Assembly (NCBI RefSeq): GCF_003865015.1
Contig: NZ_BHVV01000001.1
Span: 744,001-808,000, forward strand
DNA: 64,000 bases
Reading direction: 5' to 3'
Source of the DNA: Sulfurisoma sediminicola
Lineage (GTDB): Bacteria; Pseudomonadota; Gammaproteobacteria; Burkholderiales; Rhodocyclaceae
The number at the start of each line of letters is the position of its first letter. Within the stretch, counting starts at the first letter, position 1. Below the pieces are notes generated by a model, which saw only the letters and a list, made by a program, of their open reading frames with translations, did no database searches and had not been told where the DNA came from. The position numbers and the translations under genes were made by a program. Of this stretch, positions 1 to 64,000 are shown piece by piece.

Positions 1-1105
1 CACCGGACTCGCGCGAGCGGCCGCGGTCCACGCGGTAGAAGCGCTCGGTCAGGCGCGGGATGTGCTGCGACTCGATGCCGATGCCGCTGTCGGTCACCGC
101 ATATTCGGCGCCGCCGTCGGGCAGCGCGTGCCACGCCAACACGATGAGACCGCCCGGCGGGGTGTAGCGCACGGCATTGCTGGCGAGGTTGGCGCAGGCG
201 CTGCGCACCTCGGAAGCAGAGCCGCGCAGCCCGGCCGGGCCGCTGTCCTCGAGGCGGATGTCGTGGCGGCCGGCCGACAGCGCGACGACTTCTTCGCGCA
301 CCTCGGCCAGCAGCGCCCGCATGTCGACGACCTCCTCGGGTGGCGGCGGCGCGCCGGTTTCGAGCACGGAGAGCGTAAGCAGGTCGTCGATCAGCCGCTG
401 CATGCGTCCGGCCTGGTCGGCGGCGAGCGACAGGTAGTGCGCGGCCTCGTCGGCCGGAATCTCTCCCGCCCCCGGCCCGATGCCGTCGCGCAATGTCTCG
501 ATGAAGCCCTTCACTACCGTCAGCGGCGTCTTGAGCTCGTGCGAGACGTTGGCGACAAAATCGCGCCGCATGGTCTCGAGCCGTTCGAGCTGGGTCACGT
601 CGCGCGTCAGCAGCAGGATGGAACCGGCGCCGAAAGGCGCCGAGACGATCTGCAGCGCCCGGCCCAGGCGCCGCAGATGCAGCGGGACGCCGTGCTGCGT
701 GGTGTCGAGGAAACGCACGAACTCGGGCTCGCGCATCAGGTTGGTAATCGGCGTGCCGCGGTCGCGGCCGGGATCGAGGCCGAGGTCGGCGGCGGCCCGG
801 GGGTTGAGCCATTCGATGCTTTGCGCGGCACCGAGGATCACCACGCCTTCCGGCAGCGCCTGGGTCAGGGCCTCAAGGCGATCGAGTTCATCCTGCAACT
901 GGCGGCGCGACTCGGCCGCCCCGCGCGCCCGCTTGTGCAAGGCGACGAAGGCGTCGCCCCAGAGGCCGCCGGCGTCGGGTACCGGCGTGCCCAGCGGCGC
1001 CTCGGACCAGCGGATCAGCCGCACCAGCTGGACATGATTGCGCAGCAGCAAGGCCGCCGCCACCACGCCGAGCCCGGCGCCGATCACCCACCCGAGTGCG
1101 GTCAC
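1..1105 (-). CDS. phoR: Phosphate regulon sensor histidine kinase PhoR (3' end beyond the window)
   Basis: Inner-membrane histidine kinase that phosphorylates PhoB under phosphate limitation. Translating from the GTG at 1105 gives a short hydrophobic N-terminus, a PAS-like sensor segment (about residues 75-170), the phosphoacceptor motif SHELKTPL with His189, an N-box region and the start of the ATPase (DSGIGI, then TERFYRVDRGRS) at the window edge. About 368 codons are present; the rest lies to the left. The start overlaps the phoB stop (GTGA), so the two are translationally coupled. The GTG start fits this coupling and gives the usual hydrophobic PhoR N-terminus. Confidence 0.93.
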   Translation of the reverse strand, partial: MTALGWVIGAGLGVVAAALLLRNHVQLVRLIRWSEAPLGTPVPDAGGLWGDAFVALHKRARGAAESRRQLQDELDRLEALTQALPEGVVILGAAQSIEWLNPRAAADLGLDPGRDRGTPITNLMREPEFVRFLDTTQHGVPLHLRRLGRALQIVSAPFGAGSILLLTRDVTQLERLETMRRDFVANVSHELKTPLTVVKGFIETLRDGIGPGAGEIPADEAAHYLSLAADQAGRMQRLIDDLLTLSVLETGAPPPPEEVVDMRALLAEVREEVVALSAGRHDIRLEDSGPAGLRGSASEVRSACANLASNAVRYTPPGGLIVLAWHALPDGGAEYAVTDSGIGIESQHIPRLTERFYRVDRGRSRESG

Positions 1106-1800
1106 GCCGGCGTGGCCTCCACCGAAAGACGATAGCCGCTGCCGCGCACGGTCTGCACCAGGCCATCGAGGCCGCTGGGTTCGAGCGCGGCACGCAGGCG
1201 GCGGATATGCACGTCGACCGTGCGCTCCTCGACGAAGACATGGTCGCCCCAGACCTGGTCGAGCAGCTGAGTGCGAGTGTGCACCCGCTCCGGATGGGTC
1301 ATGAGGAAATGCAGCAGGCGGAATTCGGTCGGACCCAGGGTCAGCTGCTCTCCCTGCGCGACTACCCGGTGGGTGACGGGGTCGAGGCGCAGACCGCCGA
1401 CCTCGACGGCGTCGGCCGTGGATTGCGGCTGGCGCCGGCGCAGCACGGCCTGGATCCGCGCAAGCAATTCGCGCGGGCTGAACGGCTTGGTGACGTAGTC
1501 GTCGGCGCCGACTTCGAGGCCCTGGACCTTGGCGGATTCCTCGCCGCGCGCCGTGAGCATGATGATCGGCACGTCGCGCGAGCGCGGGTCGGCGCGCAGG
1601 CGGCGGGCGAACTCGAGGCCGCTGATGCCCGGCAGCATCCAGTCGAGCAGGATCAGGTCGGGCAGGGTCTCGCGGACTGCGCGTTGCGCCGTTTCGGCGT
1701 CGAGCGCGGTACTCACCTCGTGGCCTGCGCGTTTGAGGTTGGCGGCGATCAGCGTCTGGATGGCGGGCTCGTCTTCGACGATCAGGATGTGGGCGGGCAT
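1102..1800 (-). CDS. phoB: Phosphate regulon response regulator PhoB
   Basis: OmpR-family transcription factor of 232 residues, near the 229 of E. coli PhoB. The receiver domain shows acidic residues VEDE, the phosphoacceptor Asp in LLDWMLPG, and TARGEE and KPFSPREL near its end; the winged-helix domain follows, with RTVDVHIRRLR and the closing RGSGYRL. The reading frame extends further upstream, but the ATG at 1800 (MPAHILIVEDE) matches the family N-terminus. It lies first in the phoBR operon and overlaps phoR by 4 bases. A probable Pho box lies about 55 bases upstream, suggesting autoregulation. Confidence 0.96.
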   Translation of the reverse strand: MPAHILIVEDEPAIQTLIAANLKRAGHEVSTALDAETAQRAVRETLPDLILLDWMLPGISGLEFARRLRADPRSRDVPIIMLTARGEESAKVQGLEVGADDYVTKPFSPRELLARIQAVLRRRQPQSTADAVEVGGLRLDPVTHRVVAQGEQLTLGPTEFRLLHFLMTHPERVHTRTQLLDQVWGDHVFVEERTVDVHIRRLRAALEPSGLDGLVQTVRGSGYRLSVEATPA

Positions 1801-1854
1801 GGCTGGGCGGATCGACTGAACTAGTGGCGACGAGAGGCAGTCTATTGCGAAGGC

Positions 1855-1872
1855 GTGAAGCTTTTGTGACAG
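1855..1872 (-). promoter_or_regulatory. Probable Pho box upstream of phoB
   Basis: Read on the minus strand the site is CTGTCAC-AAAA-GCTTCAC: two 7-base repeats four bases apart, as in PhoB boxes (consensus CTGTCAT). The first repeat matches 6 of 7 and the second keeps TCAC. It sits where a PhoB box replaces the -35 element, with an AT-containing stretch (AATAGA) as a possible -10 about 10 bases downstream. Confidence 0.55.
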
Positions 1873-1923
1873 CCGCCGCCTGGGCGAGCCCGCGTAAGCT
1901 ATCATAGGCCCCTTGAAAACAAG

Positions 1924-1945
1924 AGCTTAAGCACAGATTTAAGCT
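1924..1945. repeat. Inverted repeat in the phoB/DUF971 intergenic region
   Basis: Perfect 7-base arms AGCTTAA and TTAAGCT separated by 8 bases, about 28 bases upstream of the DUF971 start. It could be an operator for the DUF971-ubiE unit; no specific regulator can be named. Confidence 0.35.
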
Positions 1946-1972
1946 TGACCAGACCCTGAGAGAGAAAACACC

Positions 1973-2419
1973 ATGGCCGGACTCGACACCAAGACCCCCC
2001 ACCCCACCGAAATCAAGCTGCACCAGCGCTCGCACCTGCTGGAAGTGAGCTTCGCCGACGGCAAGACCTTCAAGCTGCCCTTCGAATTGCTGCGCGTCTA
2101 TAGCCCCTCGGCCGAGGTGCGCGGCCACGGCCCCGGCCAGGAGACGCTGCAGACCGGCAAGCGCAATGTCGAGATCGCCCATGTCGAGGCGGTCGGCAAC
2201 TACGCCATCCTGCCCTTCTTCTCCGACGGCCACGACACCGGGATCTACTCCTGGGACCTGCTCTACCATCTGGGCGAGCACCAAGGCGACCTCTGGGCCG
2301 ACTACCTGCAGCGCCTCGACGCCGAGGGCGGCAGCCGCGACGTCGACACCACCAACGCCATCAAGCCGCAGAAGTCCGGCGGCTGCGGCAGCGGCGGAGG
2401 AAGCTGCAGCAGCCACTAA
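1973..2419 (+). CDS. DUF971 (GBBH-like N-terminal domain) protein
   Basis: A 148-residue protein whose first 110 residues form a DUF971 domain, the small zinc-ribbon-like fold also found at the N-terminus of gamma-butyrobetaine hydroxylases. The family pattern is visible as [20 protein letters not shown] and then [19 protein letters not shown]. The C-terminus is a Gly/Ser/Cys-rich tail ([11 protein letters not shown]) that could bind metal. Stand-alone DUF971 proteins are linked to Fe-S metabolism in some bacteria and often precede ubiE in Betaproteobacteria, as here with a 13-base gap. The biochemical role is unknown. Confidence 0.85.
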
Positions 2420-2432
2420 AGTTAGGAATTTC

Positions 2433-3167
2433 ATGACCAACCAGACCCACTTCGGCTTCGAAACCGTCGCCGAGGAAGAGAAGGCCGGCCGCGTCGCCGG
2501 CGTTTTCTCTTCCGTCGCCCAGAAATACGACATCATGAACGACCTGATGTCGATGGGCCTGCACCGCCTGTGGAAGATGTTCGCCATCGAGATCTCGGGC
2601 GTGGGCAGCGGCGACCGCGTGCTCGATGTCGCCGGCGGCACCGGCGACCTGTCGGCCGCCTTCGCCAAGCGCGTCGGACCGACGGGCGAAGTCTGGCTCA
2701 CCGACATCAACAACGCCATGCTCACGCGCGGCCGCGACCGCCTGCTCGACGCGGGTGTGCTCGGCCCGGTGGCGCAGTGCGACGCCGAGAAGCTGCCCTT
2801 CCCGTCCGACCACTTCGATTGCGTCACCGTCGCCTTCGGCCTGCGCAACATGACGCACAAGGAGTCGGCCATCGCCGAGATGCGCCGCGTGCTCAAGCCC
2901 GGCGGCCGCCTGCTGGTACTCGAGTTCTCCAAGGTGTGGAAGCCGCTCGAACCGGCCTACGATTTCTACTCGTTCAAGATCCTGCCCTGGCTCGGCTCAA
3001 AGGTGGTGAACGATCCCGATTCCTACCGCTACCTCGCCGAGTCGATCCGCATGCATCCGGACCAGGCGACGCTGAAGTCCATGATGGAAGGCGCAGGACT
3101 GGCCCGCGTCGATTATTTCAATCTCACCGCGGGCGTGGTCGCCCTGCACCGCGGCTACAAGCTGTAG
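2433..3167 (+). CDS. ubiE: Ubiquinone/menaquinone biosynthesis C-methyltransferase UbiE
   Basis: SAM-dependent C-methyltransferase of quinone biosynthesis (2-polyprenyl-6-methoxy-benzoquinol, and demethylmenaquinone where present). The 244 residues carry the UbiE signature [17 protein letters not shown], motif [12 protein letters not shown], the second signature [16 protein letters not shown] and the typical C-terminus [10 protein letters not shown]. Length is close to the 251 of E. coli UbiE. The ATG at 2433 follows the weak ribosome site TTAGGAATTTC. It is upstream of ubiJ, as in the enterobacterial ubiE-ubiJ-ubiB order, but here a Tim44-like gene lies between them. Confidence 0.97.
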
Positions 3168-3192
3168 TGCCTCGCCCCCTCAAGGAGACAGC

Positions 3193-4083
3193 ATGAAACG
3201 CCTCTATCTCGCCCTCTTCGCGGCCTTCATCGGCCTTGGCCTCACGGTGCAGGATGCCGAAGCGAAGCGCCTCGGCGGCGGCGGCTCGTTCGGCATGAAG
3301 CGCGACAGCACGGTGATGAAGCGCGATGCCGCACCCGCGGCGCCGGCCGCGCCGACGCAAGGCAGCGCTGCCGCCGCCAAGCCCGCCACGCCGGCGACCC
3401 CGCCCGCTACCCAGCCCTCGGGCATGCGCAAGTGGCTCGGCCCGATCGCAGGCCTGGCCGCCGGCCTCGGCATCGCCGCCCTGCTTTCCCATTTCGGCCT
3501 CGGCGAAGGCATGGCCACCATGCTGATGATCCTGCTCGGCGTCGTCGCTGTCGTCTTCGTCGTCAAGCTGCTGCTGCGCAAGAGCCAGCCGCAGTCCGGC
3601 ATGCGTTACGCGGGCGCGGGCGCCCAGGGCGATATGGGGCGCGTCGAGCCAGCCCACTTCGAGCCTGCATCCGCCGCAAGTGTCGGCGCTGGCGGGACGG
3701 CGGCGAGCATCCCCGTCGGTTTCGACGTCGAGGGCTTCCTGCGCCAGGCCAAGCTCAACTACATTCGCCTGCAAGCCGCCAACGACCGCGGCGACATGGA
3801 CGACATCCGCAACTTCACCTCGCCCGAGATGTTCGCCGAGATCCAGATGCAGTACGAGGAGCGCGGCCGCGGCAAGCAGGAGACGGATGTGCAGCAGCTC
3901 GACGCCACGCTGCTCGATGTCAGCGAAGAGAATGGCCGCCATGTCGCCAGCGTGCGCTTCTTCGGCCGCATCCGCGAAGTTGCCGGCGGACCGGTCGAGG
4001 CCCTCGACGAGGTCTGGCACCTGAGCAAGCAGGTCGACGGCAGCGGCGGCTGGGTCATCGCCGGCATTCAACAGTTCCAGTGA
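3193..4083 (+). CDS. Tim44-like domain membrane protein
   Basis: A 296-residue protein with an N-terminal signal peptide or anchor (MKRLYLALFAAFIGLGLTVQ), a low-complexity Ala/Pro region, a Gly/Ala-rich hydrophobic segment and a transmembrane helix around residues 98-118 (MLMILLGVVAVVFVVKLLL), then a C-terminal Tim44-like/NTF2-fold domain (about 175-295). Bacterial Tim44-like proteins are envelope proteins of unknown function. It ends in TGATG shared with ubiJ, so translation is coupled. Residues around 163-170 (VGAGGTA) are encoded by a 21-base sequence that recurs exactly inside nasA. Confidence 0.85.
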   Translation: MKRLYLALFAAFIGLGLTVQDAEAKRLGGGGSFGMKRDSTVMKRDAAPAAPAAPTQGSAAAAKPATPATPPATQPSGMRKWLGPIAGLAAGLGIAALLSHFGLGEGMATMLMILLGVVAVVFVVKLLLRKSQPQSGMRYAGAGAQGDMGRVEPAHFEPASAASVGAGGTAASIPVGFDVEGFLRQAKLNYIRLQAANDRGDMDDIRNFTSPEMFAEIQMQYEERGRGKQETDVQQLDATLLDVSEENGRHVASVRFFGRIREVAGGPVEALDEVWHLSKQVDGSGGWVIAGIQQFQ

Positions 4084-4646
4084 TGTTCGGCCCGCTTTCG
4101 CTCGCCGCCCTCAACCACCTGCTGAACCAGGCGGACTGGGCGCGGGCGAAGCTGCTCCCGTTCGCCGGTCGCCGCGCGCGGCTGGCGATGCCACCGTTCC
4201 AGCTCGATTTCGCCATCCGCGAAGACGGCTATGTCGAAGCCAGCACCGAGACGCCCGACGTCGTCATGACCCTGCCGGCGGATGCCCCACTGCGTGCGCT
4301 GCAGGGGCAGGAACAGGTCATCGCGGCGGCACGCGTCGAGGGCAACGCCCATCTCGCGACCGAGCTCTCCTTCGTGTTGCGCAACCTGCGCTGGGACGCC
4401 GAGGAGGATCTGTCGCGCGTCGTCGGCGACATCGCCGCCCATCGCCTGGTGCAGGGAGCGAATGTCGTCGCCGGCTGGCAAAAAAGCGCCGCCCGCAATC
4501 TCGCTGAAAACGTGGCCGAATACCTCAGCGAGGAAAACCCGCTGGTCGCGCGGCCGCAGGATCTCGCGAGCCATGTCGGCGAGCTGGCGGAGCTGCGCGA
4601 CAAATTGTCGCAGCTGGAAAAGCGCGTTCACAAGCTGTCGCTTTAG
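4083..4646 (+). CDS. ubiJ: Ubiquinone biosynthesis accessory factor UbiJ
   Basis: A 187-residue SCP2-domain protein matching UbiJ (YigP), the lipid-binding scaffold of the soluble ubiquinone-synthesis complex. It shows the N-terminal pattern LAALNHLLNQ, an SCP2 fold in residues 10-120 and the C-terminal helix NVAEYLSEENPLVARPQDLASH followed by an amphipathic coiled-coil-like tail (ELRDKLSQLEKRVHKL) typical of the family. The ATG overlaps the previous stop by one base. ubiB, which normally follows, is absent; a haem-binding protein gene comes next. Confidence 0.9.
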   Translation: MFGPLSLAALNHLLNQADWARAKLLPFAGRRARLAMPPFQLDFAIREDGYVEASTETPDVVMTLPADAPLRALQGQEQVIAAARVEGNAHLATELSFVLRNLRWDAEEDLSRVVGDIAAHRLVQGANVVAGWQKSAARNLAENVAEYLSEENPLVARPQDLASHVGELAELRDKLSQLEKRVHKLSL

Positions 4647-4692
4647 CCGTAGTATTCCGGCGCCCGAACTCCCACGTTCAAGGAGAAGACCC

Positions 4693-5256
4693 ATGCGCAA
4701 GACTTTGCTTGCCGCCGCCCTCGCGGCCGTATCCGTTTCTGCCTTCGCCCAGGAAGGCAATCTGCTGCAGGAAGTGCGCCAGACCGCGATGAGCATGCCA
4801 CCCAAGCTGCTCGAGGTGCTGGACGCCGAAATCAAGAAGTCCGGCCACGCCGAGGCCATGGTGGTCTGCCGCGACAAGGCGCCGGCGATGGCCAAGGCGC
4901 TGTCCGAAGCCAAGGGCATGCAGATCCGCCGCGTCAGCCTGAAGAATCGCAACCCCAAGGCCGTGCCCGACGCCTGGGAGCGACGCGTTCTCGAGGACTT
5001 CGAGAAGCGTACCGAGGCCGGCGAGAAGCCTGGTTCACTCGAGGCGAGCGAGATCGTCAGGGAAGACGGCAAGCGCGTGATGCGCTACATGAAGGCGCTG
5101 CCGACGCAGGATCTCTGCCTCGCCTGTCACGGCACCGAGGATCGCCTCGACAAGGACGTCAAGGCCAAGCTCAAGGAACTCTACCCGGACGACAAGGCGG
5201 TCGGCTACTCGGCCGCGCAGATCCGCGGCGCGATCACCGTCAAGAAGGCGCTCTAA
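4693..5256 (+). CDS. Periplasmic DUF3365 (Tll0287-like) c-type haem protein
   Basis: A 187-residue protein with a signal peptide (MRKTLLAAALAAVSVSAFA, cleavage after residue 19) and a DUF3365 domain. The motif CLACH near the C-terminus is a single c-type haem site, and KNRNPKAVPDAWE is a family hallmark. Homologues are periplasmic mono-haem proteins with a PAS-like fold, thought to sense or carry redox signals. An AAGGAGAAG ribosome site precedes the ATG at 4693. The gap of 46 bases after ubiJ and a strong terminator 28 bases after the stop make it the end of the ubi-linked unit. Confidence 0.88.
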   Translation: MRKTLLAAALAAVSVSAFAQEGNLLQEVRQTAMSMPPKLLEVLDAEIKKSGHAEAMVVCRDKAPAMAKALSEAKGMQIRRVSLKNRNPKAVPDAWERRVLEDFEKRTEAGEKPGSLEASEIVREDGKRVMRYMKALPTQDLCLACHGTEDRLDKDVKAKLKELYPDDKAVGYSAAQIRGAITVKKAL

Positions 5257-5283
5257 GCTCCACAACCGGCGCCTCGGGAATCG

Positions 5284-5310
5284 AAGGGCGGCCCGCGGGT
5301 CGCCCTTTTT
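5284..5310 (+). terminator. Intrinsic terminator of the ubiE-DUF3365 unit
   Basis: Stem AAGGGCG/CGCCCTT enclosing a GC-rich loop and followed by TTTTT, between two convergent genes. Confidence 0.85.
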
Positions 5311-5313
5311 GTT

Positions 5314-6897
5314 TCAGAGCTCGTTGGTGAATTTCGCCCAGAGCTTCCGTCTCTCGTTGGGCTCGAGTTCGACCCAGAAGTGATAGACCCTTGGCAGCTT
5401 GTCGCCGCGGATCTCGACCTTGTGCTTGCCAGTCGCGAGCTTGAGTTCCTTCAGCGGCGGCGCCGAGCCGACCGTCTTGCCGTCGACCAGCACTACGCCG
5501 TGCTCGCCGGGCGGGACGATTTCGAACACCAGCGTGGCGACCGGGCCTGCAGGATCCTGCGGCTTGCTCGGTTGCTGCTGCGCCGGCGGCGGCTTCTGCG
5601 TGCGCACCGTCGATGACGGCGCTACCCTCGCCGCCGCGCTAGGCTTCGCGGGAGCCGAAACGGCTGCAGGCGGGGCAACCGTCGTCTGCGTCTCCGCGGC
5701 CGGCGCCTGAGCCACCGGTGTGTGAGCGGGCGGAGCCAGCGTCGGCACGGAACGCGTCAAGGCGAACAACCCCAGCAAGGCTAGGACCGCCACGGCCCCG
5801 ATGGCGGCGAGTTTGCCTTTGCTACCCTTGCCGCCCTTGGCCGAAGATCGCGCAGGCGCAGACGACGCGGTGGCCGCGGGCTCCGGTACGGGCGCCTCGC
5901 CGAGCAGGGCACGGCGAAACTCGGCGACGTTGCACGGGCGTGCGACCTCGTCGACTCGCAAGGCCCAGTCGATCGCGGCCAGGAAGGCGGGGCTGAAGCG
6001 TCCGGCCGCAGCGGCCGCGGCCGGCATCATGATGTCGTCCTTGACGCGACTCGGCGCTTCCAGCGGCTTCTGGCCCGTCACGAGCCAGTAGAGGACGCCG
6101 GCGAGCGCATAGAGGTCGGTCCACGGACCTTGGGCGCCGCGCGTGTGGTACTGCTCGAACGGTGCATAGCCGGGGGTGACGATGCTGGTCAGGCTCCGGC
6201 TGGGAACGCCCGTCGTCTGGCGCGCCGCACCGAAGTCGAGCAGCACCAGACTGCCGTCGCCATCGCGAACATAGATGTTGGCGGGCTTGATGTCGCGGTG
6301 TACGACGCCGGCATCGTGCACGATGGCGAGGCCGTCGAGCAGCGGCAGGAACATGCGCTTGAGGGCCGCTTCGTCGACCGGACTGTGGCCATGCAACCAC
6401 TCCCGCAAGGACTCGCCCTGCTCGTAGTCCATGACCATGTAGGCCGTTCGGTTTGCCTCGAAGAAGCGTGTGACGCGGACGATGTTGGGGTGGCGGAAGC
6501 CCGCGAGTACCCTGGCCTCGGCGAGGAAGCGCTCGAGTCCGAGTCGATAGGCTTCGGTGTCGGCGTCGGACCGCGGCAGCACGCTCTGGCCGTCGGCGCG
6601 GACCGCGAGGTCGTTGGGCAGGTATTCCTTGAGCGCAACCTGGCATTGCAGGTTGTTGTCGCGGGCGCGATAGCTGATGCCGAAGCCGCCGGCTCCGAGC
6701 AGGGCCTCTATGGTGTATTCGTGCAGCGCGAATCCCAGCGGCAGGGCGATGTGGCTGGCGGTCGGCGGGTTGCTCGGAGCATCGCCGGCGAAAGGCAGCG
6801 CTGGCGCGACGGTGAACGTGCCGTCGAGGTCGAAATCGACACGCGCGCCGCGTGGCGTGGTCGGGATCGTTTCGTCCTGCGAAGGGTCGGAAGCCAC
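5314..6897 (-). CDS. Membrane-anchored Ser/Thr protein kinase with PEGA-like domain
   Basis: A 527-residue Hanks-type kinase. Kinase domain about 60-335: Gly-rich loop GAGGFG (69-74), Lys90 in VALKEY, Glu127, catalytic HRDIKPAN (His200-Asp202), DFGAAR (Asp221), and a TPGYAPFEQY activation/P+1 region. A Pro/Ala-rich linker, one transmembrane helix (about 359-378, IGAVAVLALLGLFALT) and a Pro/Gln-rich spacer lead to a C-terminal PEGA-like beta domain (VVLVDGKTVGSAP, GKHKVEIRGD). The kinase would be cytoplasmic and the PEGA part periplasmic. It uses a GTG start. It is a single gene, convergent with the ubi unit; substrates are unknown. Confidence 0.9.
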   Translation of the reverse strand: MASDPSQDETIPTTPRGARVDFDLDGTFTVAPALPFAGDAPSNPPTASHIALPLGFALHEYTIEALLGAGGFGISYRARDNNLQCQVALKEYLPNDLAVRADGQSVLPRSDADTEAYRLGLERFLAEARVLAGFRHPNIVRVTRFFEANRTAYMVMDYEQGESLREWLHGHSPVDEAALKRMFLPLLDGLAIVHDAGVVHRDIKPANIYVRDGDGSLVLLDFGAARQTTGVPSRSLTSIVTPGYAPFEQYHTRGAQGPWTDLYALAGVLYWLVTGQKPLEAPSRVKDDIMMPAAAAAAGRFSPAFLAAIDWALRVDEVARPCNVAEFRRALLGEAPVPEPAATASSAPARSSAKGGKGSKGKLAAIGAVAVLALLGLFALTRSVPTLAPPAHTPVAQAPAAETQTTVAPPAAVSAPAKPSAAARVAPSSTVRTQKPPPAQQQPSKPQDPAGPVATLVFEIVPPGEHGVVLVDGKTVGSAPPLKELKLATGKHKVEIRGDKLPRVYHFWVELEPNERRKLWAKFTNEL

Positions 6898-6983
6898 GGC
6901 TTTCCCTGCGAACCTGTGCTCGGACGGTCATTCTACGCCGCAGCGACGGCCGGGCAATGCATGAGCGGAAACGAGGTGCAAGC

Positions 6984-7016
6984 AAAAAAAACAAAGGCAG
7001 CCGCAGCTGCCTTTGT
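6984..7016 (-). terminator. Intrinsic terminator of the atp operon
   Basis: Perfect 10-base stem ACAAAGGCAG/CTGCCTTTGT with a 6-base loop; on the minus strand it is followed by seven T residues. It lies 25 bases after the atpC stop. Confidence 0.92.
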
Positions 7017-7040
7017 CCTGATGCCGGCGGAATACCGCGC

Positions 7041-7475
7041 TCAGTGTGTGCTCTTGCGCAGGCGCTGGATGGCCGCGAGCTGGGCGACGGCCTCGGCCAA
7101 TTCCGACTGGGCGCGGGCGTAGTCGAGTTCGGCGCTGCGATCGGCCAGCGCTTCCTCGGCCTTGCGCTTGGACTCGCTCGCCTTGACCTCGTCGAGGTCG
7201 TGGCCGCGGATGGCAGTGTCGGCCAGCACGGTGACCAGCCCCGGCTGCACCTCGAGGATACCCCCGGCGACGAAGATCAACTCTTCCTCGGCCTGGTTCG
7301 GCAGCTTGAGACGCACCGCGCCCGGCTTGATGCGCGTCATCAGCGGCATGTGGCCGGGCAGGATGCCCAGCTCGCCGACTTCACCCGGCAGCACGACGAA
7401 CTCGGCCAGGCCGGAGAAGATCTTCTCTTCCGCGCTGACGACATCTACATGAACGGTGATTGCCACGGTTGGCAT
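7041..7475 (-). CDS. atpC: ATP synthase F1 epsilon subunit
   Basis: A 144-residue epsilon subunit, the rotor-stalk subunit that couples the c-ring to F1 and inhibits ATP hydrolysis. The N-terminal beta-sandwich shows [28 protein letters not shown]; the C-terminal half is the two-helix inhibitory domain ([18 protein letters not shown]). Last gene of the operon, directly ahead of its terminator. Confidence 0.97.
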
Positions 7476-7487
7476 CCTTGTCGTTGA

Positions 7488-8915
<1,428 letters not shown>

Positions 8916-8926
8916 TTACGTCGCGA

Positions 8927-9796
8927 TCAAACCGCCGCCGCGCCACTGACGATCTCCGAAATCTCTTTGGTGATCGCCGCCTGACGCGCCTTGTTGTAGA
9001 TCAGCTGCAGTTCCTTGATGACGTTGCCGGCATTGTCGGTGGCGGACTTCATCGCCACCATGCGCGCGGACTGCTCCGACGCCATGTTTTCGGCCACCGC
9101 CTGGTAGATCAACGCCTCGGTGTAGCGCACGAGCATCTCGTCGATGACGACGCGCGCCTCGGGCTCGTAGAGGTATTCCCAGCTGCCCGCCGGGGTGCCG
9201 AGGCGCTCGCCGGTCAGCGGCAGCAATTGCTCGAGAACGGGCTCCTGCTTCATGGTATTGATGAAGCGGGTGTATGCAACGTAGATGACATCGAGCTCGT
9301 CGTTCTGGAAGGCATCGACCATGACCTTGATCGGTCCGATCAGCTTCTCCAGGTGCGGCGTGTCGCCCAGAAAGACGACGTGCGAGACCACCTTGGCGCC
9401 GAGGCGCTGCATGAAGCCGAGACCCTTGTTGCCGATGGCGGTGACGCGGATTTCGTCTACACCCTCGGACTCCCATTGGCGCATGGCATTGAGCGACATG
9501 CGCAGCACGTTGGTGTTGAGGCCGCCGCACAAGCCCTTGTCGGTGGTGACCACGATCAGGCCGACGCGCTTGACCGGCTCGCGCTTCGACAGGAAGGGAT
9601 GGTGGTACTCGGTGTTGTTGGCCTGCGAGAGGTTGGCCGCCAGTTGACGGATCTTCTCGCTGTAGGGACGGGCGGCACGCATCCTTTCCTGCGCCTTGCG
9701 CATTTTGGACGCAGCCACCATCTCCATGGCCTTGGTGATCTTCCGGGTGTTCTGGACCGACTTGATCTTGGTCCGGATTTCCTTGCCGCCTGCCAT
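8927..9796 (-). CDS. atpG: ATP synthase F1 gamma subunit
   Basis: The central rotor shaft, 289 residues. The N-terminus [20 protein letters not shown] and the C-terminal signature [15 protein letters not shown] form the antiparallel coiled coil inside the alpha3-beta3 ring. The distance to atpD (38 bases) is the second widest inside the F1 genes, otherwise spacing is tight. Confidence 0.97.
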
Positions 9797-9805
9797 GATT
9801 AATCC

Positions 9806-11344
<1,539 letters not shown>

Positions 11345-11354
11345 GGATAACTCC

Positions 11355-11891
11355 TTAGTTCCTCAGCGCGGCGGCCATGGTGGCCAGCTTTCCGCGCACG
11401 GAGGCGTCCAGAACCTGGTCGCCGACTTCGACACGAACACCACCGATCAGCTCGGGGTCGAGCTTGATCGCAGGACGCAGTTTGGTCTTGAAGCGGGCTT
11501 CCAGATCGGAGAGCAGTTTCTGTTGCTGGGCGTCGTCGAGCGGGAATGCGCTGAAGATCACGGCGTCCTTGACGCCTTCCTCGGCACTCTTGAGGCTCTC
11601 GAAGAAGATGGCGATCTCCGGCAGCACAGCGAGGCGTTCGCTGCCGGCGAGAACCTGGATCATGTTGGCCACGTCAGCCTCCACCGCACCACCGAGCAGC
11701 GCGGTGACGAGATCCGCCTTCTGTTTTGCGGTCAGGTTGGGGTTGCCTATGCAGGCCGCGACCTCGGCGTTGCCCATGACGGCGGACAACTGCCCGAGGC
11801 GCTCGGACCACAGGCCCAGCTTGCCTTGTTCTTTGGCCAGGCGGAAGACCGCTTCGGCATAGGGGCGCGCGATGGTGACGATTTCGGCCAT
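11355..11891 (-). CDS. atpH: ATP synthase F1 delta subunit
   Basis: A 178-residue peripheral-stalk subunit linking F1 to the b dimer. The N-terminal helical bundle begins with [20 protein letters not shown], and the C-terminal family pattern is [27 protein letters not shown]. Four bases separate it from atpF. Confidence 0.96.
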
Positions 11892-11895
11892 GATC

Positions 11896-12366
11896 CTAGA
11901 GTTCCTGCTTCAGGCCGGACAGCATGTCGGCATGGGCGGCGGCATTGACCTCGCGGCGCAGGATCTTCTCCGCGCCGGCCACGGCAAGTTCGGCCACCCG
12001 ATCGCGCAGGGCGGAGCGGGCACGCTCGGTGTCCTGCTCGAGTTCGGCCAGCTTGGCGTCGTAGACCTTCTGGGCCTCGGCGCGCGCCGTGTCCTTGGCT
12101 TCCTCGACCATCTGCGCGCCGCGCTTCTCGGCTTCGGCGAAAATGCCCGCAGCCTTTTCCTTGGCTTCGCGGATGGTATCCGCGGAACGCTTGGAAGCGA
12201 GCTCCAGATCGTGCTTGCCGCGTTCGCCGGCGGCCAGGCCGTCAGCAATCAGTTGCTGACGATCGGCCATCGCCTTCTGCAGCGGCGGCCAGACGTATTT
12301 CATCGTGATCCAGATGAACAGGGCGAACCATATCATCTGGCCGATGAGGGTTGCGTTGATGCTCAC
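11896..12366 (-). CDS. atpF: ATP synthase F0 b subunit
   Basis: A 156-residue peripheral stalk subunit: one N-terminal membrane helix (LIGQMIWFALFIWITMKYVW) and a long charged coiled coil to the C-terminus. Length equals the E. coli b subunit. Confidence 0.97.
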   Translation of the reverse strand: MSINATLIGQMIWFALFIWITMKYVWPPLQKAMADRQQLIADGLAAGERGKHDLELASKRSADTIREAKEKAAGIFAEAEKRGAQMVEEAKDTARAEAQKVYDAKLAELEQDTERARSALRDRVAELAVAGAEKILRREVNAAAHADMLSGLKQEL

Positions 12367-12400
12367 GCCAACCTCCTAGTCAGGTGGAAAACGTTGAGGA

Positions 12401-12694
<294 letters not shown>

Positions 12695-12709
12695 TTAAGC
12701 GAAAATGAA

Positions 12710-13886
<1,177 letters not shown>

Positions 13887-13908
13887 CGTCAGTCCAAACG
13901 ACTTTCGA

Positions 13909-13937
13909 ATATTAGGAGGCGTTAATACAGTTGTCAA
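13909..13937 (-). promoter_or_regulatory. Sigma-70 type promoter of the atp operon
   Basis: On the minus strand: perfect -35 TTGACA (13937-13932), 17-base spacer, -10 TAATAT (13914-13909, 4 of 6). Transcription would begin near 13902, about 16 bases before the preferred atpI ATG. The DNA upstream to parB is strongly AT-rich. Confidence 0.65.
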
Positions 13938-13985
13938 TATGATTTATCGATTCATTATATAAATTTTATTGCTGCATGTGCACAC

Positions 13986-14834
13986 TTATTTCATGCGCGC
14001 CAACAGGCCTTCGAGCTGGTCGAGACTGCCGAAGCGTATCGTCAGGCTGCCGGCACCCTTGCGGTTGGCGGCGATCTTTACCGTCGCGCCCAGGCTGTCG
14101 GCCAGCTCTTCCTCGAGGCGCAGCAGGTCGCGATCCAGCGCCTTCGCCGCTGCCTTGTGCTGCGGCGGATTGAGGGTACGCGCCACCATGCGCTCCGTCT
14201 CACGCACCGAATAGCCCTTGTCCACGACTTGTGCCGCCACCCTGCCCTGCTCGCTCTTGGGCAGCGGCAGCAGGGCGCGGGCATGGCCCATTTCGATGTC
14301 GCCGGCCATCAGCATGTCCTGCGCCGGCTTCGCCAGCTGCAGCAGGCGCAGCAGGTTGGTCGTCGCGGGACGCGAGCGGCCGACAGCGTCGGCCGCCTCC
14401 TGATGGGTCATGGCGAATTCGTCGATCAGTCGCTGCACACCGGCAGCCTCCTCCAGCGGATTAAGGTCCTCGCGCTGGATGTTCTCGATCAGCGACATGG
14501 CCAGAGCTGCATCGTCCGGGATCTCGCGAATCAGCACCGGTACTTCGGACAGGCCGGCAATCTGCGATGCGCGCCAGCGCCGCTCGCCGGCGATGATCTC
14601 GTAGCGGCCGCCGCTGACCGGCCGCACGGAAATGGGCTGGATCAGGCCCTGGGCCTTGATCGAAGCCGCCAGTTCCTCGAGCGAACCCGGGTCCATGCGC
14701 GTGCGCGGCTGGTACTTGCCGGGCTGCAGCGCCGTCACCGGCAGGGTTTCCTGGCGGTGGGCGTCGGCGGTGTTGTTGGCGGCCAGCAGGGCATCGAGGC
14801 CGCGGCCCAGGCCTTTCATTTTCGGAGGACTCAT
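13986..14834 (-). CDS. parB: Chromosome-partitioning protein ParB
   Basis: A 282-residue CTP-dependent DNA clamp that loads at parS sites. N-terminus MKGLGRGLDALL; ParB/Srx-like nuclease-fold CTPase with IIAGERRWRAS and then ENIQREDLNPLEEA; helix-turn-helix MTHQEAADAVGRSR; short C-terminal dimerisation domain. The start ATG overlaps the parA stop (ATGA). Two parS sites lie at the head of the same operon. Confidence 0.97.
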   Translation of the reverse strand: MSPPKMKGLGRGLDALLAANNTADAHRQETLPVTALQPGKYQPRTRMDPGSLEELAASIKAQGLIQPISVRPVSGGRYEIIAGERRWRASQIAGLSEVPVLIREIPDDAALAMSLIENIQREDLNPLEEAAGVQRLIDEFAMTHQEAADAVGRSRPATTNLLRLLQLAKPAQDMLMAGDIEMGHARALLPLPKSEQGRVAAQVVDKGYSVRETERMVARTLNPPQHKAAAKALDRDLLRLEEELADSLGATVKIAANRKGAGSLTIRFGSLDQLEGLLARMK

Positions 14835-15610
14835 TGTTCATTCTCCCAGGTAGCTACGCGCTCGATCATCTCGCTCGCGAAAGTCATGTAAGCCTGCGCA
14901 CCTTTGGCCGCCTTGTCGAACAGCACGCCGGGCACGCCGTGCGACGGCGCCTCCGCCAGGCGCACGTTGCGCGGCACCAGCGTCTTGAACACCTTGTCGC
15001 CGAAATGCTGCTCAAGCTGCTGCGACACCTGGTTGGCCAGCAGGGAACGCGGATCGAACATCACCCGCAGCAGGCCGATGATGCGCAGGTCGCGATTGAG
15101 GTTCTTGTGCACCTGCTTGATGGTGTTGACCAGGTCCGACAGGCCCTCCAGTGCGTAGTACTCGCACTGCATCGGGATGATCACGCCGTGCGCGGCGCAG
15201 AGGCCGTTGAGCGTCAGCATCGACAGCGAAGGCGGGCAATCGATCAGCACAAAATCATAGTCGGCGCTATGGTTGGCGAGCGCTTGCTTGAGCCGTAGTT
15301 CCCGCTGGTCAAGGTTCACCAACTCGACCTCGGCACCAGCCAGGTCCCGGTTGGCGGGCAGCACGTCGAAGCCGCCGCTGGGCGAAGTGGCGCGCGCCTC
15401 GGCCAAAGCGGCGAGACCGAGCAACACGTGGTAGACCGAGCGCGGCAACGCCCGTTTGTCGATGCCGGCACCCATGGTGGCATTACCCTGCGGGTCGAGG
15501 TCGATCAGCAGCGTGCGCTTGCCGGCCATCTGCAGGGCGGCGGCGAGATTGACCGAGGTCGTGGTCTTGCCAACCCCACCCTTCTGGTTGGCGATCGCGA
15601 ATATGTGCAT
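14831..15610 (-). CDS. parA: Chromosome-partitioning ATPase ParA
   Basis: A 259-residue deviant-Walker ATPase (Soj type) working with ParB. P-loop KGGVGKTTTSVNL at residues 10-22, LLIDLDPQGNAT, and DFVLIDCPPSL. It lacks the N-terminal DNA-binding extension of plasmid type-Ia ParA, as expected for a chromosomal protein. The frame opens at a TTG at 15616; the ATG at 15610 gives the standard MHIFAIANQKGG start. Confidence 0.97.
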   Translation of the reverse strand: MHIFAIANQKGGVGKTTTSVNLAAALQMAGKRTLLIDLDPQGNATMGAGIDKRALPRSVYHVLLGLAALAEARATSPSGGFDVLPANRDLAGAEVELVNLDQRELRLKQALANHSADYDFVLIDCPPSLSMLTLNGLCAAHGVIIPMQCEYYALEGLSDLVNTIKQVHKNLNRDLRIIGLLRVMFDPRSLLANQVSQQLEQHFGDKVFKTLVPRNVRLAEAPSHGVPGVLFDKAAKGAQAYMTFASEMIERVATWENEQ

Positions 15611-15612
15611 GG

Positions 15613-16236
15613 TCAAGTCTTCTCCAGGACAAGCAGATGGCGTTGGGCGTCGAGCCCCGGCACCGAAAGGTCATGGCTGCTGGCGAGTCGCCAGCCAGCC
15701 GGCAATGCGGCGACCTCGTCGGCCGGATACTGCCCTTTCATTGCGAGCAGCCGTTGCGAGAGATGCCCGGCATAGCGAACGAAATCGGCGAGACTGGCAA
15801 AGGCGCGCGAGATGGCTGCATCGAACGTCTCGTTAATGGCTTCTGAACGGGCGCAGTGAATGCTCACATTGGAGAGGCCGAGTTCGATTTTCGTCTGTTG
15901 CTGAAAGGCGGTCTTCTTCTGGCTGGCCTCGATCGAGGCGACCTCGAGCTCCGGCCGAACGATGGCCAGTACCAGCCCCGGCACCCCGGCGCCGCTGCCC
16001 ACGTCGACCAGCCGCCGTATCGCAGGCACCGACTTTTCCAACCTCGGCAGAACGGCCAACGAGTCGAGCAGGTGATGCGTCACCATCTCGTCCGCCTTGC
16101 GTACTGCCGTCAGATTGTAGGTGCGATTCCATTTCGCCAGCAGATCGAGGTAGGCGAGCAACTGCCGTTCCGCCCCGTCGGACAATGTCAATCCCAGCGC
16201 GGCGATGCCTGCGTGCAGTTGTTCCGCCGGCGTCAT
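15613..16236 (-). CDS. rsmG: 16S rRNA (guanine-527-N7)-methyltransferase RsmG
   Basis: A 207-residue SAM methyltransferase (formerly GidB), the same length as E. coli RsmG. Motifs: LAKWNRTYNLTAVR, SAM-binding VDVGSGAGVPGLVLAI, and VASIEASQKKTAF. The ATG at 16236 has the ribosome site GGAGGCGACGG, so it is preferred to the upstream GTG/ATG option at 16257. The gene sits between mnmG and parA, the classic order. Confidence 0.96.
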   Translation of the reverse strand: MTPAEQLHAGIAALGLTLSDGAERQLLAYLDLLAKWNRTYNLTAVRKADEMVTHHLLDSLAVLPRLEKSVPAIRRLVDVGSGAGVPGLVLAIVRPELEVASIEASQKKTAFQQQTKIELGLSNVSIHCARSEAINETFDAAISRAFASLADFVRYAGHLSQRLLAMKGQYPADEVAALPAGWRLASSHDLSVPGLDAQRHLLVLEKT

Positions 16237-16339
16237 GCCGTCGCCTCCGATCCCCAAGCGCAGTCGGCTGCGTCATCGTGTCGGCGACCGGCGGCAATCG
16301 CGGTCGGTCGCATGCCCTGACGGGGCCCCTGCTCCCTGC

Positions 16340-18214
16340 TCATGCCGCCCTCTTCTTCAAATGGACCAGCAGCAGGGAGATCGCCGCCGGCGTGACGCCC
16401 TGGATGCGCGCCGCCTGCCCCAGGGTTTCCGGGCGGTGCTGGTTGAGTTTCTGCTGCACCTCGATGCCGAGGCCGCGCACCTCGGCATAGTCGAGGCCAT
16501 CCGGCAGGCGCAGTTCCTCGCTGGCCTGGCTGCGCGCGACCTCCTCCTTCTGCCGCTCGATGTAGCCGTGGTACTTAGCCTGGATCTCCACCTGCTCGGC
16601 CACGGTCGGCTCAGCCACGCCCTCCCCCGCACCGGGCAGGGTCAGCAGGCTGGCATAGGTCACTTCCGGGCGACGCAGCAGGTCGAACAGGCGGTACTCG
16701 CGCTCGAGTGGTTTGGTCAGCACGCGCAAGGCGTCGGCTTCCGGCACCAGACGCGGATTGATCCAGACGCTCTTCAGGCGCTCGGTCTCGGTGGCGATCG
16801 CGTCACGCTTGCGGTTGAAGGCGGCCCAGCGCGCATCGTCCACAAGCCCGAGTTCGCGGCCGATCTGGGTCAAGCGGAGGTCGGCGTTGTCCTCGCGCAG
16901 GGAGAGGCGGTACTCGGCGCGGCTGGTAAACATGCGGTAGGGTTCGGAGACGCCGCGGGTGATGAGGTCGTCGACCAGCACACCGAGATAGGCTTGGTCG
17001 CGGCGCGGGCTCCACGCTTCCAGATCGCGGGCGCAACGGGCGGCATTTACGCCGGCGAGCAATCCCTGTGCCGCCGCCTCCTCGTAGCCCGTGGTGCCGT
17101 TGATCTGGCCGGCGAAGAACAGCCCCGCGATCGACTTGGTTTCGAACGACGCCTTGAGGTTGCGCGGGTCGAAGTAATCGTACTCGATGGCGTAGCCGGG
17201 GCGCAGGATGTGGGCGTGCTCGAGGCCGCGGATCGAGCGCACCAGCTCGAGCTGGACGTCGAAAGGCAAGGAGGTCGACACCCCCTGCGGATAGATCTCG
17301 TGGGTCGTCAGGCCTTCGGGTTCGAGGAAGACCTGATGCTCGTCCCGGCCGGCGAAGCGGTGGATCTTGTCCTCGATCGAGGGGCAGTAGCGCGGCCCGA
17401 CCCCTTCGATCACGCCGGTGAACATCGGCGAGCGATCGAGACCGGCGCGGATGATGTCGTGGGTGCGGGCATTGGTATGGGTGATCCAGCACGACACCTG
17501 GCGCGGATGCTGCTCGGCCCGGCCCAGGAAGGAGAACACCGGCACCGGGTCGTCGCCGGGCTGCACCTGCATCACCGAGTAGTCGATGGTCCGGCCGTCG
17601 AGGCGCGGCGGCGTGCCGGTCTTGAGGCGGCCGACCGGCAACTGTAGTTCGCGCAGACGCTGCGCCAGCGAGATTGCCGGCGGGTCGCCGAAGCGGCCGG
17701 CGCGGTAGTTCTCGAGGCCGACATGCACGAGGCCGTTGAGAAAAGTGCCGGCGGTAAGCACCACCGCCGGCGCCTCGAAGCGGATGCCGAGCTGGGTGAC
17801 GACGCCGCTGACCTTGTCGCCCGCCAGCGTCAGGTCATCGACCGCCGCCTGGAACAGCGTGAGGTTCACCTGGTTTTCGAGGCGGCCGCGGATGGCCTGC
17901 TTGTAAAGGTTGCGGTCGGCCTGGGCACGGGTGGCGCGCACCGCCGGCCCCTTGGAGGCGTTGAGGATGCGGAACTGGATGCCGGCTTCGTCGGTGGCAG
18001 CCGCCATCGCCCCGCCGAGGGCATCGACCTCCTTGACCATATGGCCCTTGCCGATGCCGCCGATCGAGGGGTTGCACGACATGGCACCCAGCGTCTCGAT
18101 GTTGTGCGTCAGCAGCAGCGTCGCCGCGCCGGACCGCGCGGCGGCCAGCGCAGCCTCAGTGCCGGCATGGCCGCCACCGACAACGATCACATCAAAACGA
18201 GCCGGAAATAGCAT
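16340..18214 (-). CDS. mnmG: tRNA uridine-34 carboxymethylaminomethyl modification enzyme MnmG
   Basis: A 624-residue FAD protein that, with MnmE, installs cmnm5 at U34 of tRNA. FAD-binding [21 protein letters not shown] at the N-terminus; signatures [12 protein letters not shown] and [17 protein letters not shown]-terminal MnmE-binding helical domain ([11 protein letters not shown]). Length matches E. coli (629). Its partner mnmE is 5.7 kb away, separated by the liv gene cluster. Confidence 0.98.
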
Positions 18215-18222
18215 GACAATAA

Positions 18223-18238
18223 GTCGGCGCTGGCGGGA
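18223..18238. repeat. Copy of a short dispersed repeat upstream of mnmG
   Basis: GTCGGCGCTGGCGGGA, which also occurs at 3682 and 40680, and in variant or shortened form near 38385, 50761 and 24092. Here it lies in the mnmG leader, just ahead of the ATG. Confidence 0.4.
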
Positions 18239-18264
18239 GGCGAGGGGAATTCAAAAGAGGCGCA

Positions 18265-18294
18265 ATGATACGCCTGCCGACGAAGTCAGTTCAA
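18265..18294 (-). promoter_or_regulatory. Probable sigma-70 promoter of mnmG-rsmG-parAB
   Basis: Minus strand: -35 TTGAAC (18294-18289), 18-base spacer, -10 TATCAT (18270-18265, 5 of 6). The two parS sites lie 13 bases upstream of the -35. Confidence 0.55.
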
Positions 18295-18306
18295 ACCGGA
18301 GGTTGG

Positions 18307-18322
18307 TGTTTCACGTGAAACG
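18307..18322. promoter_or_regulatory. parS centromere site 1
   Basis: TGTTTCACGTGAAACG contains the full palindromic core GTTTCACGTGAAAC; it differs from the 16-base parS consensus (TGTTTCACGTGAAACA) only in the last base. ParB is encoded 3.5 kb away in the same operon. Confidence 0.95.
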
Positions 18323-18333
18323 TCGTTTCGCGA

Positions 18334-18349
18334 AGTTTCACGTGAAACA
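18334..18349. promoter_or_regulatory. parS centromere site 2
   Basis: AGTTTCACGTGAAACA, core perfect and first base differing from consensus. Centre-to-centre distance to site 1 is 27 bases, and an 8-base palindrome TTCGCGAA (18327-18334) fills part of the spacer. The site ends 4 bases before the livF stop codon. Confidence 0.95.
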
Positions 18350-18352
18350 AAA

Positions 18353-19093
18353 TCAGTGCTTGCCGCCCAGCCCCAGATAGGACTCGATCACTTTCGGGTC
18401 ATCCTGCAGCTGATCGCTCGGCCCACTGATAGCGACTTCCCCGGTTTCGAGTACATAGCCATAGTCGGCGATCTGCAGCGCGGCGCGGGCATTCTGCTCG
18501 ACCAGCAGCACCGCCACCCCACTCTTTTTGAGATCGGCAACGATGCGGAAGATCTCGCGCACGATCAGCGGCGCCAGGCCGAGACTGGGCTCGTCCAGCA
18601 ACAGGAGCCGGGGCCTAGCCATCAGGGCACGACCAACGGCCAACATCTGCCGCTCGCCGCCGGAAAGGGTGCCAGCCATCTGGGTGTGACGTTCCCTCAG
18701 ACGCGGAAATATCTCGAAGACCTGCGCCATGGTCGCACGCTCGTCGCGGTGGCCGAGACGGTGGCGCATGAAGGCACCGAGGAGCAGGTTGTCCTCGACC
18801 GTCATCTCGCCGAACAGGGCGCGCGACTCCGGGACCAACGTCATGCCCTGCGCCACCATGCGCTCGACCTCGATCTCTCGCTGGGCATGACCGAGGTAGG
18901 CGATCTCGCCTTGGCTGCGTGGCAGCACGCCCATGATGGCGGAGAGCAGCGTGGTCTTGCCGGCACCATTCGGGCCGATCACGGTGACGATCTGGCCGGT
19001 CTCGACCTTGAGCGAGACATGGTGCAGCGCCTCGACCTTGCCGTAGGAGACGCAGAGGTCGCGGACTTCGAGAACGGGCGCCGTGCTCATCAT
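18353..19093 (-). CDS. livF: Branched-chain amino acid ABC transporter ATPase LivF
   Basis: A 246-residue ABC ATPase: Walker [13 protein letters not shown]-loop, signature LSGGERQML, Walker [12 protein letters not shown], switch His in VLLVEQNAR. The C-terminal LGLGGKH is typical of LivF. It overlaps the upstream livMG frame by 4 bases. Last gene of the liv unit. Confidence 0.93.
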
Positions 19094-20880
19094 TCGACTC
19101 CGCCGAGATACGCTTCCAGCACCGCCGGGTCTTTCTGCACATCCTGCGGCAGGCCCTCGGCGATCTTCTCGCCGAACTCCATCACCACCACCCGGTCGGC
19201 CAGCCCCATGACGAAATCCATGTCGTGCTCGACTAGCAGGATGCCCATGCCCTCGCCCTTGAGCTTGTTCAGCAGGTCGGCCAGCGCCTGCTTCTCCAGA
19301 TAGCGCAGGCCGGCGGCCGGCTCGTCGAGCAGCAGCAGGCAGGGATCGGCGGCGAGCGCGCGGGCGATCTCGACGATGCGCTGCTGGCCCAGTGCCAGAC
19401 TGCCGGCCTGGTCGAACATGTGGGTGCCAAGGCCGACGCGCTCGATCTGCCGCGCCCCTTCCGCCAGCAGCCGCGCCTCCTCCGCGCGCTCGAGGTGCAA
19501 TGCGGCGGCAGCCACGCCCTGGCTGCCGCGCAGGTGGGCGCCGATGGCGACGTTCTCGAGCACCGACATCGCCGGCAGCAGGCGCACGTGCTGGAAGGTC
19601 CGGCTCATGCCGCGACGGGCGATGTCGCGCGCGGCCAAGCTATCGATGCGCTCGCCGCGGAAGCGAATCTCGCCCGAAGTCGGGGCATCAACGCCCGTGA
19701 TGCAGTTGAACATGGTGCTCTTGCCGGCGCCGTTGGGACCGATCAGCGCCAGGATCTCGCCGGCGGCAACCGCCAGGCTCATGCGGTCGTTGGCGGTGAG
19801 GCCGCCGAACTTCTTCACCACGTCCCTGACCTCGAGCAGCACCGTGCCCGCCGCCGGCACCTCGCGCCGCGGCAGCGGGCCGGCTGCCGGCACCGCCCTG
19901 GCGACATCGCCCTGCGGCATCCAGCGGATAAGCATCGGCCAGAGACCGTCGCGGGCGCGCTGCAACACCACGATCATCATCACGCCGAAGACGATCACCT
20001 CGAAGTTGCCCGAGGCGCCGAAGATCTGCGGCAGCAGATCCTGCAGCCACTGTTTCATCACCGTGATCACGCCGGCGCCGACCAGCGCACCCCAGACGTG
20101 GGCGGCGCCGCCGATCACCGCCATGAACAAATACTCGATGCCGATGTGCAGGCCGAACGGCGTCGGATTGACGAAACGCTGCAGGTGGGCGTAGAGCCAG
20201 CCCGAGACGCAGGCGTAGAGCGCGGCGATGACGAAGATCACCACCTTGGAGCGCGCGGTATTCACGCCCATGGCCTCGGCCATCACCGTGCCACCCTTGA
20301 GCGCGCGGATCGCCCTGCCCTCGCGCGAATCCAACAGGTTTTGCGTGAGCCAGATGGCACCGAGCAGAACCACCCAGATCAGATAATAGTAGTGACGCGA
20401 GTCCTTGAGTTCGAAACCGAACACCCCCAGCAGCGGGATGCCGGTGATGCCGGTGTGGCCGCCGAGGAATTCGACGTTGCCGAAGAGGAAATACAGCGAA
20501 ATGCCCCAGGCGATGGTGCCGAGCGGCAGGTAGTGGCCCGAGAGCCGCAGGGTCATCCAGCCAAGCACAAGCGCCACGAGCGCAGTGAGCGCTAACCCTA
20601 GGAGCAGCGCCAGCCACGGCGAGCCACCCAGCAGCGCCAGAGCCGGTGGCAACCCCTGCGTCGTCGTCAGCCACGCCGTGGTGTAGGCACCGAGGCCGAC
20701 GAAGGCCGCTTGCCCGAAGGAGGTCAGCCCGCCGACGCCGGTCAGCAGCACCAGCCCGAGGGCGACCAGCGAATAGAGCCCGATGTAGTTGAGCAGGGTG
20801 ACGTGAAACTCGGCCAGCACCCAGGGCGCAGCCGCCAGCAGCACGAGAAACAGGCCGAGCGCGGCACGATTCAGCCTCAT
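19090..20880 (-). CDS. livMG: Fused branched-chain amino acid permease-ATPase (LivM-LivG)
   Basis: A 596-residue fusion. Residues 1 to about 320 form a LivM-type permease with 8-9 helices ([22 protein letters not shown] is the family hallmark); after a Pro/Ala/Arg linker, residues 350-596 are a LivG-type ATPase with Walker [12 protein letters not shown], a diverged signature [14 protein letters not shown] and Walker [12 protein letters not shown]. The start ATG at 20880 overlaps the livH stop (ATGA). The frame is open further upstream, but that part is only the shadow of livH. Such fusions are known in Betaproteobacteria. Confidence 0.93.
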
Positions 20881-21914
20881 TCCACTTCCTCGACGTGGCG
20901 CGTCGTCAGCGAGCGCCACAGCAGCACCGGAATGATCAGGGTAAACACGATCACTTCCTTGAAGGCGCTGGCGTAGAAGGACGAGAAGGATTCGAGCAGG
21001 CCGACCAGCACCGCGCCGGCCGCCGCCACCGGGTAGCTCGCCAGCCCGCCGATGATGGCGCCGACGAAGCCCTTGAGGCCGATGAGGAAGCCGGTGTCGT
21101 AGTAGATGGTGGTGATCGGCGCGATGAGGATGCCGGAGAACGCGCCGATGGCGGCGGCCAGCAGGAAGGACAGCTTGCCCGCCATGGTGGTCGAAATGCC
21201 CATCAGCCGCGCCCCGACGCGGTTGATGGCCGTCGCCCGCAGGGCCTTGCCGTAGAGCGTGCGCTCGAACAACTGGTAGAGGGTGACAATCAAGGCCAGG
21301 CTGGCGATCACCACCCAGATGGTCTGGCCACTGATGGTGAGGCCGGCGATTTCGAGGTTGCCCTCGGAGAAGGCCGGCGTGCGCGAACCCTCGGCGCCGA
21401 AGAACAGCAGGCCCAACCCGACCAGCGTCAGATGCACCGCGACGGAAACGATCAGCAGCACCAGCACCGAGGCCTCGGCCAGCGGCTGGTAGGCGAGGCG
21501 ATAGACCATGGGCCCGAGCGGCACCACCACGGCCAGCGCCAGCAGCACCTGCGCCGGCAACGGCAGCTCGGCCGGTTTCACCAGCCACAGCAGCGCCGTC
21601 AACGCCGCCGGATAGACGATGTTCCAGCCGACGATGGCGGGGATGCGCCGCGCCGTGCCGCGCCTGACCGCCAGCGCCAGGTCGATGGCGGCCACCGCAA
21701 TGCCCATGCCGAGCAGCAGCCACAGCGTGCCCGGCAGCTTACCGGCCTGCAGGGCGGCCAGGGTCAGCGCACCGAAGGCGACGTACTCGCCCTGCGGGAT
21801 GAAGATCACCCGCGTTACCGCGAACACCAGCACCAGCGCCAGCGCCAGCAGCGCGTAGATGGCGCCGTTGGTGATGCCGTCCTGGCCGAGCAGCAGGGCG
21901 ATCTGGAAGTCCAT
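20877..21914 (-). CDS. livH: Branched-chain amino acid permease LivH
   Basis: A 345-residue inner-membrane permease with the LivH hallmark [34 protein letters not shown] at its start and the coupling-helix region [16 protein letters not shown]. It is longer than E. coli LivH (308) owing to a middle insertion (about 60-110). It follows livK after a hairpin and overlaps livMG by 4 bases. Confidence 0.92.
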
Positions 21915-21934
21915 GTTTAGGAGAGCCTTGAAGC

Positions 21935-21971
21935 GAACAAGGGCGCCTTGCTAGCGCAGGCGCCCTTGTTC
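21935..21971 (-). terminator. Perfect hairpin between livK and livH
   Basis: A 14-base perfect stem (GAACAAGGGCGCCT and its complement) with a 9-base loop. There is no long T run on the minus strand, so it may be a partial terminator or an mRNA stabiliser that leaves livK mRNA in excess, as is common for genes of periplasmic binding proteins. Confidence 0.6.
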
Positions 21972-22008
21972 AGGGGCGGACAGTATACCGTCCGCCGCTA
22001 TGGCCGTC

Positions 22009-23154
22009 CTACTTCAGCAGTTTCCAGGCCCCGTTCTCGATCACCACCATGACGCGGGCGCGCTGGTCGAAGCCGAGGTGGTCGGTCGGCGACATGTTCA
22101 CGATGCCGTGCGACACCGTGACGTTCTTGAGTCCCTCGAGCGCGTCGCGCAGGGCGGCGCGGAATTCCTTGCTACCCGGCTTGGCCTTCTTCAGCGCGGC
22201 GGGCACGGCATTGGCCAGCAGCAGGCCGGCGTCCCAGGCGTGGGCGCCGAAGGTCGAAGTCGAGCCCTTGCCGTGTGCGGCTTCGTACTTGGCGGTGTAG
22301 TCGAGCGCCACCTTCTTGATCGGGTTGCTGTCGGGCAGCTGGCCCGCCACCAGCACGGGGCCGGCGGGCAGGAAGGTACCCTCGCAATCCTTGCCGCAGA
22401 CGCGCAGGAAGTCCATGTTGGCGACGCCGTGGGTCTGGTAGAACTTGCCGACGTAACCCCTTTCCTTCAGCGTCTTCTGCGGCAGCGCGGCCGGCGTGCC
22501 GGAGCCGGCGACCAGCACCGCGTCGGGCTTGGTCGACATGATTTTAAGCACCTGGCCGGTGACGGAGGTGTCGGCGCGGTTGTAGCGCTCGTTGGCGACG
22601 ATCTTCAGCTTGCGCGCCTCGGCGATCTTGGAAAACTCCTGGAACCAGCCCTCGCCGTAGGCGTCGGCGAAGCCGATGAAGGCCACGGTCTTGACGCCGG
22701 CGTTGGTCATGTGCTCGACGATGGCGGTCGACATCTGCACGTCGTTCTGCGGCGTCTTGAACACCCACTTCACCTTCGGATTGGCGGGATCGACGATGCG
22801 GGCCGAGGCGGCCATGGAGACCATCGGCGTCTCGGCCTCGGCGGCGACGTCGATCATGGCCAGCGAGTTCGGGGTGATGGTCGAGCCGAGGATGACATCG
22901 ACCTTGTTCTCGGTGACGAACTTACGCGCGTTCTTGACGGCGGTGGTGGTGTCGGAGGCGTCGTCGAGGACGATGTAGTTGATCTTCTGGCCGGCGATGG
23001 TCGTCGGCATCAGGGCGAAGGTGTTCTTCTCGGGAATCCCCAGGCTGGCGGCCGGGCCGGTGGCCGAGACGTTGACGCCGACAGTGATGTCGGCCTGGGC
23101 GGCCATGGATGCCAGCGCGACCAGCAGGCCCGCGACCAGTTTCTTCTTCTGCAT
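22009..23154 (-). CDS. livK: Branched-chain amino acid ABC transporter substrate-binding protein
   Basis: A 381-residue periplasmic binding protein (type I fold): signal peptide MQKKKLVAGLLVALASMAAQA, then the family pattern ITVGVNVSATGPAASLGIPEKNTFAL, FVTENKVDVILGSTITPNSLA and GFADAYGEGW. Ribosome site GGAGGAGC lies just before the ATG. Family members bind Leu/Ile/Val, other amino acids or aromatic acids; the ligand cannot be read from the sequence. Confidence 0.9.
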   Translation of the reverse strand: MQKKKLVAGLLVALASMAAQADITVGVNVSATGPAASLGIPEKNTFALMPTTIAGQKINYIVLDDASDTTTAVKNARKFVTENKVDVILGSTITPNSLAMIDVAAEAETPMVSMAASARIVDPANPKVKWVFKTPQNDVQMSTAIVEHMTNAGVKTVAFIGFADAYGEGWFQEFSKIAEARKLKIVANERYNRADTSVTGQVLKIMSTKPDAVLVAGSGTPAALPQKTLKERGYVGKFYQTHGVANMDFLRVCGKDCEGTFLPAGPVLVAGQLPDSNPIKKVALDYTAKYEAAHGKGSTSTFGAHAWDAGLLLANAVPAALKKAKPGSKEFRAALRDALEGLKNVTVSHGIVNMSPTDHLGFDQRARVMVVIENGAWKLLK

Positions 23155-23187
23155 TTTTGCTCCTCCTCCGGAACGAAAGTCACTACA

Positions 23188-23961
23188 TCAAAGCAGGGTA
23201 TCGTAGCCGAATTTCGCGATCAGCACAGCGGTCACGGCCAGAAACACCCCGCGCACGAAGCCGCTGCCGTGGCGTATCGCCAGGCGGCTGCCCGCCATCG
23301 CCCCGGCGATGTTGAACACCGCCATCGCCAGCGCCAGCTGCCACAACACGTGCCCCGTCGGCGCGAACCAGGACAGCGCGGCGAGGTTGGTGCTGAAATT
23401 CACCACCTTGGCGGCACTCGAGGCGCGCAGGAAATCCAGGCCGAAAAAGCGGACGAAGGCGAAGATCATGAAACTGCCCGCGCCCGGCCCGAAGAAGCCG
23501 TCGTAGAAGCCGAGCACGGCGCCCGCTAGAAGCGCCGGCCGGGTCGCGCCGCCGGAAAAACTCGGCGCCAGCGCCACGGTGCCGAAGTCGCGCTTGAACA
23601 TGGTGTAGACGAAGACGGCGACCAGCAGCAGCAGGATCAGCGGCCGCAGCCATTCCTTCGGCGCCAGCGACACCAGCGCGGCGCCGCCGAAGGAGAAGAC
23701 GAAGGCCGCGGCCGCCGCCGGCAGCGCCACCTCCCATGGCAGCGCAATGCGCCGGGCATAGCGCCAGGCGGCGTTGGCGGTGCCGAAGATCGACGAGCCC
23801 TTGTTGGTGCCGAAGACGGTGGCCGGCGCTTCTCCCGGCAGCGCGGTCAGCAGGGCCGGCACCTGGATCAGGCCGCCGCCGCCCGCCACCGCGTCGATGA
23901 AGCCGGCGAAGGCCGCCGCCAGGAGCAGCAGGCCGAAGGTCGACGCGCCGCCGTCGATCAT
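23188..23961 (-). CDS. TauE/SafE (TSUP) family membrane protein
   Basis: A 257-residue protein with about eight helices and two TauE/SafE half-repeats: [21 protein letters not shown] and [20 protein letters not shown], each with the family Gly/Asp pattern. Members export sulfite, sulfoacetate or related organosulfur anions; the substrate here is unknown. The ATG at 23961 overlaps the mnmE stop (ATGA), so it is co-translated with mnmE. livK follows 33 bases later without an obvious terminator. Confidence 0.88.
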
Positions 23962-25343
23962 TTGCCGATGCAGAAGCGGCTGAAGATGACGCCCAGCAGG
24001 TCGTCGGAAGTGAATTCGCCGGTGATGGCCGCCAGCGCCTCCTGCGCCAGGCGCAGCTCCTCGGCACACAATTCGATCTGCCGCAACTGGCGTTCCGCCA
24101 GCGCCGACTTTTCCGCGGCGAGATTCAGCGCCTCGAGATGGCGTTCGCGGGCGAGGATCACGTCCTCGCCGTGGCCGGCCCAGCCGGCGACGCGCAGCAA
24201 TTCGTCGTGGAGCAGGCCGATGCCCGCGCCGGTCTTCGCCGACAGCCGCAGATGGACCTGGCCGGCGCGTTCCGCGTCCTCGAAGCGCCCCGGAACGAGG
24301 CCGGCGAGATCGCACTTGTTCTCGACCACGATGCGCTCGATGCCCGCCGGCAGGCGCACGGCGATGGCATGGTCGGCGGGGGTGACGCCGGCGCGGGCAT
24401 CGACGATCTGCAGCACCACGTCGGCACGGGCGATCTCCTGCCAGGTGCGCTCGATGCCTATCTTCTCGACGGCATCATCGGTCTCGCGCAGGCCGGCGGT
24501 GTCGATCACGTGCAGCGGGATGCCCTCGACGTGGATGGTCTCGCGCAGCGCATCGCGGGTGGTGCCGGCGATCTCGGTGACGATGGCGCGCTCCTCGCCG
24601 GCGAGGCGGTTGAGCAGCGAGCTTTTTCCCACGTTGGGCAGGCCGGCCAGCACCACGTGCAGGCCGGTGCGCAGCATCGCACCCTGGCGCGCCCTGCCCT
24701 GCAGCGCCGCGATGTCGGCGCGCAGCTGCGCCAGCCGCGCGGCGGCGTCGATGTCGCGCAGCAACTGCTCGGCGTCGATCTCCTCCTCGGGGAAATCAAG
24801 CGTGGCCTCGATCAGCATGCGCAGCTCGGTCAGCCGCGCGACGATGCCATGCACGGCGTGCGAGAACTCGCCCGAGAGCGAACGCAGGGCCGAGCGCGCC
24901 GCCTGCGCCGTCGAGGCCTCGATCAGGTCGGCCACCGCCTCGGCCTGGGCCAGGTCGAGCTTGTCGTTGAGGAAGGCGCGGCGGGTGAACTCGCCCGGAT
25001 CGGCCAGCCGCGCGCCGAGCTCGATCGCGCGCGCCAACAGCAGCTGCATCACCACCGGACCGCCGTGGCCCTGCAGCTCGAGCACGTCCTCGCCGGTGAA
25101 GGAATGCGGCGCAGGGAAATGGAGCAGGATGCCGCGATCGATGGCGATGCCGTCGCCCGCCAGAAAGTCGGCGATGGCGGCACGCCGCGGCTGGATCGAA
25201 TCAGGGGCCTTGCCGGTCAGCGCCGCCGCGAAAGGCAGCAGGTCATGACCCGATACCCGCACCACGCCGATGCCGCCACGCCCCGGCGCGGTGGCGATGG
25301 CAGCGATGGTGTCAGTGGTATCAGTGTGCCTTGAGGCCGGCAC
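23958..25343 (-). CDS. mnmE: tRNA modification GTPase MnmE
   Basis: A 461-residue dimeric GTPase working with MnmG. N-terminal formyl-THF domain ([22 protein letters not shown]), helical domain, then an inserted G domain: G1 [11 protein letters not shown]2 GTTRD, G3 DTAGLRET, G4 NKCD. The essential C-terminal CIGK is present. The start lies 23 bases inside the end of yidC, a compact overlap that keeps the conserved DTIAA start. Confidence 0.97.
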
Positions 25344-26961
25344 TTTCGATCATGCGGTTGACCTGCCACTGCTGGGCGATCGACAGCACGTTGTTGACCG
25401 TCCAGTAGAGCACCAGGCCCGCCGGGAAGAACAGGAACATGCCGGTGAACACGATGGGCATGAACAGCATGACCTTGGCCTGTATCGGATCGGGCGGGGT
25501 CGGGTTGAGCTTGGTCTGCACGAACATGGTCACGCCCATGATCAACGGCATGATGAAGTAGGGATCCTTGGCCGAGAGGTCGGTGATCCAGCCCAGCCAG
25601 GGTGCGCCGCGCATCTCGACCGTGCCCAGCAACACCCAGTACAGTGCGATGAAGACGGGGATCTGCACCACAATGGGCAGGCAGCCGCCGAGCGGGTTGA
25701 CCTTCTCCTTCTTGTACAGCTCCATCATCTCCTGGTTCATGCGCTGGCGGTCGTCGGCGTAGGTCTCCTTGAGCTTGGTCAGCTTGGGCGTCAGCACGCG
25801 CATCTTGGCCATGGATTTGTAGCTGGCGGCGGAGAGCGGGAAGAAGATCAGCTTGAGCATCACCGTCAGGCCGATGATGGCCCAGCCCCAGTTGCCGACG
25901 AACTTGTAGATGGCTTCCAGCACCCAGAACAGCGGCGCGGCGATCACGGTCAGCCAGCCGTAGTCGACCACCAGGTCGAGGCCCGGCGCAACCTTGGCCA
26001 GCTTGTCCTGTTCCTGCGGGCCGGCGAAGAGCGAAGTCTCGAGCTTGCCGCTGGCACCCGGGGCGATGGCCGCCATCGGCACGATGACGCCGGCCGCGAA
26101 CAGGTCGTCGCCCAGCTTGCGGATGAAGAACTCGCGCGGTGCCTTCGCCGCCGGCAGCCAGGCCGAGACGAAGTAATGCTGCACCATGCCCACCCAGCCG
26201 TTGTCGGCCTGGGCCGGCGCCTTGGCCTTGCCCTTGGTGATGTCGGCAAAGTCGACCTTGTGATATTTCTCGGCATCGGTATAGAAAGCCGGGCCGGTGA
26301 AGGTGGACATCATGGCGTTGCCGCCTTCCGGGGCCTGGCTATTGCGCGAAAGCTGGAAGTAGACATTGGGGGTGACGGCAGCCGCGCCGCCGTTGACGAC
26401 TTCATGCTCGACGCCGACCAGGTAGCTGCCGCGGCGGAAAACATAGGTCTTGGCCACCTTGATGCCATCGCCGCCGGCCGCTTCGAGGCGCACGCGCAGC
26501 TCGTCCTGGCCATCCTTGAGCTCGAGGCCGGCCGTCGGCAGGGTCCAGATGGAACGGTGGTTGGGCAGGTTCGCGCCGATCAGCCCGCTCTGCGCGGCAT
26601 AGGCATGCCTGTCATCGAACAGCACGAAATTGTTCTTGGTGTTTTCGGTGGCGCGGTGCTTGAGCAGTTCGAGGCGAACGATGTCGCCGCCCAGCGCGGA
26701 GATGTCGGCGCTGAACAGATCGGTCTTGACCGAGGCACGCGCGGCGGTCGCGTTGGCAGGGGTAGCCGGCACGGCAGCAGCCTTGGCACCCGGCACGGGC
26801 AGTCCGGAGGTCGGGGCTGGCGCTGCGGCCACCGTAGCGGCCGGCACCGATGTGGTAGTGCCCGGCGCCGGATGAGGCTGGCCCTGCTTCACCCAGGCAT
26901 CCCAAAGCATGATCAGGGAAAAGCTGAAAACGAGAAGCAGGATCAGGCGTTGATTGTCCAT
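25321..26961 (-). CDS. yidC: Membrane protein insertase YidC
   Basis: A 546-residue insertase (E. coli 548): N-terminal helix ([21 protein letters not shown]), long periplasmic beta-sandwich (about 60-350) and five C-terminal helices with [38 protein letters not shown] and [20 protein letters not shown]. It works with or without SecYEG, for instance on the F0 subunits encoded nearby. Confidence 0.98.
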
Positions 26962-26989
26962 GACAGGGGTCGCGAGGAAGTTCTAACGT

Positions 26990-27223
26990 TTAGGGAACCG
27001 GATCATACCCGCCCGGATGCCACGGATGGCAACGACCGACGCGCCGGATGGCCAGCCACAGCCCCTTGGCGGGTCCGTGACGCTCGAGCGCCTCGATCGC
27101 GTACTCCGAGCAGCTCGGGTGAAAGCGGCAGCTGCGGCCGAGCATGGGGCTGATCGCATACTTGTAGATGCGCAGCAACCCGATCAGCGGCAACGCGAGC
27201 CAGTATCCGGGCCGGAATTTCAT
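26990..27223 (-). CDS. yidD: Membrane protein insertion efficiency factor YidD
   Basis: A 77-residue protein with the YidD pattern [31 protein letters not shown] and [13 protein letters not shown]. It overlaps rnpA by 4 bases. It lies 28 bases upstream of yidC. Confidence 0.96.
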
Positions 27224-27645
27224 GTTGCAGCCCGCTCGCGCAACCGCTGCAGCAAGGCGTCGATGTCCGTTCTCGCCATCGGGCGGGTCGCCCGCCCGGC
27301 GGACGCCACGGGCTTGGCTAGGCGCAGCACCAGATCGAAGGCGGGCAGCTCGGCACGGGCGTGCCGAAAAGCCTCGCGCCCGAGGCGCTTGAGGAGGTTG
27401 CGCAACACTGCGCGACGGGCCAGCTTCTTGGCGATCACCAGCCCCAAGCGGGCGCCGCCGCCTTCATTGGGACGATAGTGCAGATCGAAGCGCTCGCCGC
27501 GCAGAACCCGGCGGTGGTTGAAAACGGCCGAAAACTCGGCCGCCGTGTGCAGACGATCGCCGCTTTCTAAACTCAGGCGGGGATCGGTCAGACCGGGAAG
27601 CGAGCGAGGCGAATCAGACGGCGAGGCGGTGACGGCCCTTGGCAC
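27220..27645 (-). CDS. rnpA: Ribonuclease P protein component
   Basis: A 141-residue protein subunit of RNase P. The fold is recognised from [22 protein letters not shown] and the RNR region [29 protein letters not shown]. The only usable start is the GTG at 27645, which places the first 10 codons inside the 3' end of rpmH in another frame; overlaps of rpmH and rnpA are known. Confidence 0.93.
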
Positions 27646-27748
27646 GGCGGGCGCGGATCACGGCACGACCACCGCGGGTACGCATGCGCACGAGGAAACC
27701 GTGGGTACGCTTGCGACGCACAACCGAGGGTTGATAGGTGCGTTTCAT
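27614..27748 (-). CDS. rpmH: 50S ribosomal protein L34
   Basis: A 44-residue, very basic protein beginning [21 protein letters not shown] and ending GRHRLAV, the standard L34 sequence. Its 3' end overlaps rnpA by 32 bases. A strong promoter lies just upstream. Confidence 0.97.
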
Positions 27749-27777
27749 GATTTTGACCTTTTGCGAAAAAACGCGCG

Positions 27778-27806
27778 ATTACAGCGCGCCTGGCCTGGAA
27801 AGTCAA
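27778..27806 (-). promoter_or_regulatory. Promoter of rpmH-rnpA-yidD-yidC-mnmE
   Basis: Minus strand: -35 TTGACT (27806-27801), 17-base spacer, -10 TGTAAT (27783-27778), each 5 of 6 to consensus; transcription start about 27771. Confidence 0.8.
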
Positions 27807-28023
27807 GAAATTTATTGTCGTCCCCCTTGTGGATAACTTTTTCCGAAGTCGCTAGAATCCATCGCTCACCTGCCTCCGGGTCTTTTCCCGAGCCGCCGGG
27901 AAGAATAAAAAAATACTTATAATTCAAAATATTAAGAGACTACACCCTTCAAAGCCGTGAGCCTGCCGTCGTATCCCCTCTCCCTGCCGTTCGCTTGTCG
28001 CGAGCGCGCGTGCATGAGTGACC
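27807..28023. other. rpmH-dnaA intergenic region: DnaA box and AT-rich block (candidate oriC half)
   Basis: Contains a perfect DnaA box (TTATCCACA, on the minus strand at 27836-27828) 22 bases upstream of the rpmH -35, and an AT-rich stretch at 27904-27940 with TATAAT at 27918-27923 that could be a duplex-unwinding element, a dnaA promoter -10, or both. Confidence 0.55.
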
Positions 28024-29454
28024 ATGAGTGATTTCTGGTCCGCCTGTCTCGACCGCTTCGAGCGTGATCTGCCGAGCCAGCAGTTCAACACCTGGATCAA
28101 GTCGCTGCGTCTCGAGGACGACGGTCTGGCCGCCAGCGGTGCCGACTCGGCCTCGGCGCCGGCACGCCGCATGCGTCTGCTCGCCCCCAACCGCTTCATC
28201 CTGCAATGGGTGCGCGAGCGCTACCTGGCCCAGATCGAGGCGCTGTCGCATCAGTATTTCACCGAGCCCGTAAACATCAGCCTGACGCTCGACGAAACAC
28301 CCCGCTCAACCGACGCCATCGCGCCGGACGTGGCAACGGAGCCTGCACCGGCAGACAGCATGAGCGCGGAGCCGCTGGAACTGGTCGCAAACGTCCTACC
28401 TGCAACGCGCTCCGAGGATCCCGCCTACGAGCGCTCCCGCCTTAATCCGGAATTCACCTTCGACGCCCTGGTCAGCGGCCGCGCCAACGACCTGGCCCGC
28501 GCCGCAGCGCAGCAGTGCGCGCAGAATCCCGGCACCTCGTACAACCCGCTGTTCATCTATGGCGGCGTCGGCCTCGGCAAGACCCACCTCGCCCACGCGC
28601 TGGGCAACGAGGTCTGGCGGCAGGATCCGCAACGCGTCGTTCGCTACATCCACGCCCACGACTACATCGCCGACGTCGTCCGCGCTTACCAGCAGAAAGC
28701 CTTCGATGTACTGAAACGCTATTATTCGTCGCTTGACCTGCTGATCATCGACGACATCCAGTTCCTCGGTGGCAACAAGGAGCGCACGCAGGAGGAGTTC
28801 TTTTTCGCCTTCAATGCGCTGATCGAAGCCAAGAAGCAGATCGTCATTACCTGCGATACCTATCCGAAGGACATTCAGGGCCTCGAGGACCGGCTGATCT
28901 CGCGCTTCGACTGGGGCCTCACGGTCGCCATTGAGCCGCCCGAACTGGAAATGCGCGTCGCCATTCTCAAGAAGAAGGCCGAGGCGACGAAAATGCCGCT
29001 GTCCGACGACGTCGCCTTCCTCATCGCCAAGCACTTGCGCTCCAATGTGCGGGAACTCGAGGGCGCCCTCAACCGCGTACTCGCCTTCGCCCGTTTCCAC
29101 GGCCGCGACATCACCCTCGACGTCGCCAGGGAAGCACTAAAGGACGTCATCGGCGCCACCAACCGCCAGATCACCCTGGAATCGATTCAGAAGACCGTCG
29201 CCGACTACTTCAAGATCAAGGTCGCCGACATGTACTCGCAACGTCGTACCCGCGCGATTGCCCGCCCGCGCCAGGTCGCGATGTGGCTGACACGCGAACT
29301 GACGCCACACAGCCTGCCCGAGATCGGCGACGCCTTCGGCGGCCGCGACCACACCACCGTCATGCACGCCTGCCGCACGATCGCGGACCTGCGCCGTACC
29401 GACAACACCCTCAACAACGACCTGCACGTGCTGATGCAGACCATCAAAGGCTGA
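28024..29454 (+). CDS. dnaA: Chromosomal replication initiator DnaA
   Basis: A 476-residue initiator ATPase. Domain I starts MSDFWSACLDRFERDLPSQQFNTWI; domain II is a variable linker (about 85-140); domain III has LNPEFTFDALVSGRAN, Walker A GGVGLGKTHLAHALGN, Walker B LLIIDDIQFLGG and LEDRLISRFDWGL; domain IV holds the DnaA signature GDAFGGRDHTTVMHACRTI. The ATG at 28024 is preferred over an in-frame GTG two codons earlier because it gives the conserved MSDFW start. Confidence 0.98.
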   Translation: MSDFWSACLDRFERDLPSQQFNTWIKSLRLEDDGLAASGADSASAPARRMRLLAPNRFILQWVRERYLAQIEALSHQYFTEPVNISLTLDETPRSTDAIAPDVATEPAPADSMSAEPLELVANVLPATRSEDPAYERSRLNPEFTFDALVSGRANDLARAAAQQCAQNPGTSYNPLFIYGGVGLGKTHLAHALGNEVWRQDPQRVVRYIHAHDYIADVVRAYQQKAFDVLKRYYSSLDLLIIDDIQFLGGNKERTQEEFFFAFNALIEAKKQIVITCDTYPKDIQGLEDRLISRFDWGLTVAIEPPELEMRVAILKKKAEATKMPLSDDVAFLIAKHLRSNVRELEGALNRVLAFARFHGRDITLDVAREALKDVIGATNRQITLESIQKTVADYFKIKVADMYSQRRTRAIARPRQVAMWLTRELTPHSLPEIGDAFGGRDHTTVMHACRTIADLRRTDNTLNNDLHVLMQTIKG

Positions 29455-29669
29455 TGAAGGACCGATGAACAAGCTCTGGATTACCTCTGGACGAAATGTG
29501 GACAAGTCGGGATTGTTTCTCTCACGATTATTTGACTCACAATCATCCACAAGCATCCGTGTGTTTATCACCAGCCAAAATTCATATGTAACGTTATAAT
29601 TTCATTGTATTTTTTATCAATTCACAGACAACTGTCCTCTATATCATCAGTATCAGGGAGATATAAGAA
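29455..29669. other. dnaA-dnaN intergenic region: candidate oriC
   Basis: Holds two one-mismatch DnaA boxes in opposite orientation, TGTGGACAA (29497-29505) and TCATCCACA (29543-29551), a weaker TTATCACCA (29565-29573), and AT-rich DNA from 29581 to 29670 (TATAAT at 29595-29600, then TTTTTTATCAATTC), which fits an unwinding element. Confidence 0.6.
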
Positions 29670-33276
<3,607 letters not shown>

Positions 33277-33290
33277 GTCGGCTGCAGGTT

Positions 33291-34679
33291 TTGACCACCC
33301 GCGACTTTTCCGCCCTGCCCCTGCCGCCGGCGCTGCTGCGCAACCTCGATCGCCTCGGCTATCGGACGATGACGGCGATCCAGGCACAGAGCCTGCCGCT
33401 GATCCTCAAGCGGCACGACCTCATCGCCCAGGCCGACACCGGCAGCGGCAAGACGCTGGCTTTCGCCATCGGCATCCTGCACCGGCTCGATCCCGCCGAC
33501 TTCGGCACCCAGGCGCTGGTGCTGTGCCCGACCCGCGAGCTGGCCGACCAGGTGGCCAAGGAGTTGCGCCGCATCGCCCGCTTTGCGGACAACATCAAGG
33601 TGCTGACGCTCTGCGGCGGCACGCCGATGGGGCCGCAGATCGCCTCGCTCGAACATGGCGCCCACGTTATCGTCGGCACGCCGGGGCGTATCCAGGACCA
33701 CATGAGCCGCAACAGCATCGACCTCTCCGGCGTGCGCACGCTGGTGCTCGACGAAGCCGATCGCATGGCTGGCATGGGCTTCTTCGACGAGATCAAGGGC
33801 ATCGTCCGCGCCTGTCCGAAGGAACGGCAGACGCTGCTGTTCTCGGCCACCTATCCCGACGACATGCGCAAGGCCAGTGCCGCCTTCCTCGACCGGCCGC
33901 AGGAACTCAAGGTCGATGCCGCGCAGGACGCCACCCGCGTCGAAGAGCGCTTCTACGAAGTTGCCCACGAAAAGCGCAACCACGCCGTCGCCCACCTGCT
34001 GGCCCACTTCCGCCCGGAATCGACGCTGGCCTTCTGCAATACCCGCATCCACTGCCGCGAACTGGCCGCCGAGCTGCGCGCGCAGGGCATCTCGGCGCTG
34101 GCGCTGCACGGCGAACTGGAGCAGCGCGATCGCGACGAACTGCTGGTGCAGTTCGCCAACCGCAGCTGCTCGGTGCTGGTCGCCACCGACGTCGCCGCGC
34201 GCGGTCTCGACATCCGCACTGTCGACGCGGTGATCAATGTCGACATCGCCAAGGACACCGAAATCCACACCCACCGCATCGGCCGCACCGGCCGCGGCGA
34301 CGAGGTGGGCCTGGCCTTGAGCCTGTGCGCGCCGAGCGAGCGCAAGTGGGTCAAGCTGATCGAGGCCTGGCAGCGCGGCCCGGTGAACTGGTGCGATCTC
34401 GCCGGGCTCGAGCCGGCCGCGGGCGAGGCCTTGCAGGCGCCGATGCAGACCCTGCGCATCCTCGCCGGGCGCCGCGACAAGCTGCGCCCGGGCGACCTGC
34501 TCGGTGCGCTGACCGGCGTCGCCGGACTGAGCAAGGACCAGGTCGGCCGCATCGACGTCTTCGACGATACCTGCTACGTCGCGCTCGACCGCCACGCCGC
34601 CGCGCGCGCGCTGCACAGCCTGGCCGACGCCGGCATCAAGGGCCGGCGCTTCCGCCTGAGCCTGCTGGCGCCGGCCTGA
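33291..34679 (+). CDS. dbpA: ATP-dependent RNA helicase DbpA
   Basis: A 462-residue DEAD-box helicase involved in 50S maturation. Q motif then ADTGSGKT, PTRELADQV, GTPGRI, VLDEADRM, SATYPDD and HRIGRTGR. The C-terminal 75 residues (TLRILAGRRDKLRPGDLLGALTG ... IDVFDDTCYVAL) form the DbpA RNA-binding domain that recognises hairpin 92 of 23S rRNA, which separates it from other DEAD-box proteins. Start is the TTG at 33291; no ATG or GTG fits before the Q motif. Confidence 0.93.
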   Translation: MTTRDFSALPLPPALLRNLDRLGYRTMTAIQAQSLPLILKRHDLIAQADTGSGKTLAFAIGILHRLDPADFGTQALVLCPTRELADQVAKELRRIARFADNIKVLTLCGGTPMGPQIASLEHGAHVIVGTPGRIQDHMSRNSIDLSGVRTLVLDEADRMAGMGFFDEIKGIVRACPKERQTLLFSATYPDDMRKASAAFLDRPQELKVDAAQDATRVEERFYEVAHEKRNHAVAHLLAHFRPESTLAFCNTRIHCRELAAELRAQGISALALHGELEQRDRDELLVQFANRSCSVLVATDVAARGLDIRTVDAVINVDIAKDTEIHTHRIGRTGRGDEVGLALSLCAPSERKWVKLIEAWQRGPVNWCDLAGLEPAAGEALQAPMQTLRILAGRRDKLRPGDLLGALTGVAGLSKDQVGRIDVFDDTCYVALDRHAAARALHSLADAGIKGRRFRLSLLAPA

Positions 34680-34690
34680 CGCCGGCGCCA
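34666..34690. repeat. Hairpin centred on the dbpA stop codon
   Basis: Perfect 10-base arms TGGCGCCGGC/GCCGGCGCCA with the TGA stop in the 5-base loop, followed by a direct repeat of GCCGGCGCCACC (34681 and 34695). No T run follows. Confidence 0.5.
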
Positions 34691-34796
34691 CCCCGCCGGC
34701 GCCACCCAAGACCCTCATCGTCTCGCGGTTGAAATGCCGCCGGGGCATCCCGACTATCAATGCACCCAATGCATTCATAAGAGAGGAAACCCCACC

Positions 34797-35207
34797 ATGT
34801 ATCATCCCGTCAGCATTCCCTTCGGCTGCAAGATGCTTTTCAACGAGGTCAAGCTCAAGCCCGGCGTCACGCTCGAACAGGTCGAGATGGCGCTCGGCGA
34901 GATGTGCAACGTCGTCAAGAACACCTACGGCGGCAAGAAGGGCGGCTTCATCGCCGGCCAGGTCTACAAGTTCGCCGGCTTCGTCTCGGACGAGGGGTCG
35001 GTCGGCGGCACCGGCCAGACGCAGGACCACATCGCCATCGTGACCTTCTGGAACTCCTTCGAGGAGCACGAGAAGAGCCATGCCGACACGGCGTTCAACG
35101 AGAAGTTCTCGGCACTGATAAAGATGTGCAGCGAATCGCGCGAACTCGGCTACGACATGCTGTGGCAGGGCGACCCCGAGCCCGAGGACGTCGCCCGCGC
35201 GGCCTGA
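34797..35207 (+). CDS. Small protein of unknown function
   Basis: A 136-residue soluble protein with no signal peptide or membrane segment. The sequence (FGCKMLFNEVKLKPGVTLEQVE, AIVTFWNSFEEHEKSHAD, FSALIKMCSE) alternates beta strands and amphipathic helices with a central aromatic/His patch, suggesting a dimeric alpha-beta barrel such as antibiotic-biosynthesis-monooxygenase folds; that is only a guess from pattern. The ATG at 34797 has the ribosome site AGAGGAAAC, so the upstream in-frame ATG at 34734 is less likely. Not recognised as a named family. Confidence 0.7.
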   Translation: MYHPVSIPFGCKMLFNEVKLKPGVTLEQVEMALGEMCNVVKNTYGGKKGGFIAGQVYKFAGFVSDEGSVGGTGQTQDHIAIVTFWNSFEEHEKSHADTAFNEKFSALIKMCSESRELGYDMLWQGDPEPEDVARAA

Positions 35208-35232
35208 CGGGGCAGGGATGCGGCCGCGGGGC

Positions 35233-35622
35233 TCAGGCGCCCGGCCGCGACCACATCTGGGCGATCTCGAAGCCCAGCACCACGCACCAGACGGCGATGC
35301 TGACGCCGACTGCGGCGGCGGCGATGTCCTTGATCACACCGATTTTCTCGTTGTGCCCCTCTTCGACGAAGTCGCAGAGGGCTTCGACCGCGCTGTTCAT
35401 CATCTCGGCGAACAGCACCATGCCGGTGGCGACGAGAATCAGCAGGAAATCCAGCGATTCCCTGAATACGAAGGCGGCGGCGAGTACCAGCGCCGACAGC
35501 ACCAGCTTGTAGGTGACGCTGAAGTCGTAGCGCACCGCGTAGCGCAGCCCAGACCAGACGGTGCGGATCTTGCGCAGCGGGTGGTAGCCGCTGCTGCCGA
35601 TGCCGAGGAACTTGTGTCTCAT
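35233..35622 (-). CDS. dgkA: Diacylglycerol kinase (DgkA type)
   Basis: A 129-residue integral membrane kinase with three helices. The catalytic signature is intact (FAEMMNSAVEALCDFVEEGHNEKIGVIKD). It rephosphorylates diacylglycerol released during periplasmic glucan or LPS modification. It lies just downstream of a PAP2 phosphatase gene. Confidence 0.92.
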   Translation of the reverse strand: MRHKFLGIGSSGYHPLRKIRTVWSGLRYAVRYDFSVTYKLVLSALVLAAAFVFRESLDFLLILVATGMVLFAEMMNSAVEALCDFVEEGHNEKIGVIKDIAAAAVGVSIAVWCVVLGFEIAQMWSRPGA

Positions 35623-35629
35623 CGCATGC

Positions 35630-36193
35630 TCACTGGAAGAGGCGCGCGGAGCGCGGAGCGATCAGGGCATGGACTGCGAGGACGCCGACCACGCCGACCA
35701 CGCCGACCACCATGCCGGCGACGACGTCGCTCGGGTAATGCACCTGCAGGTAGAGGCGCGAGAGGCCGATCAGGGCGACGTAGCCGAGCGCTACGGCGGC
35801 CATCGCCACCGTTACTTCGCGTCCGCTCGCATGCAAGGCCAGCAGGAGGGTGAGGGCAAAGGCGGTCGCCTGCACCGTATGGCCGCTCGGAAACGAGGCG
35901 TCGGCCGGCAGGGGAATGAGGGGGGGAAAGGTGTCGGGGCGCGTGCGATCGCAGGCCAGCTTCAGCGCCCAGCTCGCCAGGCTCGCCGCGAGCGGGCCGA
36001 GGCCGAGCAGCAGCGCGGCGGTGCGCTGGCCGTGGCGCCAGGCGAGCCACGCCAGGGCGAGGCTGGCCGGCGCGATCAGCCACAGCGAACCGGCCCAGGT
36101 GACCGCCGCGAAGAAGCCGTCGAGCAGCGGCGTGCGCTGGGTGGCCAGCCAGCCGAGCAGGCCGGCGTCGATGCCTTCGATCCAGGCGATCAT
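35630..36193 (-). CDS. PAP2-family membrane phosphatase
   Basis: A 187-residue protein with about six helices and all three PAP2 motifs: KLACDRTRP, SFPSGHTVQ and SRLYLQVHYPSDVVAG. The likely substrates are lipid phosphates, such as undecaprenyl pyrophosphate (BacA-independent recycling) or phosphatidic acid. It lies 7 bases upstream of dgkA, so the two form a phospholipid/undecaprenol turnover pair. The last helix contains a three-fold 9-base repeat encoding VVG units. Confidence 0.88.
   Translation of the reverse strand: MIAWIEGIDAGLLGWLATQRTPLLDGFFAAVTWAGSLWLIAPASLALAWLAWRHGQRTAALLLGLGPLAASLASWALKLACDRTRPDTFPPLIPLPADASFPSGHTVQATAFALTLLLALHASGREVTVAMAAVALGYVALIGLSRLYLQVHYPSDVVAGMVVGVVGVVGVLAVHALIAPRSARLFQ
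35684..35710. repeat. Nine-base tandem repeat inside the PAP2 gene
   Basis: Unit GCCGACCAC three times in a row, in frame in the last membrane helix. Gain or loss of a unit would alter helix length by three residues without frameshift. Confidence 0.6.
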
Positions 36194-36205
36194 CGGCCGA
36201 CCCGC

Positions 36206-37078
36206 TCAGCCCGCCGCGCGCAGCGCCTCAATGCGCTGCTCCAGCGGCGGGTGGGTCGAGAACAGCGCCATCCAGCCCGCGCGGCCCTTGATGCCGAAGG
36301 CCGCGACCTTCTCGGGCAGGTGCGATTCCTCCTGGATCGACTGCAGGCGCTGCAGTGCGGCGATCATCTTGCTGCGGCCGGCCAGCCGCGCGCCGCCGGC
36401 GTCGGCGCGGAACTCGCGCTGGCGCGAGAACCACATCACCACGATCGAGGCGAGTATGCCGAAGAGGATCTCGAGCACGATGTGCGTCAGGTAGTAGCCC
36501 AGCCCCGGCCCTTCCTGGTTCTTCAGCACCACGCGGTCGACGAAGTAGCCGATGGCGCGCGAGAGGAAGATGACGAAGGTGTTGAGCACGCCCTGGATCA
36601 GCGTCAGCGTCACCATGTCGCCGTTGGCGACGTGGGACACTTCGTGGCCGAGCACGGCCTCGGCCTCCTCGCGCGTCATGCGCTCGAGCAGACCGGTGGA
36701 TACCGCGACCAGCGCGTTGTTGCGGCTCATGCCGGTGGCGAAGGCGTTCACCTCGGGCGACTCGTAGATCGCCACCTCGGGCATGCCGATGCCGGCGGCC
36801 TGGGCCTGGCGCTTGACGGTGTCGACCAGCCAGTATTCGGCCGAGTTGCGCGGCACCTCGATGGTCTGCGCGCCGACCGCCATCTTCGCCGACCACTTGG
36901 AGATGGCCAGCGAGATGAAGGCGCCGCCGAAGCCGAACACGGCGGCGAACATCAGCAGCGCGCCGAAGTCGATTCCCTGCGCCGTCAAATACTGGTTGAT
37001 GCCCAGCACGCTGGCGACGACGGACAGGGTCACCACCACTGCGATGTTGGTGACGAGGAAGAGGAAGATGCGTTTCAT
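36206..37078 (-). CDS. htpX: Membrane protease HtpX
   Basis: A 290-residue zinc metalloprotease of membrane protein quality control. Two N-terminal helices, zinc motif HEVSH (Glu catalytic), two further hydrophobic segments and the downstream Glu in [12 protein letters not shown]; ends [18 protein letters not shown]. Ribosome site AAAGGAGA precedes the ATG. No heat-shock promoter could be picked out with confidence. Confidence 0.95.
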
Positions 37079-37105
37079 GGTCTATCTCCTTTCAGGAACA
37101 GGGCT

Positions 37106-38092
37106 TTAGATGCTGTCGCCGGCGGCGGGTTCAATAGCCGCTCCGGTCGTCGGGCGGGTGCGGCGCAAGCTGAGCCAGATCGAGGCGGCGAGGATGACCG
37201 CGACCACGCCGAGCGAAACCAGCACCGGGATCTTGAAGAAATCCACGATCAGCATCTTGCCGCCGATGAACATCAGGATCAGCGCCAGCCCGTACTTCAG
37301 CAGCACGAAGCGGTCGGCGAAATCGGCGAGCAGGAAGTACATCGCGCGCAAGCCGAGTATGGCGAAGATGTTCGAGGTCAGCACGATGAAGGGGTCGGTC
37401 GTGACCGCGAAGATCGCCGGAATGCTGTCGACGGCGAAGATCACGTCGGTGACCTCGACCAGCACCAGCACCAGTAGCAGCGGCGTGGCGTAGCGCACGC
37501 CCGCCTGCATCACGAAGAAGCGCTCGCCCTCGAGCGTCGGCGTGATCGGGTAGTGATGGCGGAACCACCTGACCAGCGGGTTGGCCGCGAGGTCGGGCTT
37601 GTGCTCGGCGAACCACATCATCTTGATGCCGGTGACCAGCAGGAAGGCGCCGAAGATGTAGAGCAGCCAGTGGAACTGGGTGATCAGCCAGGCGCCGAGG
37701 AACACCATGAGGGTGCGCAGGACGATGGCGCCGAGCACGCCGTAGAGCAGCACGCGGCGCTGCAGCGCGATGGGCACGGCGAAGAAGTTGAAGATCATCA
37801 GCCAGACGAAGACGTTGTCCACGGCCAGCGACTTCTCGATCAGGTAGCCGGTGAGGAACTCCAGCCCCTTCTGGTTGGCCACCTCGCGGCCGGCGGCGCC
37901 GTCGAGATGCCACCAGAGCGCGAGGTTGAACAGCAGCGCCACCGTGACCCACACCGCCGACCAGGCGGCGGCCTCCTTGAGCGAGACGCGGTGCTCCTTG
38001 CCGCCCTTGAGCAGCAGCAGGTCGGCGGCGAGCATGACGAGGACGATGGCGAAGAAGCCCGCCCACATCCACCAGGTGCCTATCGTTTCCAT
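37106..38092 (-). CDS. TerC/Alx family membrane protein, likely Mn2+ exporter
   Basis: A 328-residue protein with about nine helices and the TerC signatures [17 protein letters not shown] and [19 protein letters not shown], whose acidic residues are thought to bind metal. It resembles E. coli Alx, which lowers cytosolic manganese. The ATG at 38092 has a perfect GGAGG ribosome site; the upstream in-frame start would lie before it. A yybP-ykoY riboswitch and terminator sit in the leader, the same control as for alx in E. coli, which supports a Mn2+ role. Confidence 0.9.
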
Positions 38093-38112
38093 GACGTTTC
38101 CTCCGGGCAAAC

Positions 38113-38145
38113 AAAAACGGCCTGATCACGAAGGATTCAGACCGT
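38113..38145 (-). terminator. Riboswitch-controlled terminator before terC
   Basis: Nine-pair stem, ACGGTCTGA with TCAGGCCGT on the minus strand (one G-U pair), then TTTTTGTTT. It ends only about 20 bases before the terC ATG. Confidence 0.8.
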
Positions 38146-38164
38146 CTTGCATGGTGCGTGCGCG

Positions 38165-38282
38165 ACAAGGCCTGCCCTTCGGCTAGGTCTTGCTTGCAAC
38201 GCTGGAACCGTTGCCCGGACACCGGGTGAATCTTTCGATTCAGCCGTGATGACGATGTGCCGGCGAGAAGCTACTCCCCTAT
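38165..38282 (-). promoter_or_regulatory. yybP-ykoY manganese riboswitch
   Basis: The minus-strand leader shows both conserved blocks of the family: AGGGGAGTAGC at the 5' side (about 38281-38271) and GCAAGCAAGACCTAGCC at the 3' side (about 38197-38181), with the CACATCGTCA loop sequence and several helices between. Mn2+ binding would be expected to prevent the downstream terminator from forming and so turn on the exporter. Confidence 0.9.
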
Positions 38283-38289
38283 GGCGGCC

Positions 38290-38318
38290 AAGATATATAT
38301 CCCGACAAATACTGTCAA
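38290..38318 (-). promoter_or_regulatory. Promoter of the riboswitch-terC transcript
   Basis: Minus strand: perfect -35 TTGACA (38318-38313), 17-base spacer, -10 TATCTT (38295-38290). Predicted transcription start about 38283, right at the riboswitch 5' end. Confidence 0.65.
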
Positions 38319-38332
38319 CTACTTTTCGGGCG

Positions 38333-38347
38333 GCACCGACTTGGTAC
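38333..38347. promoter_or_regulatory. NtrC-type enhancer site, distal (nasA)
   Basis: GCACC-GACTT-GGTAC, one mismatch to the palindrome GCACC-N5-GGTGC. Centre at about -115 from the predicted nasA transcription start. Confidence 0.65.
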
Positions 38348-38362
38348 GGCTCCTGTCAGGCT

Positions 38363-38377
38363 GCACCGATTCGGTGC
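38363..38377. promoter_or_regulatory. NtrC-type enhancer site, proximal (nasA)
   Basis: TGCACC-GATTC-GGTGC, perfect NtrC half-sites; centre at about -85 and exactly 30 bases (three helical turns) from the distal site. Confidence 0.8.
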
Positions 38378-38428
38378 CTGAAAAGTCGGCACCGGCGAGA
38401 CGGCGCCAGCCGAAGGCGCTTTCACGTG

Positions 38429-38443
38429 TGGCACGTGGCTTGC
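38429..38443 (+). promoter_or_regulatory. Sigma-54 promoter of nasA
   Basis: TGGCACG-TGGC-TTGC, a complete match to the -24/-12 consensus TGGCACG-N4-TTGC. Transcription is expected to begin about 12 bases after the C of TTGC, near 38455, only two bases before the nasA ATG. Confidence 0.88.
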
Positions 38444-38456
38444 ATTTGTTTTTGCC

Positions 38457-41237
38457 ATGATCGAAACGAAAACGAAACAGAGCGGAGTTCCAGAGAAGCC
38501 TAATGCCCGCGATAGCGAGCGTTACGCCGAAACCAAATCCACTTGTTGCTACTGCGGCGTCGGCTGCGGCGTCATCATCGAGTCCGACGGCGAGCGCATC
38601 ACCGGCGTGCGCGGCGACCCCGACCACCCGGCCAACTTCGGCCGCCTGTGCACCAAGGGAGCGACGCTGCACCTTTCCGCAACGCCCGCAACGTTGGCGT
38701 TGCGCGCCGCCCATCCGGAGCTGCGCGAATCCAAGGCCGCGCCGAGAAGCCGGCGCTCCTGGGACGCCGCGCTCGACCACGCCGCCGCACGCTTCGCCGC
38801 AACAATCCGCGAGCACGGCCCCGACAGCGTCGCCTTCTACGTTTCGGGCCAGCTGCTGACCGAGGACTACTACGTCTTCAACAAGCTCGCCAAGGGCCTG
38901 ATCGGCACCAACAACATCGACACCAATTCGCGCCTGTGCATGTCGAGCGCGGTCACCGGCTACAAGATGACCCTGGGTGCCGACGCGCCGCCCTGCGCCT
39001 ACGACGACATCGCGCAGGCCGACTGCCTGTTCATCGCCGGCTCCAACACCGCGTGGGCGCATCCGGTACTGTTCCGCCGCATCGAGGACGCGAAGAAGGC
39101 CAATCCCGAACTTAAGATCATCGTCGTCGATCCGCGCCGCACCGACACCGCCGAGGCCGCCGACCTCTTCCTGCCCATCCTCCCCGGCAGCGACATCGCG
39201 CTCTACAACGCCATGCTGCACGTGATGCTGTGGGAGGGTCTGGTCGACAATGCCTACATCGCCGCGCACACGGAAGGCTTCGAGGCGCTCAAGGCCATCG
39301 TCCGCGACTACACGCCGGCTTTTGCCGCTGACCTCTGCGGCGTGCCGGCAGAGGACATCGTCAAGGCGGCGCAGTGGTTCGGCGCGGCGGGCGCGGCCAC
39401 GCTCTCACTCTACTGCCAGGGATTGAACCAATCCAGCCACGGCAGCCACAACAACGCCGCGCTGATACACCTGCACCTGGCCACGGGCAAGATCGGCAAG
39501 CCGGGCTGCGGTCCCTTCTCGCTCACCGGCCAGCCCAACGCCATGGGTGGGCGCGAGGCCGGCGGCATGGCCACGCTGCTGCCCGGCCACCGCGAGCTCG
39601 CCAACCCCGAGCACCGCGCCGAGATCGCCGAACTGTGGGGCGTGGACAGCGTGCCGGAAGCTCCGGGGCTGTCCGCGGTGGAACTGTTCGACGCCGTGCA
39701 TGCCGGCAAAATCAAGGCGCTGTGGATCGCCTGCACCAACCCGGCGCAGTCCTTGCCCGAGGCCGACAAGGTGCGCGAGGCGCTGGCGCGCTGCGATTTC
39801 GTCGTGGTGCAGGAGGCCTATGCAGACACCGACACCGCCGAGTTCGCCGACCTGCTGCTGCCGGCGTCGAGCTGGGGCGAGAAGGAAGGCACGGTGACCA
39901 ATTCCGAGCGGCGGATCTCGCGGGTGCTTGCCGCGTCTGCCGCACCCGGCGAGGCGCGCGCCGACTGGGACATCGCCGCCGATTTTTCCCGCCGTCTCGG
40001 CATCGCCCTGGGCCGTGCGCAACAGGCCGCGGCGATGTTCCCCTACGTTCGATCCGAGCAGATTTTCATCGACCATGCCGAGACGACGCGCGGCCGCGAC
40101 CTCGACATCACGGGCCTGTCCTATGCGCGACTGGAAAACCAGGGACCGCAGCAATGGCCCTGCCCCACAGGTGCGGCCAGCGGTAGGACGCGGCTCTACG
40201 TGGACGGCGTCTTTCCGACGCCCTCGGGCCGCGCGCGCTTCGTCGCGGTCAAGCACCAGCCCACGGCCGAAGCCATCGACGCGCGTTATCCGCTGCGCCT
40301 CACCACCGGCCGCCTGCGCGACCAGTGGCACGGCATGAGCCGCACAGGCACGGTGGCGCGGCTCTACAGCCACGAACCCGAGCCGGTGCTCGAGCTCAAC
40401 GCCAAGGACATGGAACGGCGCCAGCTCAAGGACGGCGACCTGGTGCGGGCGAAGAGCCGGCGCGGCGGCATCGCCCTGCGCGTGCGCGCATCGGACACCC
40501 TGCGCACCGGCCAGGTCTTTCTGCCCATGCACTGGGGCCGCCGCTTCATGGACAGCGCCGGCGCCAATGCCCTGACCATCGCCGCCTTCGATCCCTACTC
40601 CAAGCAGCCCGAGCTCAAGCATGCGGCGATCCAGGTCGAGAAGCTGTCGGTGCCGTGGCGGCTGTCTGTCTTGAAAAAAGTCGGCGCTGGCGGGACGGCG
40701 ATCATGCGCTCGCTGCAACCCTGGCTCGCCCGCTTCACCCACGCCACGCTGACGCTGGCCGGCCGCGACGATCCGGTGGTCGTCTTCAACGCCTGGGGCG
40801 AGCCGCTGCCCGCCGCGGATCTGGCCGAACTTGACCGCCTGCTCGGCCTCGATGATCCGCTGACCCTGCGCTTCGACGATGCCCGCCGCAACATCCAGAA
40901 GCGCGCGCTGATCGAGGACGGCGAACTCGTCGCCGTACGCCTCGCCGGCGAAACCGCCGCCGCCGGCTGGCTCAAGGACATGATGACCGGCAAGGCGCCG
41001 CTCGAACCCGTGCGCCGCTGGCTGCTCGCCCCGCTGGCCGAGCCGCCGGCCGGCGGCAGCGCGCGCGGCCGGGTCGTCTGCAACTGCTTCGATGTGTCCG
41101 AGGCCGAGATCGTCGCCGACTACCGCGCCGGCCTCGACCTCGCCGCACTGCAGGAGAAGCGGCAATGCGGTACCTCCTGCGGTTCCTGCCTGCCGGAACT
41201 CAAGCGACTGCAGGGACTGGCGAAGCAGGCAGCCTGA
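38457..41237 (+). CDS. nasA: Assimilatory nitrate reductase catalytic subunit
   Basis: A 926-residue cytoplasmic Mo-bis-MGD enzyme reducing nitrate to nitrite. The [4Fe-4S] ligands are Cys30, Cys33, Cys37 and Cys65 (TCCYCGVGCG ... FGRLCTKG), followed by the molybdopterin domains (NTNSRLCMSSAVTGYK, GQPNAMGGREAGGMATLLPGHR, FPTPSGRA). The C-terminal 60 residues are a BFD-like [2Fe-2S] domain with CNCFDVSE and CGTSCGSC, as in Klebsiella-type NasA, suggesting electrons arrive through this domain. No separate reductase subunit (NasB/NasC) is present in the window. No alternative in-frame start lies between the ATG and Cys30. Confidence 0.95.
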   Translation: MIETKTKQSGVPEKPNARDSERYAETKSTCCYCGVGCGVIIESDGERITGVRGDPDHPANFGRLCTKGATLHLSATPATLALRAAHPELRESKAAPRSRRSWDAALDHAAARFAATIREHGPDSVAFYVSGQLLTEDYYVFNKLAKGLIGTNNIDTNSRLCMSSAVTGYKMTLGADAPPCAYDDIAQADCLFIAGSNTAWAHPVLFRRIEDAKKANPELKIIVVDPRRTDTAEAADLFLPILPGSDIALYNAMLHVMLWEGLVDNAYIAAHTEGFEALKAIVRDYTPAFAADLCGVPAEDIVKAAQWFGAAGAATLSLYCQGLNQSSHGSHNNAALIHLHLATGKIGKPGCGPFSLTGQPNAMGGREAGGMATLLPGHRELANPEHRAEIAELWGVDSVPEAPGLSAVELFDAVHAGKIKALWIACTNPAQSLPEADKVREALARCDFVVVQEAYADTDTAEFADLLLPASSWGEKEGTVTNSERRISRVLAASAAPGEARADWDIAADFSRRLGIALGRAQQAAAMFPYVRSEQIFIDHAETTRGRDLDITGLSYARLENQGPQQWPCPTGAASGRTRLYVDGVFPTPSGRARFVAVKHQPTAEAIDARYPLRLTTGRLRDQWHGMSRTGTVARLYSHEPEPVLELNAKDMERRQLKDGDLVRAKSRRGGIALRVRASDTLRTGQVFLPMHWGRRFMDSAGANALTIAAFDPYSKQPELKHAAIQVEKLSVPWRLSVLKKVGAGGTAIMRSLQPWLARFTHATLTLAGRDDPVVVFNAWGEPLPAADLAELDRLLGLDDPLTLRFDDARRNIQKRALIEDGELVAVRLAGETAAAGWLKDMMTGKAPLEPVRRWLLAPLAEPPAGGSARGRVVCNCFDVSEAEIVADYRAGLDLAALQEKRQCGTSCGSCLPELKRLQGLAKQAA
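40674..40700. repeat. Copy of the dispersed repeat inside nasA
   Basis: Six A residues followed by GTCGGCGCTGGCGGGACGGC and G; the 21 bases from 40680 are identical to 3682-3702 in the Tim44-like gene. Both copies are read in the same frame as VGAGGTA. Confidence 0.6.
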
Positions 41238-41319
41238 TTGACCTGAATCATTCCGCGGCGGCGGCGCGTGGGCGAAAGTATGATGCTTTCCGCCCAGCCC
41301 ATCGCCCGAGGTCAATCCC

Positions 41320-42483
41320 ATGCAGTCCGGCCCCAGAGAGATCGTCACCCCCTTCCGCCCCATTCCGCTCGACGTGCCGGAGGGGATGAAGCCCAACGAG
41401 TTCTTCAACAGCACCGAGAACCTCAACGACCTCGTCCACAACAACGGCCTGCTCGCCAACCCCGAAGGCCTGATCCTCTACCGCAAGGCGCTCGGCCACA
41501 GCAACGTCTTCGACGCCTCGATCATCTACAACACCTCGCAAAGCATCCTCGACCCGCTGGGCCGGCCGGTGCGGCGCACCCAGGTGCCGGAGCCGGTGAA
41601 GAACGTCTGGAACCGAATGAACCAGATCATCATCGAGTTCATGCTGGAAAAGTATCCCGACCCCGCCGCCCACCTGGTGCTGGCCGGCGAAGCCAGCCTC
41701 GACGCGACCTGGCCGCTGACCTCGCCCGGCGTGCCGAGCATCCGCATGCTGCACAACCATTTCATCGTCTTCGACAAGCCCGCCCTGGCCGCCGCGCCGC
41801 TGGCCGACACCAACAACCCCAACCTCACCGACGGCGGCCAGCACTCGCTGTTCCAGGCCCATATGCGCGAGGTCTATCGCAATTTCTTCGACGGCCTCGA
41901 CCTCAAGATCCTCAAGCCCTGCGAGTCGGGCGCCTGTCGCCTGGCGCTGACCGGCTACCCGCAGGGCCTGCCGAGCTGGGGCGTCCTGGGCGGCGCGGCG
42001 GCGCTCAGGGAAGTGCAGTTCTGGCGGGAATACGACATCATCCTCAAGGGCTTCATCGATTTCTATCGCACCTTCTTCACACAGGTGAGCACGCGCAACG
42101 CGCCGCTGCCGCGCGACATCCACTTCCCCGCGCTGGTCGAGGAAAAGCTGCTGTTCAACAACGATTTCCTCACGGCCGCGAAGATGGTGCGCGACCGCTG
42201 CATCCACGACGCCAAGTACGCCAACGCCATCCGCTGGCAGCCGGCCTTCAAGCAGCTGATCTACCGCAACGACCAGGGACAGCTGATCGTCACCATCAGC
42301 CAGAACTCCATCGGCAACGCCATCACCGAGCTGCTCGGCGTGGTGGTCAAGCGCACCCCCGATGCCGACGCCTACGGCCGCGCCGAGCCGGCGCTGATCG
42401 AGCAGCTGCTCGAGGTGCGCCGCAGACTGGTGGAAGCCGATCTCGGCGAAGGCATCGCTACGGCGCAGTGGGCCGCGGCTTGA
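41320..42483 (+). CDS. Unrecognised 387-residue protein
   Basis: Soluble protein without signal peptide or membrane helix. Conserved-looking blocks are PSIRMLHNHFIVFDKP (His-rich, residues 143-158), HMREVYRNFFDGLDLKILKPCESGACRLALTGYPQGLPSWG and NSIGNAITELLGVVVKRTP. It begins 82 bases after nasA on the same strand and could be read through from the NtrC-controlled promoter. I do not recognise the family; nothing ties it to nitrate apart from position. Codon use is like its GC-rich neighbours, so it belongs to the backbone. Confidence 0.8.
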   Translation: MQSGPREIVTPFRPIPLDVPEGMKPNEFFNSTENLNDLVHNNGLLANPEGLILYRKALGHSNVFDASIIYNTSQSILDPLGRPVRRTQVPEPVKNVWNRMNQIIIEFMLEKYPDPAAHLVLAGEASLDATWPLTSPGVPSIRMLHNHFIVFDKPALAAAPLADTNNPNLTDGGQHSLFQAHMREVYRNFFDGLDLKILKPCESGACRLALTGYPQGLPSWGVLGGAAALREVQFWREYDIILKGFIDFYRTFFTQVSTRNAPLPRDIHFPALVEEKLLFNNDFLTAAKMVRDRCIHDAKYANAIRWQPAFKQLIYRNDQGQLIVTISQNSIGNAITELLGVVVKRTPDADAYGRAEPALIEQLLEVRRRLVEADLGEGIATAQWAAA

Positions 42484-42613
42484 TGCCGTAGCCGATGGTC
42501 GCGTTCCGCGCGGGGCGGTTACTCAAACATGTCGTTGGACGTTCGCTTCAAAAAGGCTGGGCTTCCGTAGCCAGCCAGAAGCGGCCTTTCGATTGACCGT
42601 CACAAGCGCCCGA

Positions 42614-42629
42614 TGTGATGGAGATCACC
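42614..42629. promoter_or_regulatory. CRP-like binding site upstream of the nuclease gene
   Basis: TGTGA-TGGAGA-TCACC matches TGTGA-N6-TCACA in nine of ten conserved positions; centre about 123 bases before the nuclease ATG. Confidence 0.45.
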
Positions 42630-42686
42630 TTTCCGGCAGCAGAATGATAAAGTTTTGATGAATATCCAGCATGCAGGCATCTATTG

Positions 42687-42701
42687 GCTCACATAGTGAG
42701 C
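42687..42701. repeat. Inverted repeat ahead of the nuclease gene
   Basis: GCTCAC-ATA-GTGAGC, six-base perfect arms, 44 bases before the nuclease ATG; possible operator. Confidence 0.4.
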
Positions 42702-42744
42702 TACTTCAGCGTCAGAATGGGCATGGTAGATAGGGATAGCTAAC

Positions 42745-43917
42745 ATGACTATGCACAACGAATGCAAGAAGCGATTCTGGGTTTGGGTGACATCCAAATC
42801 TTATTATGAGGACGAAGACGGCAATGATCCTGCCTACCTCGATCCCAAGTTGGACCCAACTGAACGATCCGACGATTGGTGGACGTGTCACAAGGACACC
42901 AAGGCGGGAGATCTTATTCTTCTGTACCGGAGTCGACCGAAGTCCGATCTTGCCTTCCTTATGGAGGCGCGTTCGGGCGCAACGATTTGGCGATCATCTC
43001 CGCCCGGAACGCCAACCAAGGCGCAGTACCAAAAGAGGGTTGAAGACCTTTTCGCCAATCCAACAAATAGTACCTATGCAAAGCGCTATAGCGATCTTGA
43101 GGCGCATGCGGAGCAAGCTGGAATAACGATCGATGACGTATTTTCATGGACTGACGATGCGGTACCGGAGAAGCATACAAAGCTCTGGAAGGAGCATTGC
43201 CAATTGGGGAATGACATAGCTACTGCTCTCGGAATTGATCCAAATCAGACATTGGCTGGGGAGTGGGAAGGATCGTGGGTTTGTGACTACATGCCGCGAT
43301 TCAAGTTGGCAAACCCAATTCCACGCGCCGACCTCAAGGCAGACCCATATCTGTTAGAACACTGGCCAGCGCTACGTGGGAACTTTCAGCAGCGGGTATA
43401 TGAGATACCAGAAGAGGTCTGGGGTTACTTGGTGGGCATCCTCGCCAAGACGAATCCCGGATTCAAATCGACCGTCAATCGTTTGATGCCGGAGGGGGCA
43501 TCGCAAGACATTATTTCCGAAAAAGAGCTGGAGGATGATCTCGTAGAAAACCTTGGCAAGTTGGCGCCAGACTTCAATGTTGGGCTGTTTCAAGGTGGAG
43601 ATGGCACCACGGGGCGCCAATACGCATGCTCTTGGGGTAGCGGGCAAATGGGGTTCATGGACCTCCTCTGTGTCGACCGACGCAATGGCAGCTTCTTGGT
43701 AATCGAATTGAAGGTTATACGAGCTGGGCTACCGGCGTTTTCTCAGTTGCGCAGTTACATTGGCTGGGTCAAAGAGCACCTCGCGCATGGAAAGCCGGTA
43801 CGCGGACTGCTGATTAGCGACGGATTCGACGAAAAGTTCCGGTACGCAGCTAGTGAGAGCGGTGACATCTCGGTGCTCGAACTAGCTGAGGTTCGTGCAA
43901 GGTTGCAGCGAAAATGA
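42745..43917 (+). CDS. EVE-domain / RecB-like (NucS, DUF91-type) nuclease, candidate modification-dependent restriction enzyme
   Basis: A 390-residue protein of two parts. Residues about 8-180 fit an EVE/PUA-like fold (FWVWVTSKSYYE at the start; KAGDLILLYRSRPKSDLAFLMEARSG), a fold that reads modified bases. Residues about 255-385 form a PD-(D/E)XK nuclease of the RecB/NucS class: Glu in SEKELEDDLVENL, Asp306 in GFMDLLCV, Glu321 and Lys323 in VIELKVIR, and Gln334/Tyr338 of QLRSY. All predicted catalytic residues are present. Base composition and codons are visibly AT-richer than the flanks, a sign of transfer. EVE fusions with nucleases occur in restriction systems; target and activity are inference. 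Confidence 0.75.
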   Translation: MTMHNECKKRFWVWVTSKSYYEDEDGNDPAYLDPKLDPTERSDDWWTCHKDTKAGDLILLYRSRPKSDLAFLMEARSGATIWRSSPPGTPTKAQYQKRVEDLFANPTNSTYAKRYSDLEAHAEQAGITIDDVFSWTDDAVPEKHTKLWKEHCQLGNDIATALGIDPNQTLAGEWEGSWVCDYMPRFKLANPIPRADLKADPYLLEHWPALRGNFQQRVYEIPEEVWGYLVGILAKTNPGFKSTVNRLMPEGASQDIISEKELEDDLVENLGKLAPDFNVGLFQGGDGTTGRQYACSWGSGQMGFMDLLCVDRRNGSFLVIELKVIRAGLPAFSQLRSYIGWVKEHLAHGKPVRGLLISDGFDEKFRYAASESGDISVLELAEVRARLQRK

Positions 43918-43947
43918 TTGCGCCGTCGCGAAGAAATTCACTTAGAA

Positions 43948-43969
43948 GCATGACTCGAGCATGACTCGA
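43948..43969. repeat. Tandem 11-base duplication
   Basis: GCATGACTCGA twice with no spacer, 30 bases after the nuclease stop. Confidence 0.7.
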
Positions 43970-44100
43970 AAAGTCCCTGAAGCAGTTCCAATTCAGACCG
44001 AATCGCTCCCGGATTTCTTGACACTGCCGAACGTCTGGATTGGAGCAATGCAATTGGCCGCTTTGGGTTGCGGATACAGATTCATGATCGGTATAGCAGA

Positions 44101-44150
44101 CATCGGCAAACCGCCACGGGTTCTCCGTGATCGGCGGTTCACAGCCGATG
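44101..44150. repeat. Large imperfect hairpin
   Basis: Nested arms CATCGGC/GCCGATG, CCGCC/GGCGG and ACGG/CCGT with short asymmetric bulges, about 50 bases long. It resembles REP-like or recombination-site structures but shows no flanking target duplication that I can identify. Confidence 0.5.
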
Positions 44151-44169
44151 ATGCGAACGTCCGCGGCAG

Positions 44170-44475
44170 TCAGTCCTCGTCCTGATCCCAGTAGCCCGCT
44201 TCGCGTTGATGCCGAATGGCAAGAACTAGGATGGCGTCGTGATCTTCTTCGAAGCTGTAGAGGGCGACGTAACCGGTTCGGCCGCGGGATATCACCAGCT
44301 CGCGCAATTGATGCTCGACGGGACGACCGATCAACGGATGGCGTCGTAATAATCCGACGGTTTCTTCTATCAATCCAATCGTTTCCGCCGCCGCCGATCG
44401 ATCGCTCCCGGCCAGGAAGTCGGTCAGCCTTTCAAGATCGGCAAGCGCCCGTTCCGAATAGATCAGCCTCGCCAA
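44170..44475 (-). CDS. ParE/RelE-family toxin
   Basis: A 101-residue protein with the ParE pattern IYSERALADLERLTDFLA, HPLIGRPVEHQLRELVI, and RTGYVALYSFEEDHDAILVLAIRHQREAGY. ParE proteins poison gyrase, RelE proteins cut mRNA; the length and the LRELVI...GYVALY pattern favour the ParE side. It starts at a TTG 13 bases inside the antitoxin gene, the usual antitoxin-first, coupled order. Confidence 0.85.
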   Translation of the reverse strand: MARLIYSERALADLERLTDFLAGSDRSAAAETIGLIEETVGLLRRHPLIGRPVEHQLRELVISRGRTGYVALYSFEEDHDAILVLAIRHQREAGYWDQDED

Positions 44476-44747
44476 GATCTGGCCTTAGGCTTGGCTGATT
44501 TCTTGCCGGCAACGCGCGCCTTGAGATGGGCGTGAACCTCGTCGGCGTCGTAACCCTTGCCGGTCTTCAGCATTTGTTCCCGTGCCGCCTGGGCCTCTGC
44601 CACGAAGCCGGCCCGCCGCTCGGCGGCCGTTGCCGCCTGCTCGATGGCATGGACCATGAACGCATGCGGCGACACGCCTTGATTCTGCGCTGCCGCAACG
44701 GCCCTTTGCTTGAGTTCGTCCGGAAGTTTCAACGACGTGGTGGACAT
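44463..44747 (-). CDS. Ribbon-helix-helix antitoxin
   Basis: A 94-residue protein beginning MSTTSLKLPDELKQRAVAAAQNQGVSPHAFMVHAIEQA, a CopG/ParD-type DNA-binding domain, followed by a charged C-terminal region (EAQAAREQMLKTGKGYDADEVHAHLKARV) that should bind the toxin. The ATG at 44747 has the ribosome site AAAGG and is preferred to a GTG three codons earlier. Confidence 0.85.
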   Translation of the reverse strand: MSTTSLKLPDELKQRAVAAAQNQGVSPHAFMVHAIEQAATAAERRAGFVAEAQAAREQMLKTGKGYDADEVHAHLKARVAGKKSAKPKARSWRG

Positions 44748-44777
44748 GCCGGTCACCTTTTGCTGTGAAGTAGCACT

Positions 44778-44790
44778 AGGGTAACACCCT
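44778..44790. promoter_or_regulatory. Probable operator of the toxin-antitoxin pair
   Basis: Palindrome AGGGT-AAC-ACCCT about 31 bases upstream of the antitoxin ATG, a typical place for RHH-antitoxin autoregulation. Confidence 0.5.
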
Positions 44791-44824
44791 CAGTCCGTGC
44801 GTCGCAAGCCGGACCAAGCGGCGT

Positions 44825-44843
44825 AGCTGGGCTCAGCCCAGCT
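44825..44843. repeat. Hairpin centred on the nirD stop codon
   Basis: Perfect 8-base arms AGCTGGGC/GCCCAGCT flanking the three bases of the TGA stop. No T run follows. Confidence 0.55.
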
Positions 44844-45168
44844 TCAGCCAGACCTCGCCGCCTTCCAGCTTCACCGCGAAGGACTTGCTGCAGCCCTTGT
44901 CGGGCGCGACGGCTTCGCCGTCCTCGAGCTGAATTTTCCAGCTGTGCATCGGGCAGGTGACGACCTTGCCGGCGACGATGCCCTGCGACAGCGGCCCGCC
45001 CTTGTGCGGGCACTTGTCGTGCAGCGCGAAGATCTCGTCGGCCGCGGTGCGGAACACCGCGATGTCGCCTTTCGCCGATTTGACAACGCGGCTGCCCTGC
45101 TGGGGGATTTCGTCGAGCGCGCAGAGGCGCTTCCATTCGGTTTTCATGGCTGTCTCTATCGCGCCCAT
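44833..45168 (-). CDS. nirD: Nitrite reductase (NADH) small subunit
   Basis: A 111-residue Rieske-type ferredoxin subunit of assimilatory nitrite reductase. Rieske-like motifs CPHKGGPLSQG and CPMHSWKIQL carry the Cys/His pairs for a [2Fe-2S] cluster. The ATG at 45168 overlaps the nirB stop by one base (TGATG); an internal ATG at 45147 (MKTEWKRL) has equal claim and would give 104 residues. Confidence 0.94.
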   Translation of the reverse strand: MGAIETAMKTEWKRLCALDEIPQQGSRVVKSAKGDIAVFRTAADEIFALHDKCPHKGGPLSQGIVAGKVVTCPMHSWKIQLEDGEAVAPDKGCSKSFAVKLEGGEVWLKLG

Positions 45169-47612
45169 CAGGCGATCTCCAGGATTTCATATTCCTTGCG
45201 CTTGACCGGCTTGGCCACCGCCTCGCCCCACGGGTCCTCGTAGTCCTGCAGCGCGAACAGCAGGCGCTCGTGCAGTTCCTTGCGCCGTGGCGCATTCTCG
45301 ACCACGATCTTCTTGACGTGCTCGAGGCCGACGCGGGCGACGTAGTGGCAGGTGCGCTCGAGGTAGTAGGCCTCCTCGCGGTAGAGCTGGAGGAAGGCGG
45401 CCGAGTATTCCATGACCTCCTCGTCCGACTTCACCTTGCACAGGAACATCGCCACCTCGGTCTTGATGCCGCCGTTGCCGGCGACGTAGAGTTCGTAGCC
45501 GGAATCGACGCCGATCACGCCGACGTCCTTGATGCCGGCCTCGGCGCAGTTGCGCGGACAACCACTGACCGCGAGCTTGACCTTGTGCGGCGCCCACATG
45601 CCGAACAGCATCTTCTCCAGCTTGACGCCCATGCTCATCGACAGCTGGGTGCCGAAGCGGCAGTGTTCGGCGCCGACGCAGGTCTTCACCGTGCGGATCG
45701 ACTTGCCGTAGGCGTGGCCCGACACCAGGCCGCCCTTGCCGAGGTCGGCCCAGACCGCGGGCAGCTTGTCCTTGGGAATGCCGAGCAGGTCGATGCGCGC
45801 GCCGCCGGTCATCTTCACCGTCGGCACCTCGTACTTTTCGGCCACGTCGGCGATCACGCGCAGCTCGGCCGGCGTGGTCAGGCCGCCCCACATGCGCGGG
45901 ATCACCGAGTAGGTGCCGTCGCGCTGGATGTTGGCGTGGGCGCGCTCGTTGATGAAGCGCGATTGCGGATCGTCCTTGGCCTCGTGCGGCCAGGTCGAGA
46001 TCAGGTAGTAGTTGAGCGCCGGGCGGCATGACGCGCAGCCGTTGGGCGTCTTCCACTCCATGAAGTGCATCACCTCGGGAATGGTCAGCAGATGCTGCTC
46101 GCGAATTGCCGCGCGCACGGCGCCGTGCGGGTGCTCGGTGCAGCCGCAGACCGGCTTGTCCTTGGTGTCGGCTGGTTGGTAGGCGCCGCCGACGGTCGAG
46201 GCGAGGATCTGCTCGACCAGGCCGGTGCAGGAGCCGCACGAAGACGACGCCTTGGTGTGCTTCCTCACGTCGTCGATGGTGAACAGGCCGTGGGTCTTGA
46301 TCGCCTTGACGATGTCGCCCTTGCACACGCCGTTGCAGCCGCAGACCTCGGCGGTGTCGGGCATGGCCGCCGCCTTCGATTGCCCGGCATGGCCGACGTC
46401 GCCGACGTGGTGCGAACCGAACATCAGGTGGTCGCGGATCTCGGCGACGTTCTGCTTGTCCTTGAGCAGCTGGAAATACCAGGCGCCGTCGGCGGTGTCG
46501 CCGTAGAGCACGGCGCCGACGAGGGTGTCGTCCTTGAGCACCAGCTTCTTGTACACGCCGCCGGCCGGATCGTGCAGCACGATCTCGTCGACATTCTCGC
46601 CGCCCATGAAGTCGCCGGCCGAAAACACGTCGATGCCGGTGACCTTGAGCTTGGTCGAGGTCACCGAGCCCTGGTAGCGGCCGATGCCGTGCATGGCGAG
46701 GTGGTTGGCGCAGACCTTGGCCTGCTCGAACAGCGGCGCCACCAGGCCATAGGCGATGCCGCGGTGGGCGACGCATTCGCCGACGGCGTAGACCTTCGGG
46801 TCGAAGGTCTGCAGCGTGTCGTTGACCACGATGCCGCGGTTGCAGTGGATGCCGGCCGATTCGGCGAGCTGGGTGCTGGGGCGGATGCCGACCGCCATCA
46901 CCACTAGCTCGGCGGGAATGGATTCGCCGTCCTTGAATTTGATCGCCGCGACGCGGCCGCTCTCGCCGCCGACGAGCTCCGCCGTCTGCTTGCCGAGCAG
47001 GAACTTGAGGCCCTTGGCTTCGAGCGACTTCTGCAGCAGGTCGGCGGCGGTCTTGTCGAGCTGGCGCTCCATGATCCAGTCGGCGAGGTGCACCACGGTC
47101 ACGTCCATGCCGCGCAGCTTGAGGCCGTTGGCGGCTTCGAGGCCGAGCAGACCGGCGCCGATCACCACGGCGTGCTTGTGATGCCGGGCCGCGTCGATCA
47201 TCGCCTCGGTGTCGGCGATGTCGCGGTAGGCGATGACGCCTTCGAGGTCCTTGCCCGGCACCGGCAGGATGAAGGGCGAGGAGCCGGTGGCGAGCAGCAG
47301 GCGGTCGTACTCGGCCTCGGTGCCGTCGGCGGCGATGACCTTGCGCTTGACGCGGTCGATCTTCGTCACCGTCTTGCCGGCGTGCAGGGTGATGTCGTTG
47401 GCCTCGTACCAGGCGAGGTCGTTGAGCACGATGTCGGGCAGCGTCATCTCGCCCGCCAGCACCGGCGAGAGCAGGATGCGGTTGTAGTTGGGATGCGGCT
47501 CGGCGCCGAACACGGTGATGTCGTACATGTCCGGCGCGAGCTTGATGAGTTCCTCGAGCGTGCGGCAGCCGGCCATGCCGTTGCCGATCATCACGAGCTT
47601 GAGCTTCTTCAT
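45168..47612 (-). CDS. nirB: Nitrite reductase (NADH) large subunit
   Basis: An 814-residue assimilatory enzyme reducing nitrite to ammonium with NADH. FAD/NAD domain: VMIGNGMAGCRTLEELI and VVIGAGLLGLEAANGLK; BFD-like [2Fe-2S] region with CGCNGVCKGDIV and SSSCGSCTGLV; C-terminal sirohaem/[4Fe-4S] domain with TCVGAEHCRFGTQLS and SGCPRNCAEAGI. The ATG at 47612 gives the standard MKKLKLVMIGNGMAG start, two bases after the nrtC stop, so it is part of the nrt operon. Confidence 0.97.
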   Translation of the reverse strand: MKKLKLVMIGNGMAGCRTLEELIKLAPDMYDITVFGAEPHPNYNRILLSPVLAGEMTLPDIVLNDLAWYEANDITLHAGKTVTKIDRVKRKVIAADGTEAEYDRLLLATGSSPFILPVPGKDLEGVIAYRDIADTEAMIDAARHHKHAVVIGAGLLGLEAANGLKLRGMDVTVVHLADWIMERQLDKTAADLLQKSLEAKGLKFLLGKQTAELVGGESGRVAAIKFKDGESIPAELVVMAVGIRPSTQLAESAGIHCNRGIVVNDTLQTFDPKVYAVGECVAHRGIAYGLVAPLFEQAKVCANHLAMHGIGRYQGSVTSTKLKVTGIDVFSAGDFMGGENVDEIVLHDPAGGVYKKLVLKDDTLVGAVLYGDTADGAWYFQLLKDKQNVAEIRDHLMFGSHHVGDVGHAGQSKAAAMPDTAEVCGCNGVCKGDIVKAIKTHGLFTIDDVRKHTKASSSCGSCTGLVEQILASTVGGAYQPADTKDKPVCGCTEHPHGAVRAAIREQHLLTIPEVMHFMEWKTPNGCASCRPALNYYLISTWPHEAKDDPQSRFINERAHANIQRDGTYSVIPRMWGGLTTPAELRVIADVAEKYEVPTVKMTGGARIDLLGIPKDKLPAVWADLGKGGLVSGHAYGKSIRTVKTCVGAEHCRFGTQLSMSMGVKLEKMLFGMWAPHKVKLAVSGCPRNCAEAGIKDVGVIGVDSGYELYVAGNGGIKTEVAMFLCKVKSDEEVMEYSAAFLQLYREEAYYLERTCHYVARVGLEHVKKIVVENAPRRKELHERLLFALQDYEDPWGEAVAKPVKRKEYEILEIA

Positions 47613-47614
47613 GA

Positions 47615-48406
47615 TTAGGCAGCCTTCTTCAGTTGCTTGCGATAGAGGAACTCGAACACCGCGGCGCGGTATTCGCCGAAAGCCGGGTCGTGGGCCAGCG
47701 CGAGGCGATCGCGCGGACGCTCGAGCTTGACCTCGAGGATCTCGCCGATGGTCGCGGCCGGGCCGTTGGTCATCATCACGATGCGGTCGGACAGCAGCAC
47801 CGCCTCGTCGACGTCGTGGGTCACCATAACCACCGTCGCGCCGGTCTTGGCCATGACGCCGTTGAGTTCGTCCTGCAGCGCGGCGCGGGTCAGGGCGTCG
47901 AGCGCGCCGAAGGGCTCGTCCATCAGCAGGATCTTCGGTTCCATGGCGAAGGCGCGGGCGATGCCGATGCGCTGCTTCATGCCGCCGGAGATTTCGTGCG
48001 GATACTTGTGCATGGCGTGCTCCATGTGCACCATCGCCAGCGCTTCCTCGACGCGCGACTTCAGCTTGGGCTTGCCCTCCTTGCGGCCGAACACCTGCTC
48101 GACCCCGAGCATGACGTTCTCGAAGCAGGTCATCCACGGCAGCAGCGAATGGTTCTGGAACACCACCGCGCGCTCCGGCCCGGGGCCGGGAATCTCGCGG
48201 TCCTCGCACAGCAGCACGCCGGTGGAAGGCAGCGTCAGCCCGGCGATGAGGTTGAGCAGCGTGCTCTTGCCGCAGCCGGAGTGGCCGATCAGCGAGACCA
48301 CTTCGCCCTTGCTGATTTCGAGGTCGATGTCGCGCAGCGCGGTGAAGCGCCCGCTCTTGGTGTTGAAGCTCTGGCCGACTCTTTCGATTTTGACGAGTGC
48401 GTTCAT
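47615..48406 (-). CDS. nrtC: Nitrate/nitrite ABC transporter ATPase
   Basis: A 263-residue ABC ATPase: Walker A GHSGCGKSTLL, FQNHSLLPWMT Q-loop, signature EISGGMKQRIGIARA, Walker B ILLMDEPFGALD, and HDVDEAVLLSDRI. It lacks the NrtA-like C-terminal sensor domain of cyanobacterial NrtC, so it corresponds to the NrtD/NasD-type single-domain ATPase. Ten bases separate it from nrtB. Confidence 0.92.
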   Translation of the reverse strand: MNALVKIERVGQSFNTKSGRFTALRDIDLEISKGEVVSLIGHSGCGKSTLLNLIAGLTLPSTGVLLCEDREIPGPGPERAVVFQNHSLLPWMTCFENVMLGVEQVFGRKEGKPKLKSRVEEALAMVHMEHAMHKYPHEISGGMKQRIGIARAFAMEPKILLMDEPFGALDALTRAALQDELNGVMAKTGATVVMVTHDVDEAVLLSDRIVMMTNGPAATIGEILEVKLERPRDRLALAHDPAFGEYRAAVFEFLYRKQLKKAA

Positions 48407-48416
48407 GACGGTTTCC

Positions 48417-49310
48417 TTAGCGTGACTCGTAGCTGAAGCGCTTGGCGAGGAACAGCAGCATCTGTTCGAGGATCAGGCCGACGATGCCGATGACGAAGAT
48501 GGCGATCACGATGTGCTCGACCTTGAGGTTGTTCCACTCGTCCCACACCCAGAAGCCGATGCCGACGCCGCCGGTGAGCATTTCCGCGGCGACGATCACC
48601 AGCCAGGCGGTGCCGATCGACAGGCGGATGCCGGTGAGCATGTAGGGCAGCACGGCGGGGAAGAGGATGCGGGTGATCACCTTGGTTTCGGGCAGGCCGA
48701 GCACGCGGGCGACGTTGAGGTAGTCCTGCGGCACGCGGCGCACGCCCTCGGCGGTGTTGAGGATCATCGGCCAGATGGAGCAGATGAAAATCGTCCACGT
48801 CGCGGCCGGGTCGGCCTTCTTGAACACCAGCAGGCCGATCGGCAGCCACGCCAGCGGACTGACCGGGCGCAGCAGGCTGATGATCGGGTCGAGCATGCGG
48901 TTCATGAAGTTGAAGCGGCCGAGCAGGAAGCCCATGGGGATGCCGATGGCCGCCGCCACGCCGAATCCGATGCCGACACGCTGCAGCGAGGCCAGCACGT
49001 TCCAGCCGATGCCCTGGTCGTTGGGGCCGTTGCGATAGAAGGGATCGGCGAAGAGCTTGACCGCAGCGACCCAGGTTTGGCCGGGGCCGGGTATGGCGCC
49101 GGCCTTCATCGCCACCAGCGCCCAGATGCCGAGCAGCAGCCCGAAGCCGAAGACCGGCGGAATCACGTTGCGCAGGACATCGCGCAGCCGCCCGGCGGCC
49201 TCATGGTGGCTGACGGGTGGCGGGGGGGCAGGTTCGGCGGCGGCGGCCACAGATCGCGGCGGGGCCGTCGCCGCGGCCACGACAGGCTTCAATGCGACAA
49301 CAGTGCTCAT
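48417..49310 (-). CDS. nrtB: Nitrate ABC transporter permease
   Basis: A 297-residue inner-membrane permease: Ala/Pro-rich cytoplasmic N-terminus, six helices and the coupling motif ILNTAEGVRRVPQDYLNVARVLG; ends LFLAKRFSYESR. The ATG at 49310 follows AAGGAGAATGAA, so an in-frame GTG upstream (49325) is really the ribosome site. Confidence 0.93.
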   Translation of the reverse strand: MSTVVALKPVVAAATAPPRSVAAAAEPAPPPPVSHHEAAGRLRDVLRNVIPPVFGFGLLLGIWALVAMKAGAIPGPGQTWVAAVKLFADPFYRNGPNDQGIGWNVLASLQRVGIGFGVAAAIGIPMGFLLGRFNFMNRMLDPIISLLRPVSPLAWLPIGLLVFKKADPAATWTIFICSIWPMILNTAEGVRRVPQDYLNVARVLGLPETKVITRILFPAVLPYMLTGIRLSIGTAWLVIVAAEMLTGGVGIGFWVWDEWNNLKVEHIVIAIFVIGIVGLILEQMLLFLAKRFSYESR

Positions 49311-49328
49311 TTCATTCTCCTTCACGGA

Positions 49329-50573
49329 TTACGCATGCACCTTGAACGAGGCGGCGTACTTCTTCGGGTCCTTGCCGTCCCACACCGTGCCGTCGATCAG
49401 CTTGTGGCTGCGCATGTCGCTCTTCGGCACGGCCACGCCGGCGGCGGTCGCCGCTTGCTTGTAGATGTCGATGCGGTTGACCTTCTTCGCCACGGCCAGG
49501 TAGTCCGGGTCGTCCTTGAGCAGGCCCCAGCGCTTGTGCTGGGTCATGAACCACATCGCGTCCGACAGGTAGGGGAAGGAGGCGTTGCCGTCGCTGAAGA
49601 ACTTCATCGCGTTCTTGTCGTCCCAGGTCTTGCCCAGGCCGTTGGAGTAGCGGCCGAGCATGCGGGCGACGATGACGTCGGCGTCGGTGTTGACATAGGC
49701 CTTGTTGGCGACGGTCTCGGCGGTCTTCTGCTTGTTGCCGAGCGAGGCGTCGATCCACTTGCCGGCGTCGATGATGGCGGCCGTCATGGCGCGCGCCGTA
49801 TTCGGGTTTTTCGCCACCCAGTCGGCCGTCGTGCCCAGTACCTTCTCCGGATGGTCGACCCAGATGTCCTGCGTCGTCACGGCGGTGAAGCCGATGTTGT
49901 CCACGATGGCGCGATTGCCCCAGGGCTCGCCGACGCAGTAGCCATCCATGTTGCCGACGCGCATGTTGGCGACCATCTGCGGCGGCGGCACGGTAATGAT
50001 TTTCGTGTCCTTCATCGGGTTGATGCCGTGCGCCGCCAGCCAGTAATAGAGCCACATGGCGTGGGTGCCGGTGGGGAAGGTCTGGGCGAAGGTGTATTCG
50101 CGCTCCTTCTTCGCGATCAGGGCGGCGAGCTTGGTGCCGTCGGTGGCGCCCTTGTCCTTGAGCTGGTTGGAGAGCGTGATGGCCTGGCCGTTCTGGTTCA
50201 GGGTCATCAGGATGTTCATGTCCTTCTTCGGCCCGCCGATGCCCAGTTGCACGCCGTAGACCAGGCCGTAGAGCACGTGGGCGGCGTCGAGCTCGCCGTT
50301 GACCAGCTTGTCGCGGACGCTGGCCCACGAGGCTTCCTTGGTCGGGATGATCTTGATGCCGTACTTCTCGTCGAACTTCTGCACCGCGGCCATCACCACC
50401 GACGAGCAGTCGGTCAGCGGAATGAAGCCGATGCGCACTTCCTTCTTCTCTGGCGCGTCCGAGCCCGCGGCCCAGGCGCCTGAGCGCACGCCCGGCGGCA
50501 CCATGGCCATCAGTCCCGTGCCCGCCGAGGCGAGCAGAAAGTCGCGGCGATTGAATCCCGATTTGCTGTCCAT
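49329..50573 (-). CDS. nrtA: Nitrate ABC transporter substrate-binding protein (Tat-exported)
   Basis: A 414-residue NrtA/NasF-type binding protein. The N-terminus NRRDFLLASAGTGLMAM has the twin-arginine motif, so it is exported folded. The binding fold shows VRIGFIPLTDCSSVVMAA, PFPTGTHAMWLYYWLAAHG-like FPTGTHAMWLYYWLAAHG and VGNMDGYCVGEPWGNRAI, hallmark ligand-pocket segments. The ATG at 50573 has AAGGAG before it; the frame opens further upstream but that stretch contains the leader terminator. Confidence 0.95.
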   Translation of the reverse strand: MDSKSGFNRRDFLLASAGTGLMAMVPPGVRSGAWAAGSDAPEKKEVRIGFIPLTDCSSVVMAAVQKFDEKYGIKIIPTKEASWASVRDKLVNGELDAAHVLYGLVYGVQLGIGGPKKDMNILMTLNQNGQAITLSNQLKDKGATDGTKLAALIAKKEREYTFAQTFPTGTHAMWLYYWLAAHGINPMKDTKIITVPPPQMVANMRVGNMDGYCVGEPWGNRAIVDNIGFTAVTTQDIWVDHPEKVLGTTADWVAKNPNTARAMTAAIIDAGKWIDASLGNKQKTAETVANKAYVNTDADVIVARMLGRYSNGLGKTWDDKNAMKFFSDGNASFPYLSDAMWFMTQHKRWGLLKDDPDYLAVAKKVNRIDIYKQAATAAGVAVPKSDMRSHKLIDGTVWDGKDPKKYAASFKVHA

Positions 50574-50600
50574 GTCCGACTCCTTGTCATTGCGATTCCA

Positions 50601-50656
50601 GAAAAGAAAAAGGCGTCCACCGCACCCGGGGAAGTCCCTCAGGGGCAATGGACGCC
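50601..50656 (-). terminator. Leader terminator (attenuator) before nrtA
   Basis: Stem GGCGTCCA (50656-50649) with TGGACGCC (50619-50612), enclosing a GC-rich inner hairpin, followed on the minus strand by TTTTTCTTTTC. Its 5' arm overlaps the second hairpin of the ANTAR element. Confidence 0.88.
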
Positions 50657-50686
50657 GTTGTCCGATGCGGATCGTCATTGACCCGC
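50650..50686 (-). promoter_or_regulatory. ANTAR-responsive double hairpin (NasT antiterminator target)
   Basis: Hairpin 1: GCGGGTC-AATGAC-GATCCGC; linker ATC; hairpin 2: GGAC-AACGGC-GTCC. Both loops are six bases with A in position 1 and G in position 4, the defining features of ANTAR RNA targets. The 3' arm of hairpin 2 is part of the terminator 5' arm, so the two structures exclude each other. Confidence 0.8.
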
Positions 50687-50702
50687 GCTTGGCCTCACTT
50701 CA

Positions 50703-50717
50703 GCAATGGCCGTGCCA
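50703..50717 (-). promoter_or_regulatory. Sigma-54 promoter of nrtABC-nirBD
   Basis: TGGCACG-GCCA-TTGC on the minus strand, a full match to the -24/-12 consensus. Predicted start near 50691, five bases before the ANTAR element. Confidence 0.88.
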
Positions 50718-50760
50718 GGTCTGTGAAATCGGTCGGAAACCCTTGCCGTGACGGGATCGG

Positions 50761-50783
50761 CATGGCGCCAGCGCCGACTTTTT
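50761..50783. repeat. Copy of the dispersed repeat upstream of nrtA
   Basis: On the minus strand AAAAAGTCGGCGCTGGCG, the same core (with the A run) as at 40674. It sits between the NtrC site and the sigma-54 promoter. Confidence 0.4.
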
Positions 50784-50808
50784 GGATTGAGGCCCTGGCC
50801 GCATCGGC

Positions 50809-50823
50809 GCACCACACTGGTGC
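50809..50823. promoter_or_regulatory. NtrC-type enhancer site (nrtA)
   Basis: GCACC-ACACT-GGTGC, perfect half-sites (TGCACC-N5-GGTGC on the minus strand). Centre about 125 bases upstream of the predicted start. Confidence 0.8.
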
Positions 50824-50842
50824 ATTAGCGCCGCCTGATGCA

Positions 50843-51418
50843 CTACAACAAGACCTTGGCCATCTCCACCACGTCGGCCGCCGCGCGACCCAAAGTCTGG
50901 CCGCGATCCATCGCCAGCTTGCGCAGTGCGGCGTAGGCGGCCTGCTCGTCCATGCCGCGCGCCTTCATCAGCACGCCCTTGGCGCGGTCGATGGTCTTGC
51001 GCTCGGCCAGCGCCTGGGTGGCGACGTCGCGCTCGCGCCGGAGTTCCTGATGCTCCTCGAAGCGGGCGATGGCCACGTCGATCACCGGCGCCAGCCGTCC
51101 CGGCGTCAGGCCATCCACCACATAGGCCGACACCCCGGCCTTGAAGGCCTTGCGCATGACGCGGCCGTCGCGGTTCTTGGCGAACATCACCACCGGCCGC
51201 GGCGCTGCGGCATTGATCACGGCCAGGTGTTCGAGCGTGTCGCGCGACGGTGCGTCGGTCTGGATCAATATCACGTCGGGGCCGATCTCCTCGACGCGGC
51301 GCGTGAGGTCGGCCGCTGTCGGCAGCAGCGCCGCCACCTGGTGGCCGGCCAGTGCCAGGCCGGCGCAGATCTCGCCTGCCCGGGCTTCCAGTTCATCGAT
51401 GACCAGTACGCGCAGCAT
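50843..51418 (-). CDS. nasT: ANTAR-domain response regulator NasT
   Basis: A 191-residue two-domain protein: receiver-like domain (VLVIDELEARAGEI at the start; IQTDAPS in place of the usual phosphorylated Asp region) and C-terminal ANTAR RNA-binding domain (ERKTIDRAKGVLMKARGMDEQAAYAALRKLAMDRGQTL). NasT stops transcription termination in nitrate-assimilation leaders; the target RNA lies directly downstream in the nrtA leader. In other bacteria NasS holds NasT inactive without nitrate; no NasS gene is visible here. The ATG at 51418 is preferred to the TTG at 51430. Confidence 0.93.
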   Translation of the reverse strand: MLRVLVIDELEARAGEICAGLALAGHQVAALLPTAADLTRRVEEIGPDVILIQTDAPSRDTLEHLAVINAAAPRPVVMFAKNRDGRVMRKAFKAGVSAYVVDGLTPGRLAPVIDVAIARFEEHQELRRERDVATQALAERKTIDRAKGVLMKARGMDEQAAYAALRKLAMDRGQTLGRAAADVVEMAKVLL

Positions 51419-51464
51419 GACGTCTATCAAGCAATTGCCAGGCCAGTCCCTCTACAATTGCCGC

Positions 51465-52607
51465 ATGAACCCCCTGCGCGCGGCTTGGCTGCGCCTCAAA
51501 CCGGACCCGAGCAACGTTCCCGCCGCCGAGCAGCTGCGCTCGGCGCTGGCGGTTGCAGCCGGCGTGCTGGCCACGGCCGGGCTCTCGGCCTGGCTTCTCG
51601 GCAGTTCTCCCCTGTTGGTCGCCGCGGTCGGCGCCTCGGCGGTGATCCTGCTGGCGCTGCCCACCAGCCCACTGGCGCAGCCGTGGGCGCTGGTCGGCGG
51701 TTATCTGGTTTGCGCCGCGGCCGGCGTCGTCGGTGCGCATGCGCTGCCCCACGTGGTGCTGGCGGCGGCGCTGGCGGTGGGACTGGGCACGCTGGGCATG
51801 CTGCTGTTGCGCTGCCTGCATCCGCCCGGCGGTGCGGTGGCCCTGTTCGCGGTCATCGGCGGCGAGAGGGTCGTCGCCCTCGGCTGGCAGTACCTGCTGA
51901 TGCCGGTCCTGTTCAATGCGCTGCTGCTGCTGGCCGCAGCCCTGATCATCAACAACCTGATGCCCGGAAGGCACTACCCGCGGCTGCTGCCGCAGGAACT
52001 CGAGCGCGGGCCGGACGACGAGGCGGAGCCGCGCGACCGCCTCGGGCTGCGTCGCCAGGACCTGCATGCCGCGCTGCGTGGCTACGGCCACCTGGTCGAC
52101 GTCAGCAACGAGGAGCTCGACGAGATCGTCGAGCAGGCGGAGCAACTCGCCTTCCGCCGCGCCTTCGGCGAACTCGCCTGCGCCGACATCATGACCCATG
52201 TGGCGTTCACCGTGCGGCCGGATACCAGCCTGCTCGAGGCCTGGCGCACGCTGCGCCGCCACCGGCTGGTCGTGCTGCTGGTGGTCGACAGCCTCAACCG
52301 CGTCGTGGGCGTGCTGGGCCTCGAGGACTTCGTGAGCGCCGCCAAGGCCCGCACGGCGTGCGGCGTGCGCGACCGCATCCTCCGCCTGCTGCGCTTCAAC
52401 TTCGCGCGCGACGCCTCGACCGCGTCGATCATGCGCCGCGAAGTGCGGGTCGTTGCCGCCGATGCGCACGTGGCCGAACTGGTGGAGCCCATGTCGCGCG
52501 GCGACCATCTGGCGGCGGTCGTCGATGGCGAGCGCCGGCTGCTCGGTGTCATCACCCAGTCGGATCTCATTGCGGCGCTCTACCGCGGCTGCGGTTCGGT
52601 GTCTTGA
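51465..52607 (+). CDS. HPP-family membrane protein with tandem CBS domains
   Basis: A 380-residue protein. The first 170 residues form an HPP domain of four helices with the name motif in RCLHPPGGAVALFAVIGG. The rest has a linker and two CBS domains (ACADIMTHVAFTVRPDTSLLEAW; ASIMRREVRVVAADAHVAEL ... LGVITQSDLIAALY). HPP proteins have been linked to nitrite transport in plastids and cyanobacteria, and CBS pairs bind adenine nucleotides. Placement next to the nitrate genes makes a nitrite/nitrate role attractive but unproven. It is divergent from nasT. Confidence 0.87.
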   Translation: MNPLRAAWLRLKPDPSNVPAAEQLRSALAVAAGVLATAGLSAWLLGSSPLLVAAVGASAVILLALPTSPLAQPWALVGGYLVCAAAGVVGAHALPHVVLAAALAVGLGTLGMLLLRCLHPPGGAVALFAVIGGERVVALGWQYLLMPVLFNALLLLAAALIINNLMPGRHYPRLLPQELERGPDDEAEPRDRLGLRRQDLHAALRGYGHLVDVSNEELDEIVEQAEQLAFRRAFGELACADIMTHVAFTVRPDTSLLEAWRTLRRHRLVVLLVVDSLNRVVGVLGLEDFVSAAKARTACGVRDRILRLLRFNFARDASTASIMRREVRVVAADAHVAELVEPMSRGDHLAAVVDGERRLLGVITQSDLIAALYRGCGSVS

Positions 52608-52655
52608 GCGACAGGCTGTTAGGATCGCGCTTTCGCCCCATCGCCAGCGAGCGTC

Positions 52656-55600
52656 GTGATCCGATCCCTGTTCTCCAGCCTGCAAGTGCGCCTGATACTG
52701 GGCGTGACCGTGCTGTCCCTCGGCAGCCTGTGGGGCTTCGCCTGGCTGCTGGCAGCGCGGCAGGTGGAGCAGATCGAGAACATGCTGATCGAGCAGCAGC
52801 GCGCGACTATCGAGTATGTCGCCGAAGACATCGACCAGAGGCTGCGCCGTCGCCTCGACAATCTGGCGCAGGCCGCGACCGTCCTTCCGCTTGACCGGCT
52901 CGGCGATGCGGCAAAGCTCGAAGACTTCCTCCGCCAGCGCCCGTCGGTGGTCAAGCTTTTCGACGGCGGCATCATCGTCGTCAAGCCCGACGGGTCGGGG
53001 GCCTTCGCCGACTACCCGCCGCTGCCCGGGCGGCGTGAGCAGAGCTTCGATCATGTCACTGCGGTCGCCGACGTCATCCGCAGCGGCCGGCCGTCGGTGG
53101 GCAAGCCCTTCGTCGGCATCCATATCAAGAAGCCGCTGCTCGGCTTCGCCGTGCCGGTGCGCGACCGCGATGGCCGCCTCGCGGCCGTCCTCGCCGGCAT
53201 CAGCTTGGTGCAGGCGCCCGACCTGCTCGGCATCGTCGGCCAGCACCGCTATGGCAAGACCGGCGACTTCGTCGTCGTGGCGCCGCAGCACGGGATGGTG
53301 GTGATCGGCTCCGATCCGGCCTACACATTGCGGTCGCTGCCGCAGCCGGGCGTCAACCGCATGCTCGACCGCTTTCGCGAAGGGCAGGAGGGCTCGGGCC
53401 TGACCATCGATGCCCGCGGTGTCGAACACCTCGTTTCGGGCAAGCGCCTGGCCTCGGTCGAGGGCTGGCTTGTCGTGGTGCGGCTGCCGACGACCGAGGC
53501 TTTCGCGCCGATCGTCGAACTGCGGCGCCTGGTCTTCGGCGGCGCCCTGCTGCTGTCGCTTCTCGTGGCGGGGCTGGTGGCCTTGTGGGTCAGGCGCGCC
53601 CTGACGCCGCTGCGCGCGGCGACGGGTGCGCTCGATGCCATCTCGGCCGGCAAGGCACCGCTGCAAGCGCTGCCGGTGGTGCGGCAGGACGAGGTCGGGC
53701 GACTGGTCGAGAGCTTCAACCGCCTGCAGGAACGGCTGCGCAAGCGCGAGGACGAACTCGTTGCCGCGCGCGAGGAACTGCGCGAAATCACCGATTCGGT
53801 GCCGGTCGCGATGTACCGCTACCGCATCGACGACGACGGGCGTCCCGACGTCATGTACATGAGCGACCGCATCGAAGCGCTGTGGGGCGTTCCGGCGGCC
53901 GAGATCATGCGCGACCCCACTGCCGGATTCGCCCGCATCCATCCCGACGACCTGCCCGTGTTCCTCGAAAAGGATCGCGCCGACTGGCAGAGCCACTCAT
54001 CGTCCGTCCACGAGGTGCGCGTGGTGCATCCCGACGGCGGCGTGCGCTGGATCCACGTCGAGTCGACGCCGAAACGTCTGGCCGACGGCCGCGTGGTCAA
54101 TCACGGCTTCGTCGAGGACATCACGGCCCGCAAGGAAGCCGACGAGGCGCTGCGGCAGCTGCAGGAACGCTTCGCCGTCGCCTTCCGCGCCAGCCCGATC
54201 GCCGCATCGATCGCGCGGGTCGCCGACGGCCGTTTCATCGAGGTCAACGATCGCTGGCAGGCCGTCTTCGGCTGGACGCGCGAGGAACTCATCGGCCACA
54301 GCTCGGTGGAGCTTGGGGTTTGGCCGGACGCGGCGGCACGCGCGGCCTGGGTCACGGCGCTGCGCCGCGAGGGTCGTCTCCAGGACCATGTGACCCGCTG
54401 GCGGCGCAGGGACGGCGTCTTGCGCGACGTCAGCGTCTCGGCCGAACTCACCGATGTGGACGGCCAGCCCAGCGTTTTGGCCTTCGTCATCGATGTGACG
54501 GACCGGCTGCAGGCCGAACGGGCCCTGGCCGAGAGCGAGGCGCGCAGTCGCCGCATCATCGAGACCGCCAACGAAGGCATCTGGATCATCGATCCCGACG
54601 CCCGCGTCAGTTTCGTCAATCAGCGCATGGCCGACATGCTCGGCTATCCGCCGGAGCAGATCCTCGGCGGCACGGCGGAGGATTTCCTCTATGCGGAAGA
54701 CCTCGACGAGCATCGCGAGCAGATCGCGAACCGGCAGGAGGGCAAGAGCGGCCACTACGAGCGGCGTTTCCGCCGCAAGGACGGCAGCGAGTTGTGGACC
54801 CAGGTCTCGGGCACCGCCATCCTGAATGCCGACGGCAGCTACGGCGGCGCCTTCGGCATGTTCACCGACATCACGCATCTGAAGCAACAGCAGCGCCAGC
54901 TGCAGCACATCGCGCATTACGACGCGCTGACCGGCATCCCCAACCGCGTGCTGCTCGCCGACCGCATGCACCAGGCGCTGGCCCAGGCTCGTCGCGCCGG
55001 GCGGATGATGGCGGTCTGCTATGTCGATCTCGACGGCTTCAAGCCGATCAACGACGCCCACGGCCACGATGCCGGCGACCGCGTGCTGATCACGATCGCC
55101 CAACGCCTGAAGGACGGCCTGCGCGGCGGCGACACCGTGGCGCGGCTCGGCGGCGACGAGTTCGTGCTGCTGCTGGGCATCGAGCACATGGAGGAATGCG
55201 AAACCGCGCTGCGCCGCGTGCTCGATGCCGTCGCCCAGCCGCTGACCGTGGGCGGCCAGGCGGCCAGCATCTCGGCGAGCATCGGCGTCACCCTCTACCC
55301 GCTCGACGATGCCGATCCCGACACCCTGTTGCGCCACGCCGACCAGGCGATGTACGGTGCCAAGCTGGAGGGGCGCAATCGCTATCAGCTGTTCGACCCG
55401 ATCCGCGACCGCGAGGTGCGTGCGCACCGCCAGGCGCTCGACTGCATGGCCGCGGCACTCGCCGCCGGCGAGTTCGTGCTGTACTACCAGCCCAAGGTCA
55501 ACATGCGCCAGGGCCGCGTGGTCGGCGTCGAGGCGCTGCTGCGCTGGCAGCATCCGCAGCGTGGCCTGCTGCTGCCGGCGGAATTCCTGCCGCTGATGGA

Positions 55601-56579
55601 GGATACCGACCTTATCGTGCAGGTCGGCGAATGGGTGATCAGTACGGCGTTGCGGCAACGGCAGGAGTGGCAGACCCAGGGACTTGACCTGGCCGTCAGC
55701 GTGAATGTCGCCGCGCGGCACCTGTCGCAGCCGAATTTCGTCGCGCGCCTGGTCGAGTTGCTGCGAGCCCATCCGGCGCTGCCACCGCGTTGCCTCGAGC
55801 TCGAAGTGCTGGAGACCGCCGCGCTCGAGGACATGGGACGCGTCGCCCGCATCATCGAGGAATGCCGCCAGCTCGGCGTGACCTTCGCCCTCGACGACTT
55901 CGGCACCGGCTATTCCTCGCTCACCTACATCAAGCGCCTGCCGGCGGATACGCTCAAGATCGACCAGTCCTTCGTCCGCGACATGCTGCGCGATCCCGAG
56001 GATTGCGCCATCGTCGAGGGCGTCATCGGCCTCACCCGCGTGTTCCGCCGCCACGTCGTGGCCGAGGGCGTCGAGACCGTCGAGCACGGCGTGTTGCTGC
56101 TCAGCCTCGGCTGTGACCTGGGCCAGGGTTACGGCATCGCGCGGCCGATGCCGGCGGATGCGCTGATCGACTGGGTGCGCAGCTGGCGGCCCGATCCGGC
56201 ATGGATCGCCAACGCCGCCTTCGCCTGGCCCAGCGACGACCTGCCGCTGGTGATCGCCGAGGCCGAGCACCGTCGCTGGATCGAGGATGTCGAAGCCTGC
56301 CTGTGCGGCACCGACGAGACGCCGGAGCTCGACCCGCAGGGCTGTCGTTTCGGCCAGTGGCTGGCCGGTGCCGGGCGCCGGCGCTACGGTGCGCGACCGG
56401 GCTATGGCGTGGTTGACCGCCTGCACCGGCAGACCCACGCGCTGGCAGCGGAACTGCTGTCCTTGCGGCGCGAGGGCGGCGGGGATGCCGCCTGTCGGCA
56501 CATGCCCGCGCTGCAGGCCGAAAGCGACGCCCTGCTCGCGGCGCTCCACGAGCTGATGGCCGAAGCGGTCATCAGCTGA
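52656..56579 (+). CDS. Membrane PAS-GGDEF-EAL c-di-GMP enzyme with C-terminal CZB zinc-sensing domain
   Basis: A 1307-residue protein with a GTG start. Helix 1 (about 12-32), periplasmic double-Cache region (33-285), helix 2 (about 291-312), HAMP (313-370), three PAS domains (about 370-745), GGDEF (GGDEF at 832-836 with an RxxD inhibitory site five residues before), EAL (Glu959-Leu961; DDFGTGYSSL, EGVET) and a final domain with His1205, Cys1230 (CRFGQWL), His1257 and His1261. The C-to-H (27) and H-to-H (4) spacings equal those of zinc-binding CZB in E. coli DgcZ. Both catalytic cores look intact, so it may make and degrade c-di-GMP under zinc and ligand control. Confidence 0.93.
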   Translation: MIRSLFSSLQVRLILGVTVLSLGSLWGFAWLLAARQVEQIENMLIEQQRATIEYVAEDIDQRLRRRLDNLAQAATVLPLDRLGDAAKLEDFLRQRPSVVKLFDGGIIVVKPDGSGAFADYPPLPGRREQSFDHVTAVADVIRSGRPSVGKPFVGIHIKKPLLGFAVPVRDRDGRLAAVLAGISLVQAPDLLGIVGQHRYGKTGDFVVVAPQHGMVVIGSDPAYTLRSLPQPGVNRMLDRFREGQEGSGLTIDARGVEHLVSGKRLASVEGWLVVVRLPTTEAFAPIVELRRLVFGGALLLSLLVAGLVALWVRRALTPLRAATGALDAISAGKAPLQALPVVRQDEVGRLVESFNRLQERLRKREDELVAAREELREITDSVPVAMYRYRIDDDGRPDVMYMSDRIEALWGVPAAEIMRDPTAGFARIHPDDLPVFLEKDRADWQSHSSSVHEVRVVHPDGGVRWIHVESTPKRLADGRVVNHGFVEDITARKEADEALRQLQERFAVAFRASPIAASIARVADGRFIEVNDRWQAVFGWTREELIGHSSVELGVWPDAAARAAWVTALRREGRLQDHVTRWRRRDGVLRDVSVSAELTDVDGQPSVLAFVIDVTDRLQAERALAESEARSRRIIETANEGIWIIDPDARVSFVNQRMADMLGYPPEQILGGTAEDFLYAEDLDEHREQIANRQEGKSGHYERRFRRKDGSELWTQVSGTAILNADGSYGGAFGMFTDITHLKQQQRQLQHIAHYDALTGIPNRVLLADRMHQALAQARRAGRMMAVCYVDLDGFKPINDAHGHDAGDRVLITIAQRLKDGLRGGDTVARLGGDEFVLLLGIEHMEECETALRRVLDAVAQPLTVGGQAASISASIGVTLYPLDDADPDTLLRHADQAMYGAKLEGRNRYQLFDPIRDREVRAHRQALDCMAAALAAGEFVLYYQPKVNMRQGRVVGVEALLRWQHPQRGLLLPAEFLPLMEDTDLIVQVGEWVISTALRQRQEWQTQGLDLAVSVNVAARHLSQPNFVARLVELLRAHPALPPRCLELEVLETAALEDMGRVARIIEECRQLGVTFALDDFGTGYSSLTYIKRLPADTLKIDQSFVRDMLRDPEDCAIVEGVIGLTRVFRRHVVAEGVETVEHGVLLLSLGCDLGQGYGIARPMPADALIDWVRSWRPDPAWIANAAFAWPSDDLPLVIAEAEHRRWIEDVEACLCGTDETPELDPQGCRFGQWLAGAGRRRYGARPGYGVVDRLHRQTHALAAELLSLRREGGGDAACRHMPALQAESDALLAALHELMAEAVIS

Positions 56580-58062
56580 CGGCCGGCTCGTCGGCGCCGA
56601 GCGGTTCGAGCCAGGCGCCCTGCCGTTCCAGAACCGCGAGCGTCGCTTCCGAGGCGTCGCCGCTGCCGCGCCGCGCGTCGACGCGGCCGGCGAGCTCGGC
56701 GGCAGACGCCTGCGGCGCGAGGATGGCGAAGGCGGCGCCGTGGCGCGCCGCCAGCGCACGGAACATGTCACGCTCGTCACGGCGCAGGAAGGCGGCGTCG
56801 ACGATCACCGACCAGCCTTCGCCCAGGGCCAGCCCGGCCAGTTCGGCCAGCCGCGCGTAGGTGCGGACGTGGGCATCGGCGGTATAGATGCCGCCATCGA
56901 GCGGCGAGCCGCTGGCTTCGTGCGCGGCAAGGCCGTAGAGGCGCTTCCTTTCGACGTCCGAGCGCAGGCGGACGGTGCTCGCCGTCGGGTCGGCGAGCAG
57001 CCGCGCGCTCGAGGCCGTGGTCTTGCCGCAGCCGGCCAGGCCGTGGGTAATGGTGAGCTTGAGCGCAGGAGGCGCGGCGATGGCGGCGGCCAGCGCGAGG
57101 TATTCGTGCACCTCGGGACAGTCGGCGGCCGTCGTTTCATCCTGCTGGCAGGCGCGGATCGCGGCGATCTTGGCGCGCACCAGCGCGCGGTAGGCCATGT
57201 AGAAACGCAGCACGCGCAGCGCATCGAAGTCGCCGCAATCGGCCAGCCACGCGTTGAGCAGCCAGCAAGCCAGGCCGGGCCGGCCATGGTCGAGCAGGTC
57301 GACGAGGAGGAAGGCGATTTCGCTGGCGACGTCGATCCAGCGGAAATCCTCGTTGAACTCGATGCAGTCGAACGGCACGACCTCGTCGCCGAGCAGCACG
57401 AGATTGCCCAGGTGCAGGTCGCCGTGACACTCGCGCACGCAGCCGCGCGCCTTGCGCGCGGCGAAGGTTTGCGCGAGGCGGGCGTGTTCCTCGCGCGTCC
57501 AGCCTTCGAGCGCGTCGAGCGCGGCTGCGGCCAGGCCGCGCGGCTTCGCACCCGGTTCTGGCTCCGCCAGAACCATCGTGAGCGCGCGCAGTTCGGCGAT
57601 GTTCTCGAGCGCCGGGGCCAGCACCGCGGCCGGCGTGCCGAAGCGGGAGTCTCCCGCAGCGATCGCCGCCGCCGCGTGAAAGCGCGCCAGCGTCGCGGCG
57701 AGCGCGGCGAGGTGCTCGGGGCGCAGGTGGCCGCGCCGGCAGACGTGGTCGAGCCGCGCCTCCTCGGGAAAGCGCCGCATCTTCACCGCCGGCTCGCCGT
57801 CGAATGCCACGACCTCGAGATAGAGCTGCGGCGCGAAGCGCCGGTTGAGGCGCAGTTCGGCGCAGCACGCGGCGCGGCGCTTTTCCGCCGTGCCGTAGTC
57901 GAGAAAGGGCAGGACGATGGGCTTCTTGATCTTCCAGGCCAGGTCGCCGGCGAGCAGCACCCACGACGCGTGGGTCTGCATGAGCTCGATGCGCCCGCTG
58001 CCGAGCGGCGAGCGCGCGGGATCGAGCAGGGTGCGGATCAGGGGCGGCAGAGATTCGGCCAT
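56572..58062 (-). CDS. Aminoglycoside phosphotransferase-like / AAA ATPase fusion
   Basis: A 496-residue two-part protein. Residues about 1-330 are an APH/ChoK-like kinase fold with HGDLHLGNLVLL (catalytic loop) and FDCIEFNEDFRWIDVASEIAFLL; residues about 335-490 are a P-loop kinase with Walker A HGLAGCGKTTASS and a downstream RSDVERKRLYG region. This bifunctional family (COG0645/COG2187) is widespread and its substrate unknown; it is not evidence of drug resistance. It converges on the GGDEF gene with an 8-base overlap. Confidence 0.88.
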   Translation of the reverse strand: MAESLPPLIRTLLDPARSPLGSGRIELMQTHASWVLLAGDLAWKIKKPIVLPFLDYGTAEKRRAACCAELRLNRRFAPQLYLEVVAFDGEPAVKMRRFPEEARLDHVCRRGHLRPEHLAALAATLARFHAAAAIAAGDSRFGTPAAVLAPALENIAELRALTMVLAEPEPGAKPRGLAAAALDALEGWTREEHARLAQTFAARKARGCVRECHGDLHLGNLVLLGDEVVPFDCIEFNEDFRWIDVASEIAFLLVDLLDHGRPGLACWLLNAWLADCGDFDALRVLRFYMAYRALVRAKIAAIRACQQDETTAADCPEVHEYLALAAAIAAPPALKLTITHGLAGCGKTTASSARLLADPTASTVRLRSDVERKRLYGLAAHEASGSPLDGGIYTADAHVRTYARLAELAGLALGEGWSVIVDAAFLRRDERDMFRALAARHGAAFAILAPQASAAELAGRVDARRGSGDASEATLAVLERQGAWLEPLGADEPAVS

Positions 58063-58099
58063 GCGGTCATTATCGACCCCGCCGGCTGCGACGCCGAAA

Positions 58100-58136
58100 A
58101 TAGCCGATGCCTATGAACGCGATATGGACAATTCAT
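58100..58136 (+). promoter_or_regulatory. Probable OxyR binding site upstream of dps
   Basis: ATAG-N7-CTAT-N7-ATAT-N7-TCAT: the first two tetramers match the OxyR consensus ATAG-N7-CTAT exactly, the third 3 of 4, the fourth 2 of 4, with all spacers correct. It abuts the -35 region. Confidence 0.7.
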
Positions 58137-58165
58137 TCGATACATCGATGGCCGTTATCTATGAT
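58137..58165 (+). promoter_or_regulatory. Promoter of dps
   Basis: -35 TCGATA (4 of 6), 17-base spacer, -10 TATGAT (5 of 6, 58160-58165). The weak -35 directly downstream of the OxyR box fits activator-dependent initiation. Confidence 0.6.
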
Positions 58166-58215
58166 GCGAAGCGTCGAGGCAGTCATTCGGCACCAACCGA
58201 GCAAGGAGGAACATC

Positions 58216-58680
58216 ATGGATATCGGCATCAACAAGAAAGACCGCGCGAAAATCGCCGAGGGGCTCTCGCGCCTCCTCGCCGACAGTTACACGCTCTACC
58301 TCATGACCCACAACTTCCACTGGAACGTGAAGGGACCGATGTTCAACACCCTCCACGCGATGTTCATGCAGCAATACACCGAGCAGTGGAACGCGCTGGA
58401 CCTCATCGCCGAGCGCATCCGTGCGCTGGACTTCCCGGCACCGGGCACTTACGCCGAGTTCGCCAAGCTCTCGTCGATCAAGGACGTCGGCGGCGTGCCC
58501 AGGGCCATGGATATGGTGCGCCATCTCGTCTCCGCGCAGGAAGCCGTGGCGCGAACCGCGCGCGAGATGGTACCGGTGGCCGAAAAGGCCAGCGACCAGC
58601 CGACGCTCGACCTGCTGACGCAGCGCCTCAACGTCCATGAAAAGACCGCCTGGATGCTGCGCAGCCTGCTGGAAGAGTGA
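58216..58680 (+). CDS. dps: Dps-family DNA-protecting ferritin-like protein
   Basis: A 154-residue dodecameric mini-ferritin. Ferroxidase-site residues are visible in [20 protein letters not shown] (His, and the downstream Asp/Glu of [15 protein letters not shown]). Binds DNA and oxidises Fe2+ with H2O2. Ribosome site AAGGAGGAA precedes the ATG. The upstream OxyR box suggests induction by peroxide. Confidence 0.93.
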
Positions 58681-58823
58681 TGAGTGTCGCTGTTCGAGAC
58701 CCGGCGGTCTTTCGGTGCAGGCTAACGTGAGCGCAGCGAACGTTAAGCCGCGTCAGCGGCGGCCGTAGCCAAAAACCGCCTGGATGCTCCGCAGTTTGCT
58801 GGAGGAGTGAGCGGCAACCGGCG
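58681..58823. other. Short intergenic region with a repeat and a dps remnant
   Basis: Contains an imperfect inverted repeat (GCTAACGT ... ACGTTAAGC, about 58719-58748) and the duplicated dps tail below. Confidence 0.6.
58772..58810 (+). pseudogene. Duplicated 3' fragment of dps
   Basis: The 13 codons encode [12 protein letters not shown] plus TGA, the same peptide as the last 12 residues of Dps plus stop (58642-58680), with several synonymous changes (CTC for CTG, AGT for AGC, TTG for CTG, GAG for GAA). It is likely the relic of a tandem dps duplication that was later deleted. Confidence 0.8.
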
Positions 58824-59417
58824 TTAGAAAAAGAACCCCGGCTGTTTCAACGCCTCGATTTCCTCGGGCGTCGATTCGCGGCCGAGGATGGCGTTGCGCT
58901 GCGGGAAGCGGCCGAAGCGCGCGATGACCTGCTGGTGGCGCTCGGCGTAATCGAGGGCCGAGCACAGCGGCTTGCCGCCCTCGGCGTGCAGCGCCTGGAA
59001 CAGGGTGAGCGACTCCACCTGCACGGCCGCCGATTCGGCGTGTTCGAACGGCAGGTAGGCGAACCAGCGCAGCAAAGGGGGCAGTTCGCGGTCGCCGCCC
59101 GATGCCAGCAGGCGCCGCGCCGCGGCGAGCGCCAGTCCGTCGCCGGCGAAGGCGCGAGGCGTATCGGCGAAGAGTCGGCGCGGGAAGGCGTCGAGCAGCA
59201 GGATGCGCGCCAATGCGCCTGCGGCGGTGGCTTCCCATTCGGCGAAGCCGCCGGCGAGCGCGGCATCGACGGCCGCGACGAAGCGCCGGTGCAGGGTCTC
59301 GTCGAAATCCGGCGTGGCGCGCATCCATTCGAGCCGGTAATGGCCGTGCTGGAAATGCCCGGCCGGCAGGAACCAGAAGTCGAGGACGTCGTCGGCAGCG
59401 ACGTCGGCATCAGCCAT
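58824..59417 (-). CDS. DUF924 family protein (copy 2)
   Basis: A 197-residue DUF924 protein with DVLDFWFLPAGHFQHGHYRLEW at the start, ARILLLDAFPRRLFADTPRAFAGD, FAYLPFEHAES and GRFPQRNAILGRESTPEEI. DUF924 is an all-helical TPR-like family of unknown function. It overlaps the stop of copy 1 by one base (TGATG). The pair are close relatives that arose by tandem duplication. Confidence 0.9.
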   Translation of the reverse strand: MADADVAADDVLDFWFLPAGHFQHGHYRLEWMRATPDFDETLHRRFVAAVDAALAGGFAEWEATAAGALARILLLDAFPRRLFADTPRAFAGDGLALAAARRLLASGGDRELPPLLRWFAYLPFEHAESAAVQVESLTLFQALHAEGGKPLCSALDYAERHQQVIARFGRFPQRNAILGRESTPEEIEALKQPGFFF

Positions 59418-60010
59418 CAGAAGCGAAACTCGCCGGCTTCGAGCGCCGCGATCTCCTCGGCGGTCGATTCGCGGCCGAGGATGGCATTGCGGCCGGGGAA
59501 GCGGCCGAAGCGTTCGATCGCCGTGCGGTGGCGCAGGGCGTAGTCGTAGGCCGCGTCGAAGGCAGGGTCCTGGCCTTCGCGGCGCAGGCCGGCGAACAGG
59601 GCGACCGAGCGCTCCTGGTCGATCAGGGCTTCGCTGTGCTCGAAGGGCAGGAAGACGAACCAGCGCTGCAGCGGCGGCAGGTTCTTGTCGCGGCCGCTGC
59701 CCACCAGCCGCTCGGCCAGCGCCAGGGCCTGCGTATCGCCGGCGAACGCGCGTGCCGTGCCGCGGAAGATGTTGCGGGTGAACTGGTCGAGCAGCAGGAT
59801 GCGCGCCAGGGCGCCTGCGGCCGTGGTTTCCCACTCGCTCAGTTGTCCGTCGAGCGCAGCTTCGACCAGGGTGCCGAAGCGGCTGCGGATTTCCGCGTCG
59901 AAGGCATCGTCCCGGCGGAACCACTCGCGGCGGAAACGGCCGTGCTGCGGATCAGTGGCCGGCAGGAACCAGAAGTCGATAACGGCCTGGGCTTCGCCGG
60001 TCGGGTTCAT
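59417..60010 (-). CDS. DUF924 family protein (copy 1)
   Basis: Also 197 residues, with VIDFWFLPATDPQHGRFRREWF, ARILLLDQFTRNIFRGTARAFAGD, FVFLPFEHSEALIDQE and GRFPGRNAILGRESTAEEI; it is nearer to the family consensus (DQFTRNIFR) than copy 2. It overlaps topB by 4 bases (ATGA), so topB and both DUF924 genes form one unit. Confidence 0.92.
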   Translation of the reverse strand: MNPTGEAQAVIDFWFLPATDPQHGRFRREWFRRDDAFDAEIRSRFGTLVEAALDGQLSEWETTAAGALARILLLDQFTRNIFRGTARAFAGDTQALALAERLVGSGRDKNLPPLQRWFVFLPFEHSEALIDQERSVALFAGLRREGQDPAFDAAYDYALRHRTAIERFGRFPGRNAILGRESTAEEIAALEAGEFRF

Positions 60011-62592
60011 TCCGCTTTCTTGGCGATCTTCTTCTTTGCGGCAGGCTTGGCGGCGGCCTTGGCCTTGGTGGTCCTGGCTTTGGCCGGTGCCTTCACCGTC
60101 TCGCCGGCGCCGACATTTTCAGTCTTGGCGGCGGTGGTCTTCGGTGCCTTCGGCGCGCGCTGCTCGAACTCGAAGCCGACCTTGCCGTCGGTCCCGCGCA
60201 CCAGGTAGGCCGAGAACTTCTTGCGCGTGCGGTTGGAGACGAAACCCTTCAACAGGCTGGTCTTGCCGCTTTCCAGCAGCTTCTGCATCTCGGCGCGGGA
60301 GATCTCCTGCTGCAGGATCACCTTGCCGGAGCGGAAGTCGCAGCTCTTCGCCGCGCCCACCGATTTTTCGCAGACGTAGGACATCGGCTGTTCGAAGACG
60401 CGGGCGCCGCACTTGGGACACGGACCGAGCGCTTCCTGGCCGCTGAAATCGATTTCCTCGCCATCGCCCTCGTCGTTGCCGAAGTCGAAGGAGGGCGCGT
60501 GGTTCTCGTCGAGCTTGATGACGGCGGCGAACGGCCGCCCCATCTTGCTGCGGAAGCCCTGCAGCGGGCCGATCTGGCGGTCGCGCAGCAGCTGGTCCAT
60601 TTCCTCCGGTTCCCACTGGCGGCCGGCGACGATCTTCCACAGCTTGTAGTCGCACTTGTCGCACTTGAAGTGCTTGTAGGCTTCGTGGATGGTGCCGCCG
60701 CACTTGGGGCAGGGCGTCTGCAGCGGGCCGAAGTCGGGGTCGGCGAAGTCGCCGGTCTTGATGCGCTCGACCATCACCTGAGTCTGCTCGGTGATGTGGG
60801 CCATGAACTCCTCGCGCTTGAGCCGGCCCTGTTCCATCTCCTTCAGCTTCCATTCCCACAGGCCGGTCAGCTCGGGTGAGCGGATTTCGTCGACCTGCAA
60901 CTGTTCCAGCGCGAACAGCAGGGAAAAGGCCTTGGCGGTCGGTTGCAGTTCGCGGCCGTTGCGATGCAGGTATTCCTCGGCGATCAGGCCCTCGATGGTG
61001 GCGGCGCGCGTGGCCGGCGTGCCGAGGCCGCGCTCGGACATGGCTTCGCGCAACTCTTCGTCCTCGATCAGCTTGCCGGCGCCTTCCATGGCGGAGAGCA
61101 GCGTGGCTTCGTTGAAACGCGCCGGCGGCTTGGTGGCATTGGCCTTGACCTCGACGTCGTTGGCCCAGACGCGCTCCTTCGGTTCGACCCTGGGCAGCGA
61201 CGGCGCATCGTCCTCGACCTGGTCCTGCTTGCCATAGACGGCGAGCCAGCCGGCGGTGACCAGCACCTTGCCCTCGGTCTTGAAGGCTTCGTTCTCCACG
61301 CGGGTGATGCGCGTGGTCATCAGGTATTCGGCGGCCGGGTAGAAGATGGCGAGGAAGCGCCGCGTCACCAGGTCGTAGATCTTCTGCTCGGCGTCCGACA
61401 GGCTCTTCGGGTGGGCGCCGGTGGGGATGATGGCGAAGTGGTCCGAGACCTTGGCGTTGTTGAAGATGCGCTTGTTGGGGTGCACCCAGCCGTTCTTCAG
61501 TACGTCGCGGGCCAGCCCTTCGTAGCCGGTCTCCTCCATCGCCTTCAGCGTGACCTTGACGGTGTCGAGGTAGTCCTCGGGCAGGTAACGCGAGTCGGTC
61601 CGCGGGTAGGTCAGCGCCTTGTGCTTTTCGTAGAGCGCCTGGGCGATGGACAGCGTGGTGCGCGCCGAGAAGCCGAAGCGGCCGTTGGCCTCGCGCTGCA
61701 GGCTGGTGAGGTCGAACAGCAGCGGCGACATCTCCGTCTTGGGCTTGCTTTCGTCCGTGACCGTGCCGTGCTTGCCGAGGCAGATCTTGCGGATTTCCTC
61801 TGCACGGGCTTGCGTCCATAACCTCTCGGCCTTGGCGTGTTCGTCGTCGGCCTTCTTGAATTTCTCGTCGAACCAGCGGCCGCGGTAGGTGCCGGCCACG
61901 GCCTGGAACTCGGCCTCGACTTCCCAGTAGTCGCGCGGCACGAAGGCCTTGATGCGGCGTTCGCGCTCGACCAGGATGGCCAGCGTCGGCGTCTGCACGC
62001 GACCGACGGTGGTCTTGTAGAAGCCGCCTTCCTTCGAGTTGAAGGCGGTCATGGCGCGGGTGCCGTTGATGCCGATCAGCCAGTCGGCTTCCGACCTGCA
62101 GCGCGCGGCGTCGGCCAGCGGCAGCATCTCGGCGTCGGAGCGCAGGTGGGCGAAGCCGTCGCGGATCGCGGCGGGCGTCATCGACTGCAGCCACAGCCGG
62201 CGCACCGGCTTGGCGTTCTTTTCGCCCAGCGCGTGCTGCGCGACGTAGCGGAAGATCAGTTCGCCCTCGCGGCCTGCGTCGCAGGCATTCACCAGGCCCG
62301 CGACGTCCTTGCGCTTCATCAGCTTGGTCAGCAGCCGCAGGCGCTCGGCGGTCTTGTCGATGGGGTTCAACGCGAAGCGCGGCGGAATCATCGGCAAGTG
62401 GGTGAAGGTCCACTTGCCGCGCTTGACGTCGTATTCCTCGGGCACCGTGAGTTCGAGCAGGTGGCCGATGGCCGAGGAGAGCACGTAGTCGTCGCTCTCG
62501 AAGTAGTCGCCCTGGCGCGTGAAGCCCCCCAGGGCCTTGGCGATGTCCTGGGCGACGGAGGGTTTCTCGGCGATGATGAGTTGCTTGGTCAT
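60007..62592 (-). CDS. topB: DNA topoisomerase III
   Basis: An 861-residue type IA topoisomerase. TOPRIM LIIAEKPSVAQDIAKALG and NACDAGREGELIFR; active-site Tyr329 in ALTYPRTDSRYLP (E. coli TopB Tyr328). The C-terminal part, absent from the 653-residue E. coli enzyme, has zinc-ribbon segments CPKCGGTIHEAYKHFKCDKC and CPKCGARVF with further Cys, then a topo C-terminal repeat, and a Lys/Ala-rich tail (KAAAKPAAKKKIAKKAE) that likely binds DNA nonspecifically. Decatenates DNA and acts on single strands. Confidence 0.95.
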   Translation of the reverse strand: MTKQLIIAEKPSVAQDIAKALGGFTRQGDYFESDDYVLSSAIGHLLELTVPEEYDVKRGKWTFTHLPMIPPRFALNPIDKTAERLRLLTKLMKRKDVAGLVNACDAGREGELIFRYVAQHALGEKNAKPVRRLWLQSMTPAAIRDGFAHLRSDAEMLPLADAARCRSEADWLIGINGTRAMTAFNSKEGGFYKTTVGRVQTPTLAILVERERRIKAFVPRDYWEVEAEFQAVAGTYRGRWFDEKFKKADDEHAKAERLWTQARAEEIRKICLGKHGTVTDESKPKTEMSPLLFDLTSLQREANGRFGFSARTTLSIAQALYEKHKALTYPRTDSRYLPEDYLDTVKVTLKAMEETGYEGLARDVLKNGWVHPNKRIFNNAKVSDHFAIIPTGAHPKSLSDAEQKIYDLVTRRFLAIFYPAAEYLMTTRITRVENEAFKTEGKVLVTAGWLAVYGKQDQVEDDAPSLPRVEPKERVWANDVEVKANATKPPARFNEATLLSAMEGAGKLIEDEELREAMSERGLGTPATRAATIEGLIAEEYLHRNGRELQPTAKAFSLLFALEQLQVDEIRSPELTGLWEWKLKEMEQGRLKREEFMAHITEQTQVMVERIKTGDFADPDFGPLQTPCPKCGGTIHEAYKHFKCDKCDYKLWKIVAGRQWEPEEMDQLLRDRQIGPLQGFRSKMGRPFAAVIKLDENHAPSFDFGNDEGDGEEIDFSGQEALGPCPKCGARVFEQPMSYVCEKSVGAAKSCDFRSGKVILQQEISRAEMQKLLESGKTSLLKGFVSNRTRKKFSAYLVRGTDGKVGFEFEQRAPKAPKTTAAKTENVGAGETVKAPAKARTTKAKAAAKPAAKKKIAKKAE

Positions 62593-62697
62593 GGGCGGGT
62601 CAGTGCGGCGCGGGGAGCGCCAATGAGCGCGGCATGATAAGCGCGGCTTGCCGGCTAAGGCAAGCCGGCACTTTTTGACGTTCCCCGCTGGAGGCGG

Positions 62698-63195
62698 CTA
62701 ATGGAACAGCGGCCGGGACGGTTCGTCGCCCAGATCGCCGACGTCATCAAAGCCGTAGTCGTCCTCGAGCAGCTCCTCGAGAATCAGGGCGTCGAGCGGC
62801 AGCTGCCGGCGCCAGACCACCATCAGCACGATGCCCTTGAGCTTGGCCAGCGGGATCTCCTCGTCGGACAGCGCCAGGGCGCGTTCGAGGATGAGTTCGC
62901 GCGCGGTGGCGTCTATGGCCTCGGCCTGCTCGAGGAAGCTGAGGAAGCCGCGGCACTCGGCCGGCAGCCGGGCGAGTTCGGCTTCGTGGTAGAAGCGCAT
63001 CGATCCGGTCAGCGTCGGCGAGGACAGCGCGACCGGAGCCGTCGCCGCGTCGTTGAAGCCGGCGAGCCAGTCGATGGCTTCGGAGATGGCGTCGTCCTCG
63101 AAACCGGCGGCCATGAGCTTCTTGGCCAATGCGGCCGGTTCGGGGCAGGCGTCGGGCAGATAGTGTTCGAAGAGGTAGAAGAGGATGTCGATCAT
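62698..63195 (-). CDS. smg: DUF494 family protein Smg
   Basis: A 165-residue acidic protein matching Smg (E. coli 157): MIDILFYLFEHYLP at the start, EAIDWLAGFND, and LDALILEELLEDDYGFDD near the end. It has no known biochemical function; its place immediately downstream of dprA is conserved. The ATG is 2 bases after the dprA stop. Confidence 0.93.
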   Translation of the reverse strand: MIDILFYLFEHYLPDACPEPAALAKKLMAAGFEDDAISEAIDWLAGFNDAATAPVALSSPTLTGSMRFYHEAELARLPAECRGFLSFLEQAEAIDATARELILERALALSDEEIPLAKLKGIVLMVVWRRQLPLDALILEELLEDDYGFDDVGDLGDEPSRPLFH

Positions 63196-63197
63196 GA

Positions 63198-64000
63198 TCA
63201 GTTGGGACCCTGCCCTCGGTTAACCCGTTGATACAGACCACCGGGCAGCTGAGCAACCCGGCCCTCGAGTTCCAGTGACAGCAGCATCGCAAGAAGATCG
63301 GCCGGCGTCAAGCCGCTGCGCGCCGACAGTGCGTCGAGGCTGACCGGCACCTCGTCCATGTGATCGAGCAGCGCGGCCGCGGCGAGGTCGCCAGCCGGCC
63401 GTTCCGCGGGCGTCGGCGTCGCGGCGCCACCGCGCTTTTGCCAATGCAGTTCCTCGAGAATGTCCTCGGCGCGCTCGACGAGCTTGGCGCCCTGCCTGAT
63501 CAACTGGTGGCAACCCTTGGCCAGCGGCGAGTGGATCGAGCCGGGGATGGCGAAAACCTCACGCCCCGCTTCGGCCGCGAGCCGCGCGGTGATCAGCGAA
63601 CCGCTCTTCTCGGCTGCCTCGACCACCAGGCAGCCGAGGCTGATGCCGGCGATCAGGCGGTTGCGGCGGGGGAAGTTGCCGGGCAGCGCGGCAGTGCCCA
63701 GCGGGAATTCGGACACGACGCAGCCGCGCTCGACGATTGCGCGGGTCAGCGCCTCGTTGCGCGCCGGGTAGATGCGGTCGGCGCCGGTGCCGATGACGGC
63801 GATGGTCGAGGCGCTGCCGTCCAGCACACCGAGAGCCCCGCGGTGGGCGGCGGCATCGATGCCCAGGGCCAGGCCGCTGACGACGGTGAGGCCGGCGGCC
63901 GCGACGCTCGCGGCGAAGGCCTCGGCATTGACCTCGCCCTGCTTCGTCGCGTTGCGACTGCCGACGATGGCGAGCGCGGGATGGTTGAGCAGCTCGGCGC
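63198..64000 (-). CDS. dprA: DNA processing protein DprA (5' end beyond the window)
   Basis: About 267 C-terminal codons of a DprA/Smf protein, the loader of RecA on transforming single-stranded DNA. The Rossmann domain starts in the window with PALAIVGSRNATKQGE, and continues VVSGLALGIDAAAHRGAL, YPARNEALTRAIVERG and FPRRNRLIAGISLGCLVVEAAEKSGSLITA; the C-terminal winged helix (PVSLDALSARSGLTPADLLAML) ends at 63198. The N-terminal SAM-like region lies to the right. Confidence 0.95.
   Translation of the reverse strand, partial: AELLNHPALAIVGSRNATKQGEVNAEAFAASVAAAGLTVVSGLALGIDAAAHRGALGVLDGSASTIAVIGTGADRIYPARNEALTRAIVERGCVVSEFPLGTAALPGNFPRRNRLIAGISLGCLVVEAAEKSGSLITARLAAEAGREVFAIPGSIHSPLAKGCHQLIRQGAKLVERAEDILEELHWQKRGGAATPTPAERPAGDLAAAALLDHMDEVPVSLDALSARSGLTPADLLAMLLSLELEGRVAQLPGGLYQRVNRGQGPN

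Follow-up and report, generated by a model that had tools for sequence, protein, structure and literature searches.

The window analyzed here, a 64,000-nucleotide stretch of the Sulfurisoma sediminicola genome, carries on its minus strand the nasT gene followed by the nrtABC-nirB operon, with a leader region between nasT and nrtA (Table 1). As anticipated in the original prediction, the gene adjoining this leader on its upstream side encodes NasT, which combines an ANTAR with a receiver-like domain and is of the type that operates in NasS-NasT systems. The genome search yielded no second ANTAR gene, and this one provides, next to the leader, the ANTAR protein that an attenuator of this class calls for. 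The nrtA product bears a Tat-type signal (RRDFLLASAG, recognized by script and inspection) and has the cyanobacterial NrtA 2g29 as its best solved relative, while internal Met codons of the gene are candidate internal starts for a cytoplasmic form.

Table 1. Genes and regulatory features of the nasT-nrtA region and of nasA (window coordinates)
Feature	Position	Strand	Description
nirB	45168..47618	minus	large subunit of the assimilatory nitrite reductase; start codon not fixed
nrtC	47615..48406	minus	ATPase of 263 aa that lacks the C-terminal NrtA-like domain seen in cyanobacterial NrtC
nrtB	48417..49325	minus	permease
nrtA	49329..50573	minus	ABC-transporter nitrate-binding protein, 414 aa, NMT1_2 family
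T-run	50611-50601	minus	TTTTTCTTTTC, 3' of the terminator stem-loop
Predicted intrinsic terminator	50656-50612	minus	stem-loop with 12-bp outer stem and inner stem, -34 kcal/mol
ANTAR hairpin P2	50663-50650	minus	GGAC-AACGGC-GTCC, hexaloop AACGGC, A1/G4
ANTAR hairpin P1	50686-50667	minus	GCGGGTC-AATGAC-GATCCGC, hexaloop AATGAC, A1/G4
Predicted sigma-54 promoter	50717-50702	minus	TGGCACGGCCATTGCT, consensus -24/-12, predicted +1 ~50691
NtrC-type palindrome	50823-50809	minus	GCACCAGTGTGGTGC, perfect
nasT	50843..51418	minus	191 aa, receiver-like and ANTAR domains
Predicted sigma-54 site before nasT	51416-51445	minus	TGGCCTGGCAATTGCT, predicted start ~1 base before ATG
Gene divergent from nasT	51444-52607	plus	HPP-family membrane protein with two CBS domains
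NtrC palindrome before nasA	38363-38377
Strict sigma-54 site before nasA	38429-38444		predicted start 38455
nasA	38457-41237	plus

All of the elements originally proposed for the segment 50601-50823 (an NtrC palindrome, a sigma-54 promoter, two hairpins and a terminator) are present on the minus strand, and a check of the positions confirmed A1 and G4 in both hexaloops. The leader thus has the two A1/G4 hexaloop hairpins of an ANTAR two-hairpin attenuator, separated by a linker of 3 nt if P1 is counted as 7 pairs. Its second hairpin is mutually exclusive with the intrinsic terminator, as follows from their overlap and from the exclusive folds. The sharing of sequence between P2 and the 5' arm of the terminator is real, although it extends over 7 nt (50656-50650, comprising GGC of the loop and GTCC of the stem) and not over the four bases given originally. 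Upon computational folding of the transcript at growing lengths, P1 and P2 persisted until 70 nt, the terminator supplanted P2 at 80 nt, and the minimum-energy fold at full length contained the terminator alone, as an attenuator would predict. A simple terminator scan picked up only the inner 5-bp part of this structure.

With both strands considered, the window contains a single instance of P1 and P2 combined with an overlapping terminator, and none arose in 40 dinucleotide shuffles of its full sequence, each likewise scored on both strands. It could be argued that the stem-loop with its T-run is a plain terminator of nasT, right behind which the leader sits, and that the double hairpin arose by chance; in fact, the double hairpin by itself appeared with a mean of 1.0 per shuffle, i.e. 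about once per 64 kb. On the other hand, a promoter is located between nasT and the hairpins at a fixed spacing, the stems covary, and the leader precedes nrtA even in genomes where nasT lies elsewhere (see below). With these observations and the zero count in the shuffles, such an explanation is hardly credible and was set aside.

A search with an ANTAR RNA covariance model had been proposed as a check. An Rfam scan of the window returned no match at the gathering score, and therefore a model of our own (R1) was built, which does match the window leader. Its basis was a sample of 199 genomes of the family (f1; the named relatives are Rhodocyclaceae and Methyloversatilis) searched with NasT, up to 16 candidates being scored per genome. 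At E 1e-3 a match was obtained in 156 of the 199, many of them, judging by their low scores, other receiver-domain proteins; 81 nasT-bearing genomes (E 1.5e-35 or better, including that of the Sulfurisoma window itself) were taken. Within the stretch covered, an NrtA-family gene is located downstream of nasT in 75 of these 81 genomes and upstream of it in none, the upstream stretch being 0.2 kb in locus L096, 0.7-0.8 kb in L014 and L059 and at least 1.5 kb in the rest.

From the 62 leaders with a recognizable P2, 35 were picked for clean P1-P2 spacing and aligned to train R1; linker lengths vary widely among the family leaders. In this alignment 96.9% of 390 cells are paired, both sides have changed in 7 of the 12 pairs, and the stem covariation is 0.444 as compared with 0.209 for shuffled and at most 0.124 for slid alignments. 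The closing C:G pair is invariant in both stems of all 35 leaders, a feature also reported from the published selection with NasR (PMC7496416). G4 is likewise invariant in either loop, as is A1 in P2; A1 of P1 is found in 34 of 35, the exception being the nearest relative (L036), with G in this position.

R1 detects the leader in 75 of the 81 nasT-bearing genomes, 40 of which were outside the training set, and places it in every case 150-384 nt upstream of the core of an NrtA-family gene. In seven genomes (G008, G020, G031, G050, G062, G127 and G147) nrtA is not adjacent to nasT or is more than 1.2 kb away from it, and there, too, the leader precedes nrtA. No accepted match precedes an NrtA-family gene in the other six loci (L032, L084, L085, L092, L095 and L097); in L085 a weak match (E 0.008) lies ahead of a second binding-protein gene. 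In the Sulfurisoma genome, with 150 of the 2874 first-look candidates scored, the window leader is the one strong match (54.2 bits, E 4e-11). The next match in the same scoring (23 bits, E 0.007) falls, by inspection, inside a thymidylate-synthase-like frame and was rejected as a further target of NasT. In two genomes of one genus the nrtA leader is followed, about 5 kb downstream, by a second strong match (42.2 bits; L046 8552-8619 and L043 1982-2049), which lies about 0.85-0.92 kb before nirB. Leaders in these two loci and in L024, L051, L068 and L072 seemingly have three A1/G4-type hairpins, not two, before the terminator.

The promoter elements are conserved along with the RNA. A sigma-54 site scoring at least 9 of 11 is present within 60 nt upstream of the motif in 72 of the 75 leaders (0.45% in shuffles), and in 69 of those 72 it lies 8-14 nt ahead of the RNA motif. 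Because of this fixed short spacing, the transcript probably starts at P1. A perfect NtrC palindrome occurs within 350 nt upstream of 58 of the 75 leaders (0.58 expected from shuffles). Individually these elements are not as rare, the window having 3 occurrences of GCACN7GTGC and 2 of the strict sigma-54 pattern. Since the Sulfurisoma genome encodes NtrC (696 bits) and one sigma-54 factor, RpoN, in addition to the -24/-12 element and the upstream NtrC site, the promoter is assigned, by sequence criteria, to the NtrC-dependent sigma-54 class. The genome also encodes TatC.

Taken together, these data make it very probable that the leader is a two-input gate before nrtABC-nirB, combining NtrC/sigma-54-dependent initiation with NasT-dependent antitermination. 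Upon nitrogen limitation, NtrC at 50809-50823 would enable the sigma-54 polymerase to start, by comparison with related systems, at ~50691, and the new transcript would fold P1 and P2. Without NasT the terminator would capture the 3' half of P2, causing transcription to stop at the T-run; NasT, if it binds the hexaloops as its relatives do, would keep P2 closed and let the operon be read. A nitrate response of the leader, if any, we likewise infer. As the original prediction held, such a mechanism is established in other bacteria, and accounts of it are in print for EutV, NasR and NasT-type proteins (PMC3369931, PMC7496416, PMC8934654, PMC5424462). Of the two layers it envisaged, initiation by NtrC and sigma-54 and the ANTAR-type elongation switch both have comparative support. 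Its remaining component, a NasT released by nitrate, is unsupported as written, because it presupposes a NasS protein and none was found (see below).

The eut leaders of Enterococcus, the targets of EutV, contain the same two A1/G4 hexaloop hairpins, the second overlapping a terminator (PMC3369931, PMC8934654). One detail of that system counts against the gate in Sulfurisoma: as described for EutV, a 3-nt linker, the length here if P1 has 7 pairs, strongly reduced induction (PMC3369931). EutV is activated by phosphorylation, and a NasT switched in this way by a histidine kinase would be in line with the presence of its receiver-like domain. The Sulfurisoma NasT, however, has Gln at residue 52, the position of the phospho-acceptor Asp expected in an EutV-type receiver domain, and Asp is found at this position in just 17 of the 81 family NasT proteins as opposed to 35 of 35 in loci L116-L150 (40 of 42 when seven more proteins are added, with one Ala and one unalignable). 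With the acceptor replaced, control by phosphorylation appears very improbable and was set aside. The motif R58-D59, on the other hand, is retained in Sulfurisoma, in 79 of the 81 family proteins and in all 35 of L116-L150. Of the two exceptions, L096 is cut by a contig end and G012 has neither an NrtA-family match nor the leader.

In the NasS-NasT systems described so far, NasS is a signal-less cytoplasmic relative of NrtA that holds NasT and frees it on nitrate (PMC3795266). No such protein was found in the Sulfurisoma genome (99.99% complete) by either the NrtA search or the NMT1_2 profile. The NrtA search returned two proteins (E 5e-286 and 5e-65). The profile recovered both of these (at 350 and 271 bits) and two others, of which one scored 69.6 bits and the other fell below the cut-off. 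Signals were assessed for the 350- and 271-bit proteins, and both bear Tat-type signals, leaving the place of a signal-less cytoplasmic NasS empty among the proteins of the NrtA search. The second of them (contig 6, 35% identity) is encoded, by inspection, near permease-like and ATPase-like genes.

Most of the family is similar in this respect, with NasS not found in the majority of the 81 nasT-bearing genomes, some of which are drafts that may hide genes. The NrtA-family threshold was E 1e-20 in 61 genomes and 1e-3 in 19 and in the Sulfurisoma genome, and signal classes were assigned by a script (RR-x-hydrophobic followed by a hydrophobic stretch) combined with inspection and not by a trained predictor. 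On this basis, an exported-type NrtA is encoded beside the leader or nasT in 72 of 81 genomes: 71 by script, including the doubtful G119 (L032), scored as Tat with a degenerate-looking signal, plus G163 (L059), scored 'none' owing to KR in place of RR and counted as exported. A signal-less form lies beside nasT in seven (G024, G030, G070, G085, G089, G176 and G184), and two (G012 and G019) have no NrtA-family match. The exported-type NrtA is the sole family member found in 54 of the 81 (53 by script, G119 included, plus G163), and G074 has a signal-less paralogue (64%) elsewhere in addition to its exported NrtA.

The known kinds of NasS should have shown up in these searches, since Pseudomonas-type NasS is 47-54% and the NasS proteins beside nasT in alphaproteobacteria are 27-39% identical to the Sulfurisoma NrtA, and since NasS-type genes were recovered at E 1e-149 to 1e-32 when 70 genomes from other families were searched. 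These 70 were drawn from a set of 115 genomes with NasT that do not belong to the family, and 68 of them gave an NrtA-family match. The remaining two, G273 and G580, had none at E 1e-10, which indicates that NasT-like proteins can exist without an NrtA-class partner.

How NasT would then be controlled can be answered in several ways. It may be free of nitrate control and active whenever made, with nitrogen limitation at nasT and nrtA as the sole input and a feed-forward delay between them. The failure to find NasS in the Sulfurisoma genome and in most of the family would agree with this, as would the constitutive behavior described for a Paracoccus nasS mutant (PMC3795266). A sigma-54 site is also predicted before nasT, in the window and at a score of at least 9 of 11 in 66 of 80 loci (at least 8 in 70 of 80, a score reached by 9.6% of shuffles; the spacing is that of a leaderless transcript in 34 of the 70). 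An always-on antiterminator, on the other hand, gives little reason to keep the hairpins and the terminator in 75 of the 81 genomes. R58-D59, moreover, is retained in nearly all NasT proteins although the phospho-acceptor is not, and we consider an unregulated NasT rather unlikely.

The possibility that NasT answers to some other protein or small molecule outside the NrtA/NasS class has nothing specific in its favor and follows from the absence of NasS, although the lack of an NrtA-family match in 2 of 70 NasT-bearing genomes of other families (G273 and G580) would be in keeping with it. It is harder to reconcile with G012, where an intact NasT-like protein in a genome without NrtA or NasS has lost the receiver motif, and we regard such a controller as improbable to about the same degree. 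Both G012 and G019 are single genomes as far as this comparison goes. The NasT-like protein of G012 has perhaps been put to another use; by inspection, its gene (L095) adjoins a very long histidine-kinase-like frame. In G019 the nasT frame diverges from NasT after about residue 102, which could be an assembly error.

The most economical candidate for the control of NasT is NrtA itself, and we tentatively propose, on sequence grounds and as a possibility that we favor without counting it as probable, that the Tat-exported NrtA also acts as the nitrate sensor of NasT in this family. Tat substrates fold before export, and the NrtA preprotein could therefore bind nitrate in the cytoplasm. It could also hold or release NasT and thereby control its own operon through the leader. 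Pseudomonas-type NasS would then be a descendant of such an NrtA, whose export signal disappeared after the adjacent transporter had been lost or replaced.

This proposal was confronted with a tree of 90 NrtA-family proteins (a quick tree with long branches flagged and L020 represented by a fragment). The NasS proteins of the Pseudomonas type and of Burkholderiales form one clade with the Tat-type NrtA (SH-aLRT 99). Signal-less forms of the family sample (G070, G176, G184 and the G074 paralogue) account for four changes in the tree, of which well-supported branches force three. The NasS-like proteins of G024, G030, G085 and G089 are placed elsewhere, as is most alphaproteobacterial NasS. Pseudomonas-type NasS keeps, near its start, the motif AWV-x-GSDAPEK, corresponding to AWAAGSDAPEK after the Tat signal of NrtA, and an R1 match (E 0.05 or better) precedes nasS in 6 of 11 Pseudomonas-type loci (L127, L131, L136 and L140; weaker in L134 and L196). 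At Tat-type NrtA loci, nrtB and nrtC come next in all 8 examined from other genomes and likewise in the window. No nrtB or nrtC was found within the stretch covered around the signal-less genes of G070, G184 and the G074 paralogue, and in G176 a second binding protein lies ahead of nrtBC-like genes. Where a signal-less form adjoins nasT (seven genomes), NasT carries Asp at residue 52 in five cases, Gln in G070 and His in G184.

The tree, the retained motif, the gene neighborhoods and the NasT residue patterns, all of them comparative evidence, fit an NrtA that does the job of NasS before export. An argument against drawing this conclusion is that NrtA, simply because it binds nitrate and is encoded beside nasT, could repeatedly have given rise to NasS. 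In addition, a search for NrtA positions peculiar to nasT-linked forms (72 linked versus 11 unlinked sequences) gave two weak ones, G114 and R261, which speaks against a sensory NrtA or is at least of no help to it.

The leader type as such is already known from the NasT and NasR ANTAR attenuators behind NtrC promoters. The NasS-NasT systems of Paracoccus, Azotobacter, Pseudomonas and Bradyrhizobium, as described, have in common with the present one the NasT-type ANTAR protein, the two-hairpin leader with a terminator, and NtrC control of nitrate assimilation (PMC3795266, PMC5424462). Unlike them, Sulfurisoma has no NasS that we could find, and its leader stands before a transporter binding-protein gene (the target being nrtABC-nirB) instead of nasA. 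The nasF leader of Klebsiella likewise joins general nitrogen control with nitrate-responsive ANTAR antitermination (PMC5424462, PMC7496416), although NasR carries its own nitrate-sensing NIT domain, which the Sulfurisoma NasT lacks.

The position of NasT before nrtA without NasS sets the whole system apart as a variant. A precedent for an NrtA-like domain in a non-exported protein is offered by cyanobacterial NrtC and CmpC (solved chains are named C-terminal regulatory domain, CmpC and NrtC), where the domain has a regulatory role. There it is fused to the transporter ATPase, in contrast to the Sulfurisoma NrtC. The survey of 1902 genomes by Ramesh et al. reports ANTAR motifs before nitrate/nitrite transporter and nitrite reductase genes (PMC3369931), and leaders of the present class may already be listed in it. 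No paper describing NasT in the absence of NasS, or NrtA as a partner of NasT, was found in the open-access literature.

Overall, these results extend a known type of attenuator to a family where nearly all nasT-bearing genomes examined carry it upstream of nrtA, and they supply an RNA model (R1) that is absent from Rfam. The absence of NasS raises a testable question, namely from where NasT would receive its nitrate signal when the sole NrtA-class protein is the exported one of the transporter. Should NrtA indeed do both jobs, a transport protein would sense its own substrate on behalf of its own operon before being exported, and there would be an explanation for how Pseudomonas-type NasS originated.

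The second pair of NtrC and sigma-54 sites in the window precedes nasA on the plus strand (Table 1). The predicted start, two bases ahead of the ATG, would yield a nearly leaderless transcript without an ANTAR leader, and the nitrate reductase would thus answer to nitrogen limitation only.
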